This document shows, in pieces, positions 1 to 64,000 of a stretch of DNA of 64,000 bases; the stretch's first letter is position 1, and every line of letters starts with the position of its first letter. Where the stretch lies: contig NZ_JARBTM010000011.1 in assembly GCF_029240175.1 (NCBI RefSeq), forward strand, positions 1-64,000. Reading direction: 5' to 3'. The notes beneath the pieces are model-generated. The model searched no databases. It was not told the DNA's origin and worked only from the letters and a program-made list of their open reading frames with translations. The stretch is from Anaerosolibacter sp. (GTDB lineage: Bacteria; Bacillota; Clostridia; Peptostreptococcales; Thermotaleaceae). The translations under genes were made by a program, and so were the position numbers.

Positions 1-441
1 GTTGTAGAAACAGAGAACCATGGAGCAAAGAGTATAAAGTATGAAGTTAAGTATGGAGAAGAAGGTCAATGGGAAGTAGCAGACGAGTTTGATATATCTT
101 CCAACGAGACTACATTTGTAAAAGTTACCAATACCTTTAGGAGTGATGGCGGCAACACCGATGACGATGATGACGATGGGACACCAAGTAAGCCAGAGAA
201 GCCAGATAAACCTAAAACAGATCCACCAGTCATTGTAACCGAACCAGTTGAACCAAAGCCAGCCATACCAGCTGTAGAAGAGCCTGTAATACCAATCCCA
301 TCAATCCCTGCAGTAGAACCACCACAGCAGATGCCAGACTTACCAAATACAGGCGGGCCAGTATCACCAGATGCCCTTGTAGGCGGATTGGGATCATTAT
401 TGATCGCCGTGGGTGTTCTTTCTAGAAGAAGAAATAAATAA
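1..441 (+). CDS. LPXTG-anchored surface protein, C-terminal part (5' truncated by window)
   Basis: Frame 1 is open from the first base to TAA at 439-441, giving 146 residues. The start has a beta-rich segment ending VKVTNTF, a typical end of pilin or collagen-binding-type isopeptide domains. An acidic Asp run and a long Pro/Glu/Lys spacer follow, which would span the cell wall. The C-terminus is a full sorting signal: LPNTG, a hydrophobic stretch (ALVGGLGSLLIAVGVL) and a basic RRRNK tail. The protein should be cleaved at LPNT/G and linked to peptidoglycan. The sortase gene begins 66 bases downstream and is the likely partner. The adhesin or pilin identity is inference because the N-terminus is outside the window. 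Confidence 0.85.
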   Translation, partial: VVETENHGAKSIKYEVKYGEEGQWEVADEFDISSNETTFVKVTNTFRSDGGNTDDDDDDGTPSKPEKPDKPKTDPPVIVTEPVEPKPAIPAVEEPVIPIPSIPAVEPPQQMPDLPNTGGPVSPDALVGGLGSLLIAVGVLSRRRNK

Positions 442-453
442 TCTAAGTTAAAT

Positions 454-486
454 GGGAGTTGACCGAAAGCAACTCCCTTCTTTTCT
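454..486 (+). terminator. Intrinsic terminator after the LPXTG gene
   Basis: GGGAGTTG (454-461) pairs perfectly with CAACTCCC (470-477) around an 8-base loop, followed by a T-rich tract. It separates the surface protein from the sortase, so sortase transcription is either read-through or independent. Confidence 0.8.
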
Positions 487-507
487 AATAAGTGAGGGTG
501 AGGCGGA

Positions 508-1176
508 GTGCTGAAGTTTATTAAATATAAGTGGAGAACAATACTTATCGTGCTAGGGAGTGTACTTCTGATCTACGCTGTTATTTCAGTGCATCAGTGG
601 AGGATTCTCCAAACTAGATTAATTGAGGAAAAAGAAAAGGTTGGGGAGACACCTATCATTTCAGAGGAGCCTGACATACCAGTCTTGGAGGCCGAAAAGG
701 AAGAACAAGAAACACCAGTATCAAATCAAGTACAGGAAGCCAAGCAAATAAAAAGGGGAGATTATCAACGGGGAGAAATGGTCATCCATATACCCAAAAT
801 TAACGTGAATGCTGCTGTCATGGAGGGGACCACTGGGACAATGCTAAAAAAAGGCCCGGGATTATATGAAATCAGTCCATTACCCTCTGATGACAACGGC
901 AACGTCTGCATCGCTGGCCATCGAACTACCTATGGTGCATGGTTTCGTCATGTGGATCAGCTTGAAAAAGGTGATGAAATAGCATTGCAATTAGAAGGTC
1001 AGACCTATCTTTATAAAGTAGAGAAGGTATTTATTGTGGAAAAGAACGATTGGTCTGTAACAGAACCTACGGGATATGCAGTACTGACACTGACCTCTTG
1101 TCATCCGCTGCGATCCTCTAGACAAAGAATTGTTGTTCGTGCGAAGCGAGAGAAAGTTACTACTAATAGTCAATAA
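508..1176 (+). CDS. Sortase (class D/E-like)
   Basis: 222-residue type II membrane transpeptidase. One N-terminal membrane segment (about residues 11-27) is followed by a charged linker and the sortase barrel from about residue 90. Catalytic residues are visible: His138 in AGHRTT, Cys198 in TLTSCHP and Arg205 or Arg207 in SSRQR. The TLT(S/T)CHP...RQR signature resembles class E and some class D enzymes more than SrtA or SrtB, but I cannot fix the class. The start is GTG with a GAGG ribosome site just upstream. It probably anchors the LPNTG protein encoded immediately before it. Confidence 0.92.
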   Translation: MLKFIKYKWRTILIVLGSVLLIYAVISVHQWRILQTRLIEEKEKVGETPIISEEPDIPVLEAEKEEQETPVSNQVQEAKQIKRGDYQRGEMVIHIPKINVNAAVMEGTTGTMLKKGPGLYEISPLPSDDNGNVCIAGHRTTYGAWFRHVDQLEKGDEIALQLEGQTYLYKVEKVFIVEKNDWSVTEPTGYAVLTLTSCHPLRSSRQRIVVRAKREKVTTNSQ

Positions 1177-1182
1177 ACAGAT

Positions 1183-1209
1183 ACTCCATTTTGATGGAGT
1201 TATTTTTTT
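1183..1209 (+). terminator. Intrinsic terminator after sortase
   Basis: ACTCCA (1183-1188) and TGGAGT (1195-1200) form a 6-bp stem around TTTTGA, followed directly by a T-rich run. Confidence 0.8.
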
Positions 1210-1409
1210 GATTCTATAGTACCAGAAGCAAAAACATTACTGACATATTCAACAATAAAGTCTAATAAACTAACAAAATATATGGAAAGAAGAACAAAAA
1301 AGACAAGCTGTTATTACAAATTATTTTCCTTAGACCATTTATAATTTATGATATAGGTTTGACTGAGTAACAAAAGAAAACTCCATGACGGGGTATGGGG
1401 AGGATCACT

Positions 1410-2189
1410 ATGTTCAAAAAAGTAGTTACTACAATGCTCATTAGCTGTCTAACATTCGTTATTTGCCTACCTATAGAAGCTACATATGCTGCACAGAATA
1501 ATTCCGTTTTAAGCCTTGAAAATTCAAAACCCGTAAAAATTGCACATGTGCTCAACAAACTAGCCGAAAGGAAAAGTTATTTAGAAGAAGCAGAGAAGAA
1601 AATAATAGAAAATATCGTAGGACTTGAGTTGTATGAAGAACCTTCAACAGGTAATGATATAACTTCTGCTTTGCAGAAAAAATATTTCTTAGACTATGAA
1701 CTAAATATGAAGTTGTTTACCTTAAGAGGCAGAGGAAAACATGTAGAGATCTGGGTGGCGAACGATTTATCTTATTCAGAAGGAGATGTAAGAAAAAGTG
1801 ACGTTATCTCAGATGATGAAATAAAGAAAATAGAGAAGTATTTTGAAGATACAATTTACTCGTCTTTAAAGGGACAACATGAAGAAGTACAACTCCTTAA
1901 AGGAGGAAATTCATGGCTTGTGGAACAAGGATTTTTGCCTGAAAATTACTATGTTTCAGATTCAGATGAAGCAAGAACTATGATTTTGATCGATAACATA
2001 AAGGATGAATGGTATTATAACGAAAATCAAGAAACATTTATATCCGCATATTATTGGAATATACATAATAAATACATCAATAGAGATATCATTATGCTCA
2101 ATAGTAAGGAATGGAAAACAAAGTTTGAAAGTGTATATTTGCCTGCGCTGCAAGAAGAATTTGCCGCATTGCTGGAAGACAACAAATAA
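1410..2189 (+). CDS. Secreted protein resembling the N-terminal region of M6-like peptidases, no catalytic motif
   Basis: Exported protein of 259 residues. A signal peptide (MFKKVVTTMLISCLTFVICL, cleavage near ATYA/AQN) precedes a soluble domain. The start at 1410 is preferred because an upstream in-frame ATG (1395) sits on the GGGAGG ribosome site. The segment KHVEIWVANDLS..., later ARTMILIDNI and IIMLNSKEW, resembles from memory the region before the HExxH helix in large secreted M6-like or S-layer-associated peptidases. No HExxH follows and the chain ends in LPALQEEFAALLEDNK. It may be a truncated relative or an independent non-catalytic domain. Function unknown. Confidence 0.75.
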   Translation: MFKKVVTTMLISCLTFVICLPIEATYAAQNNSVLSLENSKPVKIAHVLNKLAERKSYLEEAEKKIIENIVGLELYEEPSTGNDITSALQKKYFLDYELNMKLFTLRGRGKHVEIWVANDLSYSEGDVRKSDVISDDEIKKIEKYFEDTIYSSLKGQHEEVQLLKGGNSWLVEQGFLPENYYVSDSDEARTMILIDNIKDEWYYNENQETFISAYYWNIHNKYINRDIIMLNSKEWKTKFESVYLPALQEEFAALLEDNK

Positions 2190-2359
2190 GGCAAAATGAA
2201 TAAGTGTTATAGACATTAACACTATCGGTATAAATCCTATAGTCTTCTTTTTTCTATGGTTTGAATATAGATGGATCAGGGTATTTCTAAATAGCATGGA
2301 TATACTACTAATAGGGGCAAAAATATAAAAAAAGACATAAAGGTAGTCGGAGGGAATAT

Positions 2360-2827
2360 ATGACGCAAGATAAATTCATAAAATCGGACAAGATTGAGTT
2401 AAAGAAGAGATTGACCCCTATTCAATACAGGGTAACCCAGGAGAATGGTACAGAACCGCCTTTTCAAAATGAATTCTGGAATCATAAAGAAGAAGGAATC
2501 TATGTAGATGTCGTCACGGGAGAACCTTTATTTACTTCGAAGGACAAATTTGATTCAGGCTGTGGCTGGCCTAGCTTTACAAAACCCATAGAGCGGAGCA
2601 TCATCAAGGAAAAAGCTGACTTTAGCCATAACATGCACAGAATAGAAGTGCGAAGCAAAGAAGGGGATTCTCATTTAGGCCATGTATTTAACGATGGACC
2701 AAAGGAGAAAGGCGGACTGCGGTATTGTATAAACAGTGCTGCTTTACGGTTTATTTCTGTGCAAAATTTAGAGAAGGAAGGATATGGAGAATATTTAGAG
2801 TTGTTTTCAGTGAAAAAAGATGAATAA
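2360..2827 (+). CDS. msrB: Peptide-methionine (R)-S-oxide reductase MsrB
   Basis: Reduces the R epimer of methionine sulfoxide in proteins; cytoplasmic oxidative repair. 155 residues, normal for a stand-alone MsrB. Family motifs are intact: [17 protein letters not shown] and the catalytic Cys123 in [11 protein letters not shown]. The two CxxC zinc motifs of some MsrB proteins are absent, so this is the zinc-free form. The active residue is Cys, not selenocysteine. A GGAGGG ribosome site precedes the ATG. No msrA is fused or adjacent. Confidence 0.97.
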
Positions 2828-3029
2828 ACGAACTGTTATTGAAGAAATACTTTGAAAACATGAATTATCATAACAATCGAATGTTTTAGTTTCTTTAAGA
2901 AAGTGTAACAAATTCCATATATTATTGACTGTAAGTTGTCAGGGCTTTAGAATGAATAAGGCAAATAAATTCGACAAAAAAATAATATGTGGATGAAAAT
3001 TATTGGAGATATTCTTTAGAATAACCGTA

Positions 3030-3179
3030 GGAGAAAGGGATAGATAGAGCTGACTATTTATCGCGAAGCTTTCAGGTCTGGTACAATAATTTGACACAAC
3101 CCTGGAGAGACTGCAAAGGCGGCATCAAAGGAGCAACCTAATCAACATGTTAGGGAAACTTTCAGATAAAAGGACAGGG
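3030..3179 (+). promoter_or_regulatory. Glycine riboswitch (one intact aptamer plus degenerate 5' partner)
   Basis: The core (3100-3179) matches the second aptamer of the Bacillus gcvT riboswitch as I remember it: CCTGGAGAG at 3101-3109, then ATCAAAGGAGCAA, then AAACTTTCAG and AAAGGACAGGG. P1 is CCCTG (3100-3104) with CAGGG (3175-3179). Upstream, GGAGAAAG (3030-3037), a hairpin and GAAGCTTTCAGG (3065-3076) look like a collapsed first aptamer, as known for singlet glycine riboswitches with a ghost aptamer. It lies about 155 bases before an amino-acid permease, supporting glycine as an effector for transport. Confidence 0.85.
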
Positions 3180-3227
3180 AGTAGACAGCGTGTTTTTGAC
3201 ATGCATTCTGCTCTCTGTTTTATATTT
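3175..3227 (+). terminator. Riboswitch expression-platform terminator
   Basis: CAGGGAGTAGA (3175-3185) pairs with TCTGCTCTCTG (3207-3217), 11 bp with two G-U pairs. An inner GCGTG/CATGC stem and a downstream TTTTATATTT tract complete it. Bases 3175-3179 are also the 3' strand of riboswitch P1, so glycine binding should block terminator formation: a predicted ON switch. Confidence 0.78.
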
Positions 3228-3335
3228 ATACGATAAATGCTTTAGAACAGGTGGTGGTGAAACACTTAATAATCGTCATGCATTCGTGCAAATAGAAAAA
3301 ATTGTTGTCTAAATATGGAGAGGATGGAGAAAAAG

Positions 3336-4715
3336 ATGGAATCAATTAGCAAGTCTAAAATACGAGTAAATGATACAGTGAATGCTAGTGAGATAAAAGG
3401 ACTAAAGAAGGAGATTGGATTGTTTGAGGCAATCGCCATCGTCATAGGCGTAGTGATTGGATCAGGGATATTTTTCAAAGCGTCCTTTGTTTTTAAAAAT
3501 GCTGGATCACCAATGATGGGCATCATGGCTTGGATTGCAGGTGGGGTCATTACCATGGCGTCAGGACTTACAATTGCTGAGATTGCAACAGCCATACCGA
3601 AAACAGGGGGCGTATTTGTATATTTAAAGGAATTGTATGGGGAAAAGTGGGCTTTTCTATTTGGTTGGGTGCAATCAGTAATCTATGTACCAGGTGCGGC
3701 TGCTGCATTGGCCATTGTTTTTGCAACACAGGCAACCACATTTGTACCGTTAAATGATTTACAACAAAAATTACTAGCTATTGCAATGATACTTATCATC
3801 ATGATTAGCAATGTGTTATCAACAAGGTTAGGCAGTAAGGTACAATTTATTTCTACCATCGGAAAGCTTATTCCTATCTTTATCATTATTGGATATGGAT
3901 TGACAAAGGGCACTGCCCACGGGATTGTGGGGGCCACAACTAGTACAGTTACGATTACAGGCTTCGGTACAGCTATACTTGGAACACTCTGGGCCTATGA
4001 TGGATGGGTAGGGGTAGGTAACATTGCAGGAGAGTTAAAAAATCCTAAAAGAGACCTTCCAAAGTCAATCATTTTTGGTGTAACGATGATTATTGCAGTA
4101 TATGTTTTAATTAATCTCGCAATTATCCAAGTTATACCTGTAGAGGAAGTGATTGCTTCCAGCAAGCCAGCTTCAGATGCTGCAACTGTACTATTTGGCA
4201 GCGGCGGTGCGGCATTAATATCTGCCGGTATCTTGATTTCCATTTTTGGGGCATTGAACGGTTACTTATTGACTGGCGTAAGGATTCCTTTTGCCATGGC
4301 TCAGGACGGACTTATGCCTTATGCAAGTTTCTTCGGAAAAATTAATGAAAAATATCAAACTCCATTAAATGCATTTGTTTTAGAAGTAATTCTTGCTTGT
4401 ATCTATGTTTTTTCTGGATCTTTCGAGATGTTGACCAATTTGGTGACTTTCATATTATGGATATTCTTTACCATGGCAGTTGCAGGGGTCTTTATCTTGA
4501 GAAAGAAGCATAAGCACATAGAAAGACCATATCAAGTGCCGCTATATCCTATTGTACCGATGGTTGGAATTATCGGAGGTCTTTATATTATTGTAAACAC
4601 ACTATTTACAGATACAACCAATGCACTATATGGTTTAGCTATTACAATTATCGGTCTCCCGGTATATATATACATTTCTAAGAAAAAAGAAATGATGAAA
4701 CAATTTACAAAGTAA
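3336..4715 (+). CDS. APC-family amino-acid permease, glycine-riboswitch controlled
   Basis: Polytopic membrane transporter of the amino acid-polyamine-organocation superfamily. It opens with the family signature IGVVIGSGIFFKA in TM1 and has about 12 hydrophobic segments plus the TM6-7 motif WAYDGWVGVGNIAGE. It resembles exchanger-type members (serine/threonine exchangers, LAT-like). The glycine riboswitch in its leader suggests glycine or a related small amino acid as substrate, by inference. Three in-frame ATGs (3315, 3324, 3336) are possible; 3336 has the best ribosome site, GGAG six bases upstream. From 3315 the protein would be 466 residues. Confidence 0.9.
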   Translation: MESISKSKIRVNDTVNASEIKGLKKEIGLFEAIAIVIGVVIGSGIFFKASFVFKNAGSPMMGIMAWIAGGVITMASGLTIAEIATAIPKTGGVFVYLKELYGEKWAFLFGWVQSVIYVPGAAAALAIVFATQATTFVPLNDLQQKLLAIAMILIIMISNVLSTRLGSKVQFISTIGKLIPIFIIIGYGLTKGTAHGIVGATTSTVTITGFGTAILGTLWAYDGWVGVGNIAGELKNPKRDLPKSIIFGVTMIIAVYVLINLAIIQVIPVEEVIASSKPASDAATVLFGSGGAALISAGILISIFGALNGYLLTGVRIPFAMAQDGLMPYASFFGKINEKYQTPLNAFVLEVILACIYVFSGSFEMLTNLVTFILWIFFTMAVAGVFILRKKHKHIERPYQVPLYPIVPMVGIIGGLYIIVNTLFTDTTNALYGLAITIIGLPVYIYISKKKEMMKQFTK

Positions 4716-4727
4716 ATACTCCGAAAA

Positions 4728-4766
4728 AGTCCTGTAATGAACGTAAAATAATTACAGGGCTTTTTT
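4728..4766 (+). terminator. Intrinsic terminator after APC permease
   Basis: CCTGTAAT (4731-4738) and ATTACAGG (4751-4758) form a perfect 8-bp stem followed by GC and six Ts. Confidence 0.88.
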
Positions 4767-4851
4767 GCAGGAACAAGTGGAGTTATATAGAAATAAATAT
4801 AAGGGAATGGAAGAAAGATTGACCAAGCATGATTTAGAGGGGGAACGATGA

Positions 4852-5634
4852 ATGTTAAGTCAAAAGATGGAAAAAGTTATCTGTGAAGCACAAGGTAATA
4901 TTGCTGTCGTTTTAAAAGACTTACAGAAGGATCAAAGGATTTATGAATATAGAGAAGATACTCAAATGCCTTCTGCGAGTATTATAAAATTACTAATCAT
5001 GGTTGAGGCCATGAAACAGGTAGCTGAAGGGCGATTTGAGCTTGAACAAAAAATTACCATTCATCCGAAAGACAAAGTTCCCCATGGTGTCTTAACTGAT
5101 CTTACAACCCAATCTTATACATTCTTGGACTTGATTATGCTGATGATCATTGTCAGCGATAATACGGCAACCAATGTGATTATCAATTTACTAGGGTTTG
5201 ATCACATTAATCAATTGGCATGGACGTTAGGGTTAAAGAAAACAGTACTGGAACGAAAAATGATGGATACTGAGGCGGTAAAGAGGGGAAAACAGAATAA
5301 AACAACCCCTGGTGATATGGTACTCCTGCTAGAAAGCATCTATAGAAAGAAGATCCTGAAGCCAGAGCTGTGCGAATTGATGCTGGATATTATGAAAAGG
5401 CAAAAAGATCTTGCCATGTTGAAAAGATATTTACCAGAAGATCTGCCAGTTGCCCATAAAACAGGGAATCTTTTGAATTTAAATCATGACATTGGAATTT
5501 TCTACCTTCCTATGCATACATATCTTTTGTGCGTGTTTATAGCCGATGCTGAGAGCAACCTAAAGGCAAAACAGCTCATTGGAAAGATATCAAAATGTGT
5601 TTACGATCATTTTCAAATAGAAGAAGCACTTTAA
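4852..5634 (+). CDS. Class A beta-lactamase-like serine hydrolase, no signal peptide
   Basis: 260 residues with the serine beta-lactamase/PBP fold motifs in order: S43-I-I-K46, S102-D103-N104 and K203-T204-G205. The omega-loop region reads ERKMMDTEAVKRGKQNKTTP and lacks a clear ExxLN motif, so penicillinase activity is doubtful. There is no signal peptide, which is unusual because true class A enzymes are exported. It is followed after 19 bases by an NlpC/P60 protein that also lacks a signal, suggesting a two-gene unit for peptidoglycan-fragment handling. The ATG at 4852 follows an AGGGGG ribosome site; the ATG at 4848 is in another, dead frame. Confidence 0.88.
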   Translation: MLSQKMEKVICEAQGNIAVVLKDLQKDQRIYEYREDTQMPSASIIKLLIMVEAMKQVAEGRFELEQKITIHPKDKVPHGVLTDLTTQSYTFLDLIMLMIIVSDNTATNVIINLLGFDHINQLAWTLGLKKTVLERKMMDTEAVKRGKQNKTTPGDMVLLLESIYRKKILKPELCELMLDIMKRQKDLAMLKRYLPEDLPVAHKTGNLLNLNHDIGIFYLPMHTYLLCVFIADAESNLKAKQLIGKISKCVYDHFQIEEAL

Positions 5635-5653
5635 TTCTAGGGAGGTATAGTGT

Positions 5654-6478
5654 ATGGATAGTCAAGTCAATGGGATGGCGATTTTAAAGAGTACAATTGT
5701 TCCAATTCTGAAGAATCCAAATTTTCAAAGTGAAGTAGCTGATGAAGGTCTCTATGGCATGGTTGTGAAGATTCTACAGGAAGAAAATGAAGATTGGGTT
5801 TATATTGAGACCCACTATGGGTACCATGGATATGTGCACAAAAACCATTTGATCTTTGGGTCTGATGCTGCCGTAACATGGCAGAAGAAAGCCCGGCATG
5901 TAATCATTCATCCTATCGTAGATGTCATGGCAGAACCTAAGTATGCAAGCTATTCTATTGCACTACTTACGAGAGGTGCAATTATTGTGAGCAGTGAAGA
6001 AATTGAAAATGATTGGATTCAAATTATCCTTCCCCAGGGTGAAAAAGGCTGGATAAGAAAAACATTTATTCAGAAGATGGAGCATATTTCTCCGAGGGAA
6101 GATGAGGATACTTTGAGGAAGAAGCTGGTAGAGTCAGCTTTATCGTATATGGGTACCCAATACCGTTGGGGTGGGAAGAGTCCCTTAGGAATAGATTGTT
6201 CTGGATTGTGTTCTATGGCCTATATGCTAAATGGGGTGATCATCTATCGAGATGCGGTACTGAAAGATGAGTATATGAGAAATATTGATAGAGCGCAGAT
6301 GAAACCGGGAGATTTGTTATTTTTCCCTGGCCATGTTGCCATGTATATAGGTGAAGATCGTTATGTCCATTCAACGGGCAGAGAAGGAAGAGTGTTGGTC
6401 AACAGTCTAAATTCAAATCATGATGATTATAGAGAAGATTTAGAGAAAACCATAACCGGCATTGGAACAATATTTTAA
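5654..6478 (+). CDS. SH3b-NlpC/P60 cysteine peptidase, YkfC-like
   Basis: 274 residues. Two SH3-like segments (about 1-70 and 75-150) precede an NlpC/P60 domain (about 160-270) with Cys182 in DCSGL, His227 in GHVAMYIG and a third polar residue His239 in YVHSTG. This matches gamma-D-glutamyl-diamino-acid endopeptidases. Without a signal peptide the protein should be cytoplasmic, like YkfC, which trims recycled muropeptides. The start follows GGAGG eight bases upstream. It is probably co-transcribed with the beta-lactamase-like gene before it. The recycling role is inference from family and location signals. Confidence 0.9.
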   Translation: MDSQVNGMAILKSTIVPILKNPNFQSEVADEGLYGMVVKILQEENEDWVYIETHYGYHGYVHKNHLIFGSDAAVTWQKKARHVIIHPIVDVMAEPKYASYSIALLTRGAIIVSSEEIENDWIQIILPQGEKGWIRKTFIQKMEHISPREDEDTLRKKLVESALSYMGTQYRWGGKSPLGIDCSGLCSMAYMLNGVIIYRDAVLKDEYMRNIDRAQMKPGDLLFFPGHVAMYIGEDRYVHSTGREGRVLVNSLNSNHDDYREDLEKTITGIGTIF

Positions 6479-6483
6479 TTCAT

Positions 6484-6511
6484 AAAAAAGACCCATGATA
6501 GGGTCTTTTTT
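6484..6511. terminator. Bidirectional terminator between convergent genes
   Basis: AAAAAAGACCC and GGGTCTTTTTT flank ATGATA. A-runs on one side and T-runs on the other allow it to serve both the NlpC gene (+) and the DUF3810 gene (-). Confidence 0.88.
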
Positions 6512-6516
6512 ACGTT

Positions 6517-7632
6517 CTACTCGTATTCGTTGGTTTTGGATAGCTTTGTTCGGTGCTCTGCCAAGAGAAGATCAACCATTCTTCCATAGCTATGAACCCC
6601 ATCCTCTTGCATATTGGATTTTAAATATACATCATTCATTTTTGTATGAACTCTTTCAATTGGCCCCTCATATTGTTTCCAGTAGACAGTGACATTGGCT
6701 AGATCGCGCTGAAGTCCTTCATCGTATAAAAGCTTCAGTTTTTTATAGCTCGCAGAATCATGGGCGTATAGGGCATTCATGGAGTGAAGTAGAGCCAAAA
6801 GCACACCAGAATATTGAAAATCTGCATCAGGATGAATCGTTGAAGCTAGATATGCAATGTAATTGGCTTCATCTTCTCGTGCGAAACCTCTTTGATGAGC
6901 CATTTCATGGCAGGCTGTGCTAGGAATCATGGCATCGGGAATATCAATATTTACGTTTGCTTCGGCAGTAAAGGGGAAAAAAATACCTGAGATTCCCATG
7001 TAGGACATAGCTTTTGAAAAAATAACACCTTTCGGGCGACCATAGTTACCACCCAACGCAGGTATACTATGAGACACATTCATGAAACCTAGATGGGTTC
7101 TTGAAAATATATCTGATTTGTTTTTTGATAATTTCATAATCCCATCTTGATCTTCAAATGCCCTTTCCCGCAATGCGTTTGCTCGATCAATAAGGGAAAC
7201 GCATAAGATGTTCAGTTCTTTAACAGAAGAAGGCTTCACATCAAGTCCAGCGATATGTGAAAAAGGCATGCGGTGATAATTAAGCCCCCAAATAAAAATA
7301 AAGACAAAATAAAATAAACTGATATGGAGAAGCAGGGCCTTTGAATAGCCAAGAATTGTTTCACGTCTATTTTGTTTTTCCCTAGCAACATGATATAGAA
7401 AAGAAATTATGTTAAAAGCAATGAATAAGATCAAACAAATTACAATAATTTCACCAATTGAAAATGGAAATACCCCAGTTATACAACTCAATGTTTGGCC
7501 TATCAATGGATAAATATTTTGTGCATAAAACCTTTCTACAATATCTGGGAAGCAGGAAGCAAGATATGAAATTATAACCGCAAATGGAAGCAAGAGAATG
7601 CTTAGTATATTCAGCTTTTTTACTTTTTTCAT
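6517..7632 (-). CDS. DUF3810 membrane-bound zinc metallopeptidase-like protein
   Basis: 371 residues. Three hydrophobic segments occupy the first 130 residues (about 9-30, 60-82, 100-120), followed by a soluble domain with the zincin motif H242-E-M-A-H246 in STACHEMAHQRGF and an Asp/Glu-rich helix (REDEANYIAYLAS) as third-ligand candidate. This fits the DUF3810 family, whose substrate is not known. The start follows GGGGA on the minus strand. The gene is convergent with the NlpC/P60 gene and shares its terminator. Peptidase activity is inferred from the motif only. Confidence 0.88.
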   Translation of the reverse strand: MKKVKKLNILSILLLPFAVIISYLASCFPDIVERFYAQNIYPLIGQTLSCITGVFPFSIGEIIVICLILFIAFNIISFLYHVAREKQNRRETILGYSKALLLHISLFYFVFIFIWGLNYHRMPFSHIAGLDVKPSSVKELNILCVSLIDRANALRERAFEDQDGIMKLSKNKSDIFSRTHLGFMNVSHSIPALGGNYGRPKGVIFSKAMSYMGISGIFFPFTAEANVNIDIPDAMIPSTACHEMAHQRGFAREDEANYIAYLASTIHPDADFQYSGVLLALLHSMNALYAHDSASYKKLKLLYDEGLQRDLANVTVYWKQYEGPIERVHTKMNDVYLKSNMQEDGVHSYGRMVDLLLAEHRTKLSKTNEYE

Positions 7633-7776
7633 AGATCATCAAGTCCCCTAAGTTCGTTCACTCTTAATAGTATATTACAACAACAATATAAAATGTAAGT
7701 AGGAAGTTGTAGTTGTTTTGAAATATAAGATATTTTTCAAATATTTTTTTGATTCTTGTATATAGCCGCTTTGAAT

Positions 7777-7805
7777 ACACACTTTATTTGGTTTAACATA
7801 TAATG
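7777..7805 (+). promoter_or_regulatory. Possible sigma-K or sigma-A promoter upstream of the CgeB-like pair
   Basis: ACAC (7777-7780), 16 bases, then CATATAATG (7797-7805). This fits the mother-cell sigma-K pattern AC-N16-CATANNNTA except for the last base. The same region contains a sigma-A -10 (TATAAT, 7799-7804) but no good -35. B. subtilis cgeB is a sigma-K gene, which makes the first reading attractive but unproven. Confidence 0.35.
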
Positions 7806-7928
7806 TTTTAGGACAGGCGATAGCTTAATAAATTAGTATAGTATTTCACATGGGTGGTATTAAAGACTAAACAGAAAAAAACTTATTTATAGAGCTAAAA
7901 TTAAGAAAGTATAGTTTGGAGTGATCAT

Positions 7929-9692
7929 ATGAGTATACATTTGGAAAAGGTAAGCCAGATATTCAATCGTTTAAAAGAACAGTGTCACAATAGTTTATTT
8001 AATGAAAATTTACTTTCCCAAAAGGCACTGAGAGATATGAATGTTATATGTATTTTAGATGAATTTAGCTATGAATGCTTCAAACATGAATGTAATTTAA
8101 TACAGATTACGCCTGGTAACTATATGGATATATTAAACTCAACAGCGGTGGATATGCTCCTTGTTGAATCTGCTTGGATTGGTGATAATGGCAAGTGGTG
8201 TGATAAGATTGCAAATTTAGAGGATACCAATGATCCGAGTTTACGAGATTTAGTACATCAATGTAGGGAAAGAAGAATTCCCACTGTATTTTGGAATAAA
8301 GAAGATCCCATGTTTTTCAATAGTTTCATTGACGCGGCCAAATTATTTGACTATGTTTTTACCACGGATGAAAACAGTCTCGATAGATACAAATCAAAAC
8401 TGCAGCACAGTCGTATTGAAGTTTTGCCATTTGCAGCTCAACCTAAAATTCACAATCCTATGGGCAGAAATCAACAAAGACTTGGAACAGTTGCTTTTGC
8501 AGGAACATGGTATGGTGGTGTGCCCCATAGGGTTAAAAGTATGGAGATGCTTTTAGAACCATCAATAGAGTATGGAATACACATTTATGATCGTATGAAG
8601 GGCCAAACTGAAGATAAGTCTTTTACATTTCCATCAAAGTATGAGCCATATATTAAGGGATGCTTATCTTATGAGGAAATAACAGAGTATTATAAATTTT
8701 ATGATGTGTTTTTAAATGCAAATTTAATAATTGACAGTCCAACTATGTTTTCGAGGAGAGTATTTGAATTATTAGCCTGTGGCACAAATATCATTAGCAG
8801 TTATGCATTAGGCATTGAAAAAAATTTTTCTAGAATTGTAAAACAGTGCAATGATCGTGAAGATGTAAAAAAATATCTAGATATATTGTTAAACAATAAA
8901 GAATTACGTGATCGTATTTCTTTGATAGGGCAGCGAAAAATATTTGATGAGCATACCTATAGGCACAGATTGTATAGCATATTAAACAAAACTCAATTTT
9001 CATATAAGGAAGATACTGAGCCTGGCGTTTCAATCATTTCAATAGTAGATAAACCAGAATATATTGAAAAGGTAATGAAAAACTTTTATAGGCAAAGCTT
9101 TAAAAATAAGGAACTAATCCTCATGTTAAATTGCATAGATCGTATCAATGAAAAAGATTTAAAAAAACAATTAAGTGACGATATTCACGTAATTTTTCTG
9201 GAATCAAAACACAATTTAGGAACAGCCATAAACACTGCTGCAACACAAACTAAGTATGAATACCTATCTGTATTCGATCCCCAAGATTATTATGCGCCTA
9301 ATTTTATTAAAGATTTGATGAATACCTTCAAATATTCGGAAGTCGATATAGCTTGTAAAGGGTCATATTATATTTATCTACCACGCTACAAAGCTTTGGC
9401 AATTCGAACTCCGAATAGAGAATATGAGTTTATTGATCAGTTAGATAGTTTCTCATTTATCTTAAAAAAGCAACGATGGAATCAGATATATTCCTCTGAT
9501 AGAGAAGAGGATGTTCTTTCTATTCTATCTGAAAATTGTATTAGAGAAAATATAAGAGTTTTTTCTACAGATCGATTCAATTATGTTCACGTGTTACGAT
9601 TTGCATCTGATAAATCTTACGAAGACGAGTATCTTCAGTCGTCAGAGATTGTTCTATACGTTGATGATTTTACTGCTTGTATAACAGTATAG
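7929..9692 (+). CDS. CgeB-like glycosyltransferase fused to degenerate GT2-like domain
   Basis: 587 residues. Residues about 38-345 form a CgeB/glycosyl-transferase-1 type unit with SPTMFSRRVFELLACGTNIISSYALGIEK, the donor-binding signature of this family. Residues about 355-587 align with the GT-A domain of the next protein, but the metal-binding motif reads D450-P-Q-D453 instead of four aspartates, and the later catalytic segment is not conserved. The C-terminal domain may be inactive or regulatory. No signal peptide; cytoplasmic. It is followed after 25 bases by its paralogue. Likely glycosylates a surface or spore-coat component; the acceptor is unknown. Confidence 0.85.
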   Translation: MSIHLEKVSQIFNRLKEQCHNSLFNENLLSQKALRDMNVICILDEFSYECFKHECNLIQITPGNYMDILNSTAVDMLLVESAWIGDNGKWCDKIANLEDTNDPSLRDLVHQCRERRIPTVFWNKEDPMFFNSFIDAAKLFDYVFTTDENSLDRYKSKLQHSRIEVLPFAAQPKIHNPMGRNQQRLGTVAFAGTWYGGVPHRVKSMEMLLEPSIEYGIHIYDRMKGQTEDKSFTFPSKYEPYIKGCLSYEEITEYYKFYDVFLNANLIIDSPTMFSRRVFELLACGTNIISSYALGIEKNFSRIVKQCNDREDVKKYLDILLNNKELRDRISLIGQRKIFDEHTYRHRLYSILNKTQFSYKEDTEPGVSIISIVDKPEYIEKVMKNFYRQSFKNKELILMLNCIDRINEKDLKKQLSDDIHVIFLESKHNLGTAINTAATQTKYEYLSVFDPQDYYAPNFIKDLMNTFKYSEVDIACKGSYYIYLPRYKALAIRTPNREYEFIDQLDSFSFILKKQRWNQIYSSDREEDVLSILSENCIRENIRVFSTDRFNYVHVLRFASDKSYEDEYLQSSEIVLYVDDFTACITV

Positions 9693-9717
9693 ATTTTAAT
9701 GAGAAGGAGATTTTCTT

Positions 9718-11427
9718 ATGATTATAAATTTAGAAACTGGTAAGCAGTTAAAGATTGCTTCTATCCTTGACAAATTTGGAGATGAGTGGATTAAACATGA
9801 GTGTCAGTTAATACCATTACCTATTATTAATTGGAAAACGATAATTGAAAACAATGGGACTGACCTATTGTTAGTTCAATCAGCTTGGCAGGGTAACAAT
9901 GGCACATGGAAATATAGAATTACCAATCTTCAATCAAGACCTAACGATCTTGCGTTAAGAAATATTGTTAAATGGTGCAAAAAGCACGAGATTCCGACAG
10001 CATTTTGGAATATTGAAGATCCTTACCATTTCGAAACTTTTTTAGAGGCAGCTAGGCAATTTGATTATATATTTACGACGGATATAAATAGCATTCCCAG
10101 ATATATCAGTCTGTTAGGTCATAACAACGTGTTTTTGCTACCTTTTGGCGTACAACCTAGATTGCACAATCCTATCAATAAAGATAAAGAAAAGTTTTCA
10201 CCGATTGGATTTTCAGGCACATGGCATAGGAATGGCCATGAAGCTAGAAAGCAAGATATGAAAATCATATTAGAGCCAGCACTTAAATACGGAGTTCATA
10301 TCTATGATCGTATGTATCACTATCATAAGGATAATAATTATCAATTTCCAGATATATATCAGCCTTTTATCAGAGGGACTGTTCCTTATGAAGAAACTGG
10401 ATCCATTTACAAAAAATATAATGTTTTTTTAAATGTGAATACCGTACAAGACAGTCCAACAATGTTCTCCTGTAGAGTATTTGAAGTATTAGGTTGTGGT
10501 ATCAACGTAGTAAGCGGGTATGCACTTGGCATAGAAAAAATGCTTCCAGAGATTGTTCGGTTAAGTAAAAATCAAAACGATACCATTAGGAATCTAGAAA
10601 TATTGATGCATAATAAAGAATTAAGGGACCGTCTGTCTGTAAAGGGAGTGAGAGAAGTTCTAAATAATCACACTTATAATCAAAGGTTAAAAAGTGTATT
10701 AGATCGTATTGGAATAAGATATATGGATAATACATGCAAAGGGGTAACATGTATAGTAAGCACAAATCGTCAAAAGTTTATAGACAATGTATTTGATAAT
10801 TACATGAGACAAACCTATGAGGATAAAGAGCTGGTTGTGGTTCTCAACAAAAACGATATGGACATGGAGCGTTGGTTGGAAAAGGCTCGAAACAATCCTA
10901 GTATAACTATTTATCATATAGATGAAAACCAAACATTAGGAGCTTGCTTAAATTTTGCAATATCAAAAGCTCGATATGATACTATTTCAAAAATGGATGA
11001 TGATGATTACTATGGTCCCAATTATCTTTTAGACCTAATGAATACTTTTCAGTATACGAAAGCAGATATCGTAGGTAAGCATGCTTATTATATTTACTTC
11101 GAAGAAAGTAAGGCATTTGCATTAAAATTTAAGGACTATGAAAACTGTTATGTAAATCTCATAGCAGGAGCAACATTGACATTTAAAAAATCTGTTTTTT
11201 CAAAAATTCAATTTTCCACAGATAGAAAGGCTGGGTGTGATTCGAAATTTCTAATTGACTGTAAACAACATGGATTTAAGATATACTCATCAGATAGGTT
11301 TAATTTCTGTGTATGCAGAAGGGCGGATATAAAAGATCATACCTATCAGATTGATGAGGAAGAATATCTTAGAAAATGTCAACTTATCGGATATGTAGAA
11401 GATTTCCAAACACATGTGGATATATAA
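9718..11427 (+). CDS. CgeB-like glycosyltransferase fused to GT2 glycosyltransferase
   Basis: 569 residues, paralogue of the preceding protein along its full length but without the first 37 residues. The N-terminal CgeB-like unit (about 1-330) has SPTMFSCRVFEVLGCGINVVSGYALGIEK. The C-terminal GT-A domain (about 338-569) keeps an intact acidic motif D427-D428-D429-D430 in SKMDDDDYYGPNY and a downstream DRKAGCDSKFL that may carry the catalytic base. It could transfer two sugars, one per domain. CgeB proteins act late in sporulation on the spore surface in Bacillus; that role here is inference. Confidence 0.87.
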   Translation: MIINLETGKQLKIASILDKFGDEWIKHECQLIPLPIINWKTIIENNGTDLLLVQSAWQGNNGTWKYRITNLQSRPNDLALRNIVKWCKKHEIPTAFWNIEDPYHFETFLEAARQFDYIFTTDINSIPRYISLLGHNNVFLLPFGVQPRLHNPINKDKEKFSPIGFSGTWHRNGHEARKQDMKIILEPALKYGVHIYDRMYHYHKDNNYQFPDIYQPFIRGTVPYEETGSIYKKYNVFLNVNTVQDSPTMFSCRVFEVLGCGINVVSGYALGIEKMLPEIVRLSKNQNDTIRNLEILMHNKELRDRLSVKGVREVLNNHTYNQRLKSVLDRIGIRYMDNTCKGVTCIVSTNRQKFIDNVFDNYMRQTYEDKELVVVLNKNDMDMERWLEKARNNPSITIYHIDENQTLGACLNFAISKARYDTISKMDDDDYYGPNYLLDLMNTFQYTKADIVGKHAYYIYFEESKAFALKFKDYENCYVNLIAGATLTFKKSVFSKIQFSTDRKAGCDSKFLIDCKQHGFKIYSSDRFNFCVCRRADIKDHTYQIDEEEYLRKCQLIGYVEDFQTHVDI

Positions 11428-11526
11428 ATTTCTAGAGAAACAAAATTGCTTAAATAATAAATTTTTTGGTTTCAAAGCGTATTAATTCTAAGGGTATTTT
11501 AAATATATGGAAAGAGAGGAATTAAA

Positions 11527-12840
11527 ATGAGCCAGATTTTAATGCAAAAGATACGCGATAAGGAGGCTATCATTGCAGTCGTTGGATTAGGTTATGTTGG
11601 ACTTCCAATGGCAATTGCAATCGCAAATGCTGGCTACAAAGTTTTGGGAATTGATATATCAGAGGAAAGAATAGATACACTTAACAAAGGTATATCCTAT
11701 ATAATTGATATAGAAAATGAAGAGATTGAAAAAGTAATTAACAAAATGTTATTTACATGTAAAGATTTTTCGGTTCTCTCATCTGCCGATGTCATTAATA
11801 TTTGTGTGCCAACACCCCTTGACCAACTAGAAAAACCTGATGTTTCACATGTAGAGGATGTTATTAATCAACTTATTAAGTATATGAGAAACGAAACCTT
11901 GATTATTTTAACGAGTACCACATACCCTGGAACAACAGAAGAATTGATCATACAAAGAATCGAAGAAGAAACGCATTATAAAGTAGGCTCAGATTTTTTT
12001 GCATGTTTTTCACCTGAAAGGATAAACCCCGGTAGTGTAGACTTTAAGACTACAAACACACCGAGAGTGATAGGAGGTGCTACAAGTATTTGTTTAGACC
12101 TAGGAGTTGCACTATATTCTAAATTTACAGAATTTATATTTCCTGTTAGATCACTAAAGGTTGCAGAAATGTCTAAGTTGCTAGAAAACTCATTTAGATT
12201 TATAAATATTACAATGATAAATGAACTTGCTTTGATATGTGATGAAATGAATATCAATGTGTGGGAAGTGATCGAGGCTGCATCTACGAAACCTTATGGA
12301 TTTATGCCATTCTTTCCTGGACCTGGTATTGGAGGACATTGTATTCCTGTTGATCCTATCTATCTATTGTGGAAAGCTAAAAGCTATAATATTGATTGTC
12401 GTTTCATTGAGTTAGCAGATCAGACGAATCGGAAAATGTCTACCTATATAGTTAAAAAGGTGTTGGAAATATTAAAGACAGCCGAAGTGGTACCTATAGA
12501 TGCTATAGTGTACGTTATTGGCATAACATATAAAAAAGATATTGATGATCTAAGAGAATCTCCTGCTTTAGAAATAATGCAGCAGTTAATGAATAATAAA
12601 ATTCATGTGAGATATTATGATCCTTATATTGACCAAATTGAAATAGCAGGAGAAATACTTTATGCGCAATATCTTGATGAAGATAGTATTAAGGAAGCAG
12701 ATGTAGTGCTTATTGTTACAGAGCATAGTTGTATTAATTATGACCTTATTGTTAGAAATGGAAAGATTATATATGATACGAGGAATGCAACGAGAGGCAT
12801 TGAAAGCAATAACATAATTCTCTTAGGCGGGAATAGGTAA
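11527..12840 (+). CDS. Nucleotide-sugar (UDP-GlcNAc/ManNAc/Glc type) 6-dehydrogenase
   Basis: 437 residues. NAD-binding GLGYVGLP at about 20-27, substrate segment FSPERINPG, and catalytic Cys272 in GIGGHCIPVDP. It performs two NAD-dependent oxidations converting the C6 hydroxyl of a UDP-sugar to a carboxylate. The sequence style (TSTTYPGTTEE, PSRV-type IGG) is nearer to the WbpA/WecC/TviB group of N-acetylhexosamine dehydrogenases than to Ugd, but substrate cannot be fixed from sequence. It follows the two glycosyltransferases after 99 bases and probably supplies a uronic-acid donor for the same glycan. Confidence 0.93.
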   Translation: MSQILMQKIRDKEAIIAVVGLGYVGLPMAIAIANAGYKVLGIDISEERIDTLNKGISYIIDIENEEIEKVINKMLFTCKDFSVLSSADVINICVPTPLDQLEKPDVSHVEDVINQLIKYMRNETLIILTSTTYPGTTEELIIQRIEEETHYKVGSDFFACFSPERINPGSVDFKTTNTPRVIGGATSICLDLGVALYSKFTEFIFPVRSLKVAEMSKLLENSFRFINITMINELALICDEMNINVWEVIEAASTKPYGFMPFFPGPGIGGHCIPVDPIYLLWKAKSYNIDCRFIELADQTNRKMSTYIVKKVLEILKTAEVVPIDAIVYVIGITYKKDIDDLRESPALEIMQQLMNNKIHVRYYDPYIDQIEIAGEILYAQYLDEDSIKEADVVLIVTEHSCINYDLIVRNGKIIYDTRNATRGIESNNIILLGGNR

Positions 12841-12889
12841 CGCTATTTTAAGAATATCTAAACCCATCAATCTAAGGCAATTTCACTTT

Positions 12890-12927
12890 CAAAATAGAAA
12901 ATGATAATTTATTTTGAGTTTTTATTT
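12890..12927 (+). terminator. Weak terminator-like hairpin after nucleotide-sugar dehydrogenase
   Basis: CAAAATA (12890-12896) pairs with TATTTTG (12910-12916), followed by AGTTTTTATTTT. The stem is AT-rich, so strength is doubtful. Confidence 0.4.
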
Positions 12928-12992
12928 TGTGAAAAATCAAATATAATTAGTTTATAATAATATTTATAATCATGAATTAAGGGAGGGTGCAG

Positions 12993-14228
12993 GTGTTTAA
13001 CAGTAAAGAATTCTTGTTGAGTAATGGGATACAATTAACAACGATCCATAGAGAAACACAGATCTCATCTATACACGTTGGATTCAAGATGGGAGCAATG
13101 TATGAAAAAAAGAATGAAAAGGGAATATGCCATTTTATTGAGCATATGTTGTTCAAAGGAACCAAGAAAAGAAATAATCATCAAATCAATCAAGAGCTAG
13201 AAGAAAGAGCTGGATCGTATAATGCATATACAAACTATATCTCTACAGTTTTTTCTATAACGGCACTTACTGAGGAGTTAAGCCCATCTATTGAACTTTT
13301 ATCTGACATGATGATAAACTCCACATTTCCGGAAGAGGAAATAGAAAAGGAAAGAAAAGTGATTCTTGCAGAAATAAAAACAGATTTAGATGATGTTGAG
13401 CAATATAGCTATAAAAAAATCAATGAGACGGCATTTAAAAGTGGACCACTGAGACATGCCGTAATAGGCAGTGAAAAAACAATAAAGGCGTTTACAAAGG
13501 AGCAGCTGGAGAATTATTATCATACCCATTATATTCCCAACCAGTGTTATATAAGTGTTGTTTCACCCTTACCCCATGAACAGGTGAAGGAAATGGTAGA
13601 AAAATATTATTTAAAATGGATGTCTAGGGAAAAGTCAGCTGTCAATGTAGTGATTGAAAAGAACAAAAACACTCGGAAAGTGTCTTACAAAACAAATATC
13701 GAACAAAGTACCCTTATTTACCTCTATACTTTCCATGGGTTTTCTAGAAGAGAAGAACTCGCATTAGAGATTTTAAACTATAAGTTTGGTGAAAGTGCAA
13801 ACTCCGTTCTTTTTCAGGCATTAAGAGAAGAAAAAGGCCTTTCCTACGATATATATTCAGAAATCGACCCCACAGAGGCACTAAAAACTCTATATATTTA
13901 TACAGCCGTAGCGGAAGAGGATATTGAGGAAGCACGCAATGCAGTAGATGATTGTATTCAAAGGATTAGGAATAGGGAAATATGCCTAGATGAAAAGACG
14001 ATTCATCTCATGAAAAAGGTCCTCCGAACAGCTGTAGCTTCGATTATGGAGGATTCTGAGAGTTTAGGAAATTATGTGCTTCATCAAAAAATCATGGGTA
14101 AAAAAACAGATGCTTTTGTTGAAGATATGAAGGAACTTGACAATATCCATGCCAACGAAATCTATGAGGTGGCAGAGAAAATATTTAATGATCCTACAGT
14201 GCATACACTCCTAAATAGAAAAAAATAG
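12993..14228 (+). CDS. M16 family zinc peptidase
   Basis: About 411 residues. The inverted zinc motif H47-F-I-E50-H51 (HFIEHMLFKGT) and the downstream ERKVILAEI glutamate are both present, so this is the catalytic subunit type of the M16B (YmxG/MlpA, processing peptidase) family, not an inactive partner. A C-terminal M16 half follows (about 190-411). The GTG at 12993 is chosen because GGGAGG lies six bases upstream; the earlier GTG (12987) touches that site. No sporulation partner genes are adjacent. Confidence 0.92.
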   Translation: MFNSKEFLLSNGIQLTTIHRETQISSIHVGFKMGAMYEKKNEKGICHFIEHMLFKGTKKRNNHQINQELEERAGSYNAYTNYISTVFSITALTEELSPSIELLSDMMINSTFPEEEIEKERKVILAEIKTDLDDVEQYSYKKINETAFKSGPLRHAVIGSEKTIKAFTKEQLENYYHTHYIPNQCYISVVSPLPHEQVKEMVEKYYLKWMSREKSAVNVVIEKNKNTRKVSYKTNIEQSTLIYLYTFHGFSRREELALEILNYKFGESANSVLFQALREEKGLSYDIYSEIDPTEALKTLYIYTAVAEEDIEEARNAVDDCIQRIRNREICLDEKTIHLMKKVLRTAVASIMEDSESLGNYVLHQKIMGKKTDAFVEDMKELDNIHANEIYEVAEKIFNDPTVHTLLNRKK

Positions 14229-14377
14229 AAAAGACAAACCATGACGAAGATATAATCATTGGATTCGGATAAGATAGTATCAACGAGCAGAGGTGCCATC
14301 TTCTGTTTACTTGTACCAATTTTTATGATAAAATTACAATGGTTTGATAAGCTGTTAAGAAAACAAGGAGTGGAAAT

Positions 14378-15100
14378 ATGGGAAGACATGGGACAATTGC
14401 GAATCGAAAAGAGAAACAGGATGCAAAAAGAGCACAAATTTTTACAAAGTATGCCAGAGTAATAACCGTAGCTGCAAGACAAGGCGGCTCTGATCCAGAA
14501 TATAACGCAACATTAAAGACTGCCATCGACAAGGCCAAGGGCATCAACATGCCAAATGATAATATAGAGAGAGCCATCAAAAAGGGTGAGGGCGGACTAG
14601 ACGGAGCCAATTTTGAAAGCATTGTTTATGAAGGTTATGGCCCAAATGGGATTGCAGTTATTGTTGAAGCTTTGACAGACAATAGAAATAGAACGGGTGC
14701 CAACATGAGATACTATTTCGATAAAAATGGTGGAAATCTTGGTACAACAGGCTGTGTTGGTTTTATGTTTGATAGAAAAGGGCAAATCATCATCGAAGCT
14801 GATGGAAAAATCAGCGAGGATGAATTGATGGAGCAAGCCCTTGAAGCAGGTGCTGAGGATTTTGTTTCTGAAGGTGGAGGCTATATCATTATCACAACAC
14901 CTGAAGATTTATATACTGTAAAGGATGCTTTAGCAGAAAAAGGATATACATTTGTTTCTGCAGATGTAGCCATGATACCTCAAACTACCGTGAAACTGAC
15001 AGACTCGGAACACATCAAGTTTATGAACAGACTTGTAGATATGCTTGAGGATGACGACGATATTCAAGAAGTGTTTCACAACTGGGAAATGGAAGAATAG
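14378..15100 (+). CDS. YebC/PmpR (TACO1) family protein, YeeI-like subgroup
   Basis: 240 residues, full length for the family. The N-terminus [20 protein letters not shown] differs from the classical MAGHSKWANIKH and matches the second subgroup typified by B. subtilis YeeI. Conserved segments [16 protein letters not shown] and [14 protein letters not shown] are present. Family members were described as DNA-binding regulators and more recently as ribosome factors relieving proline-stalled translation; which applies here cannot be read from sequence. AAGGAG ribosome site upstream. Monocistronic, with a strong terminator after it. Confidence 0.95.
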
Positions 15101-15128
15101 AAAAGCCGCTCTGCTAGTAGAGATTTTA

Positions 15129-15178
15129 GACACTTTTATACCCTTATCGATTGCTACGTGGTATAAGAGTGTTTTTTT
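15129..15178 (+). terminator. Intrinsic terminator after yebC-like gene
   Basis: CACTTTTATACC (15131-15142) pairs with GGTATAAGAGTG (15160-15171), 12 bp with one G-U, followed by seven Ts. Confidence 0.9.
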
Positions 15179-15231
15179 ATAATATAAAAAACCTGGTGTA
15201 TAGTGCATGAGAGAGATAGGTGGCATTCAGA

Positions 15232-15399
15232 ATGTTTAATTTTATATTAGGAAAAAAGAGGAATGAGAATAAAAATTCAGTGCCCTCAGAAGATTCTAAG
15301 AGAATTAGGGAAATTGTATATAAAAAAGAAAACAAAAAAATCAGCAAGGTGTCCGATGATGTCCTTGCAAAGGCCATTAAGGATATACTAAAAAAATAA
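15232..15399 (+). CDS. Small basic protein of unknown function
   Basis: 55 residues, Lys-rich, with a predicted helical C-terminus (VLAKAIKDILKK) and no hydrophobic segment. AGGTGG lies eight bases before the ATG. It is the first of three closely packed short genes (15232, 15419, 15626). I recognise no family. Confidence 0.6.
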   Translation: MFNFILGKKRNENKNSVPSEDSKRIREIVYKKENKKISKVSDDVLAKAIKDILKK

Positions 15400-15418
15400 A
15401 GGCAGAAGGGGTTCGTTA

Positions 15419-15595
15419 ATGAAAAGGGTTCATTGTGCCAGCTGTAAGTTTTATTATGTTACCTGGGATACGAATTTTCCCTATGGCTGTAAACTATATC
15501 AGATCAAATCTAAGCAATTACCTTCAATCTTGGTGATACAGTCCACGGGAAAGAAATGTGATCAGTACATCTCTAAGAATGATGGATTGCAGTAA
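15419..15595 (+). CDS. Small four-cysteine protein, probable metal-binding
   Basis: 58 residues. Cysteines occur as CASC near the start, then FPYGC and KKCDQY. The core VTWDTNFPYGCKLYQIKS recalls a widespread small bacterial family (VTWD-FP-GC-F-KS-MPS) that is sometimes misnamed uracil-DNA glycosylase; I base that on memory of the pattern. Four conserved cysteines suggest zinc binding. Ribosome site AAGGGG upstream; 19 bases after the previous small gene. Function unknown. Confidence 0.7.
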   Translation: MKRVHCASCKFYYVTWDTNFPYGCKLYQIKSKQLPSILVIQSTGKKCDQYISKNDGLQ

Positions 15596-15625
15596 GAACT
15601 TTCTAGACAATAATGGAGGATACAT

Positions 15626-15868
15626 ATGGCTATACAAATAGGTAAAGAAAATGAAGATTTACTGTATGTAAGTTTCAATTATGCACCTGACCGTATCGAG
15701 AAAATAAAAAAAATTCAGGGGAGCTATTGGGTACCCAAATACAAGCAGTGGCATATCCCTTATACTAGAGAAAACCTGTTGAAGATACTTCAGCTTTTTG
15801 ATGACGAAGAAGTATGTACAGATGATGCATTGGGTAATATGCTGATAATGAAGTCACAATATAAATAA
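15626..15868 (+). CDS. Short protein resembling the N-terminal arm of some tyrosine recombinases
   Basis: 80 residues. The pattern YAPDRIEKIKKIQGSYWVPKYKQWHIPYTRENLLKIL resembles the small domain found at the N-terminus of some XerA/XerD-like integrases and in HARP-type proteins, here on its own. No catalytic recombinase domain follows. It could be a stand-alone nucleic-acid-binding module or a relic. Ribosome site GGAGG six bases before the ATG. Confidence 0.7.
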   Translation: MAIQIGKENEDLLYVSFNYAPDRIEKIKKIQGSYWVPKYKQWHIPYTRENLLKILQLFDDEEVCTDDALGNMLIMKSQYK

Positions 15869-15870
15869 CC

Positions 15871-15920
15871 TTGAAGATATACTCTGAGTGATAAAAGGAG
15901 TATATCTTCTTTTCTTTTTT
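15871..15920 (+). terminator. Intrinsic terminator after the small-gene cluster
   Basis: GAAGATATACTC (15873-15884) and GAGTATATCTTC (15898-15909) form a perfect 12-bp stem followed by a long T-rich tract. Confidence 0.9.
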
Positions 15921-16012
15921 AAAAAGTTTTAAGGAATGGATTACGATTCAATGAATTTGATATAATAAAAATATATACATGATTTTCCTATTGATGGAGA
16001 GGGGCGAAAAAT

Positions 16013-16996
16013 TTGGATAAACCTAAGGTGTTAGTAACAAGAGAAATACCGGGGGAGGCTATACAGTTATTGAAGGAATACTGTGATGTTGAGATGAATC
16101 CCTATGACCGAGAAATGACACGGAAAGAACTGTTAGAGCGTGTTGCCGGCAAGGATGGTGTATTATGTTTATTGACGAATACAATTGATGAAGAAGTGTT
16201 AGATGCTGCAGGGAAACAGTGTAAGATATTTGCAAATTATGCTGTTGGATATAATAATATTGATATAAGCGGAGCTACAAAGAGAGGAATTGCGGTTTCC
16301 AATACACCAGGCGTGCTAGATAATGCTACTGCTGATTTGGCGTGGGCCCTTTTATTTGCAGTATCTAGAAGAATTGTTGAAGGAGATACATTTGTTCGGG
16401 AAGGTAGATTCACTGCATGGAGTCCTACGCTCTTGTTAGGGAGGGATATTTCGGGAAAAACCTTGGGAATCATTGGGGCAGGTCGTATTGGAAGTAACTT
16501 CGGAAGAAAGGCAAAAGCCTTTGACATGAAGATTCTCTATACAGCAACAAGGCCTAATCAAGTGTTTGAAGAAGAAACAGGAGGCAAATTTGTAAACAAA
16601 GATACACTGTTGAAAGAATCTGACTTCATTTCTGTGCATGTGCCACTGTCTCCAGCAACGAAGCATTATATTGGAGAGAGAGAGTTTGATATGATGAAGA
16701 GGACTGCAGTATTGATCAATACATCTAGGGGACCAGTGATCGATGAAAATGCCCTGGTTCAAGCATTGAAAGAGAAGAAAATTTGGGGGGCAGGGCTAGA
16801 TGTATTTGAAAATGAGCCTGAGCTGGCAGCTGGGTTGACCCAATTAGAGAATGTAGTAATTGTACCCCATGTTGGATCTGCCACAATAGAGACCAGAGTA
16901 AAGATGGGAATCATGGCTGTACAGAATATTATTCAAGCACTTCAGGGAGAAATACCCCCTAATTGCATCAACCCTGAAGTATTTCAACACGAGTAA
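16013..16996 (+). CDS. D-2-hydroxyacid dehydrogenase (hydroxypyruvate/glyoxylate reductase type)
   Basis: 327 residues starting at TTG after a strong GGAGAGGGG site. NAD(P)-dependent reduction of 2-oxoacids. The Rossmann motif GIIGAGRIGS and the catalytic triad R239 (NTSRGP), E268 (FENEP) and H286 (VPHVGS) are all present. Overall sequence resembles glycerate dehydrogenase/glyoxylate reductase (GyaR, GHRPR) rather than D-lactate dehydrogenase or SerA. Substrate assignment is from resemblance only. Its stop lies two bases from the stop of the convergent MgtC-like gene with no terminator between. Confidence 0.9.
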   Translation: MDKPKVLVTREIPGEAIQLLKEYCDVEMNPYDREMTRKELLERVAGKDGVLCLLTNTIDEEVLDAAGKQCKIFANYAVGYNNIDISGATKRGIAVSNTPGVLDNATADLAWALLFAVSRRIVEGDTFVREGRFTAWSPTLLLGRDISGKTLGIIGAGRIGSNFGRKAKAFDMKILYTATRPNQVFEEETGGKFVNKDTLLKESDFISVHVPLSPATKHYIGEREFDMMKRTAVLINTSRGPVIDENALVQALKEKKIWGAGLDVFENEPELAAGLTQLENVVIVPHVGSATIETRVKMGIMAVQNIIQALQGEIPPNCINPEVFQHE

Positions 16997-16998
16997 TA

Positions 16999-17682
16999 TT
17001 AGATGTGCAGCATTCCCTTTGATATTTCAACATTTGTCACGCCATCGAGGCCTAATAAATTTTCTATAATCGAAGATTTTTGCACTTTCTTTGGAATGGA
17101 GAGCTGGAGTTGAATAGATATAAACACATCATCCACGGGCGACATGCTTATATTCTTAATGGTAATATTTAAATCCCCTAGAGTGGTGCCAATTTTACCA
17201 ATTTGACCTGGCTTATCAATGGATATTAGCTGAATAAAGGTCGTATGGTCAAACCGCGGAAGAAAGTTCCTTTCAAACTTGGAGAAAATAATTAGTGTTA
17301 TCAACACAATAATGGTTGTGGCAATTGCCCCTATATAGAAGCCGCTACCGATGGCAATACCTATACCGGCTACAGCCCATAATCCCGCAGCGGTGGTTAA
17401 TCCCTTGACGGAGGAACCCTCTCTTATAATAGTACCGGCACCAAGAAAACCAATACCACTGATTACCTGGGCACCAAGTCTCGCTGGGTCCATAGTTGTA
17501 TAAGCCTTAAAACTATAAAATAAGTATAAGTTGACCAACATAATTAGGGTAGAACCAATACAAACCAATATATGAGTTCGAAAACCTGCTGGTCGATTGA
17601 GACTTTCTCTTTCAATGCCAATCAATCCACCTAATAAACACGAAAGACTTAGACGAATAATAATATCCATTGTACTAAACAT
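16999..17682 (-). CDS. MgtC/SapB family membrane protein with C-terminal ACT-like domain
   Basis: 227 residues from the ATG at 17682, which has AGGAGG nine bases upstream on the minus strand; a TTG at 17691 lies inside that site. Four to five membrane segments occupy the first 145 residues, with family motifs GLIGIERE, GFRTHILVCIGS and ISGIGFLGAGTII. Residues about 150-227 look like an ACT-type regulatory domain (IDKPGQIGKIGTTLGDLNI). MgtC proteins are linked to low-magnesium survival and ATP-synthase control in other bacteria; the role here is open. Confidence 0.92.
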   Translation of the reverse strand: MFSTMDIIIRLSLSCLLGGLIGIERESLNRPAGFRTHILVCIGSTLIMLVNLYLFYSFKAYTTMDPARLGAQVISGIGFLGAGTIIREGSSVKGLTTAAGLWAVAGIGIAIGSGFYIGAIATTIIVLITLIIFSKFERNFLPRFDHTTFIQLISIDKPGQIGKIGTTLGDLNITIKNISMSPVDDVFISIQLQLSIPKKVQKSSIIENLLGLDGVTNVEISKGMLHI

Positions 17683-17909
17683 ACAGTACAACCTCCTTCT
17701 GTCTTGTCTAGTTTCAGAATTTTTATAGAAATATATACATTATGAATACCCTTAAACCATAGAATTAATTATTTTTTAGAGTTATAAGATCTCTTATGTG
17801 GATATTTAGATTATCAATAAGGGGGTATTTGTTAATAATAGTATATGTTCAGATAAAAAGAACGTTAGATTTTTTATATTCTCAATAATAAAATATAAGG
17901 AGTGAAAGC

Positions 17910-18860
17910 ATGAAGAAAATTTTAATCACAGGAGCCTTAGGGCAAATCGGTTCAGAATTAACCACACATCTTAGAAATATCTATGGTGTTAACAATGTGG
18001 TAGCCAGCAGTAAAACTAGAGAAAAAGGAAGCAGTATCATTGAAGAAGGCCCATTTGAAATTGTAGATGTGCTAGATTCACAGCATATCGCAGAAACAGT
18101 GAAAAAACATAATGTTGATAGCATTATACATTTAGCAGCATTGCTATCTGCAGTAGGAGAAGGGAATCCAACGTTGGCTTGGAAAGTAAATGTTGATGGA
18201 TTGTTTAATGTGTTAGAGGTTGCAAGGGAAACCAAGTGTGCTGTATTTACTCCAAGTTCTATTGCTGCCTTTGGTCCTTCAACACCACCTGATAAAACGC
18301 CTCAAGATACACTTCAAAGGCCGACGACTATGTATGGTGTTACAAAGGTGAGCGGAGAGTTATTATGTGATTACTACTATCAAAAATTTGGTGTGGACAC
18401 CAGAGGGGTACGCTATCCAGGGTTGATTTCATATGTAACATTGCCAGGTGGCGGGACAACAGATTACGCTGTACACATCTATTATGACGCAATCCAAAAA
18501 GGGAAATTTACGTGCTACTTAAGAGAAGGAACAGCCATGGATATGATGTATATGCCTGATGCATTGGACGCAATTGTTCAGCTAATGGAAGCAGATCCAA
18601 ACAAACTCATACATCGTAATGCATTTAATGTAACAGCAATGAGTTTTACCCCTGAAAAAATATTCGCTGAGATTAAGAAGCATATACCTGAATTCTCCAT
18701 TGATTATCAAGTAGACCCCATAAGACAAGGAATAGCAGACTCTTGGCCAAATTCTCTTGATGATAGCGCTGCAAGGGAAGAATGGGGTTGGAATCCTAAA
18801 TATGATTTGTCATCAATGACTGAAGATATGTTAACCAAGTTAAGAGAGAAGCTTTATTAA
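17910..18860 (+). CDS. SDR-type L-threonine 3-dehydrogenase
   Basis: 316 residues, extended short-chain dehydrogenase. NAD motif GALGQIGSEL at the N-terminus and catalytic Y142-G-V-T-K146. The segments RYPGLISY, PGGGTTDYAVHIYY and YLREGTAMDMMYMP are characteristic of the SDR-type (epimerase-like) threonine dehydrogenases that oxidise threonine to 2-amino-3-ketobutyrate. The usual partner Kbl, which splits the product to glycine and acetyl-CoA, is not next to it. Glycine also appears in this window as the riboswitch ligand, but the genes are far apart. Ribosome site AAGGAG upstream. Confidence 0.93.
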   Translation: MKKILITGALGQIGSELTTHLRNIYGVNNVVASSKTREKGSSIIEEGPFEIVDVLDSQHIAETVKKHNVDSIIHLAALLSAVGEGNPTLAWKVNVDGLFNVLEVARETKCAVFTPSSIAAFGPSTPPDKTPQDTLQRPTTMYGVTKVSGELLCDYYYQKFGVDTRGVRYPGLISYVTLPGGGTTDYAVHIYYDAIQKGKFTCYLREGTAMDMMYMPDALDAIVQLMEADPNKLIHRNAFNVTAMSFTPEKIFAEIKKHIPEFSIDYQVDPIRQGIADSWPNSLDDSAAREEWGWNPKYDLSSMTEDMLTKLREKLY

Positions 18861-18976
18861 TAATATATATTGCAATAGATACTAGGAAAGATAAGAAATG
18901 TATTTATGATCGAAGGATTCCCTTGGATTTATGTAGAATTAGTAATATCGTAAAATATTATATGGAGGTGTTATCT

Positions 18977-19165
18977 ATGTTTGGTAAAAACCGTCATATA
19001 TCTGCATATATTCAAGGGATCCAGTTTATTAATCAAGAGATCCAGTTTTTGAAAGAACGAATCCATGTAGTTTATGATAAAGATATGATTAATGACATTT
19101 ATGATTCCATAAATATTCTAAGAGAATTCAAAAAAGATTTTTTTAAGCAGCTAAGCAATATGTAA
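18977..19165 (+). CDS. Small protein of unknown function
   Basis: 62 residues, probably helical, with alternating hydrophobic positions (ISAYIQGIQFINQEIQFLKERI) but no membrane segment. The ATG at 18977 follows GGAGGTG closely; an upstream in-frame ATG (18923) has no ribosome site. No recognised family. Confidence 0.65.
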   Translation: MFGKNRHISAYIQGIQFINQEIQFLKERIHVVYDKDMINDIYDSINILREFKKDFFKQLSNM

Positions 19166-19324
19166 AGATTAAAAATATTGAGCAAATAAATATGACAGAC
19201 TCCATAGGCTGAGGAAGTTGAATACCTCATAGGAATAAAGTACTAACTTTCCGACAATGTGTTTTAAATATATGTTATATCATGTATAATTATGTTGAAA
19301 AATAGGTTGTTGGGGGATGGGTTT

Positions 19325-19492
19325 ATGGATGAATTAACAAGGGAAGAACTAGATTATTTATATGACAAACCTAAAAAAAGTAATATGATTAGAAAGATAA
19401 ATAGCTTTATAGGTATTACAACAGTTGAATTAATGGTGCTTTTGGGCCTGTTTATCTTTTTGTGGGATAGAGTTATAAAATATAATTGGTAG
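19325..19492 (+). CDS. Small single-pass membrane protein
   Basis: 55 residues: an acidic N-terminus (MDELTREELDYLYDKP) and one C-terminal membrane segment (TTVELMVLLGLFIFLWDRV). GGGGG lies upstream of the ATG; the earlier in-frame ATG at 19292 lacks a ribosome site. A TATAAT at 19286-19291 could be a -10 element. Function unknown. Confidence 0.62.
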   Translation: MDELTREELDYLYDKPKKSNMIRKINSFIGITTVELMVLLGLFIFLWDRVIKYNW

Positions 19493-19645
19493 TAATCATT
19501 ATGCAATCAAAGGTTTCGATTGCACAAGACTCCATGAAAAATTTGGAGAATAATGGTGTACGGTTTTTGCATCAAAGAAAAGGAATGCTGCCTCCTGTAT
19601 AGAAATGTCAATAGCATAGGATAATTATAGGAGGAATTTATAAAA

Positions 19646-19816
19646 ATGAGAACATATTATTGTTTTGCAAGTAAAGAATACATTGCAGCAGAAGACATCT
19701 CTTTGCCGTCTGTAGCTGAACAAGGTGATATATTCAGTTGTTTTGGTCTGTTATATCAAGTTGTGGGTGAATCCAAAATCGAAGAAAAGAAAGTGTATCA
19801 ATTGAAGTTTATTTAA
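19646..19816 (+). CDS. Small protein of unknown function
   Basis: 56 residues, MRTYYCFASKEYIAAEDISL followed by a hydrophobic FSCFGLLYQVVGE segment and a basic end. An AGGAGG site lies 11 bases before the ATG. A good terminator follows about 60 bases after the stop. No recognised family. Confidence 0.6.
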   Translation: MRTYYCFASKEYIAAEDISLPSVAEQGDIFSCFGLLYQVVGESKIEEKKVYQLKFI

Positions 19817-19878
19817 ATATAGTCTAGATTGATTGCATTTGATTTTAAATGAAGATAATAGGGTAAGCAATTAGATGA

Positions 19879-19905
19879 AGGGAAGCATTATGCTTCCTTT
19901 TTTTA
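19879..19905 (+). terminator. Intrinsic terminator after small gene
   Basis: GGAAGCA and TGCTTCC (19881-19897) form a 7-bp stem with a 3-base loop and seven Ts. Confidence 0.88.
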
Positions 19906-19926
19906 TAACTAGGGCATGGTAAAATG

Positions 19927-20115
19927 CTAAGAGTTTTTCAGATTGTTGCTTCTATTTGAAATTAAAGGCAGTAAATTGAAGAAGAATGGAATAAAAAAGA
20001 AGCCTAAAATTCCTCCTAACAGAATTGACACATGGTGTTTTTTTGCAAAAATCATTCCGATGATGCTATGAATGAAATAAATAAAAAATGCAACCAGCAT
20101 TTTAGTAGTATTCAA
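19927..20115 (-). CDS. Small two-segment membrane protein
   Basis: 62 residues with two hydrophobic stretches (about 6-22 and 30-50) and a basic/polar tail. AAGGAG lies upstream of a TTG start at 20115; an ATG five codons later is an alternative. Unknown function. Confidence 0.6.
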   Translation of the reverse strand: MNTTKMLVAFFIYFIHSIIGMIFAKKHHVSILLGGILGFFFIPFFFNLLPLISNRSNNLKNS

Positions 20116-20281
20116 AAAATCATCTCCTTTCCTTTAATATCTTTATTGTATATCAAATTTAAGTAAATTATTTATAGAGCTAATAATTGATTTTAGGAAT
20201 ATTTCTTACAACACGGTCTTACTTGTAGTATAATCTTATTATCTGTTTTGGAGGATAAGAAGAATAGAAGGGAGCAAAATA

Positions 20282-21322
20282 ATGAGAAACATCGATAGTG
20301 TCATGGTAAAGAAGGCGATTATCCATGTTTTAGACCGAAATGCTGATACGCCTATTTTGGCTGATTTTGAGCAAGAGATCGACGAGGAAATCCATGAGTT
20401 TCTAGAAAAGCATATCGTGAAGTCTTTGACTGACGATGAAAATAGAAAGGCCAAATTTAAAGAAGGAATGACCGTAGTCAAGAATGCATGTCAAACCATT
20501 TTTCAAGATGAAGATAGGTTTGTTGAGGCTTCTCAAGTAATCGCTCAGCATATGTTTAGAGCAATGAAAAATAACAATCAAATTTCATCCGCTGATTTAG
20601 TTGTGTGTCTATACTCTGCTCAAGAGGAGAATTATATTGCAATATTAAAGCTTGATTATAAAAAATCATTCATACATAATGTTGAGTTCATAGATGATCA
20701 ATTGAGGATATCCATCCTGCCTCAAGCTATTGGACTTCCAGGGCTTGGTCAAAAACTGCAAAAATGTGCTTTTATTAAGCCTTTTACCGAAGGGGATGAG
20801 TTCGATTTAATTCTGCTGGATAAACAGAGCTATGGTAAAGATGATGATGCTGAGATTGCATTTTTCTTTGCAAATAATTTTCTATGCTGTGATATTCTAA
20901 TGGATAGCAGAGACAAAACGAGGAACTTTAAAAACCTAACTGAAAAATGGACAAGAAAACACTTAAAAGAAGACTTTGAAAAGGCACAGGAAGTTAGAGA
21001 AGAAATGATTACAGCCTTAAAAAATTCAGCTGAAATAGATATTGAGAAGTTTACCCAGAATGTTTTTGGTAATGATATGGATATGCAGCAAAACTTTGTG
21101 CAGCACTTTCATAAAGAAGGGATACCCATAGATTCCTTCGATATCGACAAAGGTTGGGTGGAAAAGAAAATGAAAAAAAGAGTGATGAAAACAGATACAG
21201 GGATGGAAATAAGAGCAGAGTATGATGATTATGAAGACCGAATGAAGTTTGAAATTAAGAGAAATGGTGATGGGACTGTGGATCTTGTCATAAAAAATGT
21301 AAGAAGCTTTCAAGAAAGATAA
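20282..21322 (+). CDS. Nucleoid-associated protein (NdpA/YejK family)
   Basis: 346 residues, full length for the family (PF04245). The N-terminus has the typical strand-helix pattern HVLDRNADTPILADFEQEIDEEIHEFLEKHI. Family members bind DNA non-specifically and associate with the nucleoid in Gram-negative bacteria; in Clostridia the role is untested. It is followed after 17 bases by an uncharacterised gene, likely in one transcript ending at the terminator near 21.8 kb. A weak promoter may lie at 20206-20234 (TTACAA, 17 bases, TATAAT). Confidence 0.88.
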   Translation: MRNIDSVMVKKAIIHVLDRNADTPILADFEQEIDEEIHEFLEKHIVKSLTDDENRKAKFKEGMTVVKNACQTIFQDEDRFVEASQVIAQHMFRAMKNNNQISSADLVVCLYSAQEENYIAILKLDYKKSFIHNVEFIDDQLRISILPQAIGLPGLGQKLQKCAFIKPFTEGDEFDLILLDKQSYGKDDDAEIAFFFANNFLCCDILMDSRDKTRNFKNLTEKWTRKHLKEDFEKAQEVREEMITALKNSAEIDIEKFTQNVFGNDMDMQQNFVQHFHKEGIPIDSFDIDKGWVEKKMKKRVMKTDTGMEIRAEYDDYEDRMKFEIKRNGDGTVDLVIKNVRSFQER

Positions 21323-21339
21323 AGGAAGGAGTGAAAAAA

Positions 21340-21783
21340 TTGATAAAGTTTCTAAATATTTCAAAGCAAAATATAACAGTCTTAAAGGGGTTACCAATCC
21401 ATATCAATGCCCATTTTATTACAGACACATCACAATCGTGGATATTTAGCAATACGAGAGCCCAAGAAGGTGTATGTGAGGCCCATATTCATTTCATATC
21501 TCCTGAAAATAACAAAAAAATGATGATGGAACAACCCTTATGGAGAGGTTATCTATGTGAAGAAATGCCAGACGAAAATATACGGCAGCAAATGTTAGAT
21601 CACATCAATCAACCGATTATCCATGTGATTTTAAATGTGTACCAGGATTATAAATATTTAGCTGCAGATATGGTGGATTTTATTTATAGATTACTTAAAA
21701 AGAATAACGACAATGTTGAAGAAATAGTAGTAGATACATTTATCTATTCAGAAGTTATGGAATTTGAAGGTGATAATATTTAA
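21340..21783 (+). CDS. Conserved-looking hypothetical protein
   Basis: 147 residues from a TTG at 21340, chosen because AAGGAG lies eight bases upstream; a GTG at 21331 overlaps that site. Soluble, with no signal or membrane segment. Internal features are a Trp/His-rich middle (SQSWIFSN, EAHIHFISPEN) and an acidic helical end. I do not recognise the family. Co-transcribed with the nucleoid-associated protein gene by spacing. Confidence 0.65.
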   Translation: MIKFLNISKQNITVLKGLPIHINAHFITDTSQSWIFSNTRAQEGVCEAHIHFISPENNKKMMMEQPLWRGYLCEEMPDENIRQQMLDHINQPIIHVILNVYQDYKYLAADMVDFIYRLLKKNNDNVEEIVVDTFIYSEVMEFEGDNI

Positions 21784-21790
21784 CAATAAT

Positions 21791-21827
21791 GCCATATAAG
21801 GGTATCCTTAGATGGCTTTTCTTTTTT
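21791..21827 (+). terminator. Intrinsic terminator
   Basis: GCCATATAAGG (21791-21801) pairs with CCTTAGATGGC (21806-21816), ten pairs and one mismatch, loop GTAT, followed by TTTTCTTTTTT. Confidence 0.88.
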
Positions 21828-21899
21828 AAGAAAGTATGATACAATACATATTATGTAAACTATGCCCGTGTGTACATAACAGGAAAAGGGGGTATAGAT

Positions 21900-23675
21900 A
21901 TGAAAATTCGTATGAATAAAAAACTATTGATAACTGTTATGATCATTTTATCTTTAAGCTTACTGTCTGGTATAGCTTATTTTCAATTTATAGGGAAAGA
22001 CAAGCCTGTAGTTCTTCTTTACAAAGATTTTATGGTTCAAGTGAAAGAAGGAAAAGTAGAGACTGTTTATTATGTTGATGAACCAAAGATTGAAGGTAAA
22101 TTAGCAAATGGAAAAGAATTTATCACAGATAACCCGAGAACTGAAGGTTTCAAAGAAACTTTATTGATGCATAATGTAGAAGTTGAGGAAAATAGTGCAA
22201 ATTCTATTATAACCAACATAATTGGACTTGTTGGCTTTATCGCGGTTTTCGCAGGAATGGCGATATTTATGTCAAAGCAATCTTCAAGGCAGACTTCCAT
22301 GGAGTTCAATAAAATGTCAAATATCGAAGCTGCACCACAAGAGGAAATTAAAGTAACTTTTGCCAGTGTAGCAGGGAATGAAGAGGCAAAGGAGAGCATA
22401 ATGGATCTCGTAGATTTTCTCCGAAACCCTGAAAAGTATGCAAAATACGGTGCACGAATTCCCCGCGGTGTAATTCTTTATGGTCCTCCAGGAACCGGTA
22501 AGACCTTATTGGCAAAAGCATTGGCAGGCGAAGCTGGGGTACCTTTTTATGCAGTATCGGGTTCTGATTTCGTTCAGATTTATGCAGGACTTGGAGCTGG
22601 AAGAATCAGGAGTCTTTTTAAAAAAGCAAGAGAGCATCAAAAATGTGTAATTTTTATTGATGAAATTGACGCCCTGGGTAAAAAAAGGGATGGAATGAAT
22701 GGTAACGATGAAAATGATAGAACTTTAAATGCGTTGTTAACAGAGATGTCAGGGTTCAATGAGAATGAGGGTATTATTATCATCGCAGCAACAAACAGGT
22801 TGGATACATTGGATGAGGCGTTGTTAAGGCCGGGAAGATTTGATAGACAGATTGAAGTAGGGCTTCCGGATGTAAATGCACGTCATAAAATACTACAACT
22901 TCATAGTAATAGAAAACCCTTGGCACCAGGGATAGATTTGGGAAGGCTTGCCCACGAAACAGTATATTTCAGTGGTGCAGAGCTAGAATCCTTATTAAAT
23001 GAAGCAGCCATATTGGCTGCAAAACAAGATGCAGAACAGATCAAGCATGAGCATATTGATAAAGCATATTATACTGTGATTGCAGGGGAAGAAAAAAAGG
23101 ATCGTAGTATGATTTCTCAAGATGACAGGCGATTGATAGCCTATCATGAAGCAGGACATGCTTTGATTACTAAGTTGGTTGCACCGGAAAATAGAGTAAC
23201 CAAGGTTACAATTATTCCTAGTACAAAGGGAGCTGGCGGCTTTAGTATGAATATCGCTCCAGATAAAATGTGTAGAAGTAAAAAAGAGATGTTAAACCAA
23301 ATTAAGATATCTTTAGGTGGAAGAGCAGCTGAAGAGATTATTCTAGGAGAAGATAATATCACAACTGGGGCGAGCAATGATATTGAAAAAGCAACGGCTA
23401 CTATTGTAGCCATGATGAAACGTTTCGGGATGAATCAATCAACTGGATTATTAAACTACGATGTCATGAATAATTATAGCAATGCAGGTGTAGACCGTGT
23501 AATGCTGGATGAATGTAAGAAGACAATGGATCAATTATATGAAGAAACCAAAATGATTTTACAGAAAAATGTCCATCTACTAGATGAGATTGCCGATACT
23601 TTACTAGAAAAAGAGACGGTTAATGAAGATATTCTTGATCAAATTATAAATGGAAGCCTAGTTGATGTAATATAA
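21900..23675 (+). CDS. FtsH-family ATP-dependent zinc metalloprotease (paralogue)
   Basis: 591 residues from the ATG at 21900 (AAAGGGGG upstream; a GTG at 21870 is less likely). Two membrane segments (about 8-27 and 105-125) flank a small extracytoplasmic domain. The AAA domain has Walker A G195PPGTGKT202, Walker B IFIDEIDA and Arg fingers in LLRPGRFDRQ; the protease has H416EAGH420 and the TGASND zinc ligand. The pore loop reads VQIYAGLGAGRIR against the usual VEMFVGVGASRVR. The absence of tilS or hpt neighbours suggests a second FtsH rather than the housekeeping copy. Confidence 0.93.
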   Translation: MKIRMNKKLLITVMIILSLSLLSGIAYFQFIGKDKPVVLLYKDFMVQVKEGKVETVYYVDEPKIEGKLANGKEFITDNPRTEGFKETLLMHNVEVEENSANSIITNIIGLVGFIAVFAGMAIFMSKQSSRQTSMEFNKMSNIEAAPQEEIKVTFASVAGNEEAKESIMDLVDFLRNPEKYAKYGARIPRGVILYGPPGTGKTLLAKALAGEAGVPFYAVSGSDFVQIYAGLGAGRIRSLFKKAREHQKCVIFIDEIDALGKKRDGMNGNDENDRTLNALLTEMSGFNENEGIIIIAATNRLDTLDEALLRPGRFDRQIEVGLPDVNARHKILQLHSNRKPLAPGIDLGRLAHETVYFSGAELESLLNEAAILAAKQDAEQIKHEHIDKAYYTVIAGEEKKDRSMISQDDRRLIAYHEAGHALITKLVAPENRVTKVTIIPSTKGAGGFSMNIAPDKMCRSKKEMLNQIKISLGGRAAEEIILGEDNITTGASNDIEKATATIVAMMKRFGMNQSTGLLNYDVMNNYSNAGVDRVMLDECKKTMDQLYEETKMILQKNVHLLDEIADTLLEKETVNEDILDQIINGSLVDVI

Positions 23676-23830
23676 ATTCAGCTTAATTTCTTGCAACAGA
23701 AAGATAGATGCATATCATTCAACAAAAAATTATGAAGATTACAAAATATAAGAAAGTAAGGATTATACAATGAAATCAATAAATCTTAGCATAATCAGTA
23801 ATAAATGGGCAAAATGCTAGATTTATAGAC

Positions 23831-23859
23831 TTTTCAATTTTGAAAGAATCATGTATAAT
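23831..23859 (+). promoter_or_regulatory. Promoter of 6S RNA
   Basis: TTTTCA (23831-23836), 17 bases, TATAAT (23854-23859) with an upstream TG. The predicted start, about 23866-23870, coincides with the 5' end of the structured RNA. Confidence 0.65.
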
Positions 23860-23869
23860 AAAAACAGAT

Positions 23870-24043
23870 GAAACCCTGGGATGTACGTGATGCCCTGTAA
23901 ATTCAACCTACAGAATTTATTCGGGAGTCTGGGTTCCTTTATTGATGAAATGCCTCCTTTGAGTGGACTTCAGAAGTGAAGGGCAGGACACCCACCTAGT
24001 TGAGGCTAGGGTATGAATTTAGAGGCGTACGGCATTCTGGGAA
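23870..24043 (+). ncRNA. ssrS: 6S RNA
   Basis: About 175 bases without an open frame, with its own promoter and terminator. The ends close into a long interrupted stem: CCCTGG, ATG and TACG near 23874-23887 pair with CGTAC, CAT and CTGGG near 24026-24041. The interior keeps patterns I associate with Firmicute 6S RNA: GTACGTGATGCCC on the 5' side, TTCGGGAGTCTGGGTTCC, GTGGACTTCAGAAGTGAA in the apical arm and GGCGTACGGCAT on the 3' side. 6S RNA mimics an open promoter and sequesters sigma-A RNA polymerase in slow growth. The assignment rests on pattern and fold; a covariance search was not possible here. Confidence 0.82.
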
Positions 24044-24096
24044 AATAATAGACTGATTTAAAACTATGATCTAGTTTTAAATCAGTCTATTATTTT
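24042..24096. terminator. Long bidirectional terminator between 6S RNA and SpoVB gene
   Basis: A perfect 25-bp inverted repeat, 24042-24066 with 24072-24096, loop TGATC. It lies between the 6S 3' end and the stop of the convergent flippase gene and can serve both. Confidence 0.88.
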
Positions 24097-24098
24097 AC

Positions 24099-25643
24099 TT
24101 ATTTTTTAAATAGATACTGAACTGTTCTCCAATTGATACATCCTGTGAAAAATATGACGATTAAATAACTAGCTAAACCACTGCAGATACTGAGGATTAG
24201 TCGTAGGGCGATATGTATAGAAGTTAATGCCAGCAACTGATAGAGATTTACCATGAACAAAATCATGATCGTCGTGGCGAGTAAAGGTTTGAAGAAAGCA
24301 TTCAATACATTAATCTTCAGTTTTACTGTTCTACACAGGCCTGAATAGTTAAGTACAAACATTGTAAAAGTTGCCAGAATAAACCCAATAATGAAACCAT
24401 TGACACCAAATTGGGGATTTGCCACAAGGTAATATGTACACACCAATTGGAGGCCAGTACCGATTAAATAGTTAATCGTTGTCATGACTTGCTTTCCCAT
24501 ACCATGAAGAATACCAGAAACTGTGTGGTGTAAACTAAGAAAGATCATGGCATATGATAGCAGCGAAAGATATCTGCCCACTTCAACCTGTGCGTAAATA
24601 AACTTACAGATAGGATCAGCAAAAAAAATAAAAAGAGCAGTTAAAGGAATTGAAACTAATAAAGTCATTCGAATTGCTAGACTAGATTTAATGGCGATTT
24701 CCCGCCAATTTTTTTGAGCCATCTCTTCAGAAACATTGGGAATGATATTCACAACCAATGCTGACGTTACGATGAATGGTAGGAACAATAATGGCATGGC
24801 CATACCTGTAAGTTTTCCAAATACAGATAACGCTTCTTGTGAACTATAGCCTATGACTTGCAGACGCTGCGGAATCAATACTGCATTTAATGACTGCATA
24901 ATCACACCAATCATTCTTGATAAGGTAATAGGAATAGAAATATAGATGATCTTTCCTAGGATGCTTAAACTTCCTTCTAGTAAAATATGGTAGCTTTTTT
25001 GCAGTTTAAGAGCCTCTATATATTTGAATTTAAACATGAGCCATAGCAAACCGATGAACTCTCCAAACGATATACCCATAATAGCAATTGTAGAAGCGTG
25101 AACAGCTGTCAGAGGCTTTAAAACAAATAATAAACCTACAACAAAAGCTACACGAAATATTTGCTCAAGAATCTGAGCTACTCCCGGCGGGTGAACATCT
25201 TTTAGTCCATAGTAATAACCCCTCAAAATAGAAGAGATAGTGATCAAGGGAACAGCAGGAATAAGGGCTATGATATTCACATAGGAATCTGGGCTCTTAA
25301 GAAAGTTTATACTAATATGTTTTGCAAAATAGAGTAAGAGAAAGGACATGACCATGCTAACTATAACGCCAAGCAATAAGGAAAGTCCAAGTACTCTGTT
25401 ACAACCTCTTTTGTTATCAAGAGACTGATAAGAGGCAACAAGCTTTGAAACAGCCACAGGGATTCCTGCGGTTGTAAACGTAATAAATACCATTAAAATA
25501 GGGTGTACAAGATGAAACAAGCCAATGCCCTCTGGACCGATCATTCTAGACAAGATAATTTTATAAGCAAAACCTAGAAAACGAACGATAAAATTAACAA
25601 TAATCAGCAGCAGGGTTCCGTATAAAAATGAGTTTTTCTTCAA
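24099..25643 (-). CDS. spoVB: Stage V sporulation protein B-like lipid flippase (MOP superfamily)
   Basis: 514 residues with about 14 hydrophobic segments, full length for SpoVB/MurJ-like polysaccharide exporters. The start KNSFLYGTLLLIIVNFIVRFLGFAYKI and the segment SRMIGPEGIGLFHLVHPIL are typical of SpoVB, as are SILRGYYYGLKD and GILHGMGK. SpoVB is needed for spore cortex synthesis and probably flips a peptidoglycan lipid precursor. Clostridia usually carry several paralogues, so the exact orthologue is not certain. Monocistronic, minus strand, with GGAGAAGGTGA upstream. Confidence 0.88.
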   Translation of the reverse strand: MKKNSFLYGTLLLIIVNFIVRFLGFAYKIILSRMIGPEGIGLFHLVHPILMVFITFTTAGIPVAVSKLVASYQSLDNKRGCNRVLGLSLLLGVIVSMVMSFLLLYFAKHISINFLKSPDSYVNIIALIPAVPLITISSILRGYYYGLKDVHPPGVAQILEQIFRVAFVVGLLFVLKPLTAVHASTIAIMGISFGEFIGLLWLMFKFKYIEALKLQKSYHILLEGSLSILGKIIYISIPITLSRMIGVIMQSLNAVLIPQRLQVIGYSSQEALSVFGKLTGMAMPLLFLPFIVTSALVVNIIPNVSEEMAQKNWREIAIKSSLAIRMTLLVSIPLTALFIFFADPICKFIYAQVEVGRYLSLLSYAMIFLSLHHTVSGILHGMGKQVMTTINYLIGTGLQLVCTYYLVANPQFGVNGFIIGFILATFTMFVLNYSGLCRTVKLKINVLNAFFKPLLATTIMILFMVNLYQLLALTSIHIALRLILSICSGLASYLIVIFFTGCINWRTVQYLFKK

Positions 25644-25862
25644 GTCATCACCTTCTCCTATATTTCATTACTATTTATACATATTCCTAGATAAAATTTT
25701 ATATTACTCTAAGGCGCTGCTAGTGAAGTATAGGAAATATTGAAGAAAATTTTTTGATTTAAAAATTATTAAAATAAATAAAGGGATAAGAAGGGAAATG
25801 TCTAAATATAATTAATAAAACATTTATAATATTTAGAATATTTTAAGGGGGAGGGTCTTTGA

Positions 25863-26423
25863 ATGGGAAGAAAGCTAACCATTTCTGTGCAAGGAGATTT
25901 GACTCAAATTATTGATGCTCTTGCAGCAAGGGGGCACAGAGTCATCACGAATCATGAGGTAAGCAAAGAAACATCTGTGTTTATTATGTCGAATGTAGAT
26001 GAAGATTGGGAGCAAATAAAATCATTAGAATGGCTAGACTTTGGTAACAATGAGTTTATATTAACCATGAATGCATCAAAGCTTACGGAAAAAGAGATCC
26101 TGGATGTAATTGATGGATTGGCATCGAAAGCTGATAAAAAGCTAGAAAAAATAGCCAAAGTCAAAGTGTCTGTAGATGAGTCTCTAGTAGAATTAAGGAC
26201 ACTCCTAGAAAATCAAGGATATGATGTAATCCCATCCTATAAAGTAGACCATGACGTAGCGGCAATCGTTTTCATAGGCGTCGATGAGATTTGGGAGACA
26301 ATTAGTACCTGCCAAATGAGAGAGTATGGAGAATCAAAATATGTGCTCACCATGAATGCTTCTCATATGAGTAATGTTGAGATATTAGATACTTTGAATA
26401 GACTATGTAGTAAAAAAAGCTAA
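25863..26423 (+). CDS. Tandem-duplicated UPF0180 (YkuS)-like protein
   Basis: 186 residues made of two repeats of about 90 residues. Repeat 1 (about 3-90) has LTISVQGDLTQIIDALAARG...FILTMNASKLTEKEILDVIDGLASK. Repeat 2 (about 98-184) has VSVDESLVELRTLLENQGYDV...YVLTMNASHMSNVEILDTLNRL. Both resemble the single-domain UPF0180 protein at 63728, which has VAVERSLGNVRNYLQEQGFTV and VINAEGMTVEDIYKQL. The fold should be a small alpha/beta sandwich; function is unknown. The ribosome site GGGAGGG lies before the ATG. The stop codon is inside the terminator stem. Confidence 0.85.
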   Translation: MGRKLTISVQGDLTQIIDALAARGHRVITNHEVSKETSVFIMSNVDEDWEQIKSLEWLDFGNNEFILTMNASKLTEKEILDVIDGLASKADKKLEKIAKVKVSVDESLVELRTLLENQGYDVIPSYKVDHDVAAIVFIGVDEIWETISTCQMREYGESKYVLTMNASHMSNVEILDTLNRLCSKKS

Positions 26424-26442
26424 GGTCACCCTTGGCTTTTTT
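26414..26442 (+). terminator. Intrinsic terminator overlapping the stop of the UPF0180-like gene
   Basis: AAAAAGCTAAGG pairs with CCTTGGCTTTTT around TCAC, with one G-U pair and a T tract. Confidence 0.85.
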
Positions 26443-26484
26443 ACACATATTTGAATGATCTCATCAATAATTAAAGACAAATTT

Positions 26485-28275
26485 TTATAATTGTTTTACA
26501 GTTTGATAGATGTTATCAATATTATCTTTTTGTATATCTATTAAGTTAAACTGTTCCTGGCTACGGATAAGGGAGGATTTTGTCTTATGTCCAATTTCAT
26601 CTAAAGTATGGGCGAACTGTTGAATTGAAGACAAAAACTGCTGTGTTTTTGCAGAAATACTTTGGGAGTAATTTCTGATTTCTTCTGATTTTTTTGATGT
26701 GGTAGTAGAATGACTTGAAACACGGTCAGTAAGATGCTTGATATCATCAATATTGTGAACAATAGTTGAGAAAATTTCATTTACATCATCAAATACCTGA
26801 GTTATTTTTTTTGTTTCCTGAAGTGAGACGGAAGCAGTTTTTGTACTATGATCAAGCTTTGAGAGAGAAATATTTGTAAAGCCAATAAGATCACTGATAA
26901 TAATCTCAATTTCATATGTATTTCTTGCTGATTGGTCTGCTAGAGACCGGATCTCTTCTGCCACGACGGTAAAGCCTCTGCCATACTCACCAGCACGGGC
27001 TGCCTCTATGGAGGCATTTAGTGCCAGGAGGTTTGTCTGCCTAGAAATGGAGGATATGGATGTTAGAATAGATCGGATATTATCCATCTTTATTGAAAGA
27101 ATGGCAACCTCTTGCGACGTATTCGCAATCTCCTCCATGGCAGCATGTAAAAGGTCTACGACTTGGTGTACATCGTGTATATTATTGTCCAGTCTTTTGC
27201 TAAAATGATTGATATCATGCTGAGTTTGTGCCACGAAGTCGATCGCAGCAGCCGTTGAATCGCCAAGCTCTTTGTTCAATTCGGTAACCTGCTGAATACC
27301 TGTATCTATTCTAAGAATACTAGCAGCAATTTCATCGGTTCCAGATACAAGAAAATCTATGGTATTTGACATTCCAAGAATTTGCTCGCTGGATTGCTCT
27401 GCATCCAGCTTAACACTAGAAGAAATATGAGTCATTGTATCTGTTTCGCGGACAAGCTCTTGGGTTAAATCATGAATTTGATTTCTAAAAGAGACAACTT
27501 CTCTATATATTCGTATTGCGAAAAGCAATGCAACACCTAATGCGGCCAAAGCAATGATAATAGAAAAAAACATATATGTGCTGTTTCGCGAACTAATTTC
27601 TTTAAAAATTGGGATTGCGTGGGCTGATGTCGTTTCTTGTATGAGATTCGAAGATATAACTAATTTTTCAATTCGGTCTAGGGTTAGAAGTACAATACTA
27701 TCCTTTGTAGGATCAGCATCAAATGGATATACGGTCGTTAATTTGCTATTATAATCTTGAATGCGTTTATAAATGTTTTCAAGATTATCTAATTCATTAT
27801 GTATGCGCAATAAATGATTGTTACTCTGATCCATTTCCAAAGATTTTTTAAAAAGCTGAACCGTTTGATCAATTTCTTCAATCTTCTTTTCTAGGTCCGA
27901 AACAGAAAAATTACGCATAAGATATCTCTGATAAATTGTATTGAATTGCAAGCTTTGGACTTGGATTTGTGAGGAGAGAAGAATCTGATTGTTTACCATG
28001 GCTTCTACTTTCTTTAGACTACGGTTTGATAAAAGCAGTGCTGTATTTGTTGATGCTGAGACAAATAAAATTAAAATCATCATCAATATAAAAGCATTGG
28101 TAATTTTCTGATGGACAGTGGGATTCCTATACTTTTTATTTTTTTTGTGGGATAATAAATTTGGTAAACGAATATCACACATAAATCGATAAAACCAGTT
28201 TGCAAGGTATAGTTTTTTAAAAAAAATTGATACAGGATGAATAATTTTTGATTTTGAAAATAACTTTTCTGACAC
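26485..28275 (-). CDS. Methyl-accepting chemotaxis protein
   Basis: 596 residues. A basic cytoplasmic leader of about 55 residues precedes TM1 (about 62-82). A helical extracytoplasmic domain (about 85-220, four-helix-bundle type) and TM2 (about 230-255) follow, then a long cytoplasmic coiled coil. The hairpin tip with the CheA/CheW contact sequence [12 protein letters not shown] is at about residues 420-431. I see no clear HAMP after TM2. The unusually long basic N-terminus before TM1 is odd. Ligand unknown. A GGAGG-type site precedes the ATG on the minus strand. Confidence 0.93.
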
Positions 28276-28500
28276 GCATATTCCTCCCTAATTGTTTCTA
28301 GTACTCTTCTATATTTTATCTATATTGGGAATTCTATGATTATAGGCATGTTAGAAAAGTGTTAAAATGGTGTTAAGTAAAGCAAGAACATTGGCGTATC
28401 TATCCATAGTTTTCGATAATTAAGTTGGGGTATTAAATAAATCTAAAACAAATAGAAACTAGTGTAGATAAGCTGAAAATACCAAAAGTGGAGGTCGGCC

Positions 28501-29070
28501 ATGGAAAAGTTAGTGTACTTGGTTGCGATTCCAAAAGGAAGTTTACTATATTGCAGTCAAAAAATACAGAAATTTCTTTGGGATAAATATGCTTTGCATC
28601 AAGGAGAACTTCCTGAGATTCATCTTACCCTAGAGGCTATTGCGTACAAAGATCAAGAGGAAATACACGAAATTAGGAGAGCAATCGGGGAGCTATTGAT
28701 AGATGTACGTCCTTTTGAAATGATGGCCAGTGGCTTTAGCCATATTCCCTGCCCTTACAATTGTATTACAATTCATATTGTAAAGACCAAAGAATTGAAA
28801 GAGATTTATCAACATATTCATGAGGGACTGAAAGAGAAAGGATTCCAAGTTCGAGAATTCTCCTCAAACGAAATAATATTTCATATTAGTCTAGCAGGTA
28901 TTCATGGGCGACAATGGACAGAAGAAGAAAGTAGAGCCGCTTGGAAAGATGTGAAAGATTTTCATATTCAAAATAGTTCCCTCGTCGATGAAATCCAACT
29001 GTGGTTTCCAGATTTAAGTGCAGATAAAAAAGTAATAGACACGTTTGAATTAAGAGAAGGGGATATATAG
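28501..29070 (+). CDS. 2H phosphoesterase-like protein (2'-5' RNA ligase superfamily)
   Basis: 189 residues with two H-x-(T/S) motifs spaced as in the 2H superfamily: H41-L-T43 in EIHLTLEA and H128-I-S130 in IIFHISLAG. Such proteins hydrolyse or form 2',3'-cyclic phosphate or 2'-5' bonds; close bacterial homologues (YjcG-like) have no firm substrate. GGAGG lies six bases before the ATG. It is followed by a zinc-ribbon gene about 90 bases on. Confidence 0.82.
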   Translation: MEKLVYLVAIPKGSLLYCSQKIQKFLWDKYALHQGELPEIHLTLEAIAYKDQEEIHEIRRAIGELLIDVRPFEMMASGFSHIPCPYNCITIHIVKTKELKEIYQHIHEGLKEKGFQVREFSSNEIIFHISLAGIHGRQWTEEESRAAWKDVKDFHIQNSSLVDEIQLWFPDLSADKKVIDTFELREGDI

Positions 29071-29163
29071 AAAAAGAAGTGTAAATTGTATAAATTTAAC
29101 TGAATTTTTTTTATTGGGCAACGAAAAATATGAAGGAAGAGAATTTTGATTGGAGGCGTTAAG

Positions 29164-29406
29164 ATGGAACTAGTTTGCCCAATTTGTAATGCTATGGTGG
29201 CATACCTCTTTAAGTGTTCTACTTGTGGGAAACAAATGGAAAATGCAGGAGCTATTCAAGATTTTTTTGATGATTATAGTACATACCTCCCCATGAGTAT
29301 TACCCAGCGAATTGATGATGCCGCTTATGACCAATGTGTCCATGTGTTTCATTGTAATCAATGTAATCATGATAAGCGTATTTCTATTGACAAAGTAATC
29401 GTGTAA
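29164..29406 (+). CDS. Small zinc-ribbon protein
   Basis: 80 residues. Three CxxC pairs (CPIC, CSTC, CNQC) plus a single Cys in DQCVH suggest one or two zinc ribbons. The ATG at 29164 follows GGAGG; an upstream in-frame TTG at 29146 overlaps that site. Function unknown. Confidence 0.78.
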   Translation: MELVCPICNAMVAYLFKCSTCGKQMENAGAIQDFFDDYSTYLPMSITQRIDDAAYDQCVHVFHCNQCNHDKRISIDKVIV

Positions 29407-29418
29407 TGTTTGATAATG

Positions 29419-29447
29419 CCGCTTTTGTAAAAAAGCGGTTTTAATTT
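29419..29447 (+). terminator. Intrinsic terminator before the his operon
   Basis: CCGCTTTT (29419-29426) pairs with AAAAGCGG (29431-29438) around GTAA, followed by TTTTAATTTT. Confidence 0.88.
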
Positions 29448-29469
29448 TATAAAAAAATCTTCTTACGTA

Positions 29470-29524
29470 TTGACAAAAGAAGCAAAAGTGCTTATCATTA
29501 ATTTATGCTTTAACACAATAAAGC
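29470..29524 (+). promoter_or_regulatory. his operon promoter with adjacent inverted repeat
   Basis: Perfect -35 TTGACA (29470-29475), 17-base spacer, -10 TATCAT (29493-29498). Just downstream GCTTTA (29507-29512) and TAAAGC (29519-29524) form an inverted repeat positioned at +1 to +20, a plausible repressor operator. The leader is only about 50 bases, too short for a T-box, and no T-box sequence is visible. Confidence 0.7.
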
Positions 29525-29553
29525 GATAAACCAATAAATCAAGAGGTGGTTCT

Positions 29554-30828
29554 ATGGAAAATTCCTTTGATTTTATTCCTGAAGGCGTAATGGATATTCA
29601 TAGTGATGAATATGCTGCCAAAGAAAAGATCATTGATAGAATAAAAAAAAGTTTCAAAGGCTATGGATACCATCAGGTATCAACACCTGCTTTTGAATAT
29701 TATGATACATTTACAGCATTGGGGGGGCTATCAAAAGAAAAAATGTTTAAGCTGATAGATCAAAAAGGGAGAATTCTGGTGTTGAGGCCGGATATGACAA
29801 TTCCTATTGCCCGCATGGCGGCAGGTAAGAGCGGCTATCAGAAATACAGTTATGTATCCAGTATCTTTCGAATGAATGATAAGCAAAACGGAATGAAACG
29901 GGAGTTTATTCAAGCCGGAGTAGAGTTTCTTGGAAATGATAAGGAAGATGCAGATGGAGAGATCATTGCCATAGCAATTGAGATACTCCTCAAAAATGAA
30001 ATAAGTGATTTTCAGATCGATATGGGTCATGTGGGGTTTTGTAAAGCCTTATTAAATGAATGCGAAATAAGCAAAGGGCAACAAACTCAGATTCAGTATC
30101 TAATAGAGCAAAAAAATTTAGCAGAGCTTAAAGACTATATAAAGGCATGCAAAATAAAGAATACAACTGCAAAAGCCATCCTAGAGATTCCTAGCCTTTA
30201 TGGCTCAGCAGATAAAGTGATTGAAAGAGCCAGCAGTCTTATCCAGAATGATGAAATGAAAAAGGCCATTGAGAATTTAGAAAAAGTATACACTATTCTG
30301 AAAGATTACGGATATGACAAGTATATAACCATTGATCTTGGCGTAATCAATCCTATGCATTATTACACGGGTATTGTTTTTAAAGGTTATATCCATGATT
30401 ATGGAAAGACCATATTGAGTGGTGGGAGATATGACCAGTTGATAAAAGCGGATGGAAGGGGATTACCAGCAGTAGGGTTTGGGCTAAATGTTGATAAATT
30501 GATGGAGGTGTTGGAAATGTATAATCTTAATGATAAACCATGTTATACGGATTTTCTAGTACTGTATAAAGAGGAGAATAGAAAGAGTGCATTTCGTATG
30601 GCAAGTGATTTGAGAGATAAGGGATTCATAGTGGAGACCGATGGGTGTAAAGAAAGCTTAAAGGAACAGATTTTCCATGCTGCTGCTAGAAATATCAAAG
30701 AGATTATTGAGATTAAAGGAAACATGTTGAAAGTTATAAGCTTAAAAAACAATCATGTATACGGTGGGGCCATTGATGAATTTATGAAACGAATTGAAAT
30801 GGGCCAACTGTTTGGATCGATTCATTAG
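29554..30828 (+). CDS. hisZ: ATP phosphoribosyltransferase regulatory subunit HisZ
   Basis: 424 residues, a paralogue of histidyl-tRNA synthetase without tRNA charging. It forms a hetero-octamer with short-form HisG and gives histidine feedback control. HisRS-like motifs are visible: RPDMTIPIARM (motif 2 region), FRMNDKQNGMKREFIQAGVEFLG, and GGRYDQL near the end of the catalytic-like core; a HisS-like C-terminal domain (about 335-424) is retained. First gene of the operon with an AGAGGTGG site. The short HisG that follows, which needs HisZ, confirms the assignment. Confidence 0.95.
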   Translation: MENSFDFIPEGVMDIHSDEYAAKEKIIDRIKKSFKGYGYHQVSTPAFEYYDTFTALGGLSKEKMFKLIDQKGRILVLRPDMTIPIARMAAGKSGYQKYSYVSSIFRMNDKQNGMKREFIQAGVEFLGNDKEDADGEIIAIAIEILLKNEISDFQIDMGHVGFCKALLNECEISKGQQTQIQYLIEQKNLAELKDYIKACKIKNTTAKAILEIPSLYGSADKVIERASSLIQNDEMKKAIENLEKVYTILKDYGYDKYITIDLGVINPMHYYTGIVFKGYIHDYGKTILSGGRYDQLIKADGRGLPAVGFGLNVDKLMEVLEMYNLNDKPCYTDFLVLYKEENRKSAFRMASDLRDKGFIVETDGCKESLKEQIFHAAARNIKEIIEIKGNMLKVISLKNNHVYGGAIDEFMKRIEMGQLFGSIH

Positions 30829-30836
30829 GAGGAGAT

Positions 30837-31484
30837 ATGGAAAAATATATCAATCTAGCTGTAGCAAAGGGAAGACTCGCAGATACAGCTGTAAAGGCTT
30901 TAGGCGGAATGGGGATAAGCTTTGATGACTATACATCCAGCAGCAGAAAGCTGATTCATATAGATCATAAAAGTGGAGTAAGATTAGTATTGGTAAAAGC
31001 TGATGATGTTCCTACGTATGTGGAGCAAGGGGCGGCAGACGTTGGAATTGTTGGCAAGGATACATTGATGGAGTCTATGGCCAGTGTGTATGAAATGATG
31101 GACTTAGAATTTGGAAAGTGTAAGTTTGTAGTAGCAGCTTTGAAGGATCGTGTTGAAAATAAGCAAAAAAAATCCTATGTAGCAACAAAATATGTGAATG
31201 TGGCGAAGGAGTTTTTCAAAAGTAAAGGAAAATCTGTAGAAATCATTAAGCTTAATGGTTCTGTAGAGTTAGCGCCACTTGTGGGGTTAGCAGATACGAT
31301 CGTGGATATTGTTGAAACAGGTACGACATTAAAGGAGAATGGCTTGGTTATTGTTGAAGAAATATGTCCTGTGAGTGCGAGACTCATCGTGAATAAAGCA
31401 AGTTTAAAAACAAAAGGGGATATTATTGAAAATATGATCCAACAGCTGTGCCCGAATCAAAAAGAGAGGAAGACTGACCTATGA
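30837..31484 (+). CDS. hisG: ATP phosphoribosyltransferase catalytic subunit HisG (short form)
   Basis: 215 residues. First committed step of histidine synthesis: ATP plus PRPP gives phosphoribosyl-ATP. The PRPP-site segment ELAPLVGLADTIVDIVETGTTLKENGL is intact. The length shows the short form without the C-terminal regulatory domain, hence its dependence on HisZ. It starts eight bases after hisZ with AGGAGG, and its stop overlaps hisD by four bases. Confidence 0.97.
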   Translation: MEKYINLAVAKGRLADTAVKALGGMGISFDDYTSSSRKLIHIDHKSGVRLVLVKADDVPTYVEQGAADVGIVGKDTLMESMASVYEMMDLEFGKCKFVVAALKDRVENKQKKSYVATKYVNVAKEFFKSKGKSVEIIKLNGSVELAPLVGLADTIVDIVETGTTLKENGLVIVEEICPVSARLIVNKASLKTKGDIIENMIQQLCPNQKERKTDL

Positions 31485-32767
31485 AAATCGTTTGTTTGGA
31501 GGATATAAACAGAAATGATTTAAATAACAAATATCTTAATCGTGGCGAGATGGCCTATGAAGAAATTGATGTAATTGTGGATCAAATCTTAAGTGAGGTG
31601 AAGTGTCGAGGAGATGCTGCTTTGCTGGACTATGCATTAAAGTTTGACGGTGCAATGCTTAAGGATATAGCGATATCGGTAGAGGAAATTGAAGAAGCAC
31701 TTTTAGCGGTTGAGCCAGAATTTATTTCAATTTTAAAGGAAGCCAAGGATAATATTTGGGATTATCATGAGAAACAAAAACAAAACTCATGGTTTAGTAA
31801 TCAAGGTGAAAATATTATTCTTGGTCAAAAGGTTACACCCTTGGAGAGAATTGGCATATATGTACCTGGAGGTAAAGCAGCTTATCCATCAACGGTGCTG
31901 ATGAATGCAATTCCTGCTTTGGTTGCTGGTGTTGATTCTATAGCCATGGTATCACCTCCAGACAAAGAGGGGAAAATCAATCCATATGTTTTGGCAGCAG
32001 CCCGTATATGCGGTATCACTGAAATCTATAAAGTAGGAGGCGCACAAGCTATAGGTGCTCTAGCCTTTGGAACGGTAACAATAGCTTCTGTAGACAAAAT
32101 AGTGGGTCCTGGAAATACTTATGTGGCAAGGGCTAAAAAGAAAGTATATGGATCTGTAGATATTGACATGATTGCAGGCCCCAGTGAAATATGTATATTA
32201 GCCGATGATGAATCAGAACCAGTTTATATAGCTGCTGATTTGCTTTCGCAAGCTGAGCACGATGAAGAAGCAGGTGTGATATTAGTAACTACGTCACAAG
32301 TCTTGGCTGAGGAAGTAGTAAAGGAAGTGAAAAGACAGTCAGCCTTATTAAATAGAAAAGAAATTATTTATAAATCACTGGAGAACCATGGTTACATCTT
32401 TGTCGTGCCAAACCTTGAGACCGGATTTCATGTTGTGAATAGTATTGCTCCTGAACATCTGGAATTGATGGTTGCTTCTCCATTCGATGCATTGCCCAAA
32501 GTTAGAAATGCTGGTGCGATTTTCTTAGGAGCATATTCCCCAGAACCACTGGGTGATTACTTCGCTGGCCCTAATCATACTTTACCTACGGGTGGTACAG
32601 CAAAGTTCTCTTCTCCTCTTGGTGTCGATGATTTCATAAAAAAATCCAGCATTATTTATTATAACAGAAAAGCATTGGAAAAAGTTAGGGATCAGGTTAT
32701 CTATTTTGCAGAGAAAGAAGGATTAACCGCCCATGCCAATGCCGTCAGAGTGAGGGAAAAAGGATGA
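31481..32767 (+). CDS. hisD: Histidinol dehydrogenase HisD
   Basis: 428 residues, zinc- and NAD-dependent; oxidises L-histidinol through the aldehyde to L-histidine (last step). Signature segments are VGPGNTYVARAK, MIAGPSEICILAD, LLSQAEHDEEAGV and ENHGYIFV...APEHLEL, including the zinc and general-base residues. Overlaps hisG and hisC by four bases each, indicating translational coupling. Confidence 0.97.
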   Translation: MKIVCLEDINRNDLNNKYLNRGEMAYEEIDVIVDQILSEVKCRGDAALLDYALKFDGAMLKDIAISVEEIEEALLAVEPEFISILKEAKDNIWDYHEKQKQNSWFSNQGENIILGQKVTPLERIGIYVPGGKAAYPSTVLMNAIPALVAGVDSIAMVSPPDKEGKINPYVLAAARICGITEIYKVGGAQAIGALAFGTVTIASVDKIVGPGNTYVARAKKKVYGSVDIDMIAGPSEICILADDESEPVYIAADLLSQAEHDEEAGVILVTTSQVLAEEVVKEVKRQSALLNRKEIIYKSLENHGYIFVVPNLETGFHVVNSIAPEHLELMVASPFDALPKVRNAGAIFLGAYSPEPLGDYFAGPNHTLPTGGTAKFSSPLGVDDFIKKSSIIYYNRKALEKVRDQVIYFAEKEGLTAHANAVRVREKG

Positions 32768-33819
32768 AAAATTTGATTAAAGATTCAGTTCGAGTCATCT
32801 CACCCTATAGTCCGAGTAAAAACAACTATAACGTAAGGTTGGATGCCAATGAAAACCCGTTTAATTTAGTATCAGAACTCCAGGAGGAAATCGCTGAGAT
32901 CATTCGTGATATGAAGATGAATAGATATCCCGATACCGATTGTGTTCGCCTAAAGGTGGGTTTGTCCAAGTATGTAGGAATGAAGCAAGAGAATATTATT
33001 TGCGGCAATGGATCAGATGAAATCATTCAAGTCATTATTCAAACCTTTGTGGATAAAGGAGATGCAGTGGTTACACATATACCTACTTTCTCCATGTACA
33101 GTATTTTTACAAAAATTGCTGGGGGAAGGATCATTGAAATTCCTTCTAAAGAAGATTTCAAAATAGATGTGGAAAAGCTTATTGAAGCGTCTATTCAAAA
33201 CAAGGCGAAGCTGATATTTCTGTGTAATCCTAATAACCCTACAGGTGCTACCATACCATACTGCGACATTATAGAAGTACTTAAAAGAACTGATGCCATG
33301 GTTGTCGTTGATGAAGCATATTATGAATTTTTCGGAGAAACCATTGCAAGTCATGTAAATGAATGGGATCGACTTATTGTTTTAAGAACCTTATCAAAGG
33401 CTTTTGGGCTGGCAGATATACGACTTGGGTATGGTATAGCAGGAGTGAGCACTATTGAGATTTTAAATCGCGTATTGCCACCATATAACTTGAGTAGTTT
33501 TTCTCAAGCTATGGGTAGCCTGGCACTTCGTCATGCTGACAAAGTACTAAGTTATATAAAAACGATCAAAGCAGAAAGAGAATATGTACTGGATAAACTG
33601 CAGGAAATTAAGAAAATAAACATTTACCCTTCAGCTGGAAACTTTGTGCTGGTAACGTCTGAAAAGCTAAGTGAAATCGCAGATTTCTGCGATAAAGAAG
33701 GCATTGGCATACGTGTATTTAGAAATGACCCAATGTTGAAAAATGCCATGAGAATCACCATAGGATCGAGATTAGAGAACGAACGAATGATTGAGACAAT
33801 AAGAAAAGTGGTGGGTTGA
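32764..33819 (+). CDS. hisC: Histidinol-phosphate aminotransferase HisC
   Basis: 351 residues, class I/II PLP aminotransferase making histidinol phosphate from imidazole-acetol phosphate. Motifs: RLDANENPF, CGNGSDEIIQ, CNPNNPTGA, VVDEAYYEF and the PLP lysine in RTLSKAFGLADIRLGYG. Four-base overlap with hisD. Confidence 0.96.
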   Translation: MKNLIKDSVRVISPYSPSKNNYNVRLDANENPFNLVSELQEEIAEIIRDMKMNRYPDTDCVRLKVGLSKYVGMKQENIICGNGSDEIIQVIIQTFVDKGDAVVTHIPTFSMYSIFTKIAGGRIIEIPSKEDFKIDVEKLIEASIQNKAKLIFLCNPNNPTGATIPYCDIIEVLKRTDAMVVVDEAYYEFFGETIASHVNEWDRLIVLRTLSKAFGLADIRLGYGIAGVSTIEILNRVLPPYNLSSFSQAMGSLALRHADKVLSYIKTIKAEREYVLDKLQEIKKINIYPSAGNFVLVTSEKLSEIADFCDKEGIGIRVFRNDPMLKNAMRITIGSRLENERMIETIRKVVG

Positions 33820-33820
33820 T

Positions 33821-34405
33821 ATGAGAATGTCGAGCATTGAGAGAAAAACATCGGAGACAGATATAAAAATGACACTACAGATCTATGGAAAAGGAAGGCG
33901 CAGCATATCTACAGGAATAGGTTTCTTTGATCATATGTTGGATACAATGTGCAAGCATGGATTTATGGATATTGACCTATTATGTACAGGGGATCTACAT
34001 GTGGATGATCATCATACAGTGGAAGATGTAGGCATTGTTCTAGGAGATGCTTTTCGAAAAGCATTGGGTGATAAACAAAAAATCAGGAGATATGCAACGG
34101 TCTATACGCCAATGGACGAGTCCCTTTCTCGTATCTCTATAGACATAAGTGGAAGAGCCTATTTGCATTATGATGTATCGTTCTTACAGCAAAGTGCGGG
34201 GCAGTTTGATGTTGCTCTTGTAGAGGAATTTTTCAGGGCTTTTGTAAATCATGCACAAGTAACCCTCCATATCACCATGGAGTATGGGAAAAACAGTCAT
34301 CACATGATTGAGTCGATTTTCAAAGGCTTTGGAAGGGTATTAGATCAGGCAAGTGTAGTTGATCATAGGATTATTGGCGTACTGTCAACGAAAGGGCAGT
34401 TATAG
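33821..34405 (+). CDS. hisB: Imidazoleglycerol-phosphate dehydratase HisB
   Basis: 194 residues, monofunctional dehydratase without the N-terminal phosphatase of enterobacterial HisB. Manganese-binding motifs GFFDHMLD, DDHHTVEDV, and NSHHMIESIFKG are all present. Starts one base after the hisC stop; a second ATG two codons in (33827) is an alternative start. Confidence 0.97.
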   Translation: MRMSSIERKTSETDIKMTLQIYGKGRRSISTGIGFFDHMLDTMCKHGFMDIDLLCTGDLHVDDHHTVEDVGIVLGDAFRKALGDKQKIRRYATVYTPMDESLSRISIDISGRAYLHYDVSFLQQSAGQFDVALVEEFFRAFVNHAQVTLHITMEYGKNSHHMIESIFKGFGRVLDQASVVDHRIIGVLSTKGQL

Positions 34406-34438
34406 TTGGAATTTTGGAACTTCAAGGAGGGGTGCAAG

Positions 34439-35044
34439 ATGATTGCCATCGTAGATTATGGTGTTGGGAATTTAAAAAGTGTAAATAAAGCCTTTCAATA
34501 TCTAGGCTTTCAATCGCTTATTACATCCGACCCAAAAGAGATTGATAAAAGTGATGCTATAGTATTACCAGGCGTAGGTGCATTTAAAGATGCCATGGAA
34601 CAGTTAAAGAAAAACGATTTAGCACAGTGCATAAAAGAGAATGTAGGAAAAAAGAAGCTAATATTAGGTATATGCTTGGGCATGCAGCTCCTTTATGAGA
34701 AAAGCTATGAGGACGGTGAATGGGAGGGGTTAGGGCTCCTAAAAGGTGAGATCGTAAAATTTAACTCCCAGTTGAAGATACCCCATATGGGTTGGAATAA
34801 GCTATCAAAGCGTTTTGATGATGATCTCGGAAGAGGAATTGAAGATGGGGAATATGTGTATTTTGTCCACTCGTACTATCTGGACACCCATGCGAAGGAT
34901 GACATTCTATTTAATACCCAATATGATGTAGATGTTCCTGCAGTTGTAAGAAATGGAAATATTATAGGTATGCAGTTTCACCCAGAGAAAAGCGGTGGCA
35001 CAGGGCTAAAATTATTAAGGAACTTCGGGGAGTTGATAAAATGA
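34439..35044 (+). CDS. hisH: Imidazole glycerol phosphate synthase glutaminase subunit HisH
   Basis: 201 residues. Class I glutamine amidotransferase supplying ammonia to HisF. Nucleophile Cys in LGICLGMQLL and the His/Glu pair in MQFHPEKS are present. The ATG at 34439 is chosen since AAGGAGG lies eight bases upstream; the frame is open back to 34406 but without a ribosome site. Overlaps hisA by four bases. Confidence 0.96.
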   Translation: MIAIVDYGVGNLKSVNKAFQYLGFQSLITSDPKEIDKSDAIVLPGVGAFKDAMEQLKKNDLAQCIKENVGKKKLILGICLGMQLLYEKSYEDGEWEGLGLLKGEIVKFNSQLKIPHMGWNKLSKRFDDDLGRGIEDGEYVYFVHSYYLDTHAKDDILFNTQYDVDVPAVVRNGNIIGMQFHPEKSGGTGLKLLRNFGELIK

Positions 35045-35754
35045 TTATTTTTCCAGCAATAGATATTCTAGGTGGAAAGTGTGTAAGATTGGAGCAAGGA
35101 AGATTCGATAAGGAAGTGATCTATTTTGATGATCCCGTAGAAATTGCAGGACTGTGGGCTTCTAAAGGCGCAACCCATCTTCATGTTGTTGACCTTGACG
35201 GGGCAAGGGATGGTTTTGGCAAAAATAAAGATACGATTAGAAAAATAATTCAAGCGTCAGATATACCTGTCCAGGTTGGAGGCGGATTTCGAACCCTTGG
35301 CGTTATAGATGAAATGCTTGAGCTCGGTGCAGCAAAAGTTATTATAGGTACCTCAGCGGTTATGATTACTGACTTCGTTGACCAGGTTGTTAAGGAATTT
35401 GGAGACAATATCATCGTTTCGCTGGATGCGAGAAACGGTAATATTGCAGTAGAGGGTTGGACGAAGATACTTAATCAACCGGCCTTGGCATTTGCACAAG
35501 AGCTTGAAGATAAGGGAATACAATCTGTAGTTTATACGGATATTGCAAAAGACGGGATGCTTCAAGGCCCAAATTTTAAAGAATTAAAACAACTCAAAGA
35601 AATGACGCAGCTAAATGTAATCGCATCGGGAGGAATTACTACGGTGCAACATATTAAAGAATTAGAATCCTCTGGGATGTACGGTGCAATTATTGGCAAG
35701 GCTTTATATGCTGGTGCGATTACACTAGAGGAGATTCAGGAGGTGATTCTATGA
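35041..35754 (+). CDS. hisA: ProFAR isomerase HisA
   Basis: 237 residues, (beta/alpha)8 barrel performing the Amadori rearrangement of ProFAR to PRFAR. Catalytic Asp residues in the N-terminal AIDILGGKCVRLEQG and the later YTDIAKDGMLQGPN; phosphate sites in VGGGFR and ASGGI. Overlaps hisH and hisF by four bases. Confidence 0.97.
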   Translation: MIIFPAIDILGGKCVRLEQGRFDKEVIYFDDPVEIAGLWASKGATHLHVVDLDGARDGFGKNKDTIRKIIQASDIPVQVGGGFRTLGVIDEMLELGAAKVIIGTSAVMITDFVDQVVKEFGDNIIVSLDARNGNIAVEGWTKILNQPALAFAQELEDKGIQSVVYTDIAKDGMLQGPNFKELKQLKEMTQLNVIASGGITTVQHIKELESSGMYGAIIGKALYAGAITLEEIQEVIL

Positions 35755-36512
35755 TCGCCAAAAGAATCATTCCTTGTTTAGATGTGGATGCAGGTAGAGT
35801 TGTAAAGGGCAAGAAGTTTCAAGACCTTTCAGATGTTAATGATCCAGTCACTTTAGCTAAATATTATAATGATGAGGGTGCGGATGAATTAGTGTTCTAT
35901 GATATCACAGCAACCAGTGAAAAAAGAGATATTTTTCTTCAGATCGTAGAGCAGACAGCTGAGTCAGTGTATATACCGTTGACAATAGGTGGTGGTATTC
36001 GAACAGTAGAAGATTTTAAGCGGGTATTAAGAGCAGGCGCCGATAAGGTTTCAGTAAACTCGGCTGCTGTAATAGATCCTCAACTCATTACCGCAGCGGC
36101 ATTAAAATTTGGAAGACAATGTGTAGTGCTTTCCATGGACGTAAAAAGGAACGAGGATAAAGGTTGTACTATATATACCCATGGTGGAAGGATAAACACG
36201 GGAATAGATGCATTGGAGTGGGCTGTAAAAGGTGAATCTTTAGGAGCCGGTGAAATCGTGGTCAATTGTATTGATACCGATGGCATTCGAAATGGATATG
36301 ATCTTGAAATTACCAGAAAGATTTCTGAGGAAGTACGTGTACCTGTTATTGCTTCAGGTGGGGCAGGTAAAAGTGAAGATTTCTATCAAGTGCTACAGCA
36401 TGGTAAAGCGGATGCAGCATTAGCAGCATCGGTATTCCATTATGGGGATATTCGCATAAGGGAACTGAAGAGTTACCTTGACAATAAAGGTATTCATGTA
36501 AGGAGATGTTGA
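35751..36512 (+). CDS. hisF: Imidazole glycerol phosphate synthase cyclase subunit HisF
   Basis: 253 residues, barrel partner of HisH; makes imidazole glycerol phosphate and AICAR. Catalytic Asp in [15 protein letters not shown] and Asp in [13 protein letters not shown]; phosphate sites TIGGGI and ASGGAG. GGAGGTG before the ATG. Confidence 0.97.
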
Positions 36513-36513
36513 T

Positions 36514-37140
36514 ATGAGCGAATTTCTTTCAGAATTAAAATATGATGAAAATGGCCTTATTCCAGCTATTGTTCAAGATGCTGCAAGCAAAGAGGTATTA
36601 ATGCTTGCTTATATGAATCAAGAAGCTTTATACAAGACCTTCGAAACAAAAAAAACATGGTTTTATAGTAGAAGTAGAAAATGTCTATGGAACAAAGGCG
36701 AGACATCAGGAAACTATCAAGCGGTAAAAAAAATTTCATATGATTGTGATAAGGATACGCTGCTCGTTGAAGTAAAACCGTTTGGAAATGCATGTCACAC
36801 AGGTGAGAAAAGCTGCTTTTACTCCGTCCTATTTAAAGATTCAGCTGAAGAGGAAGATTCACAAATCATATCATCATTGGTTGAAAGGTTAAAAAGCAGA
36901 AAAAGAAATCCTCAACAGGGTTCCTATACAAGTTATTTATTTGAAAAAGGACTAAATAAAATACTAAAAAAAATTGCTGAAGAAGCGGGAGAAGTAATTA
37001 TCAGCGCAAAAAATGAAAGCAAATCGGAGATGATATTGGAGCTGAGTGACTTACTTTATCATTCTTTAGTGTTGATGGTTGAAAAAGAAATTGATGTGAC
37101 TGATATTAAAAATGAAATGATAAAAAGGTATAAAAAGTAA
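36514..37140 (+). CDS. hisI: Bifunctional phosphoribosyl-AMP cyclohydrolase / phosphoribosyl-ATP pyrophosphatase HisIE
   Basis: 208 residues: HisI domain (about 1-112) with the zinc segment CDxD-type [13 protein letters not shown] and [11 protein letters not shown], and HisE domain (about 118-208) with [12 protein letters not shown]. Catalyses steps 3 and 2 of the pathway. Last his gene; no histidinol-phosphatase (HisN or HisJ type) follows. One-base gap from hisF, AAGGAG ribosome site. Confidence 0.97.
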
Positions 37141-37207
37141 AAATATATAAAAATTCGACGGTATCAAAAAATTCATTGGACTCATCCTATAGATAGGAGG
37201 TGTTTAT

Positions 37208-37399
37208 ATGATTACAAAGGATACAATGATCAAAGATATATTAGCAGATCATCCTGAAGCAGAGTCAGTTTTTAATCAATATGGGATTCGATGTTTTGGA
37301 TGAGGCGGTGTGTTATATAAAAGCGTAGGTTACGCTGCACAACGATATGGAATCGAAGAAGATAAATTGCTTAATGAATTAAATAAGCATAAGCATTAG
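37208..37399 (+). CDS. DUF1858-type redox protein with in-frame UGA: candidate selenoprotein
   Basis: Reading UGA at 37301-37303 as selenocysteine gives one continuous 63-residue protein from ATG 37208 (AGGAGGTG upstream) to TAG 37397-37399. The N-terminal ITKDTMIKDILADHPEAESV and C-terminal GYAAQRYGIEEDKLLNELN match the DUF1858/hybrid-cluster-associated disulfide family on both sides of the UGA. The family CxxC at GMHCxGC becomes C29-F-G-U32 here. A perfect 6-bp stem with a GGU loop follows, with 24 bases between UGA and loop, as bacterial SECIS elements require. Without Sec insertion it would be a 31-residue fragment. Lies 67 bases after hisIE. Confidence 0.85.
37322..37336 (+). other. SECIS-like hairpin
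   Basis: AGCGTA (37322-37327), loop GGT, TACGCT (37331-37336). Perfect stem, small loop beginning with two Gs, placed 24 bases after the UGA; these are the known constraints on bacterial SECIS elements. Confidence 0.75.
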
Positions 37400-37453
37400 T
37401 TAGCAGAGTTTGATTGGACATTGAATCACATGTAATAATTTGGATGATATTTA

Positions 37454-37486
37454 AAGAAGACAATTTTGAGAATTGTCTTCTTTTTA
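37454..37486 (+). terminator. Intrinsic terminator after the his operon/selenoprotein gene
   Basis: GAAGACAATT (37456-37465) pairs with AATTGTCTTC (37471-37480) followed by TTTTT. Confidence 0.9.
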
Positions 37487-37531
37487 TGTATAATGAAATA
37501 GAATAAACTTTAACTGAAAGAGGTTGAAAAC

Positions 37532-39220
37532 ATGGTTATTGAATTAATGAATAGTTTGATGAATAGGGGTGCAATGATAATTATACTTGCTTTCCTATTG
37601 TCAAAGAGTAATTTGTTTAAAAGATTGGTACTGAAAAAGGATGTAACGCTCATTGAAAAAATAGCCATGGGCATTTTATTTGGAATCTTTGGCATCATTG
37701 GCACCTATTCTGGAATACCTGTAAATGGAGCTATCGCCAACTCGCGGGTGATTGGTGTTTTCGTGGGTGGTTGGCTTGGGGGCCCCGTGGTTGGAATTCT
37801 AAGCGGCATCATAGCAAGCGGACATCGATGGGCAATCGATATCGGAGGATTTACTGCTGTAGCCTGTGCAATCTCTACAATCGTAGAAGGCGCCATTGGA
37901 GGATATGGCAGTCGAATGTTTAAAGACTTGAAGACTAGTTGGGTTGGAGCGCTGATAATGGGAGCGGCAGCAGAAATTATACAGATGATCATCATTCTAG
38001 TGGTGGCCAAGCCATTTCCGGATGCCCTGAATCTAGTGGAACTAATCTGGTTCCCTATGGTATTTGTGAATGCTGTAGGAATTTCAATATTTATAGCGAT
38101 GACACAAAATATCTTTATTGAACATGAACGAATAGGTGCAGCCCAGGCGCACCTAGCATTAAAGATTGCCAATGAGACATTGCCTGTTTTACGGAAGGGT
38201 TTTCATAAGGACTCCATTAAAAGAACAGCAGAGATTATCTATGAGATGACGAACGTTGCAGCTGTGGCCATTACAGATACAGATCATATACTAGCCCATA
38301 TTGGGGAAGGCAGTGATCATCATCTAACTGGGAGTCCAATCTTGACCCAAATCACCAAAGATGTTATCGATTCTGGAGCGTATCGTGTAGCTAGAACACC
38401 TGAAGAAATAGATTGTAACGGAAAAGAGTGTAAATTGTTATCGGCGGTTATTGTACCACTTTTTGATAGAGATAGAGTAGCGGGCACACTGAAACTATAC
38501 AAAGCTGATAAATTAGGTATCACAAGTACGGATATCCAATTGGCCCTAGGATTGGCTCAGTTGTTTTCTACCCAAATAGAGATTAGTAAGCTAGAGTATC
38601 AGAATAAATTATTGGCTAAAGCTGAATTGAAAGCGTTACAAGCACAAATTAATCCCCACTTTTTATTTAATGCATTAAATACCATCGCATCTTTTATTCG
38701 AACGAAACCAGAAGAAGCCAGGGCGTTGATCATTCATTTAAGTGACTACTTTAGACAAAGTCTGCAGTTTACCAGTGGAGACATCGACTTGATGCGTGAG
38801 ATTAAAAACATTGAATCTTATTTGGCTTTAGAACGAGCTCGGTTTGGAGAAAAATTAAAGATAATTTATGAAATACCAGAGAATATTACCTGTGTGATTC
38901 CATCATTAATTCTTCAGCCCGTAGTTGAGAATGCAGTAAAACATGGCATTTTTAATAAAGTGGAAGGTGGTACAGTAATCATACGAGCTTCTGACAATAA
39001 AGATTATGTAGAGTTAGTTGTTGAGGATGACGGAATTGGGATGGATCACAGCAAACTACAGTGCCTTTTCAGTGAAGAGGGAAATACGAATCATATTGGA
39101 TTAATGAATGTAAACAAAAGACTAAAAACGAAATATGGAGCTGAATATGGCTTGAATATCGGTAGTCAAGTAGGTATAGGAACAAAAGTTACGATGAAAA
39201 TCCCAAAGGAAAAACAATAG
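37532..39220 (+). CDS. LytS-type sensor histidine kinase
   Basis: 562 residues. Residues about 10-195 are six or so membrane segments of the 5TM-5TMR_LYT type, with NGAIANSRVIGVFVGGWLGGPVVG. A GAF domain (about 215-350) and a His_kinase/HATPase unit follow, with phospho-acceptor His376 in NPHFLFNALN and nucleotide motifs NAVKHG and DDGIGM. E. coli homologues BtsS and PyrS sense pyruvate. The response regulator gene follows by 13 bases and a CstA-type transporter comes next, the same trio as btsS-btsR-btsT. Pyruvate sensing is inferred from that arrangement. Confidence 0.92.
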   Translation: MVIELMNSLMNRGAMIIILAFLLSKSNLFKRLVLKKDVTLIEKIAMGILFGIFGIIGTYSGIPVNGAIANSRVIGVFVGGWLGGPVVGILSGIIASGHRWAIDIGGFTAVACAISTIVEGAIGGYGSRMFKDLKTSWVGALIMGAAAEIIQMIIILVVAKPFPDALNLVELIWFPMVFVNAVGISIFIAMTQNIFIEHERIGAAQAHLALKIANETLPVLRKGFHKDSIKRTAEIIYEMTNVAAVAITDTDHILAHIGEGSDHHLTGSPILTQITKDVIDSGAYRVARTPEEIDCNGKECKLLSAVIVPLFDRDRVAGTLKLYKADKLGITSTDIQLALGLAQLFSTQIEISKLEYQNKLLAKAELKALQAQINPHFLFNALNTIASFIRTKPEEARALIIHLSDYFRQSLQFTSGDIDLMREIKNIESYLALERARFGEKLKIIYEIPENITCVIPSLILQPVVENAVKHGIFNKVEGGTVIIRASDNKDYVELVVEDDGIGMDHSKLQCLFSEEGNTNHIGLMNVNKRLKTKYGAEYGLNIGSQVGIGTKVTMKIPKEKQ

Positions 39221-39233
39221 TGGAGGTGTAGTG

Positions 39234-39992
39234 ATGCGTTGCATTATAGTTGATGATGAAGCACCGGCTCGGGAAGAAATAAAATATTTGCTTCAAAAAT
39301 ATAGTGATATTGAAATTGTTGGTGAGGCAGATGACGGGAAACAGGCTTGCGAGCTTATAATGAAGGCTAAGCCTGATGTACTATTTCTCGACATTCAAAT
39401 GAGAGGTATGAGTGGATTTGATGTGGCCAACGAACTCTACAAGCGAGAAATATATCCCCTGATTGTATTTATTACTGCATATGATCAGTATGCAATCAAA
39501 GCATTTGAAATCAATGCCATTGATTATCTGCTAAAACCAATTTCGGATGAGAGACTGTCCAGTACGATTGAACGTATTCAAAATACTCAAAAAAGGAATC
39601 AAAATGCCAATAAAATTGATATTGAAGATATTTTAAAATATATAAACAAACCTAAGCTTGTCCAGAAAATTTCTGTTTATTGCAATGGGAAACATATCCC
39701 TTTAGATCCAGCCGAAATCACGTTGATAGGCGTTGAGGGGCGTAATACGGTGATTAAATCCAGGAAAGGAGAGTATGTTTCCAATCTTAGCCTAAGCGAG
39801 CTAGAAGAAAAACTAAGGGATTTTCCTTTTTTTCGAAGCCACCGTAGTTTTCTGGTAAATCTTGAAGAAATTCAAGAGATTGATCAATGGTTTCACGGTA
39901 CTTATCAAATAACGATGAAAGGATTCCCAAAGGATAAAATTCCGGTAAGCCGAAGTAATGCCCATAAATTTAGAGAAATAATGAACCTATAG
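39234..39992 (+). CDS. LytTR-family response regulator
   Basis: 252 residues from ATG 39234 (GGAGGTG upstream; the GTG at 39231 is less likely). Receiver domain (about 1-120) with DDEAPARE and phospho-acceptor Asp55 in FLDIQM; LytTR DNA-binding domain (about 145-252) with FFRSHRSFLVNLEEI. LytTR proteins bind pairs of direct repeats; a candidate pair lies before the CstA-type gene. Partner of the preceding kinase. Confidence 0.94.
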   Translation: MRCIIVDDEAPAREEIKYLLQKYSDIEIVGEADDGKQACELIMKAKPDVLFLDIQMRGMSGFDVANELYKREIYPLIVFITAYDQYAIKAFEINAIDYLLKPISDERLSSTIERIQNTQKRNQNANKIDIEDILKYINKPKLVQKISVYCNGKHIPLDPAEITLIGVEGRNTVIKSRKGEYVSNLSLSELEEKLRDFPFFRSHRSFLVNLEEIQEIDQWFHGTYQITMKGFPKDKIPVSRSNAHKFREIMNL

Positions 39993-39994
39993 AT

Positions 39995-40022
39995 GAGGGA
40001 GTCAAGCTGGCTTCCTTTTTTA
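39995..40022 (+). terminator. Terminator between LytTR regulator and transporter gene
   Basis: AGGGAG and CTTCCT flank the short GC-containing loop, with one G-U pair and a single bulge, followed by T6. Confidence 0.6.
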
Positions 40023-40048
40023 TTGGGAAAATGTTATGAGCACCGCCA

Positions 40049-40121
40049 TTCGACAATTCAAACATAAAATCCGACATCCTAGACAGATCATATATTCATT
40101 GGTTAAATTAATCGGTATAAT
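40049..40121 (+). promoter_or_regulatory. Candidate LytTR-activated promoter of the CstA-type gene
   Basis: Direct repeats ATTCGACAATTC (40049-40060) and ATCCGACATCC (40069-40079) have their CGACA cores 21 bases apart, two helical turns. A -10 TATAAT lies at 40116-40121 with no good -35, as expected for an activator-dependent promoter. The repeats sit about 50-80 bases before the predicted start. Confidence 0.45.
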
Positions 40122-40170
40122 TCATTTGAAGGATTACTTTCATAACATTACACAAGAAGGAGGATAAAAA

Positions 40171-41595
40171 ATGATCAGTTTTATTGTAGCAATTATTGTT
40201 CTTATTTTAGGGTATTTTACCTATGGAAAATTTGTTGAGCGCGTTTTTGGTGTAGAAGAAGATAGACCTACGCCTGCTTTAGCCATGGAAGATGGCGTTG
40301 ATTATGTACCCATGAGTTGGAAACAAATATTTCTCATCCAATTTTTGAATATCGCAGGATTGGGACCGATTTTTGGTGCCATAATGGGTGCACTATACGG
40401 TCCTGCGGCATTTTTATGGATTGTATTTGGCAGTATATTTGCAGGTGCAGTACATGATTATTTTTCAGGAATGCTCTCACTCAGACATAATGGGGAAAGT
40501 ATTTCAGAAATTGTGGGATATTATCTAGGGGATTCTGCAAAGAAAATTATGAGAGTGTTCTCAGTTGTATTACTGATCCTTGTTGGAACTGTATTTATGA
40601 CAGGACCAGCTGGATTGTTGAGCAGTCTTAAATTATTTGGTATAGAAAATGTAAAAGTATGGCTGGCGCTCATCATCGTTTACTACTTTTTAGCAACGAT
40701 TATGCCAGTGGATAAAATCATTGGGAAAATATATCCCTTATTCGGAGCAGCATTGTTAATTATGGCAGTGGGAATAGGGAGCATGATGATCATTAAGGGT
40801 TATCAAATTCCTGAAATCACTTTAGAAAGTATGCATCCAAAAGGACTTCCTCTTTGGCCAATGCTTTTTGTCACTATAGCCTGTGGTGCAATTAGTGGAT
40901 TTCATGCCACTCAATCTCCTATGATGGCTCGATGTATGACCAATGAGAAATATGGACGTCAAGTGTTTTATGGTGCCATGATTGCTGAAGGAATCATTGC
41001 CCTCATTTGGGCTGCTGCTGCCATGACTTTCTTTAATGGAATCCCTGGATTAAATGAAGCATTAGGAAATGGCGGTACGGGAGCAGTAGTCAATACGATT
41101 TCTAAATCACTTTTAGGACCAATTGGTGGACTTTTGGCGGTGCTAGGGGTAATTGCATGCCCAATTACTTCGGGTGATACAGCTTTCAGAAGTGCCAGAT
41201 TGGTTATCGCCGATGCAATTGGGTTTGAACAAGGGAAGATAAGCAAGAGATTATTGTTGGCATTACCTCTATTTGCAGTAGGTTTTGGATTAACGCTGAT
41301 CGATTTTAACATTATTTGGAGATATTTTGCATGGTCAAATCAGACCTTGGCGATGATTGTATTATGGGCTGCAGCAGTTTATCTAGCGATTAAATCAAAG
41401 ATACACTGGATTGCTTCTATTCCGGCTACCTTTATGACAGGCGTAAGCATAACTTATATCTTGATGGCTCCAGAAGGTTTTAAACTCTCTGCGGCAATTG
41501 CTTACCCAGTAGGGGGCGGAGCAGCACTATTCGCGTTGATATTCTTTATGGTAAAAGTCAGAAATAGAGTTAATACAATTGAACAGGAAGCATAA
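40171..41595 (+). CDS. CstA/BtsT-family transporter, probable pyruvate or peptide permease
   Basis: 474 residues, about 13 membrane segments; the shorter Gram-positive form of the carbon-starvation protein A family (E. coli CstA and BtsT are about 700). Conserved segments are QFLNIAGLGPIFGAIMGALYGP, AGAVHDYFSGMLSLRHNG, GFHATQSPMMARC and ITSGDTAFRSARL. E. coli members import pyruvate; older work proposed peptides. The adjacent LytS/LytTR pair favours a pyruvate-regulated carboxylate importer. AGGAGG before the ATG. Confidence 0.92.
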   Translation: MISFIVAIIVLILGYFTYGKFVERVFGVEEDRPTPALAMEDGVDYVPMSWKQIFLIQFLNIAGLGPIFGAIMGALYGPAAFLWIVFGSIFAGAVHDYFSGMLSLRHNGESISEIVGYYLGDSAKKIMRVFSVVLLILVGTVFMTGPAGLLSSLKLFGIENVKVWLALIIVYYFLATIMPVDKIIGKIYPLFGAALLIMAVGIGSMMIIKGYQIPEITLESMHPKGLPLWPMLFVTIACGAISGFHATQSPMMARCMTNEKYGRQVFYGAMIAEGIIALIWAAAAMTFFNGIPGLNEALGNGGTGAVVNTISKSLLGPIGGLLAVLGVIACPITSGDTAFRSARLVIADAIGFEQGKISKRLLLALPLFAVGFGLTLIDFNIIWRYFAWSNQTLAMIVLWAAAVYLAIKSKIHWIASIPATFMTGVSITYILMAPEGFKLSAAIAYPVGGGAALFALIFFMVKVRNRVNTIEQEA

Positions 41596-41600
41596 ATATA

Positions 41601-41625
41601 AAAGGGAATCCACGGATTCCCTTTT
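41601..41625 (+). terminator. Intrinsic terminator after CstA-type gene
   Basis: AAAGGGAATC and GATTCCCTTTT form a compact hairpin (loop CACG) followed by T-rich sequence. Confidence 0.82.
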
Positions 41626-41704
41626 ATATTTATGTGTAAAGTATAGCAGTAAAGATAGATTTCGTGTAAAATGAATAGAAAGAAGTTAAGAGCTGGAGGG
41701 ATAT

Positions 41705-43900
41705 ATGTTTAATACAAAAAGCTTGAGGTTTAAGATACCTGCTTTGATTATTATCTTGGTAATGATTACGATAGCTGGGGCGAGTTATATGTCTTACGAG
41801 ATATTCACCCAAGATATCCGCCACCAGATTATTCAAAAGAACGCTGTCATTACGGAAATGATTTCGGACCAAATTAGTCAATATCTCATTGCAGCCCAAG
41901 ACACGGTAGAGTATGTTGCAAAATATGCTTCCTATAATGATATGCCATCCATAAAAAGAAGCATAGATCGGATTTATGGCAGCTATAAGTGGATGGATCT
42001 GATGTTTTATATGACGACAGATGGTAAGATAACATATAGTAACCCACATAATGATATAATTTATCAAAGAGATTACGTGGAAAGAGAATATTTTCAGCAT
42101 ATTACGAAGTATAAAGAAACGTACATAAGTAAAGTTTTTATTAGCAGTATTCTAAACCAACCTCATATTATTATCGTATCACCAATTATTGATCCCCAGA
42201 CTGGTGAAATGAAGGGGATTATAGGTGGGGGAGTTCCCCTTAATAGCCTGCAGAAGATCGTTGAAAAGACGCAGCAATCCTTCGATGGAAGAATATATGT
42301 GGTAGATATGGATGGTACAACCCTTGTTAGTCCCAATGAGAGTGATATCACCAACCGAGTAGTACTCAATAGACGTGTGAAGATAAGCGGTGAAGAACAA
42401 GAACTTTCGGACATCATGGAAAGATATACAGAAGGGATCGGGGAGTATAAAAGTGATCTAGATAGGGTGTATGTATCCTTTAGCAAGATTCCTAACTATA
42501 AGGGTCTGGTTATTGTTGAACAAAATGAGCAGTATATACTAGGGCAATTAGGCGAAATCAAATCTAGATTTTTTTCGGGTATTGTATTTGTCATGATCTC
42601 TGTTTTGATTTTAAGTATGTATTTTGCCCATACCATAACGAGTCCAATTGAAAACCTCGTTAATTTTGTAAGACGACTCAGTAGTGATATCGACAGTGGA
42701 ACAAAAGAGGTGGAGATCACTGCTTCAGACGAATTAGGTGAATTAGAAAGAGCGTTTCACCATATGGGCAGAGAATTAAGCTTAAAGATGGAAGCTTTAA
42801 AAAACCTTCATAAAAGAGAATACGATATTAAAAAATACCTTAATAATATTTTAAAAAGCGCAGCCAGCGGAATTATTGTCATTGATTACTATAATAAAAT
42901 ATCAATATTTAATACTGCTGCAGAAGAGATTACGGGGTATAGAAGTCAATACTTTATAAATAAGCCATTGGAGTTTTTAGCTAGTCATATTGGACTTCCA
43001 TTAGAAATCTTTAAAAACTATATAAATGGCGAAGAAAATACTGTAACTGAACGAGAATGTTTGATCAAAAAGAATGATGGGGTAATGATACCATTAAGTA
43101 TATCTTTATCTCCCGTTTACGATGATGAAGGACAAGTGATCAGTACTGTATGTTTGATCAAGGACTTGACAAAGATAAAAGTCTTAGAAGAGCATCTGAG
43201 GCGTGAGGATCGTCTAAAAACCATTGGGGAAATGTCATCATCCATCATACATGAGATTGGAAATCCACTGGCAGGAATGTCAAATCTCTTGGAAGTTCTT
43301 AGGGATCATGTTGAGGATATAAATCTACGAGATGAGTTATTAACTGCTTTGAGTGAGGAAGTGAATATGCTGAATAATCTGGTGATCAACTTCTTAGATT
43401 TTACAAGAACCCATAAAAGTTTGCCAATCACCACAAATATTCTGGGTGTCATTAACAGTGCCTTAAATATATTGAATTCAGAAATCATGAATAAAAACGT
43501 AAATATTGTCAAGAAATATTCTTCATCGGTGCCTTTGGTAAAGATTGACCCTGCCACAGTGCGGCAAGCATTTGTAAATCTTCTGAAAAATAGTGTTCAA
43601 GCGGTAGATGAAAATGGAAAGATCACAATCGAAGTAAAAACTGTGGAGGAAGACTATAGAAGGATACTGTGTATTTCTATTCTAGATAATGGTGAGGGCA
43701 TATCTGAAGATAAAATTGAACAAATTTTTAATCCATTCTATACAACGAAACAAGATGGTACCGGGTTAGGGTTGGCGATTGTGCATAAGATTATAAGGGA
43801 TAATAATGGTACAATTTCTGTAAAAAGCGAAGTTGGGGCTAGTACAGAGTTTATCATCTGCTTTGAGGGGGAAATAATTGATGAAGCTACTAATTATTGA
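41705..43900 (+). CDS. Membrane sensor histidine kinase (dCACHE-HAMP-PAS-HisKA), NtrB/AtoS type
   Basis: 731 residues. TM1 (about 10-30), a double-CACHE extracytoplasmic domain (about 35-280), TM2 (about 290-310), HAMP (about 312-365), PAS (about 380-490), then HisKA with H516 in SSIIHEIGNPL and an HATPase with NLLKNSVQAV, DNGEGI, GTGLGLAIVHK. CACHE sensors bind small ligands such as carboxylates and amino acids. Its end overlaps the NtrC-type regulator gene by 20 bases, so the two form a coupled pair. The ligand is probably an organic acid used by the downstream genes; that is inference. Confidence 0.93.
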   Translation: MFNTKSLRFKIPALIIILVMITIAGASYMSYEIFTQDIRHQIIQKNAVITEMISDQISQYLIAAQDTVEYVAKYASYNDMPSIKRSIDRIYGSYKWMDLMFYMTTDGKITYSNPHNDIIYQRDYVEREYFQHITKYKETYISKVFISSILNQPHIIIVSPIIDPQTGEMKGIIGGGVPLNSLQKIVEKTQQSFDGRIYVVDMDGTTLVSPNESDITNRVVLNRRVKISGEEQELSDIMERYTEGIGEYKSDLDRVYVSFSKIPNYKGLVIVEQNEQYILGQLGEIKSRFFSGIVFVMISVLILSMYFAHTITSPIENLVNFVRRLSSDIDSGTKEVEITASDELGELERAFHHMGRELSLKMEALKNLHKREYDIKKYLNNILKSAASGIIVIDYYNKISIFNTAAEEITGYRSQYFINKPLEFLASHIGLPLEIFKNYINGEENTVTERECLIKKNDGVMIPLSISLSPVYDDEGQVISTVCLIKDLTKIKVLEEHLRREDRLKTIGEMSSSIIHEIGNPLAGMSNLLEVLRDHVEDINLRDELLTALSEEVNMLNNLVINFLDFTRTHKSLPITTNILGVINSALNILNSEIMNKNVNIVKKYSSSVPLVKIDPATVRQAFVNLLKNSVQAVDENGKITIEVKTVEEDYRRILCISILDNGEGISEDKIEQIFNPFYTTKQDGTGLGLAIVHKIIRDNNGTISVKSEVGASTEFIICFEGEIIDEATNY

Positions 43901-45230
43901 CGATGAAAAAAGTATTCGATTGTCTTTACAAGTAGGATTAGCAAAAACGGGCGTGAAGATATATACAGCTGCATCAGGGGAAGAAGGATTAGAACTTTTT
44001 CGTAATATAAATCCTGATATAGCCGTGATCGATATCAAATTGCCAGGAATTGATGGCATTGAAGTTTTAAGGAGAATCCGTAAGGAGAATGATAACTGTA
44101 TTGTAATCATGATTACCTATATAAGTGAAGTAAGGCTGGCAGTAGAAGCTATGAAGCTCGGTGCCAATGATTACTTTACCAAACCATTTAACATTGAAGA
44201 AATTAAAGATACCATTGAAAATAACCTTAAATATTTAAAGCTGAAGCGTGAATTAAGCCAAGATCAATACGAAGATTTTACAGAAATTGTCGGAATAAGT
44301 GATCAAATCAAAGAGATAAAAAAAGTCGTTCAAAAAGTGAGCAATCTTCCTTATAATACCTATATCCTTGTACAAGGGGAGAGCGGCACTGGGAAAGAAA
44401 TCGTGGCAAAAGCTATCCACTATAACGGTATAAGAAAGAATACGCCCTATGTGGCTTTAAACTGTGCTGCCATACCCCAAAATTTGCAGGAGAGTGAATT
44501 GTTCGGCTATGAGAAAGGTGCCTTTACAGAGGCTAAGACGTCGAAAAAGGGTCTGATTGAAGAGTCCCATGGAGGAACCTTGTTTCTTGATGAAATTGGA
44601 GACATGGATATATTACTACAAGCAAAATTACTAAGGGTTTTACAGGAGAAAAAGTTTAGACGATTAGGTGGTGTAAAAGAAATTGATTTTGATGCCAATA
44701 TTATTGCAGCCACCAATAAGAACCTTCTCGAAGAAGTAAAGAATGGAGCATTTAGAGAAGATTTATATTATCGATTGAATGTGGTACCAATTTTTACGAC
44801 ACCTTTAAGAGAAAGAGTGGAGGATATTCCTCCCCTCATTGATTCGTTTATCCGATTGTACAACAGTCAGCTCAATAAAAACATTATAGGTATGACCGAT
44901 GCTGCTATGGAAATATGCAAAGCCCATCAGTGGAAGGGAAATGTGCGTGAATTGAAAAATGTGATAGAAAGGATCATCATATTTCAGGAGAATGAATGCA
45001 TTGATATTGATGATTTGCCCCACAGTGTGATCAGCGATATCCATATGATCAATGATAAAAATATCATCGACATGGGAAATAATAATCTAAATTTAGAGAT
45101 AGTAGAAATGGAAACGATAAGTCGAGTTTTGAAACAAAACAACTGGAATATTTCAAGAACTGCCCAAGAATTAGGAATATCTCGATTAACTTTAAGACGT
45201 AAAATTGAAAAATACAGCATTATGAAATGA
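43881..45230 (+). CDS. Sigma-54-dependent response regulator, NtrC/AtoC type, GAFTEA variant
   Basis: 449 residues from ATG 43881 (GGGGG upstream). Receiver (1-120, Asp51), AAA+ domain (about 140-375) with Walker A GESGTGKE and Walker B GGTLFLDEIGD, and a Fis-type helix-turn-helix at the C-terminus (NISRTAQELGISRLTLRRKI). The sigma-54 contact loop reads G213-A-F-T-E217-A instead of GAFTGA; codon 217 is GAG at 44529-44531. It should use ATP hydrolysis to open sigma-54 promoters; a strong match lies about 250 bases downstream. Confidence 0.93.
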   Translation: MKLLIIDDEKSIRLSLQVGLAKTGVKIYTAASGEEGLELFRNINPDIAVIDIKLPGIDGIEVLRRIRKENDNCIVIMITYISEVRLAVEAMKLGANDYFTKPFNIEEIKDTIENNLKYLKLKRELSQDQYEDFTEIVGISDQIKEIKKVVQKVSNLPYNTYILVQGESGTGKEIVAKAIHYNGIRKNTPYVALNCAAIPQNLQESELFGYEKGAFTEAKTSKKGLIEESHGGTLFLDEIGDMDILLQAKLLRVLQEKKFRRLGGVKEIDFDANIIAATNKNLLEEVKNGAFREDLYYRLNVVPIFTTPLRERVEDIPPLIDSFIRLYNSQLNKNIIGMTDAAMEICKAHQWKGNVRELKNVIERIIIFQENECIDIDDLPHSVISDIHMINDKNIIDMGNNNLNLEIVEMETISRVLKQNNWNISRTAQELGISRLTLRRKIEKYSIMK

Positions 45231-45236
45231 ATTATT

Positions 45237-45271
45237 GGTAACTATTGATACAACGTGGTAAAAAAGTTACC
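45237..45271 (+). promoter_or_regulatory. Candidate enhancer sites for the NtrC-type regulator
   Basis: Two motifs spaced 20 bases apart: GGTAA-CTATT-GATAC (45237-45251, imperfect) and TGGTAA-AAAAG-TTACCA (45256-45272, perfect). Both share the pattern GGTAA-N5-TTACC found again at 45389-45403. They lie about 205-225 bases before the -24 element, a normal enhancer distance. Confidence 0.55.
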
Positions 45272-45382
45272 AGTCAAATGAATGTGAAAAAAATCACACT
45301 GCAATATTAACAATATGAAGAAAAATTAACAATTGCAATAGGTACAAAAGAAAAAAGAAAAATCTGTAAGTATTTATTTTAG

Positions 45383-45411
45383 AAAAGCGGTAACTATGTT
45401 ACCGCTTTTTT
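45383..45411 (+). terminator. Terminator whose stem contains a third GGTAA-N5-TTACC site
   Basis: AAAAGCGGTAAC (45383-45394), loop TAT, GTTACCGCTTTTTT: a perfect 12-bp stem with a T tract, ending the regulator transcript. The centre (45389-45403) is a perfect copy of the enhancer-like palindrome, about 75 bases before the -24 element. Confidence 0.85.
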
Positions 45412-45475
45412 ATGTATTGGAAAAAATCAAAATAGAAGAAACTAGCGTTTTCAATGTTTCATTATAATAATAATT

Positions 45476-45492
45476 TTGGCATGGTACTTGCT
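45476..45492 (+). promoter_or_regulatory. Sigma-54 (-24/-12) promoter
   Basis: TTGGCATGGTACTTGCT: the -24 GG (45478-45479) and -12 GC (45490-45491) are 12 bases apart, and the sequence departs from YTGGCACGRNNNTTGCW at one or two positions. Predicted start about 45503. It lies directly between a sigma-54 activator gene and a transporter gene. Confidence 0.88.
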
Positions 45493-45601
45493 TAATATAG
45501 ATTTGAAATCAAAATTAATAGGAGGTGAGAGAAGAAAACGTTTCACTTAATTGCCGTAAGTGTTTTAGATCAAGCGTAAAATTAAAAGGAGGGCAACAAA
45601 C

Positions 45602-46885
45602 ATGAATATGGGACTTATATCTTTATTGGTTTTAGTAGCTGCAATATTCATTGGTTTCAAGAGAAATGTTAATACTGGTCTTGTAAGTATTGCATTCGCA
45701 TTCTTGTTAGGTTTCTTCGTAATGATTAATATTTCAAAAGACCCAGCTGTAGCAAAAATGGTAGCAATGTCTTCTGCAGATGCAAAAGGTACAGCATTGG
45801 TAGCTGGTTGGAATACTTCATTATTCTTTATCCTTGTAGGTATGACTTTCTTGTTTGCAGTTGCAAAAGTGAATGGTACACTTGAGCTTCTTGCAAGAAA
45901 AGCTGCTTTTATGGCTGGCGGAAACAAAAAATTAATTCCAATTCTTTTCTTTATCTTTTCAACTGTCTTAGCAGCGATAGGACCTGGTAATATTGCTGTT
46001 TGTGCATTAGTATTACCAATCGCAATGGCAGTAGCCCGTGAAGAAAAGATTAACTCATTATTAATGGCTGGTATGGTAATTGCTGGTTCAAATGCTGGTG
46101 GTCTTTCACCTATCGCACCAACAGGAATTATCGGTGTTCAGTTAGCAGAAAAAATTGGCTTCCAAACAGGGCAGCACGTGTTTATGAATATGTTAATTGC
46201 TCAAGTAGTTATGGCGGCTGTAATGTATGTTGTTCTTGGTGGTCTTAAACTTAAGGCAGATATAGGGGCAACAAAGGAAAAACCAGCTGGATTCAATACT
46301 ATACAAATTCAAACCCTTGTTGTTATTGCATTGGTAGTAGCAGCGATTATCCTGTTAAAATTACACATCGGTATGATTGCATTCTTAGGTGGAGCTACAT
46401 TGCTACTGTTAGGTGCTGCTGATGAGAAGAAAACAATTGCATCTATGCCTTGGAGTACATTGCTACTTGTTTGCGGTGTTGGGGTATTGGTAAACGTTGT
46501 TGATAAAGCGGGTGGTATCTCTTACCTAACAGATACATTATCTGCATTCATGGGACAGAAAACAGCTGCACCAATCCTAACAATCGTTGGTGGATTAATG
46601 TCTTCAGTGTCTTCTGCATCTGGTGTTGTAATGCCAACACTAATTCCTACAGTACCAGGTATCGTAGAAACTATGGGTGGTGCTGTAAAGGGAGAAACAC
46701 TAATTTCAGCGATCATCCTTGGTGCACACTTTGTAACAAACTCTCCATTATCAACATTAGGTGCTTTAGCTATGGCATCTGCTGATGAATCAGAATCCGA
46801 AAAATTATTTGGTCAGTTAATGATCTTAGGATTTGGCGGAATCTTATTTGGAGCGTTATTGGTATTTATTGGTATCGTGAGATAA
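45602..46885 (+). CDS. MatC-like/SLC13-type carboxylate transporter, sigma-54 controlled
   Basis: 427 residues with about 12 membrane segments. The N-terminus GLISLLVLVAAIFIGFKRNVNTGLVSIAF resembles the MatC (malonate/dicarboxylate carrier) N-terminal domain, and the repeats GPGNIAVCALVLPIAMAVA, SNAGGLSPIAPTG, SSASGVVMPTLIPTVPG and NSPLSTLGALA are typical of ion-transporter superfamily carboxylate carriers. The substrate is an anion of a small organic acid by family; the exact one is unknown. Its leader is about 100 bases, with AGGAGGG before the ATG. First gene under the sigma-54 promoter and closed by its own terminator. Confidence 0.88.
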   Translation: MNMGLISLLVLVAAIFIGFKRNVNTGLVSIAFAFLLGFFVMINISKDPAVAKMVAMSSADAKGTALVAGWNTSLFFILVGMTFLFAVAKVNGTLELLARKAAFMAGGNKKLIPILFFIFSTVLAAIGPGNIAVCALVLPIAMAVAREEKINSLLMAGMVIAGSNAGGLSPIAPTGIIGVQLAEKIGFQTGQHVFMNMLIAQVVMAAVMYVVLGGLKLKADIGATKEKPAGFNTIQIQTLVVIALVVAAIILLKLHIGMIAFLGGATLLLLGAADEKKTIASMPWSTLLLVCGVGVLVNVVDKAGGISYLTDTLSAFMGQKTAAPILTIVGGLMSSVSSASGVVMPTLIPTVPGIVETMGGAVKGETLISAIILGAHFVTNSPLSTLGALAMASADESESEKLFGQLMILGFGGILFGALLVFIGIVR

Positions 46886-46898
46886 TAAAAAATGATAG

Positions 46899-46926
46899 AA
46901 AGAGGCCTAAGGGCCTCTTTTTATTG
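46899..46926 (+). terminator. Intrinsic terminator after MatC-like gene
   Basis: AGAGGCC (46901-46907) and GGCCTCT (46912-46918), loop TAAG, followed by TTTTATT. Confidence 0.88.
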
Positions 46927-47000
46927 TATTTAGGGGAATTGTTCATAAAGATGAGTGCCCTTCATTTTGTCGAAAGTTAGAATTATTAAGAAAAAAATAT

Positions 47001-47029
47001 TTGACGAATGAAAAAAAATCTGTTATTTT
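47001..47029 (+). promoter_or_regulatory. Sigma-A promoter of the acetate transporter gene
   Basis: TTGACG (47001-47006), 17 bases, TATTTT (47024-47029). The transporter ATG is 33 bases further on. Confidence 0.5.
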
Positions 47030-47062
47030 TATAAAGCATGTATAAATGACAGGAGGGTTCTT

Positions 47063-47683
47063 ATGAACACAAACCAAACGCAAAATATTAAAATCACTAA
47101 TGCAGATCCTTCGGCCCTAGGACTATTTGGACTTGCCATGGTTACCTTGGTTGCATCCTCACAAAAGCTAGGATGGACTGAAGGACTATCATTTGCTATT
47201 CCATGGGCTATCTTTTTAGGTGGGTTTGCTCAATTATTTGCTTGTATTGAAGACTCTAAAAGACACAATTTATTTGGAACAACAGCTTTTGGCGCATATG
47301 GATTATTTTGGATTGCTGTAGCCGCTTCTTGGCTTACAAAACTAGGCGTTTTTGGTGAAGCAATGGCTGCGAGCGTGGATGGAAGACAATTGGGTTTTGC
47401 ATTTATTGGATATCTTATTTTTTCACTCTTCATGACGATTGCAGCTACAGAAACAAATAAAGTGTTGTTCAGTATTCTTGTATTGATAGATGTATTGTTT
47501 TTGGCTTTAGCCATGAATTCTTTTGGAATCATGACTGAATTTTCTCACAAGCTTGGCGCATGGACCGAGCTAGTTATCTCGATGATTGGTTTCTATGGAT
47601 CAGCTGCGGCTATGTTAAATGGACAGTTCGGCAGGGTGTTTCTACCTGTAGGAAAGCCAATGGGAATATTTAAAAAAAGCTAG
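47063..47683 (+). CDS. Acetate uptake transporter (AceTr; GPR1/FUN34/SatP family)
   Basis: 206 residues, six membrane segments. The family signature N-A-D-P-S-A-L-G-L-F-G near residue 13 corresponds to NPAPLGLxGF of SatP. Homologues are proton-coupled acetate/succinate carriers or acetate channels. Its place between a carboxylate carrier and aldehyde ferredoxin oxidoreductase, whose product from acetaldehyde is acetate, supports acetate as substrate. AGGAGG precedes the ATG; a terminator follows. Confidence 0.92.
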   Translation: MNTNQTQNIKITNADPSALGLFGLAMVTLVASSQKLGWTEGLSFAIPWAIFLGGFAQLFACIEDSKRHNLFGTTAFGAYGLFWIAVAASWLTKLGVFGEAMAASVDGRQLGFAFIGYLIFSLFMTIAATETNKVLFSILVLIDVLFLALAMNSFGIMTEFSHKLGAWTELVISMIGFYGSAAAMLNGQFGRVFLPVGKPMGIFKKS

Positions 47684-47730
47684 TGACGTTAAAGTTGCTA
47701 GTAAAGTAGTGTTATAGACAAAATATTTGT

Positions 47731-47765
47731 GAGAGGTGCCATCAGGCACCTCTTATTATTTTTTA
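47731..47765 (+). terminator. Intrinsic terminator after acetate transporter
   Basis: AGAGGTGCC (47732-47740) and GGCACCTCT (47745-47753) around ATCA, then a T-rich run. Confidence 0.88.
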
Positions 47766-47893
47766 AAAATTAAAAATCGATGATGCCCATGAGCAGGACC
47801 GAAGTATGAAGCTTCTGGTAGATTTTCATGAGAGAATAAGAAGACTCTGGATCGGAAACAATGGAAGTAGACCAGACAGTATGGGGTGTGATC

Positions 47894-48349
47894 ATGGAAA
47901 AGGATAGGAATAAAGTACTTAGAGCGGTAGATATGAGTAAATGCATTGGCTGCTGCTCCTGTATGCTGGCTTGTGCGCGGAATGTACATGGAGATTATTC
48001 ACCTGTTAAAAGTGCAGTCCGCATTCATAGCAGCGGAGGTTTTCAAGGAAGATTTGTCGCAAATATATGTAGGGGTTGTATACGCCCAGCATGTGCTGAG
48101 GTCTGTCATTCAGGCGCCCTTAACGAAAGAAGCGGTGGGGGCGTTAAGCTAGTAAAAGAGAAGTGTATTGGTTGCAGAAAATGTATCGGCGCATGTAGCG
48201 TACAAGGTATTATTTTTGATGAACAAGAAAATAAGCCAATTGTGTGTTTGCAATGCGGATCATGTGTAAAAAACTGCCCCCATAATGTGTTAAGTATGGA
48301 GGTGAATAACAATTTCTATGAAGAATTCAATAAAAGTTTTGATGATTGA
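47894..48349 (+). CDS. Polyferredoxin subunit for aldehyde ferredoxin oxidoreductase
   Basis: 151 residues from ATG 47894 (GGGGTG upstream); an in-frame ATG at 47861 would add 11 residues. It has four cysteine clusters for [4Fe-4S] centres: CIGCCSCMLAC, CRGCIRPACAEVC, CIGCRKCIGAC and CLQCGSCVKNC. It resembles the small iron-sulfur subunits that pair with AOR-family enzymes such as AorA or the benzoyl-CoA reductase/aldehyde systems. Its 3' end overlaps the AOR gene by 32 bases in another frame, so the two are translationally coupled. It should pass electrons between the enzyme and ferredoxin or NAD-linked partners. Confidence 0.9.
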   Translation: MEKDRNKVLRAVDMSKCIGCCSCMLACARNVHGDYSPVKSAVRIHSSGGFQGRFVANICRGCIRPACAEVCHSGALNERSGGGVKLVKEKCIGCRKCIGACSVQGIIFDEQENKPIVCLQCGSCVKNCPHNVLSMEVNNNFYEEFNKSFDD

Positions 48350-50102
48350 TTTAAATAACCAGAAGATTGAGATCGAGAATAGAAAAGATTTAACTGCATT
48401 TCTTGGCGGCGTGGGAACAGGCATAAAGTTGTTGGAAGAAAATCTAATTGATGAATGGGACCCATATCATGAAGGACAACCGATCGTATTATCCATAGGA
48501 CCAATGGAGACCATCTTTCCTGCCGTAACAAAGGTAGTTGCCCTATTTAAATCACCATTAACAGGGGAGTTGGGGGAAAGTTATGCGGGGATGAGACTTG
48601 GTATGGCTATGAGATTTGCTGGATACGATGCCATTGTCATAACTGGTAAGGCCAAAAGACCGATGTACTTATATATTAGCAACCATGAAATTGAATTCAA
48701 AAATGCAGAGGCCTTATGGGGACTCGATACAGAGGAAACAGGGAGACTAATGCGTGATATCGAAGAAGGTGCTGGTTTAAGATCTATCATGAGAATTGGT
48801 GTCTCGGGTGAAAGGAAAATACCATTTGCAGGTGTAAATGTAGATACCTATCGGCATTTTGGCCGTTTAGGACTAGGTGCAGTGTTTGGCAGTAAACTTT
48901 TAAAGGGCATTGTGATCCATGGAAATGGAAATGAGATAATCCATAATAAAAAAGAATTCAAGGGAGTATATGATGGAATCTACGCAAAGGTTGTAGAAAC
49001 GGATCATATGGAAAAGTATCATGGTTTAGGAACATCCATCAATATTATGCCGCTTAATAATATGAACGCTTTACCCACGAGAAATCTTCAAAAAAGTAGT
49101 TTTGAATATGCAAATGAGATTAGTGGAGAAGCATTTGCCCAGGAAAAACTGTTTAGAAAGTTAGCTTGCGCAGGTTGTCCTATAGGATGTATTCATGTTG
49201 CGATTCAACGGAAAAAGTTTGGAGACCCTGTGGAATATTCTTGGGCAGGAATTTCCTATGATCACGAGTTAATATTTGCTGTGGGTTCATTTTTAGGCAT
49301 TGGCAACAAGGAAGATATATTATCGCTTATTGAGACCATAGAGCTATTGGGATTAGACTGTATGAGTACTGGTGTGCTCCTGGGCTGGGTCACCGAGGCT
49401 TATGAAAGAGGGCTAATCACAAAAGACCAAATTGGCAGAGCAGTGAAATTTGGCGATGTAGAAGGATACCAATATATTATTAAAAATATGATTCAAGGGA
49501 GTAATAATTTCTATAAAACGATCTCCAAGGGAACTCACCATGCATCTGAGGTGTATGGAGGAAAAGAATTTGCAGCGGTATTGGGTAAACACGAAATGGC
49601 TGGTTATCATACAGGCTATGGAAATCTTCTTGGCATGACCATGGGGGCAAGACATTCTCATTTGGATAATGGAGGTTATTCCTTAGATCAAGCAATGAAA
49701 GATTTAGATAAGAATAAATTAATAGATGACCTGATTCAAGAAGAGATTGAGAGAAATATTCAGAACTGCCTCGTGATATGTTTATTTTCCCGCAAAATTT
49801 ATGATTTAGATACCATCATAAATGCACTCAAAGTGATTGGTATAGAATATGACACAGAACAACTTATGGCATTAGGGAAAGAGATATTCAAAATGAAAGT
49901 GCGAGCAAAGAAAAAGTTAGGTTTTGATTATAGTAGCATAACATTTCCAAAGCGCTTTTTTGAAACGGAGACGCTGCATGGTAAGTTAAATGAAGACGTA
50001 GCCAATGAATTACTAGAAATATATATTGGGAAAATGGAAGAACTGTGTAAAGAGCATATTAATTTGTTTTCACAAATAGAAGGTGAAAAAAAGCTCGTCT
50101 AA
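48318..50102 (+). CDS. aor: Tungsten-containing aldehyde ferredoxin oxidoreductase
   Basis: 594 residues, full length for the AOR family. It carries a bis-pyranopterin tungsten (or molybdenum) cofactor and one [4Fe-4S] cluster. Cluster ligands: C284-A-G-C287-P-I-G-C291 plus a C-terminal Cys (C484 or C488 in NCLVICLF). N-terminal pterin-binding segments FLGGVGTGIKLL, SIGPMETIFP, GRLGLGAVFGSKLLKGI are present. It oxidises aldehydes to acids with ferredoxin, and can run backwards in acetogens. It is coupled to the polyferredoxin gene. Specificity cannot be read; the neighbouring acetate and carboxylate carriers suggest short-chain acids. Confidence 0.95.
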   Translation: MKNSIKVLMIDLNNQKIEIENRKDLTAFLGGVGTGIKLLEENLIDEWDPYHEGQPIVLSIGPMETIFPAVTKVVALFKSPLTGELGESYAGMRLGMAMRFAGYDAIVITGKAKRPMYLYISNHEIEFKNAEALWGLDTEETGRLMRDIEEGAGLRSIMRIGVSGERKIPFAGVNVDTYRHFGRLGLGAVFGSKLLKGIVIHGNGNEIIHNKKEFKGVYDGIYAKVVETDHMEKYHGLGTSINIMPLNNMNALPTRNLQKSSFEYANEISGEAFAQEKLFRKLACAGCPIGCIHVAIQRKKFGDPVEYSWAGISYDHELIFAVGSFLGIGNKEDILSLIETIELLGLDCMSTGVLLGWVTEAYERGLITKDQIGRAVKFGDVEGYQYIIKNMIQGSNNFYKTISKGTHHASEVYGGKEFAAVLGKHEMAGYHTGYGNLLGMTMGARHSHLDNGGYSLDQAMKDLDKNKLIDDLIQEEIERNIQNCLVICLFSRKIYDLDTIINALKVIGIEYDTEQLMALGKEIFKMKVRAKKKLGFDYSSITFPKRFFETETLHGKLNEDVANELLEIYIGKMEELCKEHINLFSQIEGEKKLV

Positions 50103-50174
50103 TATATTTATAATAATTGCACATAATAATAATTGCCAAGATAAAATTATTAGATTAACAGGAGGTGTAGCATT

Positions 50175-50366
50175 ATGGAAATGAATACTCGAGATACAGT
50201 GATGAAAAAATTATTAGATGCACAAGAAAGTGTACGGGATTATGAAATGTTTTCAAAACAAGTAAGTGATGATGAAGTAGCAGGATTATTTAAGCGATTC
50301 GCAGAAGAATGCGGAATGCAAGCAAGAAAACTTCAAGCATTGATGGATAAATATGATAGACATTAA
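50175..50366 (+). CDS. Small helical protein, ferritin-like half-bundle
   Basis: 63 residues: a helical hairpin with acidic faces (KLLDAQESVRDYEMFSKQVSDDEVAGLFKRFAEECG). The helices look like half of a rubrerythrin or ferritin-like bundle but lack a complete ExxH set. GGAGGTG before the ATG; a clear terminator follows. Function unknown. Confidence 0.7.
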   Translation: MEMNTRDTVMKKLLDAQESVRDYEMFSKQVSDDEVAGLFKRFAEECGMQARKLQALMDKYDRH

Positions 50367-50391
50367 AAGTGCGGAATATCCGCACTTTTTC
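50365..50391 (+). terminator. Intrinsic terminator
   Basis: AAAAGTGCGGA and TCCGCACTTTTT around a short loop; perfect GC-rich stem with T tract, overlapping the stop codon of the preceding gene. Confidence 0.9.
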
Positions 50392-50488
50392 ATTTTATTT
50401 TGTACCATGAAATAAGTGGTTATGGGTGGCATTATGGCAAATGATTTTGTATAATGAGTATATCAAAACAGAGAGGTAGCAAACGTCT

Positions 50489-51631
50489 ATGCATTTTTCA
50501 TATTTTAGAACAGAAGCTTTGCAATTGGAGATCCAATATCTCACAAGTCATTATGTACAATCTTTAAGTGTAGAGAAGAAAAATCTAATGCAAGACATTC
50601 CAGAATTACCAGGTGTATATTTCATGAAAAACGCTGAAGAAGAAGTAATCTATATTGGTAAATCTAAGAATATTAGAAAAAGACTACAATCCTATTTTAT
50701 AAAATCCAATCAAAATAACAAGAAAATTATGAAGATGATTGTTCAAGTGAAAAAAATTGATTATGTTATAACCGGAACAGAGTTAGAGGCGTTATTGCTT
50801 GAGTCAAAGCTTATCAAGGAGAAACTGCCAATATATAATAAACAATTAAAAAACTATAATTCTTATGGCTACATAAAAATTACACAAAATGAAATTTATC
50901 CCAGACTCTCAAGTGTGCAATATTTGAAAGATGATGGTGATATTTATTATGGACCCTATAGTAATTATCGTGAAATTGAGTTAATTATTGATGCTTTATG
51001 TGTTTCTGTAGGCATAAGGCGGTGCCATGAGAATTCTAATGCGTTGAAATCCTGTATATATCATGAAATTGGGGATTGTTTGTCTCCATGCAACACAGAA
51101 AACTGTAAAACGAGATATGATGAGGCGGTTAATCAAATCAAACTGTTTTTAGATGGACAAAGTAAAGAACCCATTAGGGCACTAGAACATAAAAGAGATG
51201 ATTATGTATCAAATCTAAGGTTTGAAAAAGCAGGTGAAACTCAAAAGCATATTGATTGTCTTAGAAAATTTTATAACTATTGCACAAGCTATATCTATAA
51301 TATCGAAAAGCGGAATATGATCCTGTTTTTACCATCGACGTCGGAACACACGATCGCTATTTTATTGATTCTGCATGGGCGAATATGGAAGAACTATCAT
51401 TACGACATCAATGTATTAAACGAGAGCACAGTACAAGCTATAAAAGAAGTCATTCGGTCAGGAATGCCCGAAACATATATATGGACTACCAAAAAAGACG
51501 TCGATGAGATAATTATCATTGGAAGATGGCTTAAAGAAAATCAAGATTACCCCTATATAATCCCATTAGGAAAGAATCTTGAATATGCTGATCAAGATTT
51601 TACAGATATTTTAGCGATGTTGACCCCATAA
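50489..51631 (+). CDS. UvrC-like GIY-YIG nuclease lacking UvrC C-terminal domains
   Basis: 380 residues. The GIY-YIG domain (about 40-125) has GVYFMKN and VIYIGKSKNIRKRL, with the catalytic Arg, Tyr and a downstream Glu (ELEALLLESKLIK). A cysteine group like the UvrC iron-sulfur site (RRC, KSC, GDCLSPC) and a UvrB-binding-like helix follow (about 225-260). The RNase-H-like and HhH domains of UvrC (usually about 600 residues) are missing; the last 120 residues are unlike them. It resembles Cho, the single-incision homologue. Probably an accessory nucleotide-excision nuclease. Confidence 0.85.
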   Translation: MHFSYFRTEALQLEIQYLTSHYVQSLSVEKKNLMQDIPELPGVYFMKNAEEEVIYIGKSKNIRKRLQSYFIKSNQNNKKIMKMIVQVKKIDYVITGTELEALLLESKLIKEKLPIYNKQLKNYNSYGYIKITQNEIYPRLSSVQYLKDDGDIYYGPYSNYREIELIIDALCVSVGIRRCHENSNALKSCIYHEIGDCLSPCNTENCKTRYDEAVNQIKLFLDGQSKEPIRALEHKRDDYVSNLRFEKAGETQKHIDCLRKFYNYCTSYIYNIEKRNMILFLPSTSEHTIAILLILHGRIWKNYHYDINVLNESTVQAIKEVIRSGMPETYIWTTKKDVDEIIIIGRWLKENQDYPYIIPLGKNLEYADQDFTDILAMLTP

Positions 51632-51724
51632 TTTTGTGATAAAAACATATTTACGAAATATAAGTTTCTTATTGTTTAGAAACCAATATAAGACACTTGG
51701 TTTTGTGAAATAAGGAGGATTAAA

Positions 51725-53206
51725 ATGGATCCTTTTCAAAAGATTCGTATCGATAAAGAATCAAATGAACATATGTATATGCAAGTATATAAGTCTATAG
51801 TGGATCTAATTAAGCAAGGTATGATAAAATCCAATGAAAAGCTGCCGCCCATTCGTAATCTAGCGGATCTGTTAGGTGTAAATAATATCACCATTGTAAA
51901 AGCCTATGACATTTTAGAGAAACGAGGTTATGTGTATAAAAAAGTAGGAAGTGGAACATTTGTGAATCTTATAGATTGTTATGAAGGATTCCATGAGACA
52001 ATAGAAGGGATGGACAGTGGCTTTGATCAGATGGATCGGGGGCAAATTCAGATTCATACAGATATGATAAGTTTTTCTAGCGCAACGCCAACGCCTGATT
52101 TATTCCCAGTAGAAGACTTTAAAACACTGCTGATAGAAATATTAGATAGAGATGGAGGCAGTGCCTTCGGTTACCAAGAGAGTCAAGGGTACTATCCATT
52201 GAGGGAATCGCTTGTTAGTTATCTTAAACAATATGGAATTAACACGAGTAGCAGCCACATACAGATTATTTCTGGTGCCCAGCAAGGTATTGACGTAATT
52301 TCAAAAGCTTTTGTCGAACATGGAGATGTGGTAATTGTTGAATATCCCACCTATACGGGTGCCATTGCTACCTTGAAGTCAAGGGGCGCGAAAATCATAG
52401 AAGTACCGATTCTTCCCGATGGAATAGACATGGGTAAATTAGAGGAGAAAATCAGAGCGTATAAACCAAAGCTCATTTACACGATGCCAAACTTTCAAAA
52501 CCCAACAGGTTACTCTTATAGCAATCAGAAAAAGGATCAATTGCTTCGTCTTGCACATAAGTATAACGTATTAATTGTTGAGGATGATTACTTGAGTGAG
52601 CTAGATTTTAATGGTTATCCCACAACAACACTAAAGAGCATGGATACTCAGGATGTGTCTATATATATTAAGAGTTTTTCAAAGGTTTTTATGCCAGGGT
52701 TAAGGTTGGGCTTTCTAGTAATTCCTTCAAAGCTACATCCACAAGTATTAGCCGCTAAGCATGCATCGGATATTTCAACCTCTGGATTGAATCAGCGGGC
52801 GTTCGACCTTTATTTAAGAAAAGGTATCTGGAAACGGCATATTCACTTTATGAAAAAGGTCTATGAAGAAAGATTTGAAATTATGACCCGCTGTTTAAAC
52901 AAATATATTATCCCACTAGGTGTTCATTGTTCTATACCACAGGGAGGACTGAACTTTTGGCTTTGTTTACCACCAGGATGCTCATCCCTTGAATTATATA
53001 AAAAATGTGAGGAAAACAATCTATTGATTTTGCCAGGGTCTATTTTCTCGCCCTACGAGAAAGAAAGTCCCTGCTTTCGATTAAGCATTGCTGGGGTCTA
53101 TCCCAATGAAATTGAAACTGGAATAAAAAAGATGTCTGAAATTATTAGTCGTATGATAAGCGGGGAAGATTTATTAAGTAAGCATCCTTATTTTCCAATA
53201 TTATAG
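51725..53206 (+). CDS. MocR-family (GntR-aminotransferase) transcriptional regulator
   Basis: 493 residues: GntR winged helix (about 10-80, KLPPIRNLADLLGVNNITIVKAYDILEKRGYVYKKVGSGTFV) fused to a fold-type I aminotransferase domain (about 120-480). PLP residues are conserved: GAQQGID, NFQNPTGYS, VEDDYLSELDF and the Schiff-base lysine in SFSKVFMPGLRLGF. MocR proteins use PLP plus an amino acid or vitamer as signal and usually regulate an adjacent gene. Here that is the Ald-like gene 74 bases downstream; an inverted repeat lies in that gap. Confidence 0.93.
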   Translation: MDPFQKIRIDKESNEHMYMQVYKSIVDLIKQGMIKSNEKLPPIRNLADLLGVNNITIVKAYDILEKRGYVYKKVGSGTFVNLIDCYEGFHETIEGMDSGFDQMDRGQIQIHTDMISFSSATPTPDLFPVEDFKTLLIEILDRDGGSAFGYQESQGYYPLRESLVSYLKQYGINTSSSHIQIISGAQQGIDVISKAFVEHGDVVIVEYPTYTGAIATLKSRGAKIIEVPILPDGIDMGKLEEKIRAYKPKLIYTMPNFQNPTGYSYSNQKKDQLLRLAHKYNVLIVEDDYLSELDFNGYPTTTLKSMDTQDVSIYIKSFSKVFMPGLRLGFLVIPSKLHPQVLAAKHASDISTSGLNQRAFDLYLRKGIWKRHIHFMKKVYEERFEIMTRCLNKYIIPLGVHCSIPQGGLNFWLCLPPGCSSLELYKKCEENNLLILPGSIFSPYEKESPCFRLSIAGVYPNEIETGIKKMSEIISRMISGEDLLSKHPYFPIL

Positions 53207-53255
53207 GTGGCTTTAAGGTATATTCAAGAGCTTTAATTAATAAGAATATACCACC
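53206..53255 (+). promoter_or_regulatory. Nested inverted repeat between MocR gene and Ald-like gene
   Basis: GGTATATTC (53217-53225) pairs with GAATATACC (53244-53252), and GGTGG (53206-53210) can pair with CCACC (53251-53255). No T tract follows, so it is not an intrinsic terminator; it could be an operator or an mRNA structure. It overlaps the regulator stop codon. Confidence 0.45.
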
Positions 53256-53280
53256 ATGAATAAATGAGGAGGATGAAGGG

Positions 53281-54408
53281 ATGAAGATCGGTATACCTAA
53301 AGAGATGGCAAATAGCGAATATAGAATAGGTATGACCCCTTTAGGCGTCAAGCAGATGACAGAGGCTGGACATCAGGTGTTTGTTTGTAGTGGTGCAGGT
53401 TTATATAGTGGGATAAATGATCAGCAATATAGAGACGCAGGGGCATTCATCCTTGAAGATTCTGCACGAGTTTATTCAAACAGTGATGTAATCGTGAAAG
53501 TTAAACCCCCTATAGATGATGAATTTGGATGGATTCGGGAGAAACAGATTATTTTTTCATACATTTTACCGGAAAGACATCAAGAATTATGTAATCATTT
53601 TATAGAAAAAAAGGTTACTGCATTTGGGTATGAATCAGTAGAAGATCAACATGGTGGGAAGCCATTGCTTGCACCCATGAGCGAAATAGCTGGAAAAATG
53701 GCTGTGTTAGTAGGGAGTAAATTTTTGCAAACAAATTATGGTGGAAAAGGATTAATGCTTGGATGCATGTCAGGTATAGCACCGGCAGTTGTAGTGATTA
53801 TTGGCGCTGGGACTGCAGCGCAAGGTGCGGCATTTATAGCAACAGGATTAGGGTGCAATGTAACGATACTGAATCGAAGGCTTGCTCGGCTTAAGGCTTT
53901 AGAGCAAAGATTCGGTAGAAACGCCGCCTATTTGACCCTATCTCATGAAAATCTATTAAAATCTATCAGCAGGGCAGATCTTGTTATCAATACTGTTGAT
54001 CAAATGGGCGAAAAGGAGACTCATTTGATTTCCAGAGCAATGTTAAAGGAAATGAAACAAGGTGCTGTAATTGTTGATGTTGCATGTGATAGAAACGGTA
54101 CAATTGAGACATCCATGCCTACCACCCATAAGGACCCTATCTATGTTATTGACGACATTATTCATTGTGCAATTCCTAACTTACCTGGAGCTGTACCTCA
54201 AACGTCGACCCTCGCGCTGACAGAGGCGACTTTGCCGTACGTTTTGAAGCTTGCAAATCAGGGTTATAAAAAAAGTGTGCTCAATGACATAGGATTAAGA
54301 AAAGGTCTATGTTTCTATGAAGGCTGCTTACTCAATAAGAAAGCAGCAGAAAACTTTGGATTAAATTATAGTTCATTTGAAAGTAGTTTCATGCATATTG
54401 AAGAGTGA
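53281..54408 (+). CDS. Alanine-dehydrogenase-like protein with altered active site
   Basis: 375 residues, collinear with alanine dehydrogenase without gaps, so numbering matches. Substrate residues R15 and K75 and the later D270 and N300 are kept (VDVACDRNG, IPNLPGAVPQTST). The proton-acid His96, in YLHLA of normal enzymes, is Leu here (SYILPER), and Asp198, which holds the NAD ribose, is Asn followed by Arg-Arg (TILNRRLARL). The dinucleotide motif is GAGTAA rather than GGGVVG. It probably uses another substrate or cofactor, possibly NADP. Calling it ald would overstate the evidence. AGGAGG-type site upstream; beside a MocR regulator. Confidence 0.85.
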   Translation: MKIGIPKEMANSEYRIGMTPLGVKQMTEAGHQVFVCSGAGLYSGINDQQYRDAGAFILEDSARVYSNSDVIVKVKPPIDDEFGWIREKQIIFSYILPERHQELCNHFIEKKVTAFGYESVEDQHGGKPLLAPMSEIAGKMAVLVGSKFLQTNYGGKGLMLGCMSGIAPAVVVIIGAGTAAQGAAFIATGLGCNVTILNRRLARLKALEQRFGRNAAYLTLSHENLLKSISRADLVINTVDQMGEKETHLISRAMLKEMKQGAVIVDVACDRNGTIETSMPTTHKDPIYVIDDIIHCAIPNLPGAVPQTSTLALTEATLPYVLKLANQGYKKSVLNDIGLRKGLCFYEGCLLNKKAAENFGLNYSSFESSFMHIEE

Positions 54409-54424
54409 AATGTTGGAGAAACTC

Positions 54425-54477
54425 TAGATATTAAAAAAGCAAATGCATAATTTATGCATTTGCTTTTTTAATATCTA
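54425..54477. terminator. 53-base perfect palindrome shared by convergent genes
   Basis: 26 bases (54425-54450) are the exact reverse complement of 54452-54477 around a single central base, with an A6/T6 arm. It terminates the Ald-like gene (+) and contains the last codons and stop of the bactofilin gene (-). Confidence 0.9.
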
Positions 54478-54859
54478 ATTTCTTTATTTTTTCGCCTTGA
54501 AGAGAAGTATCTTTCATTGAACATTTTCCTTCAAATAGTGCTTTTTCTTCTACAACGAAGCTAACAACATGAATGTCACCGGAAAGCTTCCCAGTAGATG
54601 TAATTTTAAGTAGACCAAGAGCTGTAACGTTTCCTTGAATGCTTCCAGCGTTGAAGATATCATTGGCTGTGATATTACCTATAACATTGCCTTCCTCTCC
54701 AATAAATACATTCCCCTTAGCAAAAATATCACCTTGAAAGTGTCCATCTATACGTATGGTTCCATCGGCAGTAAGTTTGCCTTCAAAAGTTGAATTAGCT
54801 CCAATCAATGTGTCAAATTTTTCAATTTGGGAAGTAGATGAATCATTCTTCTTAAACAT
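54452..54859 (-). CDS. Bactofilin
   Basis: 135 residues. The central beta-helix repeats (FEGKLTADGTIRIDGHFQGDI, NVFIGEEGNVIGNITAND, SIQGNVTALGLLKITSTGKLSGDI) define the bactofilin family (DUF583), polymer-forming cytoskeletal proteins that organise cell-wall enzymes. Short disordered ends are usual. It lies 14 bases after an M23 peptidase gene, the classical bactofilin partner. AAAGGAG before the ATG on the minus strand. Its C-terminal codons form part of the terminator stem. Confidence 0.95.
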   Translation of the reverse strand: MFKKNDSSTSQIEKFDTLIGANSTFEGKLTADGTIRIDGHFQGDIFAKGNVFIGEEGNVIGNITANDIFNAGSIQGNVTALGLLKITSTGKLSGDIHVVSFVVEEKALFEGKCSMKDTSLQGEKIKKLDIKKANA

Positions 54860-54873
54860 ACGATAAATCTCCT

Positions 54874-55812
54874 TTACTTTCGAATTAAAATATTTTCTGG
54901 GTTAATTTGCTCGCCCTTAGAGTGGACTTCGAAATGCAAGTGTGGACCAGTACTTTTGCCTGTACTACCCATTTTTGCAATAATATCCCCTTTTTTAACT
55001 TTTTTACCTGCTTCAACTAAGTTTTCATTATTATGGGCATATACACTGCGATATCCATTTCCGTGGGAAATGATAACAGTTTTACCATATCCAGCATTCC
55101 AGCCTGAGAAAGTTACTATGCCTGTGCCGGCGGCATAGATAGGAGTACCTTTGTCATTAGCAATATCGATGCCTTGATGAAACTGTCGTTTCCTTGTGAA
55201 GGGGGAAGTACGATAACCAAATTTTGAAGTTACTTTGCCGTTAGTTGGTACTAAATCAGGACGAGCTTCCAATACTTTAAGTTGATCATCCACATCTGTA
55301 ATTAGATCAGAAAAATTATCAATTTTGTTATCCATTTCAGCTGCTAAAACCTCTAAATTGGCATCAGAATCTTCAGCTATGAGTTCATCGGCATCTGTAC
55401 CATAGGCACTTCTATCAAAAGAACGCGAGGTCGTCGTAGGTGAAGCAGTCTGTGCTGGCATTTTTAAACCTACCATAGATCGGACCTTTTCCTCTAACTC
55501 ACCGAGGGCAGTAAGTTTTTGATTGATAGTGCTTGTACGGTTCTTGAGATCATCAATTTCTTGTTTTTGTTGATTGCTAAGCTGTTCCAATTGATAGACA
55601 TTATCTAGGCTAGTATGAAGGGCGTAGTTCGTATTGGCCAAAGAAATAACTAAAACCACAAGTGTAAAACAAATGATAGTAGAGATTCCTAAAATGGCAT
55701 ATAACATAACCTTATTAAATTTGAATTGTCGTGTTCCTTTTCCTGAATGTGGGATTACCACAAAGGTGAAATATTCTTTTCGAAGTTCTCTTAATTTTAC
55801 AAAAAAGTTCAT
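54874..55812 (-). CDS. Membrane-anchored M23 (LytM-type) peptidase
   Basis: 312 residues. One membrane segment (about 35-58), a coiled coil (about 65-115), an acidic linker, and a C-terminal M23 domain with zinc ligands H212 and D216 (HQGID) and H293 of H291-L-H293. All are intact, so it should cleave peptide crosslinks. Gene order M23-bactofilin is found in many bacteria where the bactofilin positions the peptidase to shape the wall. A likely role is localised wall cutting in growth, division or sporulation. Confidence 0.95.
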   Translation of the reverse strand: MNFFVKLRELRKEYFTFVVIPHSGKGTRQFKFNKVMLYAILGISTIICFTLVVLVISLANTNYALHTSLDNVYQLEQLSNQQKQEIDDLKNRTSTINQKLTALGELEEKVRSMVGLKMPAQTASPTTTSRSFDRSAYGTDADELIAEDSDANLEVLAAEMDNKIDNFSDLITDVDDQLKVLEARPDLVPTNGKVTSKFGYRTSPFTRKRQFHQGIDIANDKGTPIYAAGTGIVTFSGWNAGYGKTVIISHGNGYRSVYAHNNENLVEAGKKVKKGDIIAKMGSTGKSTGPHLHFEVHSKGEQINPENILIRK

Positions 55813-55994
55813 GGATCAAATACCTCCAAAAGATAATCAAATAACCTATTCTACATTTATATCTAAAACCCTTTTATCTGTTCAAAGATATTTGATAGAA
55901 GATAAAACACAGTGAATAATTCAAGCAGGAAAATCACTGAATATACAGAATTACATATCATATGGTTAAGAAATTTCAACTGAATCAAAAAGAA

Positions 55995-56014
55995 AAGTAA
56001 GCCTAGGCTTACTT
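55995..56014 (-). terminator. Terminator of the minus-strand gene at 56013
   Basis: AAGTAAGC-CTAG-GCTTACTT, followed on the minus strand by TTTTCTTTTT. Confidence 0.75.
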
Positions 56015-56534
56015 AACAATTAGAAAGTGCTTCTTTTATAATTTCCGATATGAACTTTCCATCAGCTATTAATTCACCATTAACCAGGTGAAATTTAAAG
56101 AAATTAAGAATAATCTTATTGCCTTGGATTTCAACGGTTTCAAAAGGTGTAGGTACAACGATAATTTCAATCGAGGTAATTTCGTTGTTTGTGCATAAAT
56201 CACCAATGGAATCTAGAATATCATTGATCCTGATTCCTTTAAAAGCATCAATTCTTTCCGGCAAGGTGTCGATATATTCTAAAATCATTAGATTTCTACT
56301 ATAAAATCGATTTTCTGCTTTATTTCCTGTGAAGGGTTCTTTGTTAGATAAAGCACTTAAGCATCGTCGTACAGATTCTGGGCCAAATTCATCAGTATAT
56401 GTAAGTTGATATGGTTCTAGGGCAGCGGTATCTAGGATAAATTTCTCTGAAAGTTTTTCTTTCGATGCAATGGAAGACCAGAAAAAGTTCATTGTCTCGA
56501 TGGCATTTAAGTTTAGTGAACCGTGTTGGATCAT
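56013..56534 (-). CDS. Hypothetical soluble protein
   Basis: 173 residues from the ATG at 56534, which has AGGAGG seven bases upstream on the minus strand; six upstream in-frame codons are untranslated leader. Mixed alpha/beta, no signal or membrane segment. A central segment SIEIIVVPTPFETVEIQGNKIILNFFKF looks like a strand pair. It is transcribed away from the MarR gene. I do not recognise the family. Confidence 0.75.
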   Translation of the reverse strand: MIQHGSLNLNAIETMNFFWSSIASKEKLSEKFILDTAALEPYQLTYTDEFGPESVRRCLSALSNKEPFTGNKAENRFYSRNLMILEYIDTLPERIDAFKGIRINDILDSIGDLCTNNEITSIEIIVVPTPFETVEIQGNKIILNFFKFHLVNGELIADGKFISEIIKEALSNC

Positions 56535-56671
56535 ATATTTACCTCCTGACAAAATAGTTATATAATGTTAATAATAAAAAAGTAGGTAAAGCACATATTG
56601 AATCTGTACTTATTATACCACAACATTTTCAATAATAAAGGCTATTTACAAATTCGCATAGGGAGGTAACA

Positions 56672-57133
56672 ATGGGCACAGATAATTTTCCAAAAAATAT
56701 TATAGAACTTGAGAGATTGCTCAGGTGGGTTTGCACATCCATAAAGAGAAAAGGTAGGGAGATATTAGCAGACTTTGAGATTACACCTCCACAGTTTGAT
56801 GCTTTGGTACAATTGATTAAACACGGAGATTTGACAATCAGTGAGCTGAGTAACAGAATGTTTCTAGCATGCAGCACCATAACGGATTTAATAGATCGAA
56901 TGGAGAAAAATGGTCTTGTTGAAAGAGTTAGGGATTCGAAAGATCGAAGAGTAGTTAGAATAAGGGTACTTGATAAAGGAAACAAATTGATTGATGAAGT
57001 TTTAGATGCAAGAAGAATGTATTTAGAAAGGGTTCTCTCAGATGTAACTGGAGAACAGAAGGATGGACTAATATTAGCACTTAAACTAATTCATGAGAGA
57101 ACAGAAGCAGAATGTGATTGGATAAAAGAATAA
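56672..57133 (+). CDS. MarR-family transcriptional regulator
   Basis: 153 residues with the MarR winged helix (about 35-105): QFDALVQLIKHGDLTISELSNRMFLACSTITDLIDRMEKNGLVERVRDSKDRRVVRIRVLDKG, followed by the dimerising C-terminal helix. Ribosome site GGGAGG upstream. It precedes the 1804-residue cyclic-di-GMP protein by 24 bases and is divergent from the gene at 56013, so it may control either. Confidence 0.94.
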   Translation: MGTDNFPKNIIELERLLRWVCTSIKRKGREILADFEITPPQFDALVQLIKHGDLTISELSNRMFLACSTITDLIDRMEKNGLVERVRDSKDRRVVRIRVLDKGNKLIDEVLDARRMYLERVLSDVTGEQKDGLILALKLIHERTEAECDWIKE

Positions 57134-57157
57134 TCGATTCAGTGAGGGTGTGAGGGA

Positions 57158-60100
57158 ATGGAGTTAATCAATGGTAGATACAAAATTCTGAATCATATAG
57201 ATAAGGATTCATTTTCAGATTCCTTTGTGGCCTTAGATTTATATAATGACAATCAGAAGACGACGATAAGGTTATTTAGACCCGAGTTTTCCAAGAGCAA
57301 TTTGATACAGTATTATATTGATGAGTTTATTGTATTAACTTCATTTTCCCACAATTATATTTTTCAGGATAAGTCATTTGATATTGTACAGTCCATAGAT
57401 AATAGGCCTGTAAGAATAACCCAGTTTTTTTATACGAGAGAATATATCAAGTATATACCAATAAAGTATACAGAATTATCACCAAAAGAGATCCTAGATG
57501 TATTTATAAAAATATGCAGTGCCATACACTATTTGCATTTTAGAGGAATATATTATAAGTTTCTCAATTTTGATCATTTCATAATTTATAGGGATGAAAA
57601 AGAAATACAGGTGAAATTGGCAGATCTTGCGTTTTTGAAGCAAATTGAATTTGAAAAAGGAAAAATATCGGACAATCATCAACAGTTTATAGCACCAGAA
57701 GTTCAATTGGGATTTGAGAGTGATGCTAGGGGAGATATCTATTCATTAGGAATAGTCCTTTTTTATATGTATTATGGAATTTCGTTTAGAAATATTGAGT
57801 TTAAATATGCGTTTGAACAAATAAGAAACAATAGAAATGAAGACCTGGATAATATAATTAAACGAATGGTTACTCCTGATATGGATGAACGAATAAAAAA
57901 TATAGAGCATTTGATTTATGAAATCAATAAGATTTCCATGGCCCAGGACAATACATTTCATATTCAAGAGGACTATAGCAGACTAAACTTCAATACAAAA
58001 TTGGTCAATAGAGAACATGAAATGGAAGTCATATGGAGGTCTTTGGACGAGTTAAAAAGAGAAAACACAATGAAGACATTGTTAATCAAAGGAGAATCTG
58101 GAATTGGCAAGAGTCGCCTTATCAAAGAGAGTATGTATCGTTTTCGAATGTCTAATGTGATAACTTTTTTTGCTTCATGTGATGAACCAAGTACCATGCA
58201 TTATAAACCAATTAAGGAAATACTAAAGCAAATCCTTAAGAATACGGAATATGATCTCATAAAGAAATATGGTTCAGAGTTAGTAAAACTTTTACCTAGT
58301 TTGAGCAATACATGGGAGCTTAAAGCTTCACCTGTACTATCAGAAGAAAAAGAATGCCTCCGAATGCATGATCGAGTATTGCATTTTATTGGAGATAGTC
58401 TGGCTCAGCAGGTAGGTGTTTTTATTATTGAAAATATCCATTATGCAGATAAAAGTACATTAGACTTTCTTCGATTTCTCTTGAAAAGTGGAAGCAACCT
58501 TCCAATATTACTTATATTAACGTATAGAACAGATGGACAGAAAGAAGCTTTGCAATACCTGATCAGTGATGATATACAGAATAATATCTTGCAACTGCAA
58601 ATGAGTAAATTTAATCTAGAGGAAACTGCTGCATTGATTCAAAATTTACTAGGAATGCCCTGGAAGCCGCTGAAACTTGCGACAAGGATTATAAAGCTTA
58701 CAGATGGAAATCCAAGATATATAGAAGAGATTATCAAAAATCTATATATAGAAGGGACCCTCACCATTGGTGAGAATAGCAAATGGATGATTAAAGGGGA
58801 TGGAATTGGAATCGATAACGTACAACTCCCTGCTAATATTGATGAAGCCCTCAATAGTCAAATAAAGTCGTTGAATAAGCCCTACCTATCTTTATTGAAA
58901 GTAATATCAATATTTAATACCCCAGTTTCTATTGATATTATTGGTAGAATGTGTGAATTTGGCATGAATAACTTGGAGAATTTGCTATATCAGCTAGGTG
59001 AAATGAAAATTATTGATGAAAAGTTAGAAGATTGGGGTTATACCTATGATTATGAAAACCGTCGGTTAAAACACCATATATATCAAATGATGGATCGGGA
59101 AGAAAAAAAACTGTTACATCAAGAAGCTGCAGCAACGTTAGAAATTGCCTACCTGAGTGAAGATAGAGAAAACAAAGATGAATTGGTTTACCAGTTGACG
59201 AAATGCGGAAGCTTCCATAAAGCCATTGATTATTGTATGGAGTCTGCAAGAAAAATGTTTGCACTGAATCTTTATATGCAATCATTAGAATTTATCGAAA
59301 AAGTTATGGAGCTCTTTACTCGAAATACTGAGGATATAAGGAAAATTGAAGCCTTACTAATGATGGGTGAAATCTATTTCAATATTGGAGAAACGGATAA
59401 ATCCCTTGCTTCCAACGAAGAAGCTATTAGAATTTCAGAAAAATTTGATTTAAACAAAAAAATCATTGAGGGAAAGAATAGAATATCGAATATATATTTA
59501 ATAAAGAAAAATTATGATGTGGCTAAAGAAATTATTGATGAAACCATAGCTCTGGCCAATAGGACAGAATACGTGGAGGGGCTTTTAGAGGCGGGATTTT
59601 TGCTCAGTAGACTGTATATCGATCGAGAAGACATATCAAATGCTGATGAAGTTACAAATGAGTTCTTGAAAAAGAGCATAGTTTTTGTAAATAAGCACTA
59701 TATCGGATGTTTCCTCAATCAAAAAGGGCGAATTTTCAGCTACCTGGGACAATATGATGAAGCTATGATGGCATTTATCAAGAGTATTGAGTATTTAGAA
59801 GGCGCAAAGAGCTATATAGATACAATTAAACCTATCAACAATATGGGTGTATTGCTTATCGAATCCGTACAGAATACAAGCTTAGCAAGAAAATATTATG
59901 AAAGAGCATTAAAATTAGCTGAAAAGTATAATTTGATAGCTGGAACATCTACATACTACCTTAATATTGGAGAAACTTATTTGGTAGAGGATCAGTATCA
60001 ATTGGCGTTAGAATATTTTACTAAGACCATTCAAATTGCTGAACTAACTGGAGAAAAATCGAATCTACCATGGGCCTATGGATATCTTTGTAGAATATAT

Positions 60101-62572
60101 CTAAATCTCAATGAGTACACAAAAGCATACAATTACCTGAAGAAGCTTGAAGATGAAATATCGAATGATTCAGAGACTATTCGAATTGCTTCACAATACC
60201 ACTTGTTGAAGGTCTATTACTGTGCTTTTATCGAGAATTCTGACTCTTTCGCAGACATTCAATATATAGAACAGTCGATTTCTTGTCTTGATGTTGTAAA
60301 TAGATTTGAATTTAAAGGCCTGAAGCTTCTCTTGGAAATCAAAAATATGAAGACCACAACGGAGAAAGACATAATCCAGTTAGTAGAAGAATATGGTTCA
60401 TATGGTTTCCATAAAGAAAAGAGGGCATTATTGCTAGATGCTGCAATCTATTTTGTAGAAACTGGAAATATGCAAAGCGCGTTGATCCTGCTTACTTTTG
60501 AACAATCACTTATGGGCGAATTTGACAGCATGATCTTACAGCATAAGCGAAGATTTATTGCTTCTTTCTTTGATGGAGATATCATCGAATCTTTTGAAGC
60601 GATGTTAAAAGCCATAAGTGGATGTGGATTGCTTGAACTTGAATGGAAAGTTCTAAGACATCTAGGGGAATCCTACTTTGAAAATGAGGACTATTATAAA
60701 GCGGTGAACGCATATATCGCTTCTTTAGATATACTAAGAAGATTAACCAGCAAGGTTCCTAAAAATGCACAATTATCATTTATCAATAATGATCGAAACA
60801 AAAGGACACTTAAACATAAAGTTCAGATACTAAAGCAGCTTATCATAATGGATACAAGGGCGGAAAACAAAAAAATAATTTATGAAGATATAGATAATAT
60901 AGATGATTTGACAAGCTACTTTGACTTTTCAGATTTACAAACACTGTTTCACAATCAAAAATTTTTGGCTTCAGCATTAAAGGAATATGCAAATTTATTA
61001 CCTTCGAAGATTAATAATTTAAGAGATTTAGTTGCATTATTATCTTGGGATCATAAAGAAAATATTGAATTCATTCTAAAGTATTGTGTACAAGTAACCC
61101 TTGCTACCCGAGGCTTTATATTGCTTACAGATGAGTTCGGCGCTACGGCAGAGTTTGTTAAATTACATCCTTATCATAGGATGCCATCTATTGACTATAT
61201 CATAGAAAGAGTCAATCACAAACAAGATGGTATTCTTATCAAGAGAATATCTGACTTAGGGCAGACTGATGAATACAATTATTTGCCTGACGATGCAAAA
61301 TCTGTAATTTGTATTCCTATATGTGCTAGAAGTAAAGATAGTAAAGTCTTGTCATATGAGAAAAGGAAAAATTGGAGACTTGCTGAAAAAGAACAAGTGC
61401 TTGGATATCTTTATCTAGATACGGATAAAGTATTTAATAATTTTGATTGGGCAGCATACAAAACGTGTTATGCACTATCTAGTCTACTATATGTACTTTT
61501 AGATAATTATCATTTAAAGATTACAGCCTCTATTGACCGACTAACAAATGTTTTTATTAGAAAATATGTTGAAAAAAAATTTAATAGTGAGCTAATAAAA
61601 GCCGAAATAGATGGTAATGAATTTGCTGTTGTCATGTGTGATATTGATAGGTTTAAATTAGTGAATGATAATTATGGACATCAAAAAGGTGATGAGGTTC
61701 TTCGCTGTGTAGGGGAAATATTAAAGAAAAATTTACGAGAAAGTGATATCGTAGGCAGGTATGGAGGAGAAGAGTTTATCATACTTTTACCAAACACAAA
61801 TAGCAAAGATGCTCTGGCAGTTAGTGAAAAGCTTCGTAAAGCAATTGAAGAAGCAGTACTATTAAGCAATGAACTGGCAGTTACTATGAGTTTTGGAATA
61901 TCAAATTATCCTGAGCATGGGAATTCACAGGAAGAATTGATCGAGAAGGCAGATCAAGCTTTATATAGAGCAAAGGATACAGGACGAAATAGATCTGTCA
62001 TTTGGAATCAGCATATTGGGGATAATAGAAAGAGGTTAGATAAGCTTGCGGGAATTATTTCTGGAAATACAACACAAGACCATCGTAATGTCCAAGTTAT
62101 TGTTGAAATAATAGAGTTATTGAAAGAGAAAAAACCGTTTCAAGAAAAAATCTTTGAAATACTAGGACGTTTGATAGAAATTATTGAAGCAAAGCAGGGA
62201 ACTCTTATAAGACTTGATAGAGGTCGAATATTGGAGATGTATAGTAGGGAAAGATATAAGGAATATTGGGTTAGCGAAGTGAAGATGAATGAAAAAATCA
62301 TAAATAATATTTTAGAAAAAAAGATTGGTGATTACTTTATTGATTGGGAAAGTATTCATGAGATAGATTCTTTAACTGGCACACCAGATTGGCAATCACT
62401 CATCGTATTACCCATCATCTATCAAAATGAAGTCCATGGCATTTTACAATTAAGCGTGCCTATTCGGGAAAAAGAATTTGATTTTAATCATTTTAATTTT
62501 GTGAACTCCATTGGCGGCGTTATTGGTGCAATGCTGCAGGTAGGCAGTGATGAAACAGAAAAAGTCAAATAA
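57158..62572 (+). CDS. Pseudokinase-STAND ATPase-TPR-GAF-GGDEF-GAF signalling protein
   Basis: 1804 residues. About 1-265: protein-kinase-like fold lacking key residues (the beta3 lysine is Arg in TIRLF, HRD is replaced in YYKFLNFDHF, DFG is DLA), so probably a pseudokinase. About 285-640: AAA/STAND ATPase with Walker A G312ESGIGKS319 and a Walker-B-like FIIENIHYAD. About 700-1230: TPR-type helical repeats. About 1300-1455: GAF. About 1460-1615: GGDEF with active site G1536-G-E-E-F1540 and an inhibitory site R1527-E-S-D1530. About 1640-1800: second GAF. Predicted cytoplasmic, product-inhibited diguanylate cyclase gated by ATP and ligands. Confidence 0.9.
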   Translation: MELINGRYKILNHIDKDSFSDSFVALDLYNDNQKTTIRLFRPEFSKSNLIQYYIDEFIVLTSFSHNYIFQDKSFDIVQSIDNRPVRITQFFYTREYIKYIPIKYTELSPKEILDVFIKICSAIHYLHFRGIYYKFLNFDHFIIYRDEKEIQVKLADLAFLKQIEFEKGKISDNHQQFIAPEVQLGFESDARGDIYSLGIVLFYMYYGISFRNIEFKYAFEQIRNNRNEDLDNIIKRMVTPDMDERIKNIEHLIYEINKISMAQDNTFHIQEDYSRLNFNTKLVNREHEMEVIWRSLDELKRENTMKTLLIKGESGIGKSRLIKESMYRFRMSNVITFFASCDEPSTMHYKPIKEILKQILKNTEYDLIKKYGSELVKLLPSLSNTWELKASPVLSEEKECLRMHDRVLHFIGDSLAQQVGVFIIENIHYADKSTLDFLRFLLKSGSNLPILLILTYRTDGQKEALQYLISDDIQNNILQLQMSKFNLEETAALIQNLLGMPWKPLKLATRIIKLTDGNPRYIEEIIKNLYIEGTLTIGENSKWMIKGDGIGIDNVQLPANIDEALNSQIKSLNKPYLSLLKVISIFNTPVSIDIIGRMCEFGMNNLENLLYQLGEMKIIDEKLEDWGYTYDYENRRLKHHIYQMMDREEKKLLHQEAAATLEIAYLSEDRENKDELVYQLTKCGSFHKAIDYCMESARKMFALNLYMQSLEFIEKVMELFTRNTEDIRKIEALLMMGEIYFNIGETDKSLASNEEAIRISEKFDLNKKIIEGKNRISNIYLIKKNYDVAKEIIDETIALANRTEYVEGLLEAGFLLSRLYIDREDISNADEVTNEFLKKSIVFVNKHYIGCFLNQKGRIFSYLGQYDEAMMAFIKSIEYLEGAKSYIDTIKPINNMGVLLIESVQNTSLARKYYERALKLAEKYNLIAGTSTYYLNIGETYLVEDQYQLALEYFTKTIQIAELTGEKSNLPWAYGYLCRIYLNLNEYTKAYNYLKKLEDEISNDSETIRIASQYHLLKVYYCAFIENSDSFADIQYIEQSISCLDVVNRFEFKGLKLLLEIKNMKTTTEKDIIQLVEEYGSYGFHKEKRALLLDAAIYFVETGNMQSALILLTFEQSLMGEFDSMILQHKRRFIASFFDGDIIESFEAMLKAISGCGLLELEWKVLRHLGESYFENEDYYKAVNAYIASLDILRRLTSKVPKNAQLSFINNDRNKRTLKHKVQILKQLIIMDTRAENKKIIYEDIDNIDDLTSYFDFSDLQTLFHNQKFLASALKEYANLLPSKINNLRDLVALLSWDHKENIEFILKYCVQVTLATRGFILLTDEFGATAEFVKLHPYHRMPSIDYIIERVNHKQDGILIKRISDLGQTDEYNYLPDDAKSVICIPICARSKDSKVLSYEKRKNWRLAEKEQVLGYLYLDTDKVFNNFDWAAYKTCYALSSLLYVLLDNYHLKITASIDRLTNVFIRKYVEKKFNSELIKAEIDGNEFAVVMCDIDRFKLVNDNYGHQKGDEVLRCVGEILKKNLRESDIVGRYGGEEFIILLPNTNSKDALAVSEKLRKAIEEAVLLSNELAVTMSFGISNYPEHGNSQEELIEKADQALYRAKDTGRNRSVIWNQHIGDNRKRLDKLAGIISGNTTQDHRNVQVIVEIIELLKEKKPFQEKIFEILGRLIEIIEAKQGTLIRLDRGRILEMYSRERYKEYWVSEVKMNEKIINNILEKKIGDYFIDWESIHEIDSLTGTPDWQSLIVLPIIYQNEVHGILQLSVPIREKEFDFNHFNFVNSIGGVIGAMLQVGSDETEKVK

Positions 62573-62602
62573 TATAAATTTTAGATTGTTGAGGTGATTA
62601 CA

Positions 62603-63622
62603 ATGAGTGTGACAATTAAAGATGTTGCCCAGAGAGCAGGTGTTTCAATTTCAACGGTTTCAAGAGTAATTAATAACTCTAAACCTGTTAGCAATGAAAT
62701 AAGACAACGTGTGTTACAGATTATTGAAGAAACGGGTTATACGCCAAATCCTGTAGCTAGAAGTCTTGTAATGAAGAAAAGTCAATTAATAGGTGTAATC
62801 GTACCAGACATTTCAAATTTCTTTATTGGTGAAATATTGAATGGCATTGAAGAAATCGGAAAGATGTATACCTATGATATTCTTCTCTGTAACACTTATG
62901 GTGATTTGGAACAAGAAATAAGATATTTAAAACTTTTACAAGGAAAACAAGTGGAAGGTATTGTCTTGATGACTTGGGATTTACAAGATAAACTGATTGA
63001 CTATCTTGCAGACTGCGAGATACCTGTTGTACTTATTAATCGAAATACAAGTAGGCTGAACATTCCATCAGTATCTATTGACAATTTCCAAGCATCATAT
63101 GATATGACGAACTATCTTATTGAAAATGGGCATAGGGAAATTGGATTGATTCGTAATAGGTTAGACAGCAATTCATTTTGTATGGATCAATATAATGGTT
63201 ATAAAAAAGCTCTTGAAGAAAAGGGGATATCAGTCAACGAGGATTTGGTGGAGTTTGGAAACTTTAAACTAGACAAAGCCTATGAGATTGTAAAGCGTTG
63301 GATTGATGCAGATATATTACCTACAGCTATTTTTGCAACCAGTGATACTATGGCGATTGGTGCAATAAATTGCCTGCTGGATCATGGTTTCCAAGTACCA
63401 AATGATGTTTCTGTAACAGGGTTCCATGATACGAAGATGGCTTCATTTTATAGGCCAACGCTTACCACCATCAGACAGCCTTTATATGATATGGGTGCAG
63501 TAGCCATAAGAATGATTATTAAAATAATCAATAAAATGGAAATCAATGAAAAAGTAGTTATTTTGCCCCATGAGTTAATTGAAAGAAAAAGTAGCGGCCC
63601 TGCGTATTTAATGGATAGATAA
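62603..63622 (+). CDS. LacI-family transcriptional regulator
   Basis: 339 residues from ATG 62603 (GAGGTG upstream; the GTG at 62594 is too near it). LacI helix-turn-helix (TIKDVAQRAGVSISTVSRVINNS) and hinge (PNPVARSLVMKKS), then a periplasmic-binding-like effector domain (about 60-330) with FATSDTMAIGAINCLLDHG and TTIRQPLYDMG. Effector is likely a sugar or related ligand; no sugar genes are in view, so the target is unknown. Confidence 0.94.
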   Translation: MSVTIKDVAQRAGVSISTVSRVINNSKPVSNEIRQRVLQIIEETGYTPNPVARSLVMKKSQLIGVIVPDISNFFIGEILNGIEEIGKMYTYDILLCNTYGDLEQEIRYLKLLQGKQVEGIVLMTWDLQDKLIDYLADCEIPVVLINRNTSRLNIPSVSIDNFQASYDMTNYLIENGHREIGLIRNRLDSNSFCMDQYNGYKKALEEKGISVNEDLVEFGNFKLDKAYEIVKRWIDADILPTAIFATSDTMAIGAINCLLDHGFQVPNDVSVTGFHDTKMASFYRPTLTTIRQPLYDMGAVAIRMIIKIINKMEINEKVVILPHELIERKSSGPAYLMDR

Positions 63623-63727
63623 TGATATCTAGTATATAGAAGTAAAATGGCATATATATCGTATAAATTCCTTCTACTGTACAAATAATAGTGATGTAAA
63701 GGTGTACATTAGGAGGTGCTTAATAAA

Positions 63728-63973
63728 ATGAAAAAAGTAGCAGTTGAAAGATCTTTGGGAAATGTTCGAAATTATTTACAAGAGCAAGGGTTTACAGTTA
63801 CAGATTTAGAACCAAATAATAAAAACTTTCAGAACTGTGATGCGATCGTTGTTTCAGGTCAAGATAGTAACTTCCTTGGCATGGAAGATGCTATGACAAA
63901 AGCTCCCGTTATCAATGCTGAGGGAATGACAGTTGAGGATATATATAAACAATTAAAGAGCAGACTGAGCTAA
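63728..63973 (+). CDS. UPF0180 family protein (YkuS-like)
   Basis: 81 residues. Starts KKVAVERSLGNVRNYLQEQGFTV and ends APVINAEGMTVEDIYKQLKSRL, matching the UPF0180 family of small Firmicute proteins with no known role. ATG 63728 is preferred: AGGAGGTG lies upstream and a GTG at 63716 overlaps it. Related to both halves of the protein at 25863. Confidence 0.9.
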   Translation: MKKVAVERSLGNVRNYLQEQGFTVTDLEPNNKNFQNCDAIVVSGQDSNFLGMEDAMTKAPVINAEGMTVEDIYKQLKSRLS

Positions 63974-63999
63974 AAAAACCTCCTTTGGAGGTTTTTTTA
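63972..63999 (+). terminator. Intrinsic terminator after UPF0180 gene
   Basis: AACCTCC and GGAGGTT around TTT, preceded by As and followed by seven Ts. Confidence 0.9.
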
Positions 64000-64000
64000 T

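Follow-up and report, generated by a model that had tools for sequence, protein, structure and literature searches.

A DUF1858-type gene with an in-frame UGA behind hisIE in Anaerosolibacter: a predicted CxxU selenoprotein

The UGA codon at 37301–37303 of the window (the whole 64,000-nucleotide stretch analysed here, positions C24:1-64000 of a 3.87 Mb genome in 50 contigs) is very probably decoded as selenocysteine (Sec), and the 63-codon gene that contains it appears to be a functional selenoprotein gene rather than a decayed one. The frame, the protein family, the conservation of the UGA, a covarying hairpin and the Sec machinery can all be read from the DNA, and from these we infer Sec insertion itself. 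The product would be a small DUF1858-type protein with a C-F-G-U redox pair, to which we give not quite an even chance of being a selenol/thiol carrier for a flavoprotein reductase.

Gene, family and fold

The gene and the elements around it are as follows.

36514–37140, plus strand: hisIE, the upstream neighbour, ending 67 nt before the ATG (open reading frame; HisIE match in the subclade)
37195–37200, plus strand: ribosome-binding site AGGAGG, 7 nt before the ATG (sequence, relatives)
37208–37399, plus strand: predicted selenoprotein gene for a 63-aa DUF1858/TIGR03980 protein, CFGU motif at residues 29–32 (frame, profiles, relatives)
37301–37303, plus strand: UGA codon 32, putatively read as selenocysteine (UGA/Cys alternation in homologues)
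37322–37336, plus strand: bSECIS-type hairpin AGCGUA-GGU-UACGCU within the coding region (covariation, synonymous-codon test, energies)
37453–37483, plus strand: intrinsic terminator-like hairpin with T tail, 3' of the gene (terminator-like site scan)

The frame opens at ATG 37208, is interrupted solely by the UGA and closes with TAG at 37397–37399, exactly where the earlier note had placed a 63-residue frame broken only by UGA. With TGA written as U, it translates to MITKDTMIKDILADHPEAESVFNQYGIRCFGUGGVLYKSVGYAAQRYGIEEDKLLNELNKHKH. The ribosome site seen in that note is the AGGAGG listed above; AGGAGG or AGGAGGG precedes the ATG in each of the four nearest relatives. A perfect palindrome, TCCTAT-AG-ATAGGA (37185–37198), overlaps this site. 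It is conserved in Anaerosolibacter carboniphilus and was not found perfect in genomes G007, G011 and G015, so no regulator site is claimed for it. Between 36900 and 37700, two terminator-like sites were found against a shuffle mean of 0.2; one is the hairpin at 37453–37483, which would close a hisIE/selenoprotein transcript, and the other is the minus-strand reading of the SECIS hairpin. The gene is presumably co-transcribed with hisIE, probably as the tail of the his operon.

Eighteen frames with a single internal TGA (≥60 aa, with ≥20 aa on either side of the TGA) occur in the window. Four of them do not overlap a long ORF, the selenoprotein gene being one of these four and the only one that the Pfam/NCBIfam scan covered. 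Rfam gave no match at the gene when the whole window was searched at the gathering threshold, and a relaxed search of 37100–37500 returned chance-level matches only, all below the gathering score. Rfam gathering matches elsewhere in the window are a glycine riboswitch aptamer (3092–3187) and a 6S RNA (23870–24047); ARAGORN found no tRNA genes in the window.

For profile searches, the TGA position was submitted as Cys. The protein scores 39.8 bits with Pfam DUF1858 (PF08984; gathering cut-off 32.2), residues 2–55 aligning to positions 1–59 of the 59-position profile, and 56.5 bits with NCBIfam TIGR03980, prismane_assoc (curated cut-off 44.95). Both matches span the UGA position, which bears out the earlier assignment of both flanks to a DUF1858-type protein. 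An AlphaFold2 model built from 27 UGA sequences, in which U was replaced by C, has four helices at a pLDDT of 93.1 and places CFGU (29–32) in the loop that joins helices two and three. The top Foldseek matches of the model are 2k53 and 2k5e, both DUF1858-type, with TM scores of 0.77 and 0.82 by query length and E values of 0.0054 and 0.0080, no match reaching ≤0.001; phmmer likewise puts these two entries on top. The Cys form of TIGR03980, the hybrid cluster protein-associated redox disulfide domain, has the same length and the same CxxC position. In the window protein, Sec takes the place of the second Cys, the motif reads GIRCFGUGG where the Cys form has LHCLGCP, and a hairpin lies within the frame. 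Two Cys paralogues of the gene are present in its own genome (contigs C34 and C25).

These affinities bear on function. The protein may be a selenoprotein and yet not a carrier, serving hybrid cluster protein, for instance, as a metal- or selenium-binding or regulatory partner, or acting in iron-sulfur or nitrosative repair as does the N-terminal domain of ScdA/YtfE. TIGR03980 is named after hybrid cluster protein, and YtfE chains come next in Foldseek (TM 0.72–0.75 by query length). The ScdA_N profile (PF04405, DUF542), which describes the N-terminal domain of ScdA and YtfE, is a related fold with a weak sequence match, 32.1 bits against a gathering cut-off of 32.5; compared with it, the window protein is a single domain, without the di-iron domain behind. 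However, no hybrid-cluster-protein gene was recognised by eye among the window ORFs at 30000–45000, and two UGA clades adjoin flavoprotein reductases instead. We consider such a non-carrier role an appreciable possibility, clearly short of an even chance.

Reading of the UGA codon

The genome encodes selA, selB, selC and selD, all on C24, the contig of the window. The profile matches are SelD at C24:147182 (386.6 bits, cut-off 125), SelA at C24:148291 (631.5 bits, cut-off 267.9), SelB at C24:149778 (387.2 bits, cut-off 242.25) and a single tRNA-Sec above gathering at C24:155867 (74.1 bits versus 47). SelD has an in-frame UGA of its own in an SSSGUAAKMGPG motif (C24 near 147170; L017:4171-4173). 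SelB exceeded the cut-off in 37/37 genomes with the UGA form versus 22/37 comparison genomes, a Fisher p of 1e-5 that is indicative only, because the genomes are related and the 37 comparison genomes were chosen by hand, not at random, among those whose listed matches lack the UGA form. Both sets were drawn from the searches of 98 related genomes and of 391 genomes of the class described below.

The family is present in 77 of the 98 related genomes searched. We read 81 homologues, a subset of all matches found; the codon-32 position is UGA in 57 (20 + 21 + 16) and Cys in 24 (21 + 3), never Trp, which places the UGA on the second Cys of the CxxC, as the earlier note had proposed. The best match outside the genome itself, in A. 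carboniphilus, has 83% identity, equal length and UGA at codon 32; the two genes differ by 4 nonsynonymous and 17 synonymous changes before the UGA and by 7 and 12 after it, with no indel. This locus alone was returned by a separate single search of genome contigs with the window protein. In the class (391 genomes searched), the 24 listed matches with the best scores (60.3–110.2 bits, 23 genomes) each carry one TGA, and the listed ones at ≤58.5 bits carry none. In the phylum (398 genomes searched), the two forms are intermixed, with UGA at 16 and Cys at 3 of the 19 loci read; the Sec DUF1858 family is thus widespread in the phylum. For genome G612, the matches listed are one with TGA (70.0 bits) and two whose frame has no internal stop (71.8 and 70.6 bits); the locus read, L089, is of the Cys type and no longer has the hairpin.

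A tree of the homologues requires seven UGA/Cys changes, three of them forced by well-supported branches. It places the window gene in a clade of five rows (support 99/96) and was used for that clade only, since 60 columns stand for 81 rows. UGA forms (L043, L045, L051–L054) also occur within the LHCLGC group, which corresponds to the hybrid-cluster-associated type. Two Cys genes close to them, L032 and L034, still hold the hairpin and are perhaps recent Sec-to-Cys changes.

In a single genome, a pseudogene would look alike: if a nonsense mutation or a sequencing error had hit codon 32 of a one-time CxxC gene, a lone TGA in an intact frame would likewise result, and Cys homologues do exist (the 24 mentioned above). 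The same UGA recurs, however, in 57 homologues from many families, purifying selection acts on both sides of it without indels, and the hairpin covaries. Decay is refuted for the family by UGA conservation and by the constraint on the downstream half, and it is highly improbable for the window gene. The earlier view that the gene is not decayed agrees with this, the relatives keeping both the UGA and an intact downstream half; neither a genome without Sec machinery nor eroded or frame-shifted relatives, the two findings held in that note to speak against a selenoprotein, was encountered.

It is equally improbable that the UGA is a true stop, with a 31-residue peptide ending in RCFG as product and the remainder a separate or regulatory element. 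UGA does serve as a normal stop in this genome, ending 10 of the 48 non-overlapping ORFs of ≥150 aa in the window, but the downstream half is conserved in amino-acid sequence, reading frame and length, and without it the DUF1858 profile would be incomplete, on which grounds this reading was rejected. Decoding as another residue by reassignment or leaky readthrough, compatible with the sequence of the window gene alone, is the least probable reading and was rejected given the ordinary UGA stops, the alternation with Cys and not Trp in the homologues read, and the full Sec machinery.

Returning to Sec insertion, the SECIS-like hairpin of the earlier note was recovered as described there, with a 6-bp stem and a GGU loop; its sequence is AGCGTA-GGT-TACGCT, and the loop begins 24 nt after the UGA. 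The bSECIS model of bSECISearch, as PMC13188914 gives it, has an apical loop of 3–9 nt, an upper stem of 4–16 bp, a G in the first two loop positions, 16–37 nt between UGA and apical loop, and a minimum free energy of −7.5 kcal/mol or lower. The stem, the 3-nt loop, its G and the spacing of the window hairpin all lie within these bounds. Its energy is −6.1 kcal/mol alone and −8.3 kcal/mol with a 4-bp outer stem, so that it reaches the model's value only with the outer stem. The 60 nt after the UGA fold to −13.0 kcal/mol without the hairpin when unconstrained and to −11.9 kcal/mol with the hairpin forced; the competing fold involves the bases immediately 3' of the UGA, and by our reasoning a ribosome stalled on this codon would cover them.

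When codons were redrawn synonymously with the protein kept, the window hairpin gave p = 0.011 (10,000 draws; 0.012 in another run). By itself it is just moderately surprising, so the case is carried by the homologues. The hairpin was better than its own synonymous shuffles (p<0.05) in 43/57 UGA genes versus 3/24 Cys genes (Fisher 2e-7, indicative only because the homologues are related); with the codon usage of the window these were 32/41 UGA and 3/21 Cys genes, and with that of each locus 11/16 and 0/3. Fourteen of the 57 UGA genes failed the test, and C_G039 (L054) lacks a good hairpin; the Cys genes L032, L034 and L047 passed it, so that the hairpin alone is not diagnostic. On codon choice alone, this parallel comparison of UGA and Cys genes shows selection on the hairpin to be confined to genes with UGA.

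Covariation points the same way. In the first 20 UGA genes, the 6-bp stem is paired in 95.8% of cells, and 15 cells changed on both sides versus 5.9 in shuffles (0/500); two of five covariation measures were not above shuffles (double-change pairs, 432/500; further pair types, 464/500). The stem AGCGUA/UACGCU becomes AGCAUA/UAUGCU, AGCAUC/GAUGCU or AGCAUU/AAUGCU, changes that are explained partly by the protein (Val to Ile, Tyr to Asn/Asp), the partner bases being matched by synonymous choice. Another 21 UGA genes have a GGC-loop hairpin 5 nt further downstream (89.8% of cells paired) with 12 double changes versus 4.9 in shuffles (0/500); its double-change pairs (32/500) and pair types (16/500) are borderline. 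Both structures were derived from the sequences tested, which gives them an advantage over slid controls. The spacing between UGA and loop in other UGA clades is 29 nt.

We propose that the mRNA is translated from ATG 37208 and that, at the UGA, the hairpin just 3' of it would bring in SelB with Sec-tRNA, so that Sec is inserted. Translation would then continue to the TAG ending at 37399, yielding a single DUF1858 domain.

Gene neighbourhoods and a possible carrier role

In the window gene's subclade, a HisIE match lies upstream at 5/5 loci and a LytS-like gene downstream at 4/5. The window gene itself follows hisIE and has no reductase gene beside it. Such genes appear in its UGA sister clade, whose nine rows include a second copy from the same genome (C47:54992-55168, L049). 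Here a CoA-disulfide-reductase-like gene is next at 8/9 loci and a CsoR-family gene at the ninth (G067); longer flanks, available for the copies of G000 and G001, show the reductase, then TusA, then genes of DsrE2-like and CsoR-family type. Behind L049 likewise come a CoA-disulfide-reductase/rhodanese fusion, TusA, DsrE2-like and CsoR-family genes. The reductase has a rhodanese domain and is called CoA-disulfide-reductase-like, uncertified, because its score of 456 bits falls short of the TIGR03385 cut-off (579). A C run followed by a G run precedes the gene at 9/9 sister-clade loci, and 4/9 satisfy a stricter inverted-repeat criterion; upstream of L049 this is a CCCCC..GGGGG palindrome. We take the C run and G run to be the pattern of CsoR-type operators. 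The Cys-His-Cys pattern of the sister-clade repressor looks like the copper-sensing type, so that the signal may be sulfur or a metal.

The gene of a further UGA clade, f31, is flanked by a thioredoxin-reductase-like gene (181.7 bits with TIGR01292, cut-off 343) on one side and a SCIFF maturase gene (685.9 bits with TIGR03974, cut-off 425) on the other at 14/15 loci (L062, L065, L067–L072 and L074–L079; the exception is L073). Six f33 loci and six group C loci gave no match to the neighbour queries. The 19 phylum loci L088–L106 share no neighbour among the genes queried; 18 had no match, and L088 had CsoR.

Judging from the sister-clade neighbours, the window protein may be a small selenol/thiol carrier that connects a pyridine-nucleotide flavoprotein reductase with a substrate, either a sulfur compound or a disulfide. 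Oxidation of the CFGU pair, which sits in the loop following the second helix, can give a selenenylsulfide that is open to reduction once more; this makes a carrier the most likely role, at nearly an even chance, and the pair would cycle between selenenylsulfide and selenol/thiol with the flavoprotein as reductant. More broadly, Sec DUF1858 proteins could be exchangeable selenol carriers that are dedicated to flavoprotein reductases of disulfides or persulfides, specialised by clade. The sister clade would be controlled by a CsoR-type repressor through the C-run/G-run operator and would handle reactive sulfur with the CoA-disulfide-reductase/rhodanese fusion, TusA and DsrE2; the f31 carrier would work with the thioredoxin-reductase-like protein, beside the maturase of a thioether peptide (SCIFF); and in the hisIE-linked clade, to which the window gene belongs, the module would have specialised a third time. 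Taken jointly with all three specialisations, this wider reading is rather unlikely.

Relation to known selenoproteins

The window gene is very probably a genuine selenoprotein gene, of a kind already known from reviews and hardly studied. The suggestion in the earlier note that it may be new did not hold: the tables of two reviews (PMC9312934, PMC13188914) already contain a DUF1858 domain-containing CxxU selenoprotein, WP_012065717.1. Compared by table row only, this protein has the same Pfam family and motif, with Sec at the second position of the CxxC. The rows give no function for it, and the passages of the two reviews that we consulted give neither context nor SECIS. Both reviews credit the DUF1858 entry to papers of 2008 and 2016 (PMC2398784, PMC5029168); in main-text passages of these, 'DUF1858' is absent from the 2016 paper and 'DUF' from the 2008 paper. 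One of the two reviews (PMC9312934 or PMC13188914) separately tabulates Sec forms of CoA-disulfide reductase and DsrE. In the part of the DUF1858 and selenoprotein literature covered, we found no gene neighbourhoods of Sec DUF1858 genes; such context may be in print.

With this gene, a predicted selenoprotein family that is blank as to function gains a well-supported member, and the in-frame UGA explains why gene callers cut such genes in half. The linked reductase genes turn the entry 'DUF, Sec form' into a testable question, namely whether these proteins may be selenol carriers.
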